A stretch of DNA of 37,865 nucleotides from a virus, in the IMG/VR virus record IMGVR_UViG_3300030419_005373, positions 1-37,865 of that record; one strand, given 5' to 3'. The translations under genes were made by a program, and so were the position numbers. The number at the start of each line of letters is the position of its first letter. The stretch's first letter is position 1. Shown in pieces: positions 1 to 37,865 of this stretch. The notes under the pieces are model-generated. The model did no database searches and was not told the DNA's origin. It saw nothing but the letters and a program-made list of their open reading frames with translations.

Positions 1-50
1 TCATCTATGTAATTTATTCTCACATACCCATACTTCTTTGATTCGCTCAT
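1..50 (-). CDS. Hypothetical protein, N-terminal fragment cut by window edge
   Basis: Only the first 16 codons are inside the window; the protein begins MSESKKYGYVRINYI. I accept it as a gene because a strong Shine-Dalgarno sequence, GAGGTGA, sits six bases before the ATG and overlaps the stop of the upstream gene at 57-59, the packing seen throughout this strand. No function can be assigned from so short a piece. The gene continues beyond position 1. Confidence 0.6.
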   Translation of the reverse strand, partial: MSESKKYGYVRINYID

Positions 51-56
51 TCCAAT

Positions 57-230
57 TCACCTCTTTACCTCTAATTCGTAACAGTTGTTTGTGAGCATAT
101 CCAATGTACAAAGGAGTTCTTCAATTAAATCATCCTTGTTCTTGAATACCATTCTGTTGATTGCATCATCATCATCCCAATCGTCCATGTCTGTATCTTC
201 TTTCCTTTCAATCAAAATATATCTAACCAT
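57..230 (-). CDS. Small acidic hypothetical protein
   Basis: This 57-residue protein begins MVRYILIERKEDTDMDDWD and has a run of aspartates near residues 14-21. I do not recognise it. An ATG three codons further upstream (239) lies directly against AGAGGA, too close for a ribosome site, whereas the ATG at 230 has the same AGAGGA nine bases ahead, so I chose 230. Its stop overlaps the ribosome site of the next gene. It probably shares a transcript with the HD-domain gene upstream. Confidence 0.6.
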   Translation of the reverse strand: MVRYILIERKEDTDMDDWDDDDAINRMVFKNKDDLIEELLCTLDMLTNNCYELEVKR

Positions 231-263
231 TTTTCTCATTCCTCTTGTGTTGTTCCTTTATAT

Positions 264-803
264 TCACTCGACTTCTTTCTTCGCCTCAAAGAACGCCATG
301 CGCTCTGCCCACTCATCATCCTTGAAGCCCATCTTATCAGCCAAGCACACCTCTGCGAGTAAGACAAACGCAGGGTGCTTCGCTATTGCTGTGGCTTTGC
401 CATGTTTGTTCACTTGCCAAAAGTTAGTGTGTTGTCTGATTACCCATTCAATCATATCATTGAACGACAATACAATATTGTTGTATTCAGAATACTTCTC
501 TGCGAATATATCTGCTCCTACACTCTCATGTTTGACGAAGGAATGGAAGCCCTTACCATCTCCCTTCCATACAGCACAGTCTTGCTTACCTATGTCATGA
601 AACACAAGAGCCCAAAAACCTACAGTTGTTCTTTTGGGATTCTCCTTCCACTTGTTGAACGCTGCTATCATGTGGGCGTGTAGTGAGCCATCACCTTCCG
701 GGTGATACTTCGGGCTATGGAATAACTCATCCATGTTATCAAACTCAGGAAACTCATTGAGTATATTCAAGAACTCCTTCAAACTTACTTCATTCATGTT
801 CAT
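264..803 (-). CDS. HD-domain protein (putative metal-dependent phosphohydrolase)
   Basis: This 179-residue protein carries the metal-binding pattern of HD-domain phosphohydrolases: histidines in LHAHMIAAF (about 42-44), the HD pair followed by IGKQD (69-74), a KHESVGA segment (91-97) and RQH (123-125). The order 'H...HDIGK...H-E-x-x-GA...H' resembles the HD domains found with tRNA nucleotidyltransferases and small phage HD proteins. Such enzymes hydrolyse phosphate esters or nucleotides with bound metals; the substrate here is unknown. GGAGTGAT six bases ahead supports the ATG at 803. It overlaps the 38-codon membrane gene upstream by 14 bases, so the two are probably translated from one transcript. 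A nucleotide-metabolism or RNA-repair role would be inference. Confidence 0.85.
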   Translation of the reverse strand: MNMNEVSLKEFLNILNEFPEFDNMDELFHSPKYHPEGDGSLHAHMIAAFNKWKENPKRTTVGFWALVFHDIGKQDCAVWKGDGKGFHSFVKHESVGADIFAEKYSEYNNIVLSFNDMIEWVIRQHTNFWQVNKHGKATAIAKHPAFVLLAEVCLADKMGFKDDEWAERMAFFEAKKEVE

Positions 804-906
804 TTTTTATCACTCCAAAACTAATGTAATCTAGTACCATCTTTCCCCCTATAAGTATGAAACATGCTGATACGATTACAATAGGAAATACATCCACTAT
901 ATTCAT
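790..906 (-). CDS. 38-residue single-pass membrane protein
   Basis: Reading the minus strand from the ATG at 906 gives MNIVDVFPIVIVSACFILIG followed by GKMVLDYISF and a short charged tail, 38 residues in all. Residues 7-20 are strongly hydrophobic, so it is probably a single-pass membrane peptide. The ATG follows directly on the TGA of the Cys-rich gene upstream, with GGTGGTGAG as ribosome site, and the end overlaps the HD-domain gene start. The tight junction on both sides is the main argument that it is real. Function is unknown. Confidence 0.6.
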   Translation of the reverse strand: MNIVDVFPIVIVSACFILIGGKMVLDYISFGVIKNEHE

Positions 907-1119
907 TCACTCACCACCTTCAGCAATTGACAATTTCATCTCCTTAATGCTCAACTGATATGTTTCAGGCGAGCAGTATTTTTTCACAACCCAACTTTCA
1001 TACTCAGAAACACAACAAGAACTCACAAATGGAGTCCAACCTTCTCCTTTACCAATCACAACATGACGGGGCTTCACAGAAGTAAAGCGACCACAATTAC
1101 AACACCTGTATTCGCTCAT
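907..1119 (-). CDS. Small Cys-rich (zinc-ribbon-like) protein
   Basis: This 70-residue protein starts MSEYRCCNCGRF and carries a second cysteine pair in SSCCVSEY near residues 34-37, a spacing suited to one bound zinc ion. The C-terminal half is helical and charged. Its ATG overlaps the TGA of the upstream gene (ATGA), and GAGGAAGA lies just ahead. It belongs to the set of tiny Cys-rich proteins that fills this strand. A zinc-ribbon fold is inferred from cysteine spacing only; DNA, RNA or protein binding cannot be distinguished. Confidence 0.75.
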   Translation of the reverse strand: MSEYRCCNCGRFTSVKPRHVVIGKGEGWTPFVSSCCVSEYESWVVKKYCSPETYQLSIKEMKLSIAEGGE

Positions 1120-1343
1120 TCTTCCTCATCCTCCATAGCATCTCTCAACTCGTCCCAATCAATCGCTGTGAAATCAATTAAGTCAGCATAGAAATTTGCG
1201 GTTGTGCCTCGTCTGTTATGCAAACCTAACATTTCATTAAATTCATCTTGAATTGTTTCCTCTAAGAAATCTATGTCTCTTTTTGTCGTAGGCTCAAACC
1301 AAAGATTGACCAACCAAGTTGCTCTGTTTCTCCAGCCGTTCAT
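1116..1343 (-). CDS. 'NRxTWxVNLW' phage protein (DUF7249-like)
   Basis: The 75-residue protein begins MNGWRNRATWLVNLWF. The pattern 'G-x-x-N-R-x-T-W-x-V-N-L-W' near the N-terminus marks a family of small proteins widespread in tailed phages and of unknown function (I believe DUF7249, name from memory). The rest is acidic and helical, ending DAMEDEEE. The ATG overlaps the TAA of the preceding gene by one base (TAATG), with GGAGGGA ahead. It sits between an unrecognised protein and a Cys-rich protein in one operon, which gives no clue to its role. Confidence 0.8.
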   Translation of the reverse strand: MNGWRNRATWLVNLWFEPTTKRDIDFLEETIQDEFNEMLGLHNRRGTTANFYADLIDFTAIDWDELRDAMEDEEE

Positions 1344-1936
1344 TAGAGGTCCCTCCGTGGAGCGTAGTCATTTGGAGTCTCAATAGTAAAGCAATGCCTG
1401 TCGCTGATTTTAGAAGTGGGGGCACAGTAGTACCCGTTACCTTCGTGATATTCCATGTCTGATTCTTGACCCACTTCTCCACACGATTTACACACCAACC
1501 ATCCTTCCGGGCGCCCTTCCATCCATTCCGGCGGAGAGTTTTCAGCCATAAAAATTTGAAACGCTTCGTACATCTTAACGGTAATCTCGGTACTATGTTT
1601 CTTTAGCCATTCTTCTATATCAGATTGAAAATCAGCGGTTATTATTCCGTTATCCTCAAAATAACAGAACCTCTTGTGCGTCAATATCGCACCCAAAACA
1701 TCTCTATAATCAAGGCGAAGCCTAACCCATCCATCAGGCTTATCAACATCGGCGAAACCGACTAATTCTACGCCATCCATCAGGGTCGCCCCCCACAATC
1801 CTTGAGGCTGAGTAGGTATTCTACCCACCACGATTCGACAGAGATAGAAGGTGAAGCCATCAGACCAACCTCCAATCATTATTGAGTACAAATGCTTGTA
1901 TGCTCCAACCGTAAGGCATGAGACTTCTATTGGCAA
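1343..1936 (-). CDS. Hypothetical protein with C-terminal Cys motif, start uncertain
   Basis: The frame is open for 197 residues from the ATG at 1936. A C-terminal segment, LVCKSCGEVGQESDM followed by YYCAPT, could bind zinc; the middle is rich in Trp, Asp and Glu. I do not recognise a family. The start is doubtful: 1936 would overlap the upstream gene by 77 bases, while the internal ATG at 1879 (MIGGWSDGF) overlaps it by only 20 but has no clear ribosome site. An even better ribosome site, GGAGGT, serves an ATG at 1860 that is in another frame and stops after 26 codons. A frameshift or sequencing error near 1860 is possible. Confidence 0.6.
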   Translation of the reverse strand: MPIEVSCLTVGAYKHLYSIMIGGWSDGFTFYLCRIVVGRIPTQPQGLWGATLMDGVELVGFADVDKPDGWVRLRLDYRDVLGAILTHKRFCYFEDNGIITADFQSDIEEWLKKHSTEITVKMYEAFQIFMAENSPPEWMEGRPEGWLVCKSCGEVGQESDMEYHEGNGYYCAPTSKISDRHCFTIETPNDYAPRRDL

Positions 1937-2063
1937 AGATGGTTCCCGATTCAGGATAGCGACCTCCCCCAGTCCATTTACCGACTAGTTTCCAAGACGG
2001 GTCAGTTGCAATAGAAACGAACCGACAAAGACCTGTTAGATTCTTAGACGAAATACGCTTCAT
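1860..2063 (-). CDS. Small hypothetical protein
   Basis: This 67-residue protein begins MKRISSKNLTGLCRFVSI and is rich in Trp, Gly and Arg. The ATG overlaps the preceding TGA (ATGA) and AAGGAGCG stands at good distance upstream, so the start is well supported. No family is recognised. Its 3' end overlaps the beginning of the next frame, where a frameshift cannot be excluded. Confidence 0.65.
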   Translation of the reverse strand: MKRISSKNLTGLCRFVSIATDPSWKLVGKWTGGGRYPESGTIFANRSLMPYGWSIQAFVLNNDWRLV

Positions 2064-2227
2064 ATTTTTCGCTCCTTAATTTCTATGAGATTGTGAGGAC
2101 AGACATGAATTGCATTGTCCTTGTCTAAGTGTTCTCGCACCGTATGAGGGGGTAATTCCTCCCCACATCGGTTGCATCTAATACCACTAATTACTGTCAT
2201 ATCAAAGTTAGGGTCGAGGCTACTCAT
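2060..2227 (-). CDS. Small zinc-binding-like protein
   Basis: I start this gene at the ATG at 2227 (MSSLDPNFDMTVISGIRCNR, 55 residues) rather than the GTG at 2284, because the stretch 2251-2284 matches the promoter module found before other cassettes and is unlikely to be coding. The protein has CNRCGEELPPH and later HVCPH, a Cys/His set compatible with one zinc site. It would be the first gene of the leftmost cassette. Function is unknown. Confidence 0.65.
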   Translation of the reverse strand: MSSLDPNFDMTVISGIRCNRCGEELPPHTVREHLDKDNAIHVCPHNLIEIKERKI

Positions 2228-2250
2228 AGTATTCTTCCGTCCCTTTTCTA

Positions 2251-2284
2251 CTATATTAATGCATTGATATTGTGATTTAATCAC
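2251..2284 (-). promoter_or_regulatory. Promoter module P1
   Basis: Read on the minus strand, TTAAATCACAATATC is followed by an ATTAATATAG block, the same two-block layout as the other modules but without the ACGAATTCGT palindrome. It lies about 30 bases before the ATG at 2227, as in the other modules, and over the end of the 477-residue gene. Confidence 0.5.
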
Positions 2285-3714
2285 AGGTTGTTTTTGAGTA
2301 TTCTCTGTATGTAATTTATACTACTATTGTATGATTGTATCATCTCTATCAGAATAATTCGGTGGGTGTTTATCTCAGTCATTGCATCCCTCAAGTCAGT
2401 TGTCAGGCGTCTGTAATCTTTATTACTATACATACTATACCTCTGAGTAACTCCATCTGCATAAACATCGGGGTATGGTAACACTAACAATTCTTTCCAG
2501 TTGAGAATGAATTCTACAAAAACTGCCGCTCTTTGCCGGGTATCAGAGCATTTGTCTAATTTTGATTTGAGGTCTAATGGTGTAGGCTTCGTTAGCGGTT
2601 CCATTGTGAATTCGGGCCATCTCAAACATACCTCTCCCCCGGGTATTCCGCTGCGTGTCTTTAGCATTTCCATGATAGAATCATACAATTCTGATTGACC
2701 AGCCGTGTAGTATCTGTTCCAGTCGGGGAAATTTTCCTTCCACGCTTTGTCTTCCCCCACTTTACGCATGTAAGAATCAAACTCTGAAATTATCGGAGTC
2801 GCCAACAACTTCTCTGCCCATCCCGGTGTATGTAATCTGAATCTATATCCGTTACTGAAAGTGCCCGAGGGTACTAGTGCTTTAGTGACCATATCTTCTG
2901 TGAGCGTTTTTATGTCACTATGAATCCGCTTACTTACTGGTTCTCCGTTGTTGTATTGCTCACTAAACTTGGGTGATAAGTAACAAAACTTAGGCCCGAA
3001 TTCACAACCGAGTTTTTCTAGGGAATCTCTAATACCCCACATAACATGGTTGTACTCCGTTTTGATGGCTTTCGCCATATCCTTTATGTTGCTAACATAC
3101 TGCTCGTTCGTAGCCTTCTTAGACTCGTACCTATTATCATCTACTTTAGAGTAAAGGTAATCAACGAAAGGTAACAAATTTCCTATAATGTGAAATTGGT
3201 TTTCTGCCAGCGCTTTTTTCTTCCCGGTATATCTACGCTGGGTCTGCGGCCATGTTCTCTTAGCGTTAGGTGGGTATCCCTCTCCTTTGTTCTTATTCCA
3301 ACGAATCTTGTTATTGTAGCCGGAAGTATCTACGGTAAAAATGTAATCTTCCCAATCTTCTAATTCTCTACACGCTTGTTCAAAATCCTCTCTTGAAACA
3401 CCGCCAAGTTGTCTAGCCAAACTGTCTAGATTAGACTTAAGTGTGGTATAATCCTTGCCACGGTAACCGAATCCCCACGGAGTAAAGAAATTTCCAGCAG
3501 CCCTTCTTAATGCATTCATTACCTTAACGAAAGCATGACTCATTTTGTGATGTCGGCTCTGTCTTAGGTCGGTCCACTTAATGCTTTTTTTAGGAGTATA
3601 ACCTACGGGTAAATCCTTTCTGAAAATTAAGAAGCGATTTTTTTCGTGAGAGACAGCGTCCAAGTCACTTTCGTCTGTAAGCATCAAAATTTCCATCGCT
3701 TCTTCTTTCTCCAT
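2281..3714 (-). CDS. Large hypothetical protein (477 residues)
   Basis: This is the largest protein of the left arm. It begins MEKEEAMEILMLTDESDLDA. The body is mixed alpha/beta with many aromatic residues and basic patches (KKSIKWTDLRQSRHHK, KRTWPQTQRRYTGKKK) that could contact nucleic acid. I do not recognise a family, Walker motif or nuclease motif. AGGGGCG seven bases ahead supports the ATG at 3714, and a promoter-like pair of A/T blocks (P2) lies just upstream, so it may have its own transcript. Its length and lone position suggest a core early function, but that is inference. Confidence 0.85.
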   Translation of the reverse strand: MEKEEAMEILMLTDESDLDAVSHEKNRFLIFRKDLPVGYTPKKSIKWTDLRQSRHHKMSHAFVKVMNALRRAAGNFFTPWGFGYRGKDYTTLKSNLDSLARQLGGVSREDFEQACRELEDWEDYIFTVDTSGYNNKIRWNKNKGEGYPPNAKRTWPQTQRRYTGKKKALAENQFHIIGNLLPFVDYLYSKVDDNRYESKKATNEQYVSNIKDMAKAIKTEYNHVMWGIRDSLEKLGCEFGPKFCYLSPKFSEQYNNGEPVSKRIHSDIKTLTEDMVTKALVPSGTFSNGYRFRLHTPGWAEKLLATPIISEFDSYMRKVGEDKAWKENFPDWNRYYTAGQSELYDSIMEMLKTRSGIPGGEVCLRWPEFTMEPLTKPTPLDLKSKLDKCSDTRQRAAVFVEFILNWKELLVLPYPDVYADGVTQRYSMYSNKDYRRLTTDLRDAMTEINTHRIILIEMIQSYNSSINYIQRILKNNL

Positions 3715-3740
3715 AATTTTTCGCCCCTAATTTTTCTATT

Positions 3741-3772
3741 CTATGTTTATATTATTGTGAATCTTATTCATG
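3741..3772 (-). promoter_or_regulatory. Promoter module P2 (divergent variant)
   Basis: On the minus strand GAATAAGATTCACAAT is followed by an AATATAAACATAG block, resembling P3 (GAATAAATCACAAT then TTTATAAG). It precedes the 477-residue gene by about 30-40 bases and overlaps the end of the gene before it. The match is weaker than for the other modules. Confidence 0.4.
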
Positions 3773-4213
3773 AATTCGGACTCCATCATCGAAGTAACCT
3801 ATATCGGTGATTTCTTCTTCGTTAATCCATTTGATAATAAAATGAAACCAATCTTCTACTGCATTTCTCCATTCACCATCATTAGGAATACGGTGCCACC
3901 CATCCTCTCTCAATGCCTTTTTCCCTCTATTGAAAAATAAATTTTCTCTCCGGCTTTCTAACCTACAAAAATAGGTGACCGTGAATGGTGTGTTTGGTAT
4001 ATCCACAGTAGCAGACACCGACGGGATACCCGTCTTACCTAACGATATATGACTGATATGTGAATTCCCGAAGCCTTCGGGAGAGGTAGGGGATACTTCC
4101 TGACTCTTAAATTTCCATCCCCATAATTTAACCCTGACTTCTTTGAAAGTATTCGTTATTCTACGAAACGCGAAAACATCGCAAAAAATATCTAATTGCG
4201 TTTGTTGATTCAT
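3764..4213 (-). CDS. Hypothetical protein (149 residues)
   Basis: The protein begins MNQQTQLDIFCDVFAFRR and has a Ser/Gly-rich middle (SPTSPEGFGNSHISHIS) and an acidic, Trp-rich C-terminus. No family is recognised. Its ATG overlaps the TGA of the Cys-rich gene ahead (ATGA), with GAGGAAGAAAC just upstream, so the two are translationally coupled. It is the last gene of the three-gene cassette driven by P3. Confidence 0.7.
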   Translation of the reverse strand: MNQQTQLDIFCDVFAFRRITNTFKEVRVKLWGWKFKSQEVSPTSPEGFGNSHISHISLGKTGIPSVSATVDIPNTPFTVTYFCRLESRRENLFFNRGKKALREDGWHRIPNDGEWRNAVEDWFHFIIKWINEEEITDIGYFDDGVRIHE

Positions 4214-4512
4214 GTTTCTTCTTCCTCGTTCTTATCTGCGTCTTCGTGAGTCATCCACTTCTCGACCCAATCGGTTGTCTTCACATAGGATTCTCTGTGT
4301 GTTTTTTCGTTAAGCCATGCCATCTGTTGATTACTACTGCTCTCGTTGTAGTGAAAGTCGGCTGCTACATGGAATTCACATTTAGGGCATTTACCCATGA
4401 CGACGATATTATCGTTGGCTTCGCCGCTTGAATCTAGATGACTATATCCTAACTCAACCACAAAAGGCTCTTCGCATACAGGACAAATCAGGGGGTGAAT
4501 ATGGCCGCTCAT
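4210..4512 (-). CDS. Zinc-ribbon-like protein (100 residues)
   Basis: Two CxxC pairs, ICPVCEEPF (about 9-14) and GKCPKCEFH (about 40-48), are spaced as in a classical zinc ribbon, with an acidic helical tail ending KNEEEET. Such folds occur in transcription factors and many phage proteins of unknown role. The ATG overlaps the stop of the gene ahead (ATGA) and GGTGGCAAAAC lies before it. It is the middle gene of the P3 cassette. The zinc ribbon is inferred from cysteine spacing. Confidence 0.8.
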   Translation of the reverse strand: MSGHIHPLICPVCEEPFVVELGYSHLDSSGEANDNIVVMGKCPKCEFHVAADFHYNESSSNQQMAWLNEKTHRESYVKTTDWVEKWMTHEDADKNEEEET

Positions 4513-4790
4513 GTTTTGCCACCGTCCAAACCCGGAAATACCTTCTTGAAAATTTTAGCGGTTGTTTTAGTTGTCTCGACATGTGAACGCATCCTCTCCA
4601 ATCTGTTTCTCAAGAATTCTTCTATCTCAGTAAAATGGAAAGAAGGCATCGCTTCTTCAAAATCCTCTCTCGCCTCACCGCCTTCTATCAAAGCAAACAT
4701 TTCTTCCACCGTGGTAATTAAATCGTCCATCTCTCTGAACCATTGTTCCCTACTTTCTCTGATGATGGCTTCGTCGCCTTCTCGGGTCAT
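4509..4790 (-). CDS. Acidic helical hypothetical protein
   Basis: This 93-residue protein begins MTREGDEAIIRESREQWF. It is rich in Glu and Arg with heptad-like hydrophobics and is probably all-helical, perhaps a coiled coil. AGGAGATAGT directly before the ATG at 4790 is a good ribosome site, and promoter module P3 lies just upstream, making this the first gene of its cassette. No family is recognised. Confidence 0.75.
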   Translation of the reverse strand: MTREGDEAIIRESREQWFREMDDLITTVEEMFALIEGGEAREDFEEAMPSFHFTEIEEFLRNRLERMRSHVETTKTTAKIFKKVFPGLDGGKT

Positions 4791-4810
4791 ACTATCTCCT
4801 ACTTATGGGT

Positions 4811-4842
4811 ACTTATAAACCTGTGGATATTGTGATTTATTC
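4811..4842 (-). promoter_or_regulatory. Promoter module P3
   Basis: On the minus strand GAATAAATCACAATATCC is followed by GGTTTATAAG, which by itself is a good archaeal TATA-like string. The second block starts 29 bases before the ATG at 4790. It shares AATAAATCACAATATC with P1 but lacks the ACGAATTCGT palindrome. Confidence 0.6.
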
Positions 4843-5004
4843 ATCCAAACGATTGAGCCCACACTTGGTATCAATTTGCTGGTGGATAAATTTTAAGATT
4901 TCTTCTGTGTGGTCGCAGTACGCACCCACGACAAAATTATTTTCATCATAGAATTCGATTCGGAAACCCACGGCTGTTTTTACTATCTCAAATTTCAGAC
5001 TCAT
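4837..5004 (-). CDS. Small hypothetical protein (55 residues)
   Basis: I begin this gene at the ATG at 5004 (MSLKFEIVKTAVGFRIEFYD) because GGGTGA lies five bases ahead of it; a longer reading to 5085 would overlap the better-supported Cys-rich gene at 5010-5171. The protein looks like an alternating beta-strand region followed by a helix. No family is recognised. It is the last gene before promoter P3. Confidence 0.65.
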   Translation of the reverse strand: MSLKFEIVKTAVGFRIEFYDENNFVVGAYCDHTEEILKFIHQQIDTKCGLNRLDE

Positions 5005-5009
5005 AGATT

Positions 5010-5171
5010 TCACCCGTGATATTTTCTGCGATATGAACCGTTCCTTGTTACGGCCCATTTGAACCCCAACTGCTGACAAACACACCCTTCGGGGTCTGTC
5101 TCAGGCGTGCCACAGGAACGGCACAGTTTCCGTATTTTGACTGGTTGTTTTCTACCGTCGGGTTTGGTCAT
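5010..5171 (-). CDS. Cys-rich mini-protein (53 residues)
   Basis: The frame starting at the ATG at 5171 reads MTKPDGRKQPVKIRKLCRSC and then a GCVC motif, giving CxxC...CxC, a likely zinc site, after a basic N-terminus. Its ATG overlaps the TGA of the gene ahead (ATGA), and its stop lies within the ribosome site of the gene after it. The end is rich in Arg and Lys (RNGSYRRKYHG), so nucleic acid binding is plausible but unproven. Confidence 0.7.
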   Translation of the reverse strand: MTKPDGRKQPVKIRKLCRSCGTPETDPEGCVCQQLGFKWAVTRNGSYRRKYHG

Positions 5172-5362
5172 ACTAGAACCGCCACGGTTGCGCCTACTAG
5201 AACAGCGAGAAAACCAAGAGTAATTTTTAGCATGAAAATCAACTCCCGAATCTCTGCATCGTAAGGGCGCTCTTGTCTATATGGAAAAATCGGTGGTGGA
5301 ACATTCTTCTTACCAAGTGGCCTTCCGAATTTATCAGTCGTGGGAATTCCATCCTCTACCAT
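5168..5362 (-). CDS. Small tail-anchored membrane protein
   Basis: The 64-residue protein has a polar, Pro-rich N-terminal half and one C-terminal hydrophobic segment (about 43-63, ending LGFLAVLVGATVAVLV), so it would be anchored by its C-terminus. GAGGT upstream of the ATG at 5362 supports the start, and the gene overlaps the one before it by seven bases. Function is unknown; a host-membrane role is a guess. Confidence 0.7.
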   Translation of the reverse strand: MVEDGIPTTDKFGRPLGKKNVPPPIFPYRQERPYDAEIRELIFMLKITLGFLAVLVGATVAVLV

Positions 5363-5577
5363 CGGCTTACCTCTTTCGGGTCGTAGTATTCTCCGCCTTC
5401 TTGCATCTCAGGCAACGCTACATAGGCCGTTGTTTCGGTTGCGCTGTCGTGGACATACTCTTGAGCATTGGAGTTGTACACGGCCTGTTCAGCCTTGTTG
5501 CGTGCATCCTCTTCGCTGTCTGCTTCTACGATTAACTCGCTTATCACTATCTCTTTTACTGTGCATACATATTTCAT
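5356..5577 (-). CDS. Small protein resembling DpnD/PcfM-type domains
   Basis: I start at the ATG at 5577 (MKYVCTVKEIVISELIVEAD, 73 residues) because GGGAGG lies eight bases ahead, and the ATG overlaps the TAA of the preceding gene (TAATG). The pattern 'beta strand, beta strand with VEADSEEDARNKAEQ' resembles the short DpnD/PcfM-like domain found on plasmids and phages, of unknown function. That resemblance is from pattern only and could be chance. Confidence 0.65.
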   Translation of the reverse strand: MKYVCTVKEIVISELIVEADSEEDARNKAEQAVYNSNAQEYVHDSATETTAYVALPEMQEGGEYYDPKEVSRW

Positions 5578-5780
5578 TATCTTGTCCTCCCTTTGCGTAA
5601 ATTTCGCTTTTGGAAATGCCAACCCCCGCCTTTGATAGCGCGGTTGCGACAGGCAACGGTACAGAACATGCGACTGTTCCATTGTTTATCGCTGATAGAA
5701 TGCTGTCCCGCAGGTCGGTAAAATTTCTCCGAGCAGTATTTGCATCTCTTTGAAATGAAGGTGAAAAATTCTTTGGTCAT
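5577..5780 (-). CDS. Zinc-finger mini-protein (HNH-associated type)
   Basis: The 67-residue protein has CKYCSEKFYRP (about 13-23) and RMFCTVACRNRA (about 37-48). The 'CxxC..F...FC-x3-C-x2-R' layout matches the zinc finger often attached to phage HNH endonucleases, but no HNH catalytic part follows, so this is a free-standing finger. The C-terminus is basic. The start at 5780 has GGGAGTAGTGAT ahead. DNA binding is plausible. Confidence 0.75.
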   Translation of the reverse strand: MTKEFFTFISKRCKYCSEKFYRPAGQHSISDKQWNSRMFCTVACRNRAIKGGGWHFQKRNLRKGRTR

Positions 5781-6311
5781 TCAATCACTACTCCCTGATG
5801 GTAATTCCTGTCGGCCTTTTCTTCCGTCGTGGTTCTTTACGGGTAGGGGCAAATCATGTAGATTGTGCCACCATAGATTACAATACTGAGACAAGAAACT
5901 TAACGCTATGTATTTTTCTCGGCATACTGGAAAATCGGTGGTGAAAAGGGCTTCATATTGTATGCATTGCGTCGTTGGGTTGTGTATCTTCACCCATTCA
6001 GGGACGCGGTCCTTTTTCTTCCGTGGACGCACATGAATGTATTTGTCACACCATATCGTCGCTTCGCCTTGCCATTCTCCATTATGTTTGGAAATATAAC
6101 CATAGAATCTTAGGGTGAAGTCTTCCGTCTTGTGGTGACCCTCGACTCTGTACACAGTAGTTCTGTTGTCGAAACTACATCTATGAGAGTATTTCATCTC
6201 CCAATTGAAAAGATTGCAATGACCGTCAGATAATCTACGGGTCCATCTTGTTGCCACAGCCTTAGCGAAGGTTTCGTTTTGTAGCCGTGACCCGGTCCTT
6301 GCATCAGTCAT
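5781..6311 (-). CDS. Hypothetical protein (176 residues)
   Basis: I use the ATG at 6311 (MTDARTGSRLQNETFAKAVA), which overlaps the TGA of the preceding gene and has GGGGTGAT upstream, rather than the TTG two codons earlier. The protein is rich in Trp, Tyr, His and Arg with a basic segment (RPRKKKDR). Scattered cysteines do not form an obvious CxxC pair. No family is recognised. Confidence 0.7.
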   Translation of the reverse strand: MTDARTGSRLQNETFAKAVATRWTRRLSDGHCNLFNWEMKYSHRCSFDNRTTVYRVEGHHKTEDFTLRFYGYISKHNGEWQGEATIWCDKYIHVRPRKKKDRVPEWVKIHNPTTQCIQYEALFTTDFPVCREKYIALSFLSQYCNLWWHNLHDLPLPVKNHDGRKGRQELPSGSSD

Positions 6312-6739
6312 TTGCAATCACCCCTTACGAAAGTTATACATTTACGCGATACATAATTCGCCCATTGGTTTTTACTACCACCGTGTTTAGGGCAACAGGT
6401 TTCTCCAAATGAGGTAAATCCATTATCGGATGATATGCTCAAACCTTCTTTTGGGTCGCCCCAAAACCCTTCTTCCTTGCTATGCAATAATTCCAATCTT
6501 CTGTTCATCACAAACATTGGCTCGGCATCTCCGGGGCATTCTGAACAATATGTGGATAATGTTTCGGAAGGGGTGAAGTGGTGTTCGATATGGTGTTCTA
6601 AACAGTAGTCACTTGTCGCTCTCCCATCTTCTCCTTCTCTGCCAATATGGATTGCCCTTTTTCTGCATTGCTTGTTTCCCTGAAACCACCCGGAGACATG
6701 GGAACATCTGACTTCGTGGTTCTTCTCAATTTCCATCAT
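6308..6739 (-). CDS. Cys/His-rich hypothetical protein
   Basis: Start chosen at the ATG at 6739 because GGAGGGG lies six bases ahead; an in-frame ATG at 6754 has none. The protein (about 143 residues) has many Cys and His residues: RCSHVSGW, QCRKRA, DYCLEHHIEHH, TYCSECPGD, ETCCPKHGG. That suggests two or more zinc sites. The start overlaps the membrane protein gene ahead by 14 bases. No family is recognised. Confidence 0.7.
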   Translation of the reverse strand: MMEIEKNHEVRCSHVSGWFQGNKQCRKRAIHIGREGEDGRATSDYCLEHHIEHHFTPSETLSTYCSECPGDAEPMFVMNRRLELLHSKEEGFWGDPKEGLSISSDNGFTSFGETCCPKHGGSKNQWANYVSRKCITFVRGDCK

Positions 6740-6968
6740 CAAAATCCCCTCCATTTTTCCATGCCTGTTTTGTGGCCTTGAGTCGAGCAGATATCTTGTC
6801 CCATTCTAGCGCTGTGAATGCAGCCCAAGCCCCAAAGTGGGCTCCTAGAAGCCAAGTGACCATCGGGTCATTAATCAGCGTGTAAAAATCGCCTGTCAAA
6901 TATGCAAAGCCTAGCGGCACTACATACGGAATGGTGAATCCAAGTATAGCGGTCTCTGTCTCGTTCAT
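6726..6968 (-). CDS. Small membrane protein with two hydrophobic segments (holin-like topology)
   Basis: The 80-residue protein has hydrophobic segments around residues 7-25 and 36-54 and a charged C-terminal tail (KISARLKATKQAWKNGG). Two-helix proteins of this size are often holins in tailed viruses, but topology alone does not prove it and no lysis gene is seen nearby. GGTGGTAGA supports the ATG at 6968, which overlaps the upstream TGA. The codons for AAFTALE (6804-6826) belong to a 23-bp sequence repeated exactly in the gene at 9507-9740. Confidence 0.75.
   Translation of the reverse strand: MNETETAILGFTIPYVVPLGFAYLTGDFYTLINDPMVTWLLGAHFGAWAAFTALEWDKISARLKATKQAWKNGGDFDDGN
6804..6826. repeat. 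23-bp exact repeat, copy 1
   Basis: This stretch is identical to 9633-9655. Both copies lie inside genes, read in the same frame and encode AAFTALE. The core TTCTAGCGCTG also occurs twice in the intergenic region (12667 and 12759). Confidence 0.85.
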
Positions 6969-7153
6969 TCTACCACCTTCTCTTTACCTACCTCTTGACC
7001 ACAAGCAGCGCAGTAAGGCATATCCTCTTTAGCACCCAAATGTCCGTCTGTTCCAAAGCCAGCGTTGCACCATTCCTTCCCTCTGTCTGTATCAAACACA
7101 GGGGAGCATCTCATGCCATCAGGCTTGTATTGGTATCTCGCTACCTTGAACAT
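6965..7153 (-). CDS. Small Cys-rich protein
   Basis: I use the ATG at 7153 (MFKVARYQYKPDGMRCSP, 62 residues) because GGAGGGGTGAT lies directly ahead; the GTG two codons earlier falls inside that site. Cysteines at RCSP, EWCNAG and YCAACG, the last a CxxC, suggest a zinc site. It is the first gene of the cassette controlled by P4. Function is unknown. Confidence 0.75.
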   Translation of the reverse strand: MFKVARYQYKPDGMRCSPVFDTDRGKEWCNAGFGTDGHLGAKEDMPYCAACGQEVGKEKVVE

Positions 7154-7175
7154 AATCACCCCTCCTTATACACCT

Positions 7176-7205
7176 TATTAAACCCTACGAATTCGTGATT
7201 TATTC
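7176..7205 (-). promoter_or_regulatory. Promoter module P4 with ACGAATTCGT palindrome
   Basis: On the minus strand GAATAAATCACGAATTCGT is followed by GGGTTTAATAAGG. The 10-bp palindrome ACGAATTCGT (7187-7196) lies between the two A/T blocks, where a bound repressor would interfere with transcription factors or polymerase. The second block starts 29 bases before the ATG at 7153. No TTGTAACC element precedes this copy. Confidence 0.75.
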
Positions 7206-7685
7206 TTCTTCGTCGCAACCACACCAACAATTGAAACATCTATCTTCCCAGCAACCCAAACAGGCTTCCAAATCTCCTGTCGGAAACCATTCTTCGCATT
7301 CATCACATGCGGCATAGTCATCGCAGGGCGTGCCGTTAATTTCTACGGGGGCTTTTTTCCTAAATGTCGAATCTGTGACTACTATGTCAGGATAATCTGA
7401 GAACACAATCCCATTCTCCGCTAAATCTTGGTCGTCATCTACATCTACTTTCCCGTATTTTTTCACCACAGAAAAAGGCATGACCGCAATCTGACCGCTA
7501 TCCACGCCGATTGTATCTCCGGTCAAAATACCGTCAGGTTTTCTATCGCTGAAATACCAACAACCATCTCCGCCGGGTGAATCGAAAATTTCTACTTCTG
7601 AATAAGCAGACTCGGGAAGTGAGTAACAAGGGTCTCCAACTAGAAACCTGTTATCGTTCTCGTTCAAATCACCACCACCGCTCAT
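7200..7685 (-). CDS. GDPCY-type protein with C-terminal Cys cluster
   Basis: The N-terminal part has FLVGDPCYSLPE (about 14-25), GDGCWYFSDR and IGVDSGQIAVMP (about 59-70). This order, 'GDPCY ... G-x-G-x-Y ... VDSGQ', resembles a family of small phage and bacterial proteins of unknown function (similar to DUF4241-type proteins). An extra C-terminal tail carries a dense Cys cluster (CDEC, CLGC, CFNCWCGC) that should bind metal. The ATG at 7685 has AGGTAATAG ahead and overlaps the previous gene by 17 bases. It ends the P5 cassette, with its stop inside the P4 module. Confidence 0.75.
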   Translation of the reverse strand: MSGGGDLNENDNRFLVGDPCYSLPESAYSEVEIFDSPGGDGCWYFSDRKPDGILTGDTIGVDSGQIAVMPFSVVKKYGKVDVDDDQDLAENGIVFSDYPDIVVTDSTFRKKAPVEINGTPCDDYAACDECEEWFPTGDLEACLGCWEDRCFNCWCGCDEEE

Positions 7686-8157
7686 CTATTACCTGCAATA
7701 CGCGTGCTATGGCGGCGCGTCGCTGTGCTGGGCCTAGTTTTGAAATTACATCGCCAATTTCTTTTAGCGTCAAATCTCCGATATCTTCTGACTCCGCTGC
7801 TAACTTCTTCTCAGCGATTTTTTGGGTCCGTAGGCCCTTTGCTGCCGCGTGTAGGATACGCCATTCTTTCGTGAAATCCGTCCCATGACCATTATGTTTC
7901 AATGTACTAACCATTTTCTTCTCAGAGAAAGTGCCACTAACGGTTTCTTCGTCGTCACCCTCTCTAATCTCACGGGTGATGGGAATTTCATAAACCGCAC
8001 CGACAACATCAGCACCACATCTGCGCGGGAACCACATCTCTACTGCTTTCAACCCGTTCTTTACGGCATCGTCAAACTCTGCCCATGCGTGTATAATTTT
8101 TCCATCTCCGTTTTCTCTTTGACCGAGATATACCCAACTTTCTATTTTTTCTGTCAT
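7669..8157 (-). CDS. Hypothetical protein (162 residues)
   Basis: The protein begins MTEKIESWVYLGQRENGDGK. The N-terminal half is mixed; the C-terminal half is helical and basic (KGLRTQKIAEKKLAAES, QRRAAIARVLQVID). AAGGAGTGA ahead of the ATG at 8157 is a strong ribosome site. I do not recognise a family. It overlaps the GDPCY gene, so the two are probably translated together. Confidence 0.75.
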   Translation of the reverse strand: MTEKIESWVYLGQRENGDGKIIHAWAEFDDAVKNGLKAVEMWFPRRCGADVVGAVYEIPITREIREGDDEETVSGTFSEKKMVSTLKHNGHGTDFTKEWRILHAAAKGLRTQKIAEKKLAAESEDIGDLTLKEIGDVISKLGPAQRRAAIARVLQVIDERWW

Positions 8158-8168
8158 TTTTTCACTCC

Positions 8169-8357
8169 TTAAATTTTGAATCTGATTGTTGGTCGCCCTT
8201 CATTCTTGAAATTCGCTGGGTTTTTATTTCTTGGTTTTAGGGGCGCTGGCGCTTCGTCTTTGCAGCATCTACCCCACTTTTTTCCATCAGCGAAAGCAAT
8301 GAATTTTTGGCCCTGCTTACCACAATTACCACAGGTGCCGCCTCCGATTGAATTCAT
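8169..8357 (-). CDS. Zinc-ribbon-like mini-protein
   Basis: The 62-residue protein begins MNSIGGGTCGNCGKQGQKF and later has GRCCKDE, so CxxC plus CC, followed by a basic, Pro-rich tail (PLKPRNKNPANFKNEGRP). It looks like a single zinc ribbon with a disordered basic arm suited to nucleic acid contact. GAGGAAAAG supports the ATG at 8357, which overlaps the upstream stop (ATGA). Confidence 0.75.
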   Translation of the reverse strand: MNSIGGGTCGNCGKQGQKFIAFADGKKWGRCCKDEAPAPLKPRNKNPANFKNEGRPTIRFKI

Positions 8358-8737
8358 CTTTTCCTCACCTCTTCCTCGACCATCTCGGTGACCATCTCGG
8401 TGAAGAACGGATTGTCATAGTACAACACTTCTTTCCAAAGGATATTTTCGCTGGGGATATTTTCTTCGGATACGAATGACGCGCTCTCGTCCTCGACTCC
8501 GAGCATTTGGGTTAGTAGAGGCGAATGGTCAAGACCTAGCCTCATCTCCGACGAATCTTTTCTGAATGGAATGACCAGTATTTTTGATGCCATAGGTTTG
8601 CATAAACAAATCCACCGTAGAGAAGTTTGTGGTTCTGTGGAAGCATACAATTCTCCGAATCGGGTGAGAAGCCCTTTTTCCATGATAGAATGTAGGTTCT
8701 CATAGGGTGTAGCATGATAGTAAGTGGTCATCGTCAT
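8354..8737 (-). CDS. Putative ADP-ribosyltransferase-fold protein
   Basis: The 127-residue protein begins MTMTTYYHATPYENLHSIME and continues with KGLLTRFGELYAST. The pattern 'Y-H-A-T-x-x-x-N-x-x-S-I-x-x-x-G-L' is the usual first motif of ART-fold enzymes (DarT, KptA/Tpt1 and related families), where the His or Arg contacts NAD. The ELYASTEPQTSL strand and a later SENI segment fit the second and third positions loosely. ART enzymes of viruses modify host proteins or nucleic acids. A degenerate or non-catalytic version is possible because the catalytic Glu cannot be fixed by eye. The ATG at 8737 overlaps the preceding TAA (TAATG). Confidence 0.65.
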   Translation of the reverse strand: MTMTTYYHATPYENLHSIMEKGLLTRFGELYASTEPQTSLRWICLCKPMASKILVIPFRKDSSEMRLGLDHSPLLTQMLGVEDESASFVSEENIPSENILWKEVLYYDNPFFTEMVTEMVEEEVRKR

Positions 8738-9051
8738 TACTCATCATCTCCTGTGAAATCTACCTCAAACGGTGAATCTTCGTCGTGTGTGTGTACGCCC
8801 TTCCAATCTACTTCTCCGGCCTCTATTTCTCCGGCGTCTATGAGTAACTGACTTTGGTATCCAATCAAGTCCCAAATCTCCTTACACTTCGGGTTCGCAT
8901 TGTGAGCCTCGACGGTATCATCGGGGTTCAATTTGAGATATTCCTTCTTAAGAAATTCACGGGTCTTTTTTGCGATTGACCTGATTCTCTCATGCCTGTA
9001 TTTGGCACGAATGGTGAATGTGTAACCACTTTCGCTGTCGTCCTCATTCAT
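8737..9051 (-). CDS. Hypothetical protein (104 residues)
   Basis: The protein has a basic helical region (RAKYRHERIRSIAKKTREFL) followed by an acidic tail (HTHDEDSPFEVDFTGDDE). GAGGTGA upstream of the ATG at 9051 is a strong ribosome site. Its end overlaps the ART-like gene by one base. If that pair were a toxin and its partner this would be the position of an antitoxin, but nothing in the sequence shows such activity. Confidence 0.7.
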   Translation of the reverse strand: MNEDDSESGYTFTIRAKYRHERIRSIAKKTREFLKKEYLKLNPDDTVEAHNANPKCKEIWDLIGYQSQLLIDAGEIEAGEVDWKGVHTHDEDSPFEVDFTGDDE

Positions 9052-9259
9052 CTTTTTTCACCTCACGAATTTTCATAAGCGAGCGCAACTCAGGAATGAG
9101 GACTTCGGTGGCTTTGAATACCACCACTTTTTCGCTCGGTAAAATTTCCTCATTACATAGATTACAAGTCAAGGTGACAGTTTCGGTTATGCATCGGTTG
9201 TGCCAACGATTTTGGTCTATTTCAAAATCGCCACAGGCACAGTACATCATTTTCCTCAT
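9044..9259 (-). CDS. Zinc-ribbon-like mini-protein
   Basis: The 71-residue protein begins MRKMMYCACGDFEID, with a later RCITETVTLTCNLCNEE, so CxC and CxxC pairs. The C-terminus is helical and basic. GGAGGG seven bases ahead of the ATG at 9259 supports the start, which overlaps the preceding stop. One zinc site is likely; function is unknown. Confidence 0.75.
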   Translation of the reverse strand: MRKMMYCACGDFEIDQNRWHNRCITETVTLTCNLCNEEILPSEKVVVFKATEVLIPELRSLMKIREVKKDE

Positions 9260-9510
9260 CAGTCATCCCTCCTGATTATAGAAGAACCAACAAAATTGTC
9301 GTGGAATTCCTCGGCATCTTTCTGAGCCTGAGTCTTCGGTATGAAACTCAAGAAGTCCGCTAACCACTTGTGGTACGCTTCATGTGAGAGCATTCTTTTC
9401 TCTCCTATCCAAATAAAATCACCGTCAAGTTTTGCGGCGTCAAGCACTTCTTCGGGTAGGTCTGCACCCTCCCAATTACATGAGAGTCCCGGGCAATCAT
9501 CTACTATCAT
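9259..9510 (-). CDS. Hypothetical protein (83 residues)
   Basis: The protein begins MIVDDCPGLSCNWEGADLPE and is acidic and probably helical in its second half. GGGAGGACCCC lies directly before the ATG at 9510, and both ends overlap the neighbouring genes by a few bases. No family is recognised. Confidence 0.65.
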   Translation of the reverse strand: MIVDDCPGLSCNWEGADLPEEVLDAAKLDGDFIWIGEKRMLSHEAYHKWLADFLSFIPKTQAQKDAEEFHDNFVGSSIIRRDD

Positions 9511-9740
9511 GGGGTCCTCCCAAACTCATTTCCAAGCCTAACCCTTAGAGAACAATTTCCACAGATGAAATACTTAGTCGGATGCGTCGGCTCGGAGACC
9601 TGCGGGTCGCCACAGCGTATGCTGAGGCCCCGTTCTAGCGCTGTGAATGCAGCCCTTTCAACTTTGTAATTGGTTAGGATTTCCTTACCACAGCAAGCGC
9701 TTGGGTCATCAACCAACCAAACAAGTTTCTTCTTCGCCAT
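9507..9740 (-). CDS. Cys-rich mini-protein with AAFTALE repeat segment
   Basis: Start taken at the ATG at 9740, with AGGAGGTG seven bases ahead. The 77-residue protein has ACCGKEIL near the N-terminus and FICGNCSLRVR near the C-terminus, compatible with one zinc site. Codons for AAFTALE (9633-9655) are identical over 23 bases to a stretch in the unrelated membrane-protein gene at 6726-6968. Function is unknown. Confidence 0.75.
   Translation of the reverse strand: MAKKKLVWLVDDPSACCGKEILTNYKVERAAFTALERGLSIRCGDPQVSEPTHPTKYFICGNCSLRVRLGNEFGRTP
9633..9655. repeat. 23-bp exact repeat, copy 2
   Basis: Identical to 6804-6826, read in the same frame as AAFTALE. The identity stops sharply on both sides, because flanking codons and the proteins are otherwise unrelated. 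Confidence 0.85.
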
Positions 9741-10021
9741 CACACAGCACCTCCTGTACAGGCCAATTCGATACCGACAGGTCGGACTAGATTGATGATA
9801 GGCTGCGCGTGCATTGGGTCATCCGGTTCTCCGTGTGGTATAAACCGTGCCATTTCTCTAAATTCTGAGAGGGAATTACACCGAGGGTCGGACTCGTCCC
9901 GCCAAACACGCCAAATGTAATTGACAAGGGCTTCGGGGGAAACCGAGATACAGACGAAATGAACGACAACGCTAGCGCTAGGACAGTTATGCGGTCCTGT
10001 ACATGGGCATTCTCCGTTCAT
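9740..10021 (-). CDS. Hypothetical protein (93 residues)
   Basis: I start at the ATG at 10021 (MNGECPCTGPHNCPSASVVV), preceded by GAGGATTGGTGATT, rather than at the TTG three codons earlier. The N-terminal CPCTGPHNC might hold a metal; the middle is hydrophobic with aromatic residues. It is the first gene of the P5 cassette. No family is recognised. Confidence 0.7.
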   Translation of the reverse strand: MNGECPCTGPHNCPSASVVVHFVCISVSPEALVNYIWRVWRDESDPRCNSLSEFREMARFIPHGEPDDPMHAQPIINLVRPVGIELACTGGAV

Positions 10022-10042
10022 AATCACCAATCCTCTTTCTAC

Positions 10043-10084
10043 CTATTAAACCTTACGAATCTATGATTTATTTAATTTGTAACC
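10043..10084 (-). promoter_or_regulatory. Promoter module P5 with imperfect palindrome
   Basis: On the minus strand GGTTACAAATTAAATAAATC precedes ATAGATTCGT and then AAGGTTTAATAGG. The palindrome is degraded (ATAGATTCGT) but the GGTTACAA element and both A/T blocks are intact. The second block starts about 31 bases before the ATG at 10021. Confidence 0.7.
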
Positions 10085-10103
10085 TCTGTCATTTTTGAAA
10101 AAA

Positions 10104-10361
10104 TCATCGCACCTTTGAAAAATCTACACCAGAAATCCAAGAGGTGAACATATCTCGGATGCGTCGCCTCAGTAGCGGTTTCGCATTTTTAGTGTGGAAT
10201 TCTACGAAGGGTTGCCAAGAACCTCTTTCTTTCGTCTCCCAAAGAGTACGCGCAGGAACCCACTTCCAAACAATCATTTGGAGGTGGATTTCTGTTGGTG
10301 GAGGACCTGCACTTTTTGGTCGGCGAGTTTTTACGGGCTTAGGGGGTCTTCCATCAATCAT
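10104..10361 (-). CDS. Basic hypothetical protein (85 residues)
   Basis: The N-terminus is basic and Pro-rich (RPPKPVKTRRPKSAGPPP), followed by a Trp-rich compact part (IVWKWVPARTLWETKERGSW) and more arginines (LLRRRIRDMF). GAGGGGG precedes the ATG at 10361. It looks like a nucleic-acid-binding protein by charge alone. No family is recognised. It is the last gene before P5. Confidence 0.7.
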   Translation of the reverse strand: MIDGRPPKPVKTRRPKSAGPPPTEIHLQMIVWKWVPARTLWETKERGSWQPFVEFHTKNAKPLLRRRIRDMFTSWISGVDFSKVR

Positions 10362-10668
10362 ACAAATCCCCCTCGTCGTCTAAGACCCCGTACCAATACT
10401 CATACGGGTTTTTATTTCTCTCGCGGATTTCTCTGACGCAATCGGTCAGCGTCTCGCGGCTCACACCCATTAATACTGACCCGTTACTCCCAATGAAATT
10501 AACCAGCGTCCACATTTTCGGACGGCGATTTCGTAGCCCGGTAAAGATGTCTGCATCGGGGACAGTCGGAATAATTTGAATGGTGATTTTTTTAGCACTT
10601 AGGTTATTCAATTCATTACAATTGAAGAAATGGACGATACCATTTTCTGCTGCTCTTTTTTCAGTCAA
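10354..10668 (-). CDS. Hypothetical protein (104 residues, TTG start)
   Basis: The frame is open further upstream to 10812, but that part overlaps the better-supported Cys-rich gene at 10661-10819. I therefore start at the TTG at 10668, which has GGTGAG four bases ahead and overlaps the TGA of that gene. The protein then begins (M)[16 protein letters not shown] and has alternating hydrophobics and an acidic C-terminus (LDDEGDLYD). No family is recognised. The start is moderately sure. Confidence 0.6.
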   Translation of the reverse strand: MTEKRAAENGIVHFFNCNELNNLSAKKITIQIIPTVPDADIFTGLRNRRPKMWTLVNFIGSNGSVLMGVSRETLTDCVREIRERNKNPYEYWYGVLDDEGDLYD

Positions 10669-10819
10669 GGTACTCACCGCCTTCGTCTGAAAGTGCTTCT
10701 TCGCAATCTTTAGAACAAATTCGGGGGCCGAATTCATACACCCCGTTCGCGTCTGTGTGTACATCTCCACAACAGTACGCGCACCGTCCGTCGCGCTCAA
10801 ATTGTTCTTCAAGCCCCAC
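10661..10819 (-). CDS. Cys-rich mini-protein, GTG start (52 residues)
   Basis: Reading from the GTG at 10819 gives (M)[16 protein letters not shown], then [12 protein letters not shown], so CxxCC plus C-x3-C, the same layout as the finger at 5577-5780. GGGGAGGG lies eight bases upstream and the gene overlaps the DUF2958 gene by 11 bases. A longer reading in another frame covers the same bases, but its N-terminal part has no ribosome site and no recognisable motif. A single zinc site is likely. Confidence 0.7.
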
Positions 10820-11180
10820 GGTAAATTCCCTCCCCGATTAAATGCTTACGAATGTCTCTGAATCGGCATTCTCTGAATGATGTGTCGCGCTCTATTGGAA
10901 GCCCTTTGTAATTAACTGATAGAAATTCTTCCATTGAAAAGTAACCCCATTCACCGTAGGTGCCGTCCACGAATCCGAAGAATGTCTGCCGCTCGGGGTC
11001 CCATTCAGTCGCGTACCAAGTCCATGAGGACCACGGATGGAAATACTTGGCGACGATTATGACTCCGTCAGGAAATCTATCTTCGATTTCCTTAGCCTCA
11101 TCCGTTGCTCGCCAATCTTGGGACCCAATTTCGGCAAAGCGACGCTCAAGTGCTTTGGTCATTAATTTCGCTTGTGGCAT
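10809..11180 (-). CDS. DUF2958 family protein
   Basis: The 123-residue protein shows the family's hallmarks in order: [17 protein letters not shown] near the start, then [29 protein letters not shown] and [13 protein letters not shown]2958 proteins are common on plasmids, integrative elements and phages; the function is unknown to me. Length is typical. AGGAGTAAC before the ATG at 11180 is a clear ribosome site. It is the first confident gene after the P6 module, from which it is separated by a 540-base leader, an unusual distance on this strand. Confidence 0.9.
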
Positions 11181-11717
11181 TTTTGTTACTCCTGTGGTTT
11201 CCGGCGGCTCCCGTGACAGAAGAAGCGGGTGATGAATGAAAAAACCCGTCGCCTTTTCCCTTTTTTACAGCCAAACGGTGTGTCCGTTAATCTCCCTAGG
11301 ATATTGGGTATTGGGGCGAAATCACGAGAAACCGTTTCCGGCTCCTTGTGAGACAGCAGGGTCCACGCTTGATTGCAGCCGTGCGTGCAGCGCTACTCGG
11401 CAACCGAGAGTAAGCGCCCGTGATTTGGATAGGGGTTACCAAATATCCCAAACTTTCTGTTCCCGCATCTGTTAAAACGGTATGACCGCCAAAGAAGAAG
11501 TCGTTCTCAACGACAGCCAAAGAAGAAGTTGCCACTCTCTTCCTCAGTTGCCGTTGTTTTCAAATCTCAGTCAGTTAACACGACCCAATCCGCAGGGATG
11601 GCGTAGCAACCCCGCGGCAAGAGTTGGCTACCATCCACCAGCGAATGATTCGCAATGATTCTCCACCAATGGTATAATGGCCTTCTCTTTCTGCCTCAAA
11701 TATCCATATGCATACTA
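11181..11717 (-). promoter_or_regulatory. Long structured 5' leader of the DUF2958 operon
   Basis: About 540 bases separate promoter P6 from the first confident gene. The segment holds a strong hairpin (11596-11636), short repeats such as CGAATGATT next to CGCAATGATTC (11642-11661), and two copies of ACTTCTTCTTTGGC-like sequence near 11495-11530. A 79-codon frame (11296-11535, GTG start, with GAGGAAGAGA ahead) exists but its protein looks unlike the neighbours; I do not annotate it. The first 50 bases resemble the leader behind P8. It could be a regulatory leader or a structured RNA gene. Confidence 0.5.
11596..11636 (-). other. Strong hairpin in the leader
   Basis: GGATGG pairs with CCATCC, and the inner TAGC and AAC pair with GCTA and GTT, giving about 13 pairs with two small bulges and a GC-rich loop of about 11 bases. 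There is no T-run after it on either strand, so it is not a simple intrinsic terminator. Confidence 0.65.
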
Positions 11718-11760
11718 GTATTTAAACCTTACGAATTCATGATTTATTAAAATTGTAACC
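11718..11760 (-). promoter_or_regulatory. Promoter module P6
   Basis: On the minus strand GGTTACAATTTTAATAAATC is followed by ATGAATTCGTAAGG and TTTAAATAC. All elements are present: GGTTACAA, AATAAATC, near-perfect palindrome (one change) and second A/T block. It points into the long leader and the DUF2958 operon. Confidence 0.75.
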
Positions 11761-11826
11761 TTATCCACGGGTTTAATAGAGACGCCTCTCTCTCTTACGC
11801 GGGGAAACAAGTGGCGCGGCATCCCC

Positions 11827-11874
11827 GGTGCGTAGGGTCATCAAGACTAAGGCTCATCAACAACAGGCCGCACC
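11827..11874 (-). ncRNA. Candidate antisense element: hairpin loop matching the DUF932 3' end
   Basis: Bases 11832-11860 are the exact reverse complement of 13187-13215, which lies in the last codons of the DUF932 gene. Flanking GGTGCG (11827-11832) and CGCACC (11869-11874) can pair to form a six-pair stem whose loop displays nearly the whole match. A minus-strand transcript running on from the P7 cassette would be complementary to DUF932 mRNA. The repeat and possible stem are seen directly; an RNA with antisense activity is inference. Confidence 0.4.
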
Positions 11875-11892
11875 AAAAGTTCTACCGCAGAA

Positions 11893-11997
11893 TTAGTAGT
11901 CGCAGGTAGGGCAGATATAGGAAGAAATCAGGTCCGGGTTTCCTATGGTTCCCTGACCGCAGCGGCGGCATGGAAGGGACGAAAATCTATGAGTCAT
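11893..11997 (-). CDS. 34-residue zinc-ribbon-like protein
   Basis: From the ATG at 11997, directly behind TAGGAGAAAAA, the frame reads MTHRFSSLPCRRCGQGTIGN and ends YICPTCDY. CRRC and CPTC form a minimal zinc ribbon of only 34 residues. A longer reading upstream (to 12093) would overlap the Cys-rich gene at 11987-12172 and has no ribosome site. It is the last gene of the P7 cassette. Confidence 0.7.
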   Translation of the reverse strand: MTHRFSSLPCRRCGQGTIGNPDLISSYICPTCDY

Positions 11998-12172
11998 TTT
12001 TTCTCCTATAACACCGTACATGCCTACCCAAAAACTCCCGATACTCTTTATCCCCGCATCGAGATAATCTCTCTTTGATTTTTTTGCATCCACAAGCGGG
12101 ACAGCCTTTGCGTAGGTGATGATTGATATAGCCCGTCCTGAAATGGCCGCATTCCCATAATACTAAACCCAA
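11987..12172 (-). CDS. Cys-rich mini-protein, TTG start (61 residues)
   Basis: The protein reads (M)GLVLWECGHFRTGYINHHL, then KGCPACGCKKIKERLSRCGD, with a Cys/His layout 'C-G-H ... C-x-x-C-x-C' that suggests one zinc site followed by a basic helix. The TTG at 12172 has TAGGTGGT five bases ahead. It overlaps the next gene by 11 bases. A role in nucleic acid binding is plausible from the basic tail (GRHVRCYRRKN). Confidence 0.65.
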   Translation of the reverse strand: MGLVLWECGHFRTGYINHHLRKGCPACGCKKIKERLSRCGDKEYREFLGRHVRCYRRKNDS

Positions 12173-12183
12173 ATTTCTACCAC

Positions 12184-12372
12184 CTAATTTACGCCATCAA
12201 GGAAATGATACTCATTAAGCCATCCACACACAAGACACATATCCCTTCTATGCTTTGCGCCTCTATGGTAAAACCATTCTGATATACAGTCAGGTTGGCC
12301 GTGTTTAGGATGGGGTTCGCAGTTAGGGCACTTGACTATGACCGTCGCATCGCATCGGCTATCTTCCTTCAT
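12184..12372 (-). CDS. Zinc-ribbon-like mini-protein
   Basis: The 62-residue protein has VKCPNCEPHPKHGQPDC and MCLVCGWLNEYHF, so two CxxC pairs with additional histidines. GAGGT upstream and overlap with the previous stop (ATGA) support the ATG at 12372. No family is recognised beyond the zinc-ribbon pattern. Confidence 0.75.
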   Translation of the reverse strand: MKEDSRCDATVIVKCPNCEPHPKHGQPDCISEWFYHRGAKHRRDMCLVCGWLNEYHFLDGVN

Positions 12373-12554
12373 ATCCAGTACCTCGCGCCCTGATTGTATT
12401 CAATCGAGCGTGGGCGTATAGGGGGACTCAATATCTCTCTGATTTCAGCCATCATTTTTTCAGCGTCATCAGATAGATTTTTTCCACTTTGGAATTCTAT
12501 GCATGAGTCACATATCGCTAGGTCCTGACAGTAGCATTCACTATTTTGTGTCAT
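12369..12554 (-). CDS. Small Cys-rich protein, first gene of the P7 cassette
   Basis: The 61-residue protein begins MTQNSECYCQDLAICDSC, giving CxC and CxxC pairs, followed by a helical acidic part and RPRSIEYNQGARYWI. There is no clear ribosome site before the ATG at 12554, and the second A/T block of P7 lies about 28 bases ahead, so the messenger may be leaderless or nearly so. Function is unknown. Confidence 0.7.
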   Translation of the reverse strand: MTQNSECYCQDLAICDSCIEFQSGKNLSDDAEKMMAEIREILSPPIRPRSIEYNQGARYWI

Positions 12555-12576
12555 AGCCAGCCAACAATGAGGTAGT

Positions 12577-12617
12577 AATTAAACCTTGCGAATTCGTGAT
12601 TTATTAAAATTGTAACT
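12577..12617 (-). promoter_or_regulatory. Promoter module P7
   Basis: On the minus strand GTTACAATTTTAATAAATC precedes ACGAATTCGC and AAGGTTTAATTAC. The palindrome has one change. This module starts the rightmost cassette of the left arm. Confidence 0.75.
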
Positions 12618-12899
12618 CTGCATTTCTTTGGCTCTCTTTTCTGTCTCTTTTTTCTGTCTCTTTTTTTCTAGCGCTGATTTTTTTCGGGCTCACACGCAGC
12701 CGCGGTGCCCGGTTACAATTTTGTAACCGCGGTCTCTCGGGCTCGCGCTCGGATTTTTTCTAGCGCTGATTTTTTCTGAGGTTACAATTTTTTCTAGGTC
12801 TAGATTGCAAGGTTACAATTTTTGAATTAAAAAAAGCCCCGCAGAATTTCTACGGGGCGAGGTTACAATTTTCGGTTACAATTTCCCGACAGGTTACAA
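12618..12899. repeat. Left iteron region: GGTTACAA copies, pyrimidine tract and 22-bp repeat pair
   Basis: GGTTACAA occurs at 12711, 12780, 12811, 12861, 12874 and 12892, all in this orientation; 12861 and 12874 are 13 bases apart. The copy at 12711 is half of GGTTACAATTTTGTAACC, an inverted pair with 8-bp arms. A long pyrimidine tract spans about 12,626-12,668. The 22-base sequence TTTTTTCTAGCGCTGATTTT plus TT occurs at 12662-12683 and 12754-12775 and shares its TTCTAGCGCTG core with the 23-bp repeats at 6804 and 9633. Confidence 0.85.
12829..12858 (-). terminator. Intrinsic terminator behind DUF932
   Basis: On the minus strand GCCCCGTAGAA pairs with TTCTGCGGGGC (one G-T pair), followed at once by seven T. 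It lies about 300 bases after the DUF932 stop and would end that transcript before it runs into P7. Nothing coding is seen between 12,900 and 13,162. Confidence 0.85.
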
Positions 12900-13162
12900 A
12901 AAAAGGTGGGGGTCGAGGGGGCTCACCGTGTCGGCTTTTCCCCGGGCGAATTCCCGGGCACCCCCCCGACCTTATGTAATCCGCTCGTCACGGTTGCTCA
13001 TGCCACTCTTTCGTAATGTACGGGCCTCGTCATTATCCTACGCGACCCGAATTTATTGCTTCGCGTGGTGCGGTCTGGTGGTCATTCAATGGTGCTTCTG
13101 CAACCCCATGCTGACCACGGCGTCTAGTGAAAAACGCCTGTCAAAAACATGTGAGCATACCT

Positions 13163-14341
13163 CTAAAGGTACATCTCAACTAGTAATTGATGAGCCTTAG
13201 TCTTGATGACCCTACCATCACGGAAGGCTGCTGACTCGTCGCGCTTGATGTTCGCCTTGCCAGCATTCTTCCCCGTACGGATGAGACGCTTCTCATGGTC
13301 CACATACTCGGTGAGAACATTCAGGGCCTGATATGCAGTACCCTTCATTTCACCGACAGTATTTGTGGCACGCTTCTTCATCGAATTCAATTCTTTGAGG
13401 GTGCGTGCAGAAGCGGATACCAACTTTCCGGCTTTCGGGTGCCTGACCTTTCTACCTTTCTCGTTGATTTCCCAATCCGGGTGGTAAGTGAGTTTCAATG
13501 CCTGTATGAAGAATTCGTCCATCTCTTTTTTCGTCATCTTGGTGACTACCAACTCGTTCATTTGCTCGCCCAATTTCTTGTGCCAGTCAATGCCCATTTG
13601 GAGCGCCTCTCTCGCGTCATCTACGCGATTAGCCGCCTGACTAGTGTGACGAATGTTGAAGATTTCATTCTCAGCGCGTGCGCCACCTAGAGCCATGCTC
13701 AAGGTGTTTTGGCAGACCACGCGCACGGAAGTTGGCATGACCTTGATTGCTCCGGTACCGTCGTGAGTATTGGTGAGTAGAATGTACAACTGACTTGTAT
13801 CCTTTTCTCCCACAGTAATTTCGTGGGGGACCTTCATCAGCATCCATACTTTCTCTCCGTTCCCGAGGGCACCCGCGCACTCAAAGTTTGCCTCTTGGCT
13901 CTGAACCAGTTCGTCTAGGAACGCGAACGCATCGTGATTTTGGAAGGGTGTGTACACCTTCCCGACGGCCTTTCCACGCGTAAGCGCTTTAATATTACCG
14001 CCGTTTTTGTCCTCACGATATGTTACGAAGGTCGTCTCTAGTCCGGGTATCTCTTGGTAGCCCTCGATTACTGGGTTCATAACTCCAGTCTCGGGGTCTG
14101 TCTTCCGCCTGATGTTCCCGGTTGGCGTCCTTGCAAAGATAGGGGCTTCCGCCTTTACCTCTGTCGTTCTAACAATCCAGTCAAGATTTGCTGCCTCCAT
14201 ACATTCTTGCGAAGTCATCAGTCCGTCCACAACTTGACCGAGGCGATGCCACGGTGTTATGCCATTTCCTGATGCCATCTCATAGACTCCATCTGCATTC
14301 ACAGATATTCCATGCATAGTTTTCAGTTTCTCCTTTTCCAT
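13163..14341 (-). CDS. DUF932 family protein (phage/plasmid-like, TIGR03299 type)
   Basis: This 392-residue protein has the family's N-terminal signature (GITPWHRLGQVVDG, about 26-39), a YTPFQNHDAFAFLD segment (about 129-142), and the central MPTSVRVVCQNTLSMAL (about 200-216) typical of DUF932. Such proteins are common in phages and plasmids, function unsettled. Two starts are possible: the ATG at 14341 without ribosome site, or the ATG at 14317 (MHGISVNADG) with AAGGAG 12 bases ahead. The gene stands alone between two iteron regions of opposite orientation and behind a 330-base leader, which hints at a link with replication or its control. Its last codons are copied in inverted orientation at 11832-11860. 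Confidence 0.9.
   Translation of the reverse strand: MEKEKLKTMHGISVNADGVYEMASGNGITPWHRLGQVVDGLMTSQECMEAANLDWIVRTTEVKAEAPIFARTPTGNIRRKTDPETGVMNPVIEGYQEIPGLETTFVTYREDKNGGNIKALTRGKAVGKVYTPFQNHDAFAFLDELVQSQEANFECAGALGNGEKVWMLMKVPHEITVGEKDTSQLYILLTNTHDGTGAIKVMPTSVRVVCQNTLSMALGGARAENEIFNIRHTSQAANRVDDAREALQMGIDWHKKLGEQMNELVVTKMTKKEMDEFFIQALKLTYHPDWEINEKGRKVRHPKAGKLVSASARTLKELNSMKKRATNTVGEMKGTAYQALNVLTEYVDHEKRLIRTGKNAGKANIKRDESAAFRDGRVIKTKAHQLLVEMYL
13187..13215. repeat. 29-bp inverted repeat arm inside the DUF932 3' end
   Basis: The exact reverse complement of 11832-11860. In the gene it encodes part of RVIKTKAHQL. The match ends abruptly on both sides. Confidence 0.9.
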
Positions 14342-14668
14342 GTCGGGTGACTGGGCTTCATTCTGAGGGTGCGTCTCACCGTGACGGCTTGACGCTGGCC
14401 CCCTCCCGAAATATCGCTCTCATAATTCTCAATCCCCGGGCCGAGGGAGTCCTCGTCCGAAGACGGCTCCCCCGGTTCCCTAAGAATCTGCACGCAATCC
14501 TGTCGGTGATTTCTCATTGCCGATGCCTTTTCTCCGTGCCGGAATTCAAGCAGTATTTTTCCCAGTCGGTTGTGTTACTGCTTTGGACTCGCGGGTCGGT
14601 ATCGCAGGAGAGATGAGGGCTTATTAGTCCCGTCTTTTTCGCTCTCAGATATTCATATAAATAATACT
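14342..14668 (-). promoter_or_regulatory. Long 5' leader of the DUF932 gene
   Basis: About 330 bases lie between P8 and the DUF932 start. The first 50 resemble the P6 leader. A compact hairpin with a TTCG tetraloop (CGTC-TTCG-GACG on the minus strand, inside an outer GGGAG/CTCCC stem) spans 14443-14472. A 64-codon frame (14323-14517) beginning MRNHRQDCVQ exists with only a weak ribosome site; I do not call it. The leader is GC-richer than the intergenic DNA around it. Confidence 0.5.
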
Positions 14669-14709
14669 ATTTAAACCTTACGAATTCGTGATTTAATAAA
14701 ATTGTAACC
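14669..14709 (-). promoter_or_regulatory. Promoter module P8
   Basis: On the minus strand GGTTACAATTTTATTAAATC is followed by the perfect palindrome ACGAATTCGT (14680-14689) and AAGGTTTAAATAG. It is the most complete copy and directs transcription into the DUF932 leader. Confidence 0.8.
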
Positions 14710-14979
14710 TCTATCTAATAAACCCCACGATAGAATTACTGTAATGCGCCCCCGCGTGAGCCTGTGTGATTTTCGCCCCTCTTAGAGAATGTATTGCGTC
14801 TGCGTCACGCGCTCGCGTGAGAGAGGGTCTGCTTTTTGTAACCTTTGATACTAGGTGTAGTAGAAAACACCTAGTAAATTTTTGTAACCCTGCCCCACCA
14901 CCCGCCCTGCCCCCTTTTTTTCCTGTGCCCTGTTTTTCTGTTTCAGAATTATTTACAGTAGAAACTGGAACCGAGTTTG

Positions 14980-15006
14980 GGTTCGTGACTTAATAAAATT
15001 GTAACC
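14980..15006 (-). promoter_or_regulatory. Promoter-module relic P9
   Basis: On the minus strand GGTTACAATTTTATTAAGTC is followed by ACGAAC, then the match fades. There is no gene directly downstream, so this may be a decayed copy or only a protein-binding site. Confidence 0.45.
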
Positions 15007-15556
15007 TGATATTTGCCCCAGCGAATTTATTGTAACCTCTTTAGGCCCCCCCAAAAATCGGTGGTCAAAATTGTAACCCAAAATTGTAACCGTGTGTGTG
15101 GGTGAGTAACAGTTACATTTTTGTAACCTCTGAGGGTTACATTTTTGTAACTTCAAAATCGCTGTACTGCGCCCCTGCTTAGATTTTTTGTAACCTGTGC
15201 TGAATCGGTTCCGAACCCACCCACTAAATTCGGTAAATCGCCCATGAAGTTACAATTTTAGGGCAGTAAAGCGGTTTTTATTGTAACCTCAACTAGTTGA
15301 TATCAGAATTGGGTCGGTTACAATTTTGTAACTTCTAAAGGTTACAATTTTGTGACTTCAAAACCGTTGTACTGCGAGCCTGTTCTGAAAAATTGTAACC
15401 TGTGTGCCATCAGTACCGTGAGGCCCCTGAGTCGAGCGGACAGCGGAAATGAAGTTACAATATGGGCGCAGTACCCCGAAAAAAATTGTAACCTCAAAGT
15501 TAACTGGCTCCCCGGTGTATGATTTCCGGCGCCGGGGGTTGAATATCGGAGTATGA

Positions 15557-15599
15557 CTATATCAACCTGACGAAATCATGACTTAAAAAAATTGTAACC
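15557..15599 (-). promoter_or_regulatory. Promoter-module copy P10
   Basis: On the minus strand GGTTACAATTTTTTTAAGTC is followed by ATGATTTCGTCAGGTTGATA, a recognisable but altered copy with both A/T blocks. No minus-strand gene follows. Confidence 0.45.
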
Positions 15600-15608
15600 C
15601 CCAATACT

Positions 15609-15632
15609 TCGTGACTTAATAAAATTGTAACC
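15609..15632 (-). promoter_or_regulatory. Promoter-module relic P11
   Basis: GGTTACAATTTTATTAAGTC then ACGAAG on the minus strand, the shortest copy, with no second A/T block. It sits directly upstream of P10. Confidence 0.4.
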
Positions 15633-15688
15633 TCAGAGTCACAATAATTAGTTACAAAATTGTAACCTACGATAGTACCCCGAAACAT

Positions 15689-15739
15689 GGTTACAATAAA
15701 TAATAAATCATGAATAGTGTTCCTTCATATAGTATAGAC
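15689..15739 (+). promoter_or_regulatory. Promoter module P12 (plus strand)
   Basis: The only module seen on the plus strand: GGTTACAATAAATAATAAAT, then CATGAATAGTGT in place of the palindrome, then a CATATAGTATAG block about 28 bases before the ATG at 15754. It would drive the 34- and 120-residue genes. Confidence 0.65.
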
Positions 15740-15753
15740 AATAGGCTAGAGAC

Positions 15754-15858
15754 ATGGAACCAAGCCCACACGCGGTAACCAACAGCACGCAAATGAATGA
15801 CCACTACACTAACTACGGAGCAACAGTAGGTAACTGGAAATACTACACGGGAGCGTGA
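15754..15858 (+). CDS. 34-residue hypothetical protein
   Basis: The frame reads MEPSPHAVTNSTQMNDHYTN and ends WKYYTGA. It begins at the expected distance behind P12 and ends four bases before the ATG of the 120-residue gene, whose ribosome site overlaps its last codons. These positions are the main evidence; there is no strong ribosome site. It may be a leader peptide or a small protein. No function can be given. Confidence 0.5.
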   Translation: MEPSPHAVTNSTQMNDHYTNYGATVGNWKYYTGA

Positions 15859-15862
15859 AACG

Positions 15863-16225
15863 ATGTTGAAACAACTACTATTGAATAGAGGCCGAAGACT
15901 ACTATTGAAAATACTGATTGGATATCGGGATTGGAAGGGACGACGACTAGAGAGAGAAGTAGTCATTGCCGAGACTAGATTGTGGAAGCACAGAATGAAG
16001 TATGAATACACCCCGTTCGCGGATTGGCCGATGGGTCCTGCTGGACTTAATATCCCCGTACGATGCAGCAACAGATTGCTTCCCGAAGCACTTCCGGAAG
16101 AGGCTGCTGTGAACAGTATTAATACTGTCCCGTTCAGCGACGCGATAGGCATCGTGACAGATAAGTATCATCCTATAATGACAAGGTTCACCAATGGCTC
16201 AACATTGAAGGAGGATAAGGAGTAA
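15863..16225 (+). CDS. Basic hypothetical protein (120 residues)
   Basis: The N-terminal third is very basic and helical (LLLNRGRRLLLKILIGYRDW, KGRRLEREV); the rest is mixed with several prolines. GGGAGCGTGA precedes the ATG at 15863. The charge and its place in the middle of the iteron region make it one candidate for the protein that binds the repeats, but I recognise no DNA-binding motif. A hairpin and pyrimidine tract follow as probable terminator. Confidence 0.65.
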   Translation: MLKQLLLNRGRRLLLKILIGYRDWKGRRLEREVVIAETRLWKHRMKYEYTPFADWPMGPAGLNIPVRCSNRLLPEALPEEAAVNSINTVPFSDAIGIVTDKYHPIMTRFTNGSTLKEDKE

Positions 16226-16233
16226 AACTCAAC

Positions 16234-16320
16234 GGGGGGCGTCCTAATCGTGGGACGAAGGGGCGCCTCCCCATTTGCTCTCTCTTTTGCTCTTTCTCTC
16301 TTTTTTCGCCTCTTTTTTCA
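16234..16320 (+). terminator. Probable terminator: branched hairpin plus pyrimidine tract
   Basis: GGGGGGCG pairs with CGCCTCCCC (one bulge), enclosing a small GTCC/GGAC hairpin, from 16234 to 16272. A long T/C-rich tract follows to about 16,319, with runs of six T. It ends the P12 operon. Confidence 0.6.
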
Positions 16321-16328
16321 CACCGATT

Positions 16329-16375
16329 TTGTAACCCAAAATTGTAACCGGAAATTGTAACCAAAAATTGTAACC
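16329..16375 (+). repeat. Four tandem 13-bp iterons
   Basis: TTGTAACC starts at 16329, 16342, 16355 and 16368, exactly 13 bases apart, with A-rich spacers (for example CAAAA, GGAAA). This is the cleanest iteron block of the window. Confidence 0.9.
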
Positions 16376-16496
16376 TCCGGGTTAGTGCAGAAAATGCACC
16401 GATTCCGTAAAACTAGGTTCAAACCTAGAAATCGCAAACCGGAAATCAGAAGTTGAAAATTGATATATCATTACCGGAAACCGGAAATCAGGCTGC

Positions 16497-16853
16497 ACAG
16501 GCTCGCAGTACCCCGAAAATAATTGTAACCTGAAATCGCTCCGAGCGGAAAGTGCCCGTACGCGCTGGAATCGCACATTCCAAATCATCGAATTATTGCG
16601 AATTACAAAATCAAAACCGTTGTACTGCTCCCTATATAGAAAATGAAATCGTTGTACTGCTCGTCCGCTCGTCAAAAAGTGTCCCAATTTTGCACATTTC
16701 CCGGAAGAAACTCAAAAATTTCCGGAATTCGGAACCGTTGTACTGAAAGCCTGTCAATAGTCAAAACCGTTGTACTGAAAGCCTGTCAGTTGAAAATATG
16801 GCTCGCAGTACCTCGATTCAAAATCGCAACAGGCTCGCAGTACCCCGATTTAG
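16497..16853. repeat. Repeat B cluster (seven copies)
   Basis: Copies of ACAGGCTCGCAGTACCCCGA or its reverse AAACCGTTGTACTG lie at about 16497 (plus), 16613, 16645, 16731 and 16763 (minus), 16799 and 16830 (plus). The block 16731-16853 therefore holds two minus copies followed by two plus copies. The first is followed directly by TTGTAACC (16523). No gene is supported between 16,376 and 16,895; the DNA is otherwise A/T-rich with GGAAATC/CCGGAAACCGG short repeats near 16,440-16,490. Confidence 0.85.
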
Positions 16854-16895
16854 TGAATCGTTGGGTTGATAAGCAAAACCGCTCCACTCAGGCGC

Positions 16896-18272
16896 ATGGA
16901 ATCGTCCCACGATGACATTAATGGAAGTCCGACCATATCGGACATGCTGGAGCGCATGACTCAGAATCATGCAGAGGCTGCTCTAGCAGTATTGAACGAC
17001 AACCGCCCACGCGGTGCCCAAGTGGTGCCTGTGGATGAGGTAGAGAACCTGACACCGATGATGATAGCCTTCTTCGGACTGGTTCAAACTATGCTCGGAG
17101 CATACACACTACCGCAATTGAAAGTGCTAGGACGCCGATTGAGGAAGATGGGATTCAGGTCGGTTAGGATATCAGGCAAGAAGGCCGAGATTGTCGCCAG
17201 TATCAGGAAAACGATTCACGGTCAGAATGCAACCTTCGGATTTACCGACGCTACGCATCCACCTATGCCGCTGGAAGTCCTGAGAGTTCACGGACACTAT
17301 GGAACACTTGGTGAGACTGTCGGTGCCCGAGTCATCATTACCGATGCAGACGGCAACCGTAGGATTCACTTCAACCAAGAAATCATTCAGCAAGATGGAT
17401 TGACACCCTCTGCGATTGATTCCCGAAACTGGGTCAATACTGGATACGACGCCGTCCACATGGTGGAGTCAGGTTCAATCAGAACCAAGAGAGGCGTCAT
17501 GAAGGTCGGTGACCGATTCACCTGTGACAAAAATGCTGACTTCTATGCAGGACTGTCGAAACTCCCCGGCTGTACTACTCGTACCGGGATTCCTTCATTC
17601 GTCAAGGGTGACGGAACCGAGAGAGGCCGCGGAGGACATATCGAATCCGGCGTTTGCCCTACCTGCCACGGACCAGCAAAGACACTAGAGCAGAGACACG
17701 GAGTATCTACGCTAAACGCTCAGTTTGCTCACGCCATCGTCATTCGACCTGATGGCACTATCCCAACTAGCCGATGGATTGTTCCGAAGACCGGACAGGC
17801 TGACGCTCTACGACCTCAGAGAATCCGAGTCAAGGATACAACCCGACACGGACCGCGCAGAGTTACCGCTCAGATTGAGTCCGAAGGTGGCCGAGCATGG
17901 GAATGGGAACAAGTCGAAGTCACAGAATGGATAGGCCCGAGAATATCACCTATCCACTTGCAGAAGCGCGGCGGCAGATATGCTCAGAAGATTAACGGAC
18001 GCACCGTTTGGCTGTCCGGGTCATTTGTCCGCGGCGAGTATCCCATAGAGACCGGCGGAACTGTACTAGTGTGGTTCTTCGTCTGCAATGCTAACCCATC
18101 AGACAGAACCCGATATGAAGACTACAATCCGGCACAACCGAGCCGAGCGGTTCAGGCTGTGCTAGAGGTAGCCAAGACGCAACCAGTCAAGAACAACAAC
18201 AGCGCCAATGAGAACCTGTCAGAATACCTGTCAGGACTCAACGCCGCTAGGATTGGCGGAGGTGGGCTTTGA
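16896..18272 (+). CDS. SAP-like domain protein (458 residues)
   Basis: I start at the ATG at 16896 (MESSHDDINGSPTISDMLER). Around residues 80-115 the segment YTLPQLKVLGRRLRKMGF followed by SGKKAEIVASIRK has the 'helix, G-x-x-x-x-G-x-K-x-E-L/I-x-x-x-I' layout of SAP DNA-binding domains. Later there is a CPTCHG motif (about 260) and a basic C-terminal half with WI/WLSG strands. I do not recognise the rest. There is no good ribosome site before the ATG. Lying next to the repeat clusters and followed by a Cys-rich gene, it is my first candidate for a repeat-binding or replication-related protein; that is inference. The gene is clearly GC-richer than the virion genes. Confidence 0.8.
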   Translation: MESSHDDINGSPTISDMLERMTQNHAEAALAVLNDNRPRGAQVVPVDEVENLTPMMIAFFGLVQTMLGAYTLPQLKVLGRRLRKMGFRSVRISGKKAEIVASIRKTIHGQNATFGFTDATHPPMPLEVLRVHGHYGTLGETVGARVIITDADGNRRIHFNQEIIQQDGLTPSAIDSRNWVNTGYDAVHMVESGSIRTKRGVMKVGDRFTCDKNADFYAGLSKLPGCTTRTGIPSFVKGDGTERGRGGHIESGVCPTCHGPAKTLEQRHGVSTLNAQFAHAIVIRPDGTIPTSRWIVPKTGQADALRPQRIRVKDTTRHGPRRVTAQIESEGGRAWEWEQVEVTEWIGPRISPIHLQKRGGRYAQKINGRTVWLSGSFVRGEYPIETGGTVLVWFFVCNANPSDRTRYEDYNPAQPSRAVQAVLEVAKTQPVKNNNSANENLSEYLSGLNAARIGGGGL

Positions 18273-18766
18273 TGCTCACCTTCGCCACCATCCTTTGCGC
18301 CATCGCCCTACTTGCTAGGACTGACAAATTCGGACGCAGGAAATCCAGCCGAGGCAGAGGCCGACCTCAGAAGGTCCGCCGCTGTGGATGCCCAACCCGA
18401 CAGCACCGCGCAGACTGTCACCATGCCTTCACGACTGGCAAGACACACACCATCCTTGACGCAGAGAGGGAGAGACTTGAGGCCGAGGCAAAAGCGGCAG
18501 CAGTAGCAGAGCGAAACCGCCTAGCCCGGGCCGCTCATATTGCCTCGCTGAATCTAGGTCCGTGGGTACCTCTGCATGTGGCTCAGTTGAGATTCCGAGA
18601 CATCGGCATTCAGCATATCTCACAGACCTGCATCATCTGCACCGAGCCTACCCGATATGCGGTCAGCCTCAGAGACCTGAGCCGCATTGATGAGTTGGTG
18701 CCGCTACTACCTCGGGTAGTGTGTGCCAGTTGCTCAACTGACATTGTCTCCGAGCATTCAGACTAG
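18272..18766 (+). CDS. N-terminally hydrophobic, Cys-rich protein (164 residues)
   Basis: The protein begins MLTFATILCAIALLARTDKF, a likely signal anchor, followed by an Arg-rich stretch (RRKSSRGRGRPQKVRRCGC), a CGCPTRQHRADCHH cluster, an alanine-rich helix and a second Cys pair set (CIIC, CASC). The ATG overlaps the TGA of the SAP-like gene (TGATG) with GGAGGTG ahead, so the two are coupled. The mix of membrane anchor, basic arm and two possible zinc sites is unusual. No family is recognised. Confidence 0.75.
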   Translation: MLTFATILCAIALLARTDKFGRRKSSRGRGRPQKVRRCGCPTRQHRADCHHAFTTGKTHTILDAERERLEAEAKAAAVAERNRLARAAHIASLNLGPWVPLHVAQLRFRDIGIQHISQTCIICTEPTRYAVSLRDLSRIDELVPLLPRVVCASCSTDIVSEHSD

Positions 18767-18783
18767 ACCTCTGATGCTCAATC

Positions 18784-18809
18784 GGGTCGGGTCCAATCGG
18801 ACCCGGCCC
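18784..18809 (+). terminator. Perfect GC-rich hairpin after the SAP-like operon
   Basis: GGGTCGGGTCC pairs over all eleven positions (one G-T) with GGACCCGGCCC around an AATC loop, 18 bases after the stop at 18766. There is no T-run behind it, so it may terminate inefficiently or protect the 3' end. Confidence 0.6.
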
Positions 18810-19298
18810 ACCAAACCAACATTCACAGAGGCCGACAGGCTCGCAGTACAGCGATTCTGCTATGCCTAGATTCCCGGATTGGGAATCATGATATCCTCAA
18901 CAGTAGTCAAACAGGCTCGCAGTACAGCGATTTCATGGCCAAATCAAGCAGAATTGAAAATTCAAATTGTGTAATCAACACTACTGACACACAGAGAATT
19001 TACCGATTCCGGGCCTTGGAAGGTACCATAGACGCAAGAGAATGGGTCCGAGGTACCAATACAGACCCTGACCTAATTTCAAGGCCTCTATGGTGCCTTT
19101 ATTTGCTCGTTTTCGATTTGGTACCCTCTGCGGCTGGGTCCTCTGACGCCGCCAATCATTTCTAGTACCTCCCCACCGTGCTACGGCAACCACCATTCAA
19201 AATTTCTTACAAATTTTTTGACAAGAGTTTTATATTGCACACATTCAAACACCACTACTGTCATTTTACACAACGCGGCGTACCTTGCGTGCGGAGGC
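18810..19298. other. Intergenic region with repeat B and a long-range stem
   Basis: Two copies of ACAGGCTCGCAGTACAGCGATT lie at 18834-18855 and 18910-18931. Further on AAGGTACCATAGA (19020-19032) can pair with TCTATGGTGCCTT (19088-19100) over 13 positions, with GGTACC occurring three times nearby. A 76-codon frame from 18935 has no ribosome site and overlaps these structures, so I do not call it. No promoter is clear. Confidence 0.6.
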
Positions 19299-19607
19299 TT
19301 AGTCCTCAGTCATTACCCCCGATGGCTCCGCAAACTTCCATTTTGTTTTACCACCGACGGTTTGTTTCTGTAAGCCGTATTCTTCTTCGTAACGGCGCAT
19401 AAACGCCCCGGCTACACGGGCACTTACAGGAGTCCAAAATGAAGAAATGTCGCCGCTCAATTTAGGGGCTATTTCTTTCGATGTTCTCCATTCATTAAAG
19501 AATTCAGTTTTGAGTAATTCTTCTAAGTGTTCTTGGATAATGTACTTCCTTTTCTTGGGTCCATGTCTTCTAACCAAAGGATTTTGGCGATTAAACTTCT
19601 TCTTCAA
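19299..19607 (-). CDS. Basic hypothetical protein, possibly winged helix (102 residues, TTG start)
   Basis: The N-terminus is basic (KKKFNRQNPLVRRHGPKKRK), then a helical part (EHLEELLKTEFFNEWRTSKE) and WTPVSARVAGAFMRRYEEEY, ending in a beta-hairpin-like GKTKWKF. The 'helices, then GxTKWKF' ending resembles winged-helix regulators. The TTG at 19607 has GGAGGG seven bases ahead and overlaps the terminase stop. Lying directly after the terminase it could be a small packaging protein or a late regulator; I cannot decide. Confidence 0.7.
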   Translation of the reverse strand: MKKKFNRQNPLVRRHGPKKRKYIIQEHLEELLKTEFFNEWRTSKEIAPKLSGDISSFWTPVSARVAGAFMRRYEEEYGLQKQTVGGKTKWKFAEPSGVMTED

Positions 19608-21115
19608 TCAAAACCCCTCCTAGAAATTGCTTTGCCACCTAAACCCCGTGGTTTTCTAGAAAGACCGCGAGACCCACCGGACCATTCGCCCTTTTCGGCA
19701 CTTTTCATCACGACGGGATAATCAGGAGTTTTATGTTGAAATTGGTCCATAGCATGTGCTAAAGCCATCACACAATCGTTATGTCTTCCCAAATCTTCAA
19801 TCAACCCCTCTTTCCAAGCATGAGACTCCAATTCTTCAAGAATCAGATTTACCATGTTACGAGTTTCATGGTCACCATAGGGAAACATTACTAACTCTCT
19901 TTCAAACCATACACGAAGTCTATTTAACAACCCTTGCTTTAGCGTTCTATTACTTACCTTAGATTCACGATAGTCAATTACCCCGCCCTTCTGTTGTAGC
20001 AAAGTTTCATACATTTGTTGAAAACCTACTGACTCAACAGCAAACGCAGGAGTACCATAAAGAGTATTCCATTCTAAAATCATATCAGCCTGTCTATCGG
20101 GGGGAAAATCATTACGCCTCCACATATTAACAAAGTGAATATAACCATCTGAGTCCTGTCGTAGAACAATCATAACAGAAAAGTCTTGTCCTACACCATG
20201 CGCGGGGTCAAAGCCTATTGAATACTTAGATTCATGAAATTTCTCCTTTTCAATGGAAGCATCCATATCCAAATTTTTACGAGTAAGATTTCGGGGATAA
20301 ACGGCGGCTTCATCATCAACTACTCTACATAGATACTCCTGTACAAATGATAATTCACCCATAGCGGTCTTTTGTTCAAGAAGGAATGATGCAGGTCTAA
20401 ATTCAGGCCATAACTCTTTAAGTTCAATAGATGGGTCAGCCTTATAATCGTCCCAATTCAAAAAAGCAGACCATGTACCCGATTTCCAAGTCTCATTCTC
20501 TAACATTTCCGTATGGTACAAATCTAGCATACTCATTGGAGTACCAATAACATAAATTGAAGTACCGGGACTCAACATAGGTGTAATTTTCTTTCGGAAC
20601 CATTCAGCGATATTTTTCATATTCATTTCGCCTAAATCATCGAGTACATCGTCAAAAGCGATACAAGCAGGATGCTCACCACGAATAGCAGCCCCAACAC
20701 TAGTTGCACGAATCCAAGCACCATTAGTAAATCGTAATTCTAACTTATTACCACGCTTAGGGTCAAGATATCTAGATAATTCAGGATGGCGCTTCATATC
20801 TTCTCTAATTTCTTCAAGACGGCGAGCAGCCAAGTCCTTACTCGCTGAGAACAACCAACAAGTAAAGGGTTTATCACGCCACTTATCAAAAAGAGCATGA
20901 TGAAGTAATTTGACTCTTAGTGTAGTAGATTTACTGTGGTCACGGGGAGCAATAACACAAACTCGATGAACCTGCACATCACCTCGGGCTCCATACATCT
21001 CCATCCATTCACCAATATGGTCACCCCAAGTATAACCAAGCCAACGATAAAAATAGGAAACATCGGTACGAGACCTTTCCATTGAAAGATTGACATTAAG
21101 AGACAGACTAACCAC
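19604..21115 (-). CDS. terL: Terminase large subunit
   Basis: The 503-residue protein is the packaging motor. ATPase motifs in order: Walker A-like APRDHSKST (about 56-64), Walker B CIAFDDVLDD (about 151-160), and a coupling motif VIGTPMS (about 190-196). The RNase H-like nuclease follows: GFDPAHGVGQDFS (about 302-314), AVESVGFQ (about 360) and a final RHNDCVMALAHA (about 458). Terminase cuts concatemeric DNA and drives it through the portal into the prohead. The length is typical. The start is a GTG at 21115 overlapping the gene ahead by eight bases; an ATG at 21082 is an alternative. The gene lies on the opposite strand from the portal, which is less common than co-directional order. Confidence 0.95.
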   Translation of the reverse strand: MVSLSLNVNLSMERSRTDVSYFYRWLGYTWGDHIGEWMEMYGARGDVQVHRVCVIAPRDHSKSTTLRVKLLHHALFDKWRDKPFTCWLFSASKDLAARRLEEIREDMKRHPELSRYLDPKRGNKLELRFTNGAWIRATSVGAAIRGEHPACIAFDDVLDDLGEMNMKNIAEWFRKKITPMLSPGTSIYVIGTPMSMLDLYHTEMLENETWKSGTWSAFLNWDDYKADPSIELKELWPEFRPASFLLEQKTAMGELSFVQEYLCRVVDDEAAVYPRNLTRKNLDMDASIEKEKFHESKYSIGFDPAHGVGQDFSVMIVLRQDSDGYIHFVNMWRRNDFPPDRQADMILEWNTLYGTPAFAVESVGFQQMYETLLQQKGGVIDYRESKVSNRTLKQGLLNRLRVWFERELVMFPYGDHETRNMVNLILEELESHAWKEGLIEDLGRHNDCVMALAHAMDQFQHKTPDYPVVMKSAEKGEWSGGSRGLSRKPRGLGGKAISRRGFD

Positions 21116-22559
21116 CCTTAATTACTGGTGCATATAGACTTCCTATTACCCCTTCTTGTTTATCTACCAAGAAAGCAAAAATCCCCGGGCGATTTGTGAA
21201 TGCGTGTTTATGATGATAACGGTCATGACCCGATAAGGAAGGTAATTGAATAACAAAACAACCACCAGTTTCTATCATATGCGTATGGTGCTTATGACCA
21301 CTAAACCACATCTTATTCTGACAAGAGCCCCATTCATGTTGTTTTTCATTAGCCATCACTACTGGTAAGTCTGTACCTTTAACAAAATCACCATGAGTAA
21401 AACCTAGTAGATTATTACCCCATGTTACATACTGTCGTACCTTCGGAGAAACGCTTACATCAACATCTTCACAGTTTTCATATACGGCCTCAAGGTATAT
21501 AGCCAAAGCCAATGCACTATACCTATCATGGTTACCATTCATGAAAACAATTTCAATTGGAGCAATACCTCTAAGCATTTCAATATGCTCCCGCGCTAAC
21601 TTACAGCCACCCATTAAAATTTGTGCAGGGGAACCCGCCATATCTTGTGGTGTACCTTTAGTAGTAGTACCGTGGTCATTATCAACATGGAACCAATCAG
21701 AACCCGTCGCTACAATAATTCTTTCAGGTCTAGAAGGTAATCTAGATATTAGAGCCTCAGTCTTTTCGATTAGACGATTTCGTGCTTCATCAAACCCGTA
21801 CTGTTCACCAGTTTCAAACTCCCAACCATATTTACCATAATGAAGGTCAGTCGGAGAAATTACTAGTGCGTATGGGTCTCCTTCTTTCATTTCGACATGT
21901 TTTGCTTCGTGACTTAAATCACTTTGAGCAACAATCTCTTTGAATTCAGAAAGTAAATAGGAATCCATTTCACGGAATTGTTTTGCCTCTTTCTGAGTCA
22001 TAACCCAATCTTGCTTTTGAGCATCTACTGCTATTTTCCGTCTTCGTTCAAATAATAATAACTCAGTCAGAGACTCAGTATCATTTTCAAGGACTTCTTC
22101 GTCAGTAAAGGGGTCCATTTTATGACTCCATCCATGAGCCCGAATGTATTGCCTTATCCACGAAGAAGGAATTTCAAATTTAAGAGCCATTTCATCAGCG
22201 GTCATCCCACCGGAAGTATCAGAATACGCACGACGCATATTTCTATGCATCTCACCATCAATCTTCAAAAGGTCATTTATTGTATCAATCCATGTCAAAT
22301 ACACATCTTCGCCTTTATCATAGTAAATTTTCATTCTAGAGATATCAGCAGTTATAGAATCCTCAGAAAATTCCACGCGCTCTATATGGAAAGTATTTCC
22401 CTTATTCACCCATCTTTGAATTGCTACTCTCCATGCCTGAACACTACGCGCAGGTTCAACTTCATGTAAATATCTAGCAAACTCCGAGTAATTACCAAAA
22501 CCTTTCTTTGCGTGCTTCTCGATTAAGTCAGTCCCCCCGACAAACCTTCTCTCTACCAT
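21108..22559 (-). CDS. HTH plus calcineurin-like metallophosphoesterase
   Basis: The 483-residue protein carries all metal-binding blocks of calcineurin-type phosphoesterases: SPTDLHYGK (about 222-230), ATGSDWFHVDND (about 273-284), MNGNHDRYSA (about 339), FTHGD (about 393) and SGHKHHTHM (about 423). Its N-terminal third contains a helix-turn-helix-like segment (ADEMALKFEIPSSWIRQYIR, about 118-137) of the kind used by small terminase subunits. The gene directly precedes and overlaps the large terminase. A combined DNA-recognition and DNA- or nucleotide-hydrolysing role in packaging or end processing is plausible. No ribosome site precedes the ATG at 22559. Confidence 0.88.
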   Translation of the reverse strand: MVERRFVGGTDLIEKHAKKGFGNYSEFARYLHEVEPARSVQAWRVAIQRWVNKGNTFHIERVEFSEDSITADISRMKIYYDKGEDVYLTWIDTINDLLKIDGEMHRNMRRAYSDTSGGMTADEMALKFEIPSSWIRQYIRAHGWSHKMDPFTDEEVLENDTESLTELLLFERRRKIAVDAQKQDWVMTQKEAKQFREMDSYLLSEFKEIVAQSDLSHEAKHVEMKEGDPYALVISPTDLHYGKYGWEFETGEQYGFDEARNRLIEKTEALISRLPSRPERIIVATGSDWFHVDNDHGTTTKGTPQDMAGSPAQILMGGCKLAREHIEMLRGIAPIEIVFMNGNHDRYSALALAIYLEAVYENCEDVDVSVSPKVRQYVTWGNNLLGFTHGDFVKGTDLPVVMANEKQHEWGSCQNKMWFSGHKHHTHMIETGGCFVIQLPSLSGHDRYHHKHAFTNRPGIFAFLVDKQEGVIGSLYAPVIKGG

Positions 22560-22848
22560 TGCTAATAATCAATATCCTATGGTACATAAGCATTCGTTCA
22601 TTTTGTACTTTTGGTTGCCCTTAGAAGAAATTACAGGCTTTCAGTATAGCGTTTTCCCTATTTCTTGAATTCCTTCAATAGTATGTTTCTGTTGGGGGAG
22701 GTTAATTCCCATCCTTTAGAAGAAATTGAACAATATAGCAATAGGCTAGCAGTACAACGATTTATTAGTTTTGTTAAAGTCCTAAATTATTGAAAAATAT
22801 GCCAAAATAGTGCGAATGTTTATGAATCATAGGAAATTAGTAGGTAAT
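22560..22848. promoter_or_regulatory. Divergent promoter region between terminase and portal operons
   Basis: This A/T-rich stretch separates the two head-packaging operons. It holds two repeat B copies (22633-22655 and 22742-22763), each preceded by TTAGAAGAAATT (22621-22632 and about 22716-22727). No copy of the early promoter module (TTGTAACC, ACGAATTCGT) is seen, so the late genes seem to be controlled differently. Candidate A/T boxes are too many to choose one. Confidence 0.6.
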
Positions 22849-24252
22849 ATGGCCGAGAGGCGTAGATTTAACCTATTCCCGTGGCGCTCCGCTAAAAAGG
22901 CTCCCGAAGAACAAATTATAGAGAGAGAGCCGACAAATAAACCATTTACGGCAGTTGCTGGAATACCCGATATTGTTAGAGATACAGAAAGACTTCGTAG
23001 TGATAGTAAATTCGATAATGAGTTTGATTTGTATGATAGCATGTTGAAACTAGACCCCGAATTGAATGGGGCCGTTCGTGCAGTATCATTAACTGCTAAC
23101 AACTACACGATTAATTATTCACGCGGTAAAAATGCTACTATTCGTGATGAAATTAGGCGCTTAGTAGAAGAAAACCTAGACTTTGATGATTTTCTTATTA
23201 ATGCTATGAGAGGCTTAATGGTGTACGGTAATGATATCAATAAAATTGTAGGGAGAGAAGGAGAAGGAGTAACTTCGTTAATTTCGCTACCTGTGAAACA
23301 AGTTACTATTATTGACAAGCGTGGAGTTTTAGATTCTATGTTTGATGCCGGAGAAAATAACCCAATTGTTAAACCAACCCAATATCTACTAAGAGAGGGG
23401 ACAACCGATGTACAGACTTTCCCAGCAGATGAAATGTTGCATATTAAGATTGATTATCGGTCAAATTGGTTTGTGGATAATAAGGGAAGAACCTCATATG
23501 GTATATGGGGGGCGTCTCGATTTACTTCATTGAAACAAGCAATTAGAATGAAGTATAATACAATGAATAACCGACTTTCACTTGAAGATGCTATGACCAA
23601 GCAATATATCACAATTGACCAATCTGCTATTGAGCATATACAAGACCCAGCAGAGCAACAAGAAAGATTAGTCTATATCATTGATGAAGTTATTTCTTTG
23701 TTTGAGGGATTAAGGGGCGACCAAATCCCAGTCCTTCCTCACTATGTTACATTACACCATGTAGATTTGGAAAATACGATGCCTGATAGTATGGGATTCT
23801 TAGATGCAGTAAATGCCGATATAGCAGCGGTACTTCAAGTCCCTAGAGTTGCTTCGGGTCAAGAGCGCGGCTCTACTTTCGCGGCAACATTTAATGCGAA
23901 CCTTTGGGCAGTACAAGCCATTAGTCGTATGCATCGAATACTACATGATTCATGCATGAGATTATTTTCGCTTCATTTGGACCTATTGGGCGTCCCGCAT
24001 AGAAAACAAGACCTACCAACATTAGTATTTGATACAATGGATACAGAAAGTCCTCTAAATCTCATGCAAAGAGTCTCGCTAGGATACACTAGTGGCATTC
24101 TAACATTGAATCAGGCTCTAGAAGAATTAAACCTCCCGAAAGCATCGGAAGGTGGTAATGACCGCGTATCTGACAAAGAGGCAACCACAGAAGAAGATAT
24201 GGGCGAATTACCGCGTGAAAACAGCCAACCGGGTAAGAGCGCTGGAAATTAG
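22849..24252 (+). CDS. Portal protein
   Basis: The 467-residue protein (from MAERRRFNLFPWRSAKK) matches portal proteins in layout: an early LYDSMLKLDPELNGAVRAVS helix, a LMVYGNDINKIV strand with VKQVTIID, the long helical stem near 220-300 (SRFTSLKQAIRMKYNTM), and LQVPRVASGQERGSTFAAT (about 337-355). Portals form the dodecameric ring at one capsid vertex through which terminase pumps DNA. In-frame GTG and ATG codons lie upstream (22810, 22816, 22822); I chose the ATG at 22849 because AGTAGGT precedes it, although the spacing is short. The C-terminus is acidic and probably disordered. Confidence 0.9.
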   Translation: MAERRRFNLFPWRSAKKAPEEQIIEREPTNKPFTAVAGIPDIVRDTERLRSDSKFDNEFDLYDSMLKLDPELNGAVRAVSLTANNYTINYSRGKNATIRDEIRRLVEENLDFDDFLINAMRGLMVYGNDINKIVGREGEGVTSLISLPVKQVTIIDKRGVLDSMFDAGENNPIVKPTQYLLREGTTDVQTFPADEMLHIKIDYRSNWFVDNKGRTSYGIWGASRFTSLKQAIRMKYNTMNNRLSLEDAMTKQYITIDQSAIEHIQDPAEQQERLVYIIDEVISLFEGLRGDQIPVLPHYVTLHHVDLENTMPDSMGFLDAVNADIAAVLQVPRVASGQERGSTFAATFNANLWAVQAISRMHRILHDSCMRLFSLHLDLLGVPHRKQDLPTLVFDTMDTESPLNLMQRVSLGYTSGILTLNQALEELNLPKASEGGNDRVSDKEATTEEDMGELPRENSQPGKSAGN

Positions 24253-24308
24253 TGAAAAACAACGGTGGAAAACATTCACCAGTCACTATGCATACTGAGT
24301 AATACGGT

Positions 24309-24605
24309 ATGGGATTTTCGTTATCAGAAGGACTACAATGGCTACTTGAAGGTAATGATTTAGATGTGTGTTATGCAGAACGAAAAAATGACGGGGATAT
24401 TGAAGTTCCGATTTGTTTTGATTTGACAGGAACCGATTATGTGGGTATAATTACAAGCCCCGAATTTGTTTTAAGTACATTTGTTTGCTTCCTTTACATT
24501 TATGCGACAGTCCTATACATCATGGGTTATAAGAGGTTATCCCATGCCAAGTCCGAACAAAGGAGAAAGCAAAGACGCATTCGTTTCTCGGTGTATGAGC
24601 GATAA
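24309..24605 (+). CDS. Small membrane protein overlapping the protease start
   Basis: The 98-residue frame begins MGFSLSEGLQWLLEGNDLDV and has one hydrophobic helix (VLSTFVCFLYIYATVLYIMG, about 57-76) followed by a very basic tail (KSEQRRKQRRIRF). It fills the gap between portal and protease and overlaps the protease gene by 62 bases. The ribosome site is weak. The basic tail is read from the alternate frame of the protease N-terminus, so the true protein could be shorter in evolution. Possible single-pass membrane protein of unknown role. Confidence 0.5.
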   Translation: MGFSLSEGLQWLLEGNDLDVCYAERKNDGDIEVPICFDLTGTDYVGIITSPEFVLSTFVCFLYIYATVLYIMGYKRLSHAKSEQRRKQRRIRFSVYER

Positions 24606-25944
24606 TGAAATGAATGGAAAATTCCCGGATAGAAAACAAAGATATGCAGTATGTAATTCTTATTTCTCTAAAGCAGATATTGATAAGTCGCTTGAGTCTG
24701 ACAAAACAACAATGGGCTGCGGATGCAATAACTGTGGCTCTACTTCCGAAGCAACAGCGGATGAAGAAGAAGGTTACCCTCCAAAATGTAACGAAGGTTA
24801 CGAAGTTAATGAAGAAGGTACCGCTTGTGTTCCTGTTGCTGTTACTATTGAATTAGAAATTGATGATTTCAAAGTAGTTGCTAATGAGAAGAATTATCAC
24901 ATTGAAATAAGTGGTGTAGCATTCCATGAGGGACTAAACAAGAATAATTGGGCTCTCACACGCGAAGGAGCATCAAGTGTAGTCGAGCAAATGATAGGTG
25001 CTGATATCACATTAAATCATCCTGACGCTAGCGAATATGGTTCAGGCTTTGATAGAAATATGGATGGAGGGGTAGATAAGTCCATAGTTGGTTATATTAC
25101 TAGCGCCAAATTACTAGATACAGTAAATGGTGGCTGGGAAGTTAGATATGTTGGTACTGTTGTTAGAAGTGAATTATATGAGAATCTTGAGTCGGGTCTA
25201 TGGACTCGTAAAGATTACGGAGTATCTATTGGTGGGTCAGGTATTCCAATAGAAGCAGGTGAAGATGGAATAATCTTTGGTGAAGATTTTACTTTTGACC
25301 ATATTGCTATCGTACATAGGCCAGCATATGAAAGAGCCTCAATAGAAAAAGTACAGAAGGTTCTAATTGCGGAGGAAACAAACTCAACATTTATAGGGCA
25401 CTCGATTTCTGCTAGGGACAACAAACCGGAAGTGAAGACCGTGTCGGACGAAAATGTAATGGAAGCAGTTGCAGAAACTGAGGCTGCTAATGCAGAAGAA
25501 ATTGAATCGCTCAAAGCAGACTTGATTCTATCCCGTGCTAGGGTAAAGGAATTTGAGGATGCAGAAAATGCACGCGCAGAGTCTGAGAGAATGGCTCTAG
25601 TGGATGAGGCAACTGAACTTGGTATGTCAGGTCATGATGACCTTTCCTCTGATACTCTAACAAACCTTATCGCTTCTTGGCAGGAGGCTCACCCTGAGCC
25701 AACTCCAGTTGAGATGGCACCTGTTGCAGAGCCTTCGACTGTTGTTGAGGCTTCTGAGTCCACTTCCGCTCCACGCGCCGTAGTCGCTAACTTCCTAAAC
25801 GGAAGAATGGTTGAATCCGATGAGGAAATCTACGAGCGATGCTGGAATGCTTGGGCTAAGGCATGGAACGGTACTCTACACGCTGATGAGAAGTCCACCA
25901 TGAGAGCGCCTATGTGGGGAGATGCAAAGGAGTTGATTAACTAA
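24544..25944 (+). CDS. Prohead protease fused to scaffold-like domain
   Basis: The 466-residue protein starts at the ATG at 24544 (AGAGGT six bases ahead) with MPSPNKGESKDAFVSRCMSD, then FPDRKQRYAVCNSYF, a motif often seen at the N-terminus of prohead-protease proteins. A Cys-rich insert (MGCGCNNCG) follows. The protease part (about 105-270) has ITLNHPDA and VSIGGSG, giving candidate catalytic His and Ser, and ends with HIAIVHRPAY. After it comes a long acidic helical region (AEEIESLKADLILSRARVKE), as in scaffolds, and a conserved-looking C-terminus. It would organise and then mature the prohead, and it precedes the major capsid gene as usual. Confidence 0.85.
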   Translation: MPSPNKGESKDAFVSRCMSDNEMNGKFPDRKQRYAVCNSYFSKADIDKSLESDKTTMGCGCNNCGSTSEATADEEEGYPPKCNEGYEVNEEGTACVPVAVTIELEIDDFKVVANEKNYHIEISGVAFHEGLNKNNWALTREGASSVVEQMIGADITLNHPDASEYGSGFDRNMDGGVDKSIVGYITSAKLLDTVNGGWEVRYVGTVVRSELYENLESGLWTRKDYGVSIGGSGIPIEAGEDGIIFGEDFTFDHIAIVHRPAYERASIEKVQKVLIAEETNSTFIGHSISARDNKPEVKTVSDENVMEAVAETEAANAEEIESLKADLILSRARVKEFEDAENARAESERMALVDEATELGMSGHDDLSSDTLTNLIASWQEAHPEPTPVEMAPVAEPSTVVEASESTSAPRAVVANFLNGRMVESDEEIYERCWNAWAKAWNGTLHADEKSTMRAPMWGDAKELIN

Positions 25945-26399
25945 TGGCCTACGGAGAAGGAGCAGACCCACGAAACGCGACCCTTAAGACTGGAACAGTA
26001 GTCTATGGTCCCGGTAAGATAATGACAAACGATTCAACAAACAACACTCTTGACTTAAGTGCTACTACTGAGGTAGCACTAGGTATTAGTGCTGGTGATT
26101 CTAGCAGAACCGCTGCAAAGGTTCTTCAAACCGCAGCAGGTGCAACAGTTTCCTACTATCCTCTTGGTGGTGTACTAATGGTACAGTCAGAGGCCGCAGT
26201 AACCTACACAACCGGACAATTGGTTTATGTTGGTGCTAGTGGCTTGGCTACTGGTACTGCTGGTTCTAACAAGAAACTAGGACGATATGTTGGAGAAGGC
26301 GAAACAACCGCCGCTCTTGGTGCTAATGGCGCAGGTGATACTACCAACACAGAAGGTACAATGATTGCCGTTGCTACGCAGGGAGCAGAGATTGCTTGA
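25944..26399 (+). CDS. Capsid decoration-like protein (DUF2190 type)
   Basis: The 151-residue protein is Gly, Ala, Thr-rich with regular beta strands: TLKTGTVVYGPGKIM, EVALGISAGDSSRTA, GATVSYYPLGGVLMV, TTGQLVYVGASG. This matches the small barrel proteins (lambda gpD-like or DUF2190) that sit on mature capsids next to the major capsid gene. The ATG overlaps the protease stop (TAATG). Assignment rests on composition, strand pattern and position. Confidence 0.75.
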   Translation: MAYGEGADPRNATLKTGTVVYGPGKIMTNDSTNNTLDLSATTEVALGISAGDSSRTAAKVLQTAAGATVSYYPLGGVLMVQSEAAVTYTTGQLVYVGASGLATGTAGSNKKLGRYVGEGETTAALGANGAGDTTNTEGTMIAVATQGAEIA

Positions 26400-26410
26400 G
26401 GTGATTAAGA

Positions 26411-27322
26411 ATGGCAGCACAAACTTTGGAACAGATACTTAATGTGGAGGCGGCTGCTGGCCCCTTCTCGACTGGAGATGCAGTATTGGAGCAAACCCTC
26501 CGAGACTTCATTCAACTACAATCAACCACAATCGCTGTTGGTACAAAGGTTATCGGTATGCGAACAGTCGGTTGGCTAGATTTCAAGTGGTACACAGGAG
26601 TACAGGGTACTTTTTCATACCCACTCGATGATAACGCAATCACCGACCCTACCAAGATTGGTACTGAGTCCTACTCAACCAAACTCAACAAGGGTCAGGG
26701 TAGAGTTACTTTCCTTGACAGCGTAAGACTACGCGGTGAGTCATGGGAGAACATTGACAGGCAGCAGATGGGAATTATCCGCGCTCGCGCAGACAAGATA
26801 GACAACAAGATTCTATCCGACCTATATGCTGGTGCTGGTCAGTCTCAGGCAGCAACAGCCACCTTTGGCTCTGCTACTGCTGACGAGGAAGGAGATATCC
26901 TAAAGTCAATGGACCTAATCTTCGCTAACGCTCGCGTCTCGGGAGACGAGCCAATGGCTCTAATCCTTCCAGCAGACAAGAGAAGCGCTATGCTAAACAC
27001 ACAATTGTTTGGAAATGTTGTCGAGTCACTACAAGCCCACTTGGGTCGCGTGGCTAACCTCACAATCTACTACACCCGCGACTACGGAACCAGTAGCGCA
27101 CTCGGAAACGACGCTCTGCTTCTAATCCCGGGTTCGGAAACTGCCGAGTTCTTCCAGTACAACGGTCCCGGTTTCCAAGAGACCGAGATGACAAGACTTC
27201 CGGGTGTTGGTTGGGATTGGCTCCTAACTTCCTACTTTGGTTCAGTTATCCACGAAATGCAGGACGGAGCGGCTTCGGGCAAGAATAACCGAATCGTGAA
27301 GATTACTGGTGTGCGTGCTTAG
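26411..27322 (+). CDS. Major capsid protein (HK97 fold)
   Basis: The 303-residue protein has features of HK97-fold capsid proteins: helical N-terminal arm (TLEQILNVEA), an E-loop-like region rich in strands (WYTGVQGTFSYPLDDNA), a spine helix region (RQQMGIIRARADKIDNKILS), a peripheral SMDLIFANARVSGDEPMALI segment typical of these proteins, and a C-terminal barrel part. GAGGTGATT precedes the ATG at 26411. The codons are GC-richer than in flanking genes, as expected for the most expressed virion gene. Position after protease and decoration protein agrees. Confidence 0.88.
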   Translation: MAAQTLEQILNVEAAAGPFSTGDAVLEQTLRDFIQLQSTTIAVGTKVIGMRTVGWLDFKWYTGVQGTFSYPLDDNAITDPTKIGTESYSTKLNKGQGRVTFLDSVRLRGESWENIDRQQMGIIRARADKIDNKILSDLYAGAGQSQAATATFGSATADEEGDILKSMDLIFANARVSGDEPMALILPADKRSAMLNTQLFGNVVESLQAHLGRVANLTIYYTRDYGTSSALGNDALLLIPGSETAEFFQYNGPGFQETEMTRLPGVGWDWLLTSYFGSVIHEMQDGAASGKNNRIVKITGVRA

Positions 27323-27351
27323 ATAACTGAATTGAATAGGAGAGATTAGAA

Positions 27352-27777
27352 ATGTCAATTACTCAGAACAGGAAGATGCAGGGTTTCACCCGTGGAATCT
27401 ATACGGCTGTCTCAGCAGACGGTGGTACTGGCGGTGTTATTCCGCTCATGTACAAGATGACAACCACGGCTGGTGCTACAAACAGTCAGACAATTACTCT
27501 AGATAGAGCCTTTACCGTCACAGACGCTTGGGCTGTTCTTGTAGGTGGTGGTGGTACTACTAGCGATACTTACCAACTATTCAATGATTCAACTGCTTTA
27601 AGCGATGCTGTTTCAATTGCTTCCGCAGGTGACGCAGACATTGTTAGAATAGGCGAAATCAATGACGCAGTATATCAGTTTTCAGCCGGGGGCACCTTGA
27701 AGGTAACGGTGACTGATGGTGGCGGTTCAGATGTACCCTCACTACTTGTATTCGTCCTCGGCTATGCAAATGCATAA
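27352..27777 (+). CDS. Capsid-associated beta-rich protein
   Basis: The 141-residue protein is Gly/Thr/Ser/Ala-rich with strands such as AGATNSQTITLDRAFTV, DAWAVLVGGGGTTS and TLKVTVTDGG, ending in a hydrophobic strand (VPSLLVFVLGYANA). It looks like a second decoration or minor capsid protein. AGGAGA precedes the ATG. No specific family is recognised. Confidence 0.7.
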   Translation: MSITQNRKMQGFTRGIYTAVSADGGTGGVIPLMYKMTTTAGATNSQTITLDRAFTVTDAWAVLVGGGGTTSDTYQLFNDSTALSDAVSIASAGDADIVRIGEINDAVYQFSAGGTLKVTVTDGGGSDVPSLLVFVLGYANA

Positions 27778-27791
27778 GTCGGGTGAAGTGA

Positions 27792-28139
27792 ATGACCAAG
27801 TTTAATGACAAGTTTATTGTCCTTATTGGTGCGCCAATTGTTCTAGCATGGGTACTCTTTGCTTGTTACATTATTTGGTCAGGAATGCATAACAATGAGG
27901 TTCTTGAAAATCTTGATGGTTACACTACATTAATTGCTATAATTGGTGGTCCAGCGCTACTTATAATCAAAGACGCGCTTGATATGTGGAAACAACAACA
28001 AACTGCTGAAATTCAATTGATTCCGATGAAAACAGACCATGCTCAAATGCTAGTTACTGCTAGAAGAAATCACGAACTAATGATGGAAAGATACGAAACT
28101 ACTGGTACTGAGCGATTTTCAACGGAGGAAGATAAGTGA
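27792..28139 (+). CDS. Membrane protein with two hydrophobic segments
   Basis: The 115-residue protein has hydrophobic helices at about 9-30 (VLIGAPIVLAWVLFACYIIW) and about 45-60 (TLIAIIGGPALLII), then a charged C-terminal tail. This is holin-like topology, but the position inside the head-gene block also suits a virion membrane-contact protein. GGGTGA lies five bases before the ATG. I cannot choose between these. Confidence 0.7.
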   Translation: MTKFNDKFIVLIGAPIVLAWVLFACYIIWSGMHNNEVLENLDGYTTLIAIIGGPALLIIKDALDMWKQQQTAEIQLIPMKTDHAQMLVTARRNHELMMERYETTGTERFSTEEDK

Positions 28140-28501
28140 GTAAGCCTACAAAATCTTCCCTTTCTAGTAAATTGAGAAAGGCTGGTATTCCTATTCCTAA
28201 GACCGCTAGTATTGCAGATATGCAGCACAGACTAGACCATTGGATTCCCGGAGAAGGATGGTTAGTTAGATTGCTTCGTGCTTCTTCTAGAATGCCTGAG
28301 CATCCAATATCACTTCTTTCTGATAAGGATACTATGTATTGGATTCCTAATAGCCAAATGGCAAAGGAGATTATTGAATCAAGACTTGTACTAGTCGTAT
28401 CACGAACGGCCAAACCTTCAAACGACGCAACTGTTGTTGATGTACCAAGAGACTACGCGGAGCGTTGGGGAAATGGCAGTAACGACAAGTCAAATTCGTG
28501 A
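28136..28501 (+). CDS. SAP-like small protein, GTG start
   Basis: The 121-residue protein begins (M)SKPTKSSLSSKLRKAGIPI and continues PKTASIADMQHRLDHW, a 'helix, extended loop, helix' layout similar to SAP/HeH DNA-binding modules. The GTG at 28136 overlaps the upstream TGA and has GGAGGAAG ahead. A DNA-contact role at the portal vertex or in transcription is possible; the rest of the protein is not recognised. Confidence 0.65.
   Translation: MSKPTKSSLSSKLRKAGIPIPKTASIADMQHRLDHWIPGEGWLVRLLRASSRMPEHPISLLSDKDTMYWIPNSQMAKEIIESRLVLVVSRTAKPSNDATVVDVPRDYAERWGNGSNDKSNS

Positions 28502-37865: not shown

Follow-up and report, generated by a model that had tools for sequence, protein, structure and literature searches.

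A candidate regulatory module in the window

The repeat array in the window (the whole 37,865-base stretch of viral DNA analysed here) and the gene at 16866-18272 probably form one module, in which a fast-evolving viral DNA-binding protein with its own recognition sites would serve as an early-promoter switch. What the sequences themselves document is the array, its position in relatives, the association between gene and array, the divergence of the repeated word, the swapping of cassettes and the spacing at promoters.

The 8-mer TTGTAACC/GGTTACAA is the commonest of the contig, with 32 exact copies, 30 of which lie at 12711-16530, in agreement with the roughly thirty given in the preliminary description; dinucleotide-preserving shuffles of 12556-16865 (n = 500) yielded 0.18 copies on average and never more than 2, placing the observed number far above chance. 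The range first proposed (12607-16530) holds the bulk of the copies but misses two exact ones, at 10077 and 11753, both in promoter-like surroundings. The left array (12711-12899) contains 8-mers at 12711, 12721, 12780, 12811, 12861, 12874 and 12892, six of them GGTTACAA and one TTGTAACC, while the main array (14702-15696) contains 18 exact copies (15 TTGTAACC, 3 GGTTACAA) together with one-base variants and palindromic pairs. Further along the + strand are four TTGTAACC copies at 16329-16375 and a final TTGTAACC copy at 16523-16530, after which come repeats of a second family and the gene for the candidate reader. The array is interrupted by a gene on the - strand encoding a DUF932 protein (13163-14341; PF06067, E 1.7e-53). 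Copies to the right of this gene are mostly TTGTAACC as described (20 vs 3 GGTTACAA), but those to the left, said to be uniformly GGTTACAA, include one TTGTAACC copy at 12721. Inverted fused pairs are present, as reported, at 12711/12721 and 15316/15326. Steps of exactly 13 bases separate the copies at 16329, 16342, 16355 and 16368, and the pairs 15071/15084 and 12861/12874 keep the same spacing; however, 13 bp is the spacing of tightly packed copies only and not a general register, as the median spacing is 41. Closely packed copies in relatives are spaced at 12, 14, 16 or 18. The second repeat family (GTTGTACTGCGAGCCTG / CGCAGTACCCCGA) is interleaved with the 8-mer array at 15366-16850, with nine copies (GTTGTACTG / CGCAGTACC), the last four immediately upstream of the candidate gene. 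A scan of 9900-17000 against Rfam matched no RNA family.

Promoter-linked sites

The region holds promoters of archaeal type. Seven copies of the 8-mer (10077, 11753, 12610 with one mismatch, 14702, 14999, 15592 and 15625) share an extended context, which in its fullest form reads GGTTACAATTTTAATAAATCACGAATTCGTAAGGTTTAAATA and is partial at 14999 and 15625. All the promoter-like features described here point leftward (- strand). One promoter (10021-10084) has GGTTACAA at 10084-10077, a TATA-like TTTAATA 34 bp on and an ATG at 10021, and a leaderless promoter (12554-12617) has AGTTACAA at 12617-12610, followed by TTTAATTA and an ATG at 12554 that opens a 61-aa gene (12369-12554). Promoter-like repeats with TTTAAATA 34 bp on were found at 11717-11760 (site 11753-11760) and, upstream of the DUF932 gene, at 14666-14709 (site 14702-14709); two more copies of this context, less complete, lie within 15556-15632 (sites 15592 and 15625).

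Across the viruses compared, 22 of the 73 leaderless TATA promoters of the region, two of them in the window (12610 and 10077), have the virus's own word 58-66 bp ahead of the ATG, as against 0 of 576 tests with unrelated words at that spacing; the loci used to test this rule were those from which it was derived. The arrangement is that of an archaeal promoter with an upstream element, with a TATA box about 26-30 bp before the leaderless start and the element at a fixed distance upstream of it. A promoter link is visible for no more than a few per cent of the sites, and several relatives with large arrays (L156, L014, L050 and L011) have no site at the 58-66 bp spacing. It is a transcriptional role that the sequence supports directly, since a subset of the 8-mer copies precede the TATA box of a leaderless gene by a constant distance. 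In one group of relatives, GTATATAA 'arrays' that were initially counted proved to be TATA boxes before small genes, read on the opposite strand.

Arrays and adjacent genes in relatives

Relatives were defined as IMG/VR records sharing the large terminase subunit, encoded in the window at 19604-21115 (- strand). IMG/VR contains 369 relatives, and 60 had enough sequence for comparison. We classed 42 of the 60 as array-bearing: at the corresponding position they repeat a 7-10-mer about 8-84 times, and the repeated word is not the same from one virus to another. L128, with 9 copies of ACACCTAG, and L147/L149, with 8 of CTAGTATA, were placed in the array-less class. Downstream of the terminase gene, the top 8-mer of the 60 relatives reached up to 84 copies (shuffle maxima, 3-10), while the virion genes upstream contain no array (top 8-mer, at most 8). 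The arrays are thus neither matched in density in the virion genes nor absent from close relatives, either of which would have told against the preliminary description, and its multi-copy sites in one noncoding locus do look like those of a dedicated protein. In long relatives, isolated copies of the word are few and mostly within genes. Searching for the exact 13-bp tandem pattern retrieved no other contig, which fits the changed words of the relatives, and the DUF932 protein as IMG/VR bait found no relatives.

A gene of 250-470 codons is located between terminase and array, or at the array edge, in all but one array-bearing relative, and the 18 array-less relatives have none. Counting related viruses as independent, and with the array classes set after the data were seen, the association (gene and array, 41; array only, 1; gene only, 0; neither, 18) gave a Fisher p = 2e-14; where an ORF lay past 4.2 kb (conserved cluster 8 in L012, L013 and L035), it was excluded from the adjacent-gene count. 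The single exception, L084, has no such gene within its 3.4 kb, and L080 carries its gene in the midst of the array. Related genes pair with related words, for example F2/F8 with NCTACAAAT and F4, the family of the window gene, with GTTACAA/GTAACAAA; F4 proteins alone as query led to a new locus, L163, with an array of GGTAACAAAT.

These observations bear on another reading, an iteron-type replication origin, in which the adjacent protein would be a viral initiator that loads the virus-encoded replisome at the array and autoregulates a few promoters. Several direct repeats of one short word, 12-18 bp apart and with palindromic pairs, do lie in one noncoding locus beside a dedicated protein gene, and the relatives, which encode PolB, an RFC-like clamp loader and other replication proteins, may need an origin of their own; however, arrays that reach 84 sites in 6-8 kb greatly exceed the usual iteron arrays, and the viruses' own words occur at promoters with fixed spacing. 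Neither the window protein (Pfam, PHROG) nor the 26 adjacent proteins searched (Pfam) matched a replication-initiator family. AT skew reaches its minimum inside the array both in the window (15385) and in G014, but skew tracks the direction of genes in these viruses and carries little weight, and GC skew, whose minimum is near the terminase gene and not in the array, was judged uninformative as origin evidence. Several lineages include relatives with neither array nor gene that presumably still replicate; because 18 relatives lack the array, it is not an obligatory origin of the virus group, although a substitute could exist. Overall, we consider an origin unlikely, though the most plausible of the alternatives to the regulatory module.

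The candidate reader and its neighbours

The candidate array-binding protein of the window (16866-18272, + strand, TTG start, family F4) has 468 aa, with an N-terminus that by eye is SAP-like and helical, invariant cysteines C220/C236/C264/C267 and, in a low-confidence model, a beta-rich C-terminus. It matched no Pfam or PHROG family, including SAP (PF02037) and Rho_N; among the 26 adjacent proteins searched against Pfam, one matched SAP (E 2.8e-5) and one Rho_N (6.4e-4). HHalign comparisons between adjacent-gene families reached 62-88% for some pairs and gave nothing for F0, F4, F5, F7 and F9, so that not all families are provably homologous. AlphaFold models of two families were poor (pLDDT 42 and 45), and Foldseek with one of them retrieved nothing. 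A small Cys-containing protein encoded beside the candidate in F4 viruses (18269-18766, + strand; kin in L019, L023 and L033) is a possible cassette partner. The reader of the array is likely the SAP-like protein rather than the DUF932 protein, because the latter also occurs in relatives without arrays; cluster 8 was rejected as a reader on the same grounds.

Swapping of gene and word

In the terminase tree, near-identical terminases are accompanied by different pairs of gene and word. L046 and L056 match at 95% identity as far as 373 bp beyond the terminase gene and show no similarity after that, L059 and L137 match at 91% as far as 42 bp beyond it, and between L046 and L057 similarity disappears over the cassette and returns (69-91%) on its far side. 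Since near-identical terminases carry different pairs and similarity stops sharply just beyond the terminase stop codon, gene and word are swapped as a cassette. The same comparison bears on a packaging (pac) or partition (centromere) site, both of which typically have short-repeat arrays, with the array here lying near the terminase gene. The terminase and the small protein encoded next to it are unlikely readers because the word changes while both are near-identical (L046/L056), the ground on which packaging was rejected, and no ParA-like gene was found among the 50 proteins scanned from two long relatives; the reading as a whole is highly improbable.

Protein and site sequence diverge together in the relatives, as would also be expected of a superinfection-immunity repressor acting at numerous operators or stoperators, like that of the cluster A mycobacteriophages, in which case the word would be the immunity specificity. 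The sites here are short, asymmetric and multi-copy, have a predominant orientation and diverge along with the candidate protein, as has been described for stoperators (PMC6550527). Stoperators are genome-wide, however, whereas these sites are restricted to one region, with 30 of the 32 copies of the window inside 4 kb, and the promoter sites are upstream of the TATA box and not across it. As neither an integrase nor a ParA matched among the 50 proteins from the two long relatives (the left-arm genes of the window were partly scanned), lysogeny is not in evidence. We regard an immunity repressor as improbable, and a regulatory module remains our preferred reading.

Proposed working of the module

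In this module, we infer that the 16866-18272 protein would bind the 8-mer, and that a site about 33 bp upstream of the TATA box and about 62 bp upstream of a leaderless ATG, in the same orientation, would place early promoters under its control. Control would most likely be activation, because the site is upstream of BRE/TATA and not over it. The remaining sites, packed in a noncoding hub between packaging genes and early genes, would most likely provide a platform with an enhancer-like or titrating effect, making the early switch sharp and specific to its own genome. Specificity may diversify through joint swaps of protein and sites, as in the immunity regions of lambdoid phages.

Comparison with known systems

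Lambdoid immunity regions and O/ori modules exchange protein and sites as a cassette between otherwise near-identical viruses, like the viruses studied here, and the O/ori pairs lend the origin reading an analogy; unlike the window group, they have few sites, bacterial promoters and different protein families. EBNA1 combines replication, segregation and enhancer roles, and EBV oriP consists of dense tandem sites. Like plasmid iterons and oriP/EBNA1, the array offers dense tandem sites for one self-encoded, here candidate, protein, but with more copies, a word that varies from virus to virus and no detected protein relation. Two accounts of mycobacteriophage L5 and cluster A stoperators (PMC6550527; PMC9283540) describe many short, asymmetric, phage-specific sites, a dedicated immunity repressor, Rep, and co-diverging specificity. 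The window group resembles them in its many short, asymmetric, virus-specific sites and co-diverging candidate protein, and differs in that its sites are gathered at one noncoding locus next to the gene for the protein, some of them tied to archaeal-type TATA promoters at fixed spacing, with no lysogeny genes seen in the two relatives scanned.

Virus affinities and host

The host is probably archaeal. The PolB of one relative is nearest to those of haloarchaeal tailed viruses (23-26%), the major capsid protein had no relative in 50,697 phage records, and two scans of GTDB genomes found no contig with a related terminase or capsid and no host-linked relative. PolB, present in relatives, is also present in magroviruses (PMC5628999), and tailed-virus genes are shared with these and other Poseidoniales viruses (Magrovirales, Adrikavirales), a marine setting being assumed; the two magrovirus papers searched, that study included, make no mention of repeats or noncoding arrays.

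Significance

Viral genomes are usually compact, yet in members of this group kilobases of largely noncoding sequence are given over to repeats of a single word, and viruses that are otherwise almost identical have different words, the trace expected from strong diversifying selection on a regulator-site pair. Such diversification is known from temperate bacteriophages, and we did not find it described for archaeal viruses in the literature searched. It is conceivable, although we hold it only tentatively, that the module represents a new class, in which a rapidly diversifying SAP/zinc-ribbon-like protein and a dedicated hub of about 15-84 self-specific sites would control leaderless archaeal promoters and would be cassette-swapped to keep co-infecting relatives from reading one another's switch. 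The natural pairs of protein and site provide a ready set for reading out a DNA-recognition code, and they make an early-gene switch in uncultured marine viruses testable. Dozens of related viruses share the arrangement of word copies beside a likely reader gene, with different words and swapped cassettes, which suggests a rapidly diversifying viral gene switch; the swapping may be driven by competition inside co-infected cells, by host range or by the control of replication.

Repeat Words in the Window and in Related Viruses

The commonest 8-mer of the 37,865-base IMG/VR virus record is TTGTAACC/GGTTACAA, with 32 exact copies; 30 of these lie within 12711–16530, compared to a mean of 0.18 and never more than two in dinucleotide shuffles of 12556–16865, confirming the enrichment, and the other two lie outside this range (10077 and 11753). 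The 13-bp tandem, 13-bp pairs, and fused inverted pairs of the preliminary description all match what we found; however, the 13-bp spacing belongs to closely packed copies and is no register of the array as a whole, and copies left of the DUF932 gene (13163–14341) do not all share one orientation, as one of the seven exact copies there is TTGTAACC. A second repeat family, GTTGTACTG / CGCAGTACC, presented nine copies in both orientations (15366–16850), the last four immediately preceding the candidate gene (16866–18272); its longer core, CAGTACAACG, was found once in a relative (L019). A 29-bp perfect inverted repeat links noncoding DNA (11832–11860) with the 3′ end of the DUF932 gene (13187–13215); an old rearranged duplication is likely here because 11681–11761, close to this repeat, is 84% identical to 14630–14710. 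The structural-gene end of the contig encodes a 2009-aa collagen-like protein with long GPTGPT runs (31640–37669), and the terminase and an exonuclease-like gene (phrog_704; 19604–22559) lie in the opposite orientation to the portal, capsid, and tail genes.

IMG/VR yielded hundreds of relatives of the large terminase (19604–21115; 121 and 369 found); among 50,697 phage records, no terminase relative exceeded 60% identity and the major capsid protein had zero matches. Sixty records extend 2.5 kb or more beyond the terminase. The most frequent 8-mer there occurs up to 84 times (shuffle maxima, 3–10), compared to 3–8 copies for the top 8-mer of the preceding virion genes; many relatives carry arrays at the same place, and the virion genes do not share this density. 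The words vary among relatives (TGGTTACAAAA, CGTTACAAAAC, AAGTTACAAAT, GGTAACAAAT, AACCCTACAAAA, TGCCTACAAAA, AGACTACAAAA, CTACTACAAAT, TATCTACAAAT, ATGCTACAAA, CCTACGAAGT, ACGGCCAAAA, GGACAAAA, ACTACATAAC, and AATCCAAA), and most arrays start after the first 250–470-aa gene past the terminase. One long relative, possibly a complete genome (G005, loci L101–L104; 72,008 bp), holds 71 copies of GCTACAAA within its final 13 kb and has a terminal repeat of 119 bp.

The Adjacent Gene and Its Exchange Together with the Array

Array and adjacent gene occurred together in 41 of the 60 records, the gene alone in none, and neither in 18, a class that includes some records with 8–18 GTATATAA/CTAGTATA sites and one (L128) with nine copies of ACACCTAG; the one remaining record (L084) has an array and no adjacent gene within its 3.4 kb. 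This co-occurrence (Fisher p = 2e-14) is not corrected for kinship, its classes were assigned post hoc with the data already seen, and adjacent-gene status was confined to ORFs within 4.2 kb, which left out conserved cluster 8 in L012/L013. The GTATATAA sites were considered as an array and rejected; in the two best-sampled groups, L071 and L078, they are TTTATATAC TATA boxes read on the opposite strand, several preceding small genes, and are thus read as promoters, a reading that similarity would extend to the remaining GTATATAA records. In array-less members of this clade, the 8 kb beyond the terminase contain up to 28 TATA-type boxes, several of which closely precede an ATG, suggesting numerous small early genes, each served by its own leaderless promoter.

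The adjacent proteins form eleven families by BLAST; HHalign joined F1, F2, F3, F6, F8, and F10 (62–88% probability) and found no link for F0, F4, F5, F7, and F9. Most contain a zinc-ribbon-like cysteine set, while SAP and Rho_N were each matched in one of 26. The window protein (16866–18272) belongs to F4 and matched no Pfam family; its SAP-like start was judged by eye. A relative found using F4 proteins only (L163) has GGTAACAAAT as its array word, as does the F4 virus L033.

In the terminase tree, one shallow clade with near-identical terminases includes pairs with AACCCTACAAAA, TGCCTACAAAA, and AGACTACAAAA, and another includes GGACAAAA (F6) and GGGTTACAAAA (F1). Pairwise DNA comparison placed sharp limits at +373 past the terminase in L046/L056 (95% identity, then unalignable) and at +42 in L059/L137 (91%); L046/L057 are 92% identical to +332, lack similarity in gene and array, and regain partial similarity (69–91%) farther on, while L042/L046, which share a word, are 88–94% alike in stretches throughout the compared DNA. 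Gene and word are thus exchanged together as a cassette; because such pairs differ beside near-identical terminases, with sharp DNA limits, the terminase or its small neighbour is unlikely to read the word. Lambdoid immunity or O/ori cassettes are among the nearest known systems.

Promoters Carrying the Word

Beyond the terminase in 28 viruses with arrays, we listed 73 leaderless-type promoters (a TATA-like hexamer or heptamer 26–32 bp before an ATG opening at least 45 codons). The virus's own word lay on the same strand 58–66 bp before the ATG in 22 of them (12 records, five protein families), compared to 0–8 promoters in other 9-bp windows and none of 576 tests with unrelated words of other viruses at 58–66 bp; this spacing rule was found and counted on the same loci, orthologous promoters of close relatives included. 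Two such promoters are in the window (12617–12554 and 10084–10021, each with the word 62 bp before the ATG), and the same context recurs at 11753 and 14702 and, less completely, at 15592. Sites linked to a promoter at this spacing make up only a few per cent of the total.

Host and Possible Roles of the Array

TATA boxes with leaderless starts, the affinity of a relative's PolB (nearest to haloarchaeal tailed viruses, 23–26%), and the RFC-like clamp loader and Cpn60/TCP-1 chaperonin encoded by relatives point to an archaeal host. However, Shine-Dalgarno-like words are concentrated 9–16 bp ahead of gene starts in spaced genes (45 matches among 160 genes), and TATA-like words gave only weak peaks in the same genome-wide count, both counting against a simple archaeal picture. 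A marine Poseidoniales host is a guess; two scans of GTDB genomes found no host-linked contig. Our literature search, covering few subscription journals, found no description of such arrays in archaeal viruses (weak evidence of absence), and a word search of two magrovirus papers found no mention of repeats or noncoding arrays.

Since relatives encode PolB and the RFC-like clamp loader, a replication origin at the array is the main rival reading; relatives without arrays argue against it, and skew data do not decide. DUF932 and cluster 8 are both present in array-less relatives. Also among the nearest known systems are the stoperators of cluster A mycobacteriophages (PMC6550527); an immunity repressor with many sites is less likely here, as the sites are not dispersed and neither integrase nor ParA was found among 50 proteins of two long relatives (G005 and G021). 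From sequence, the array is best read as the site set of a candidate viral DNA-binding regulator, with part of the sites at early promoters and most in a noncoding hub. This regulator would act at promoters as an activator, a proposed sign favoured because the sites lie upstream of TATA, and the hub may serve as an enhancer, a titration buffer, or an origin.
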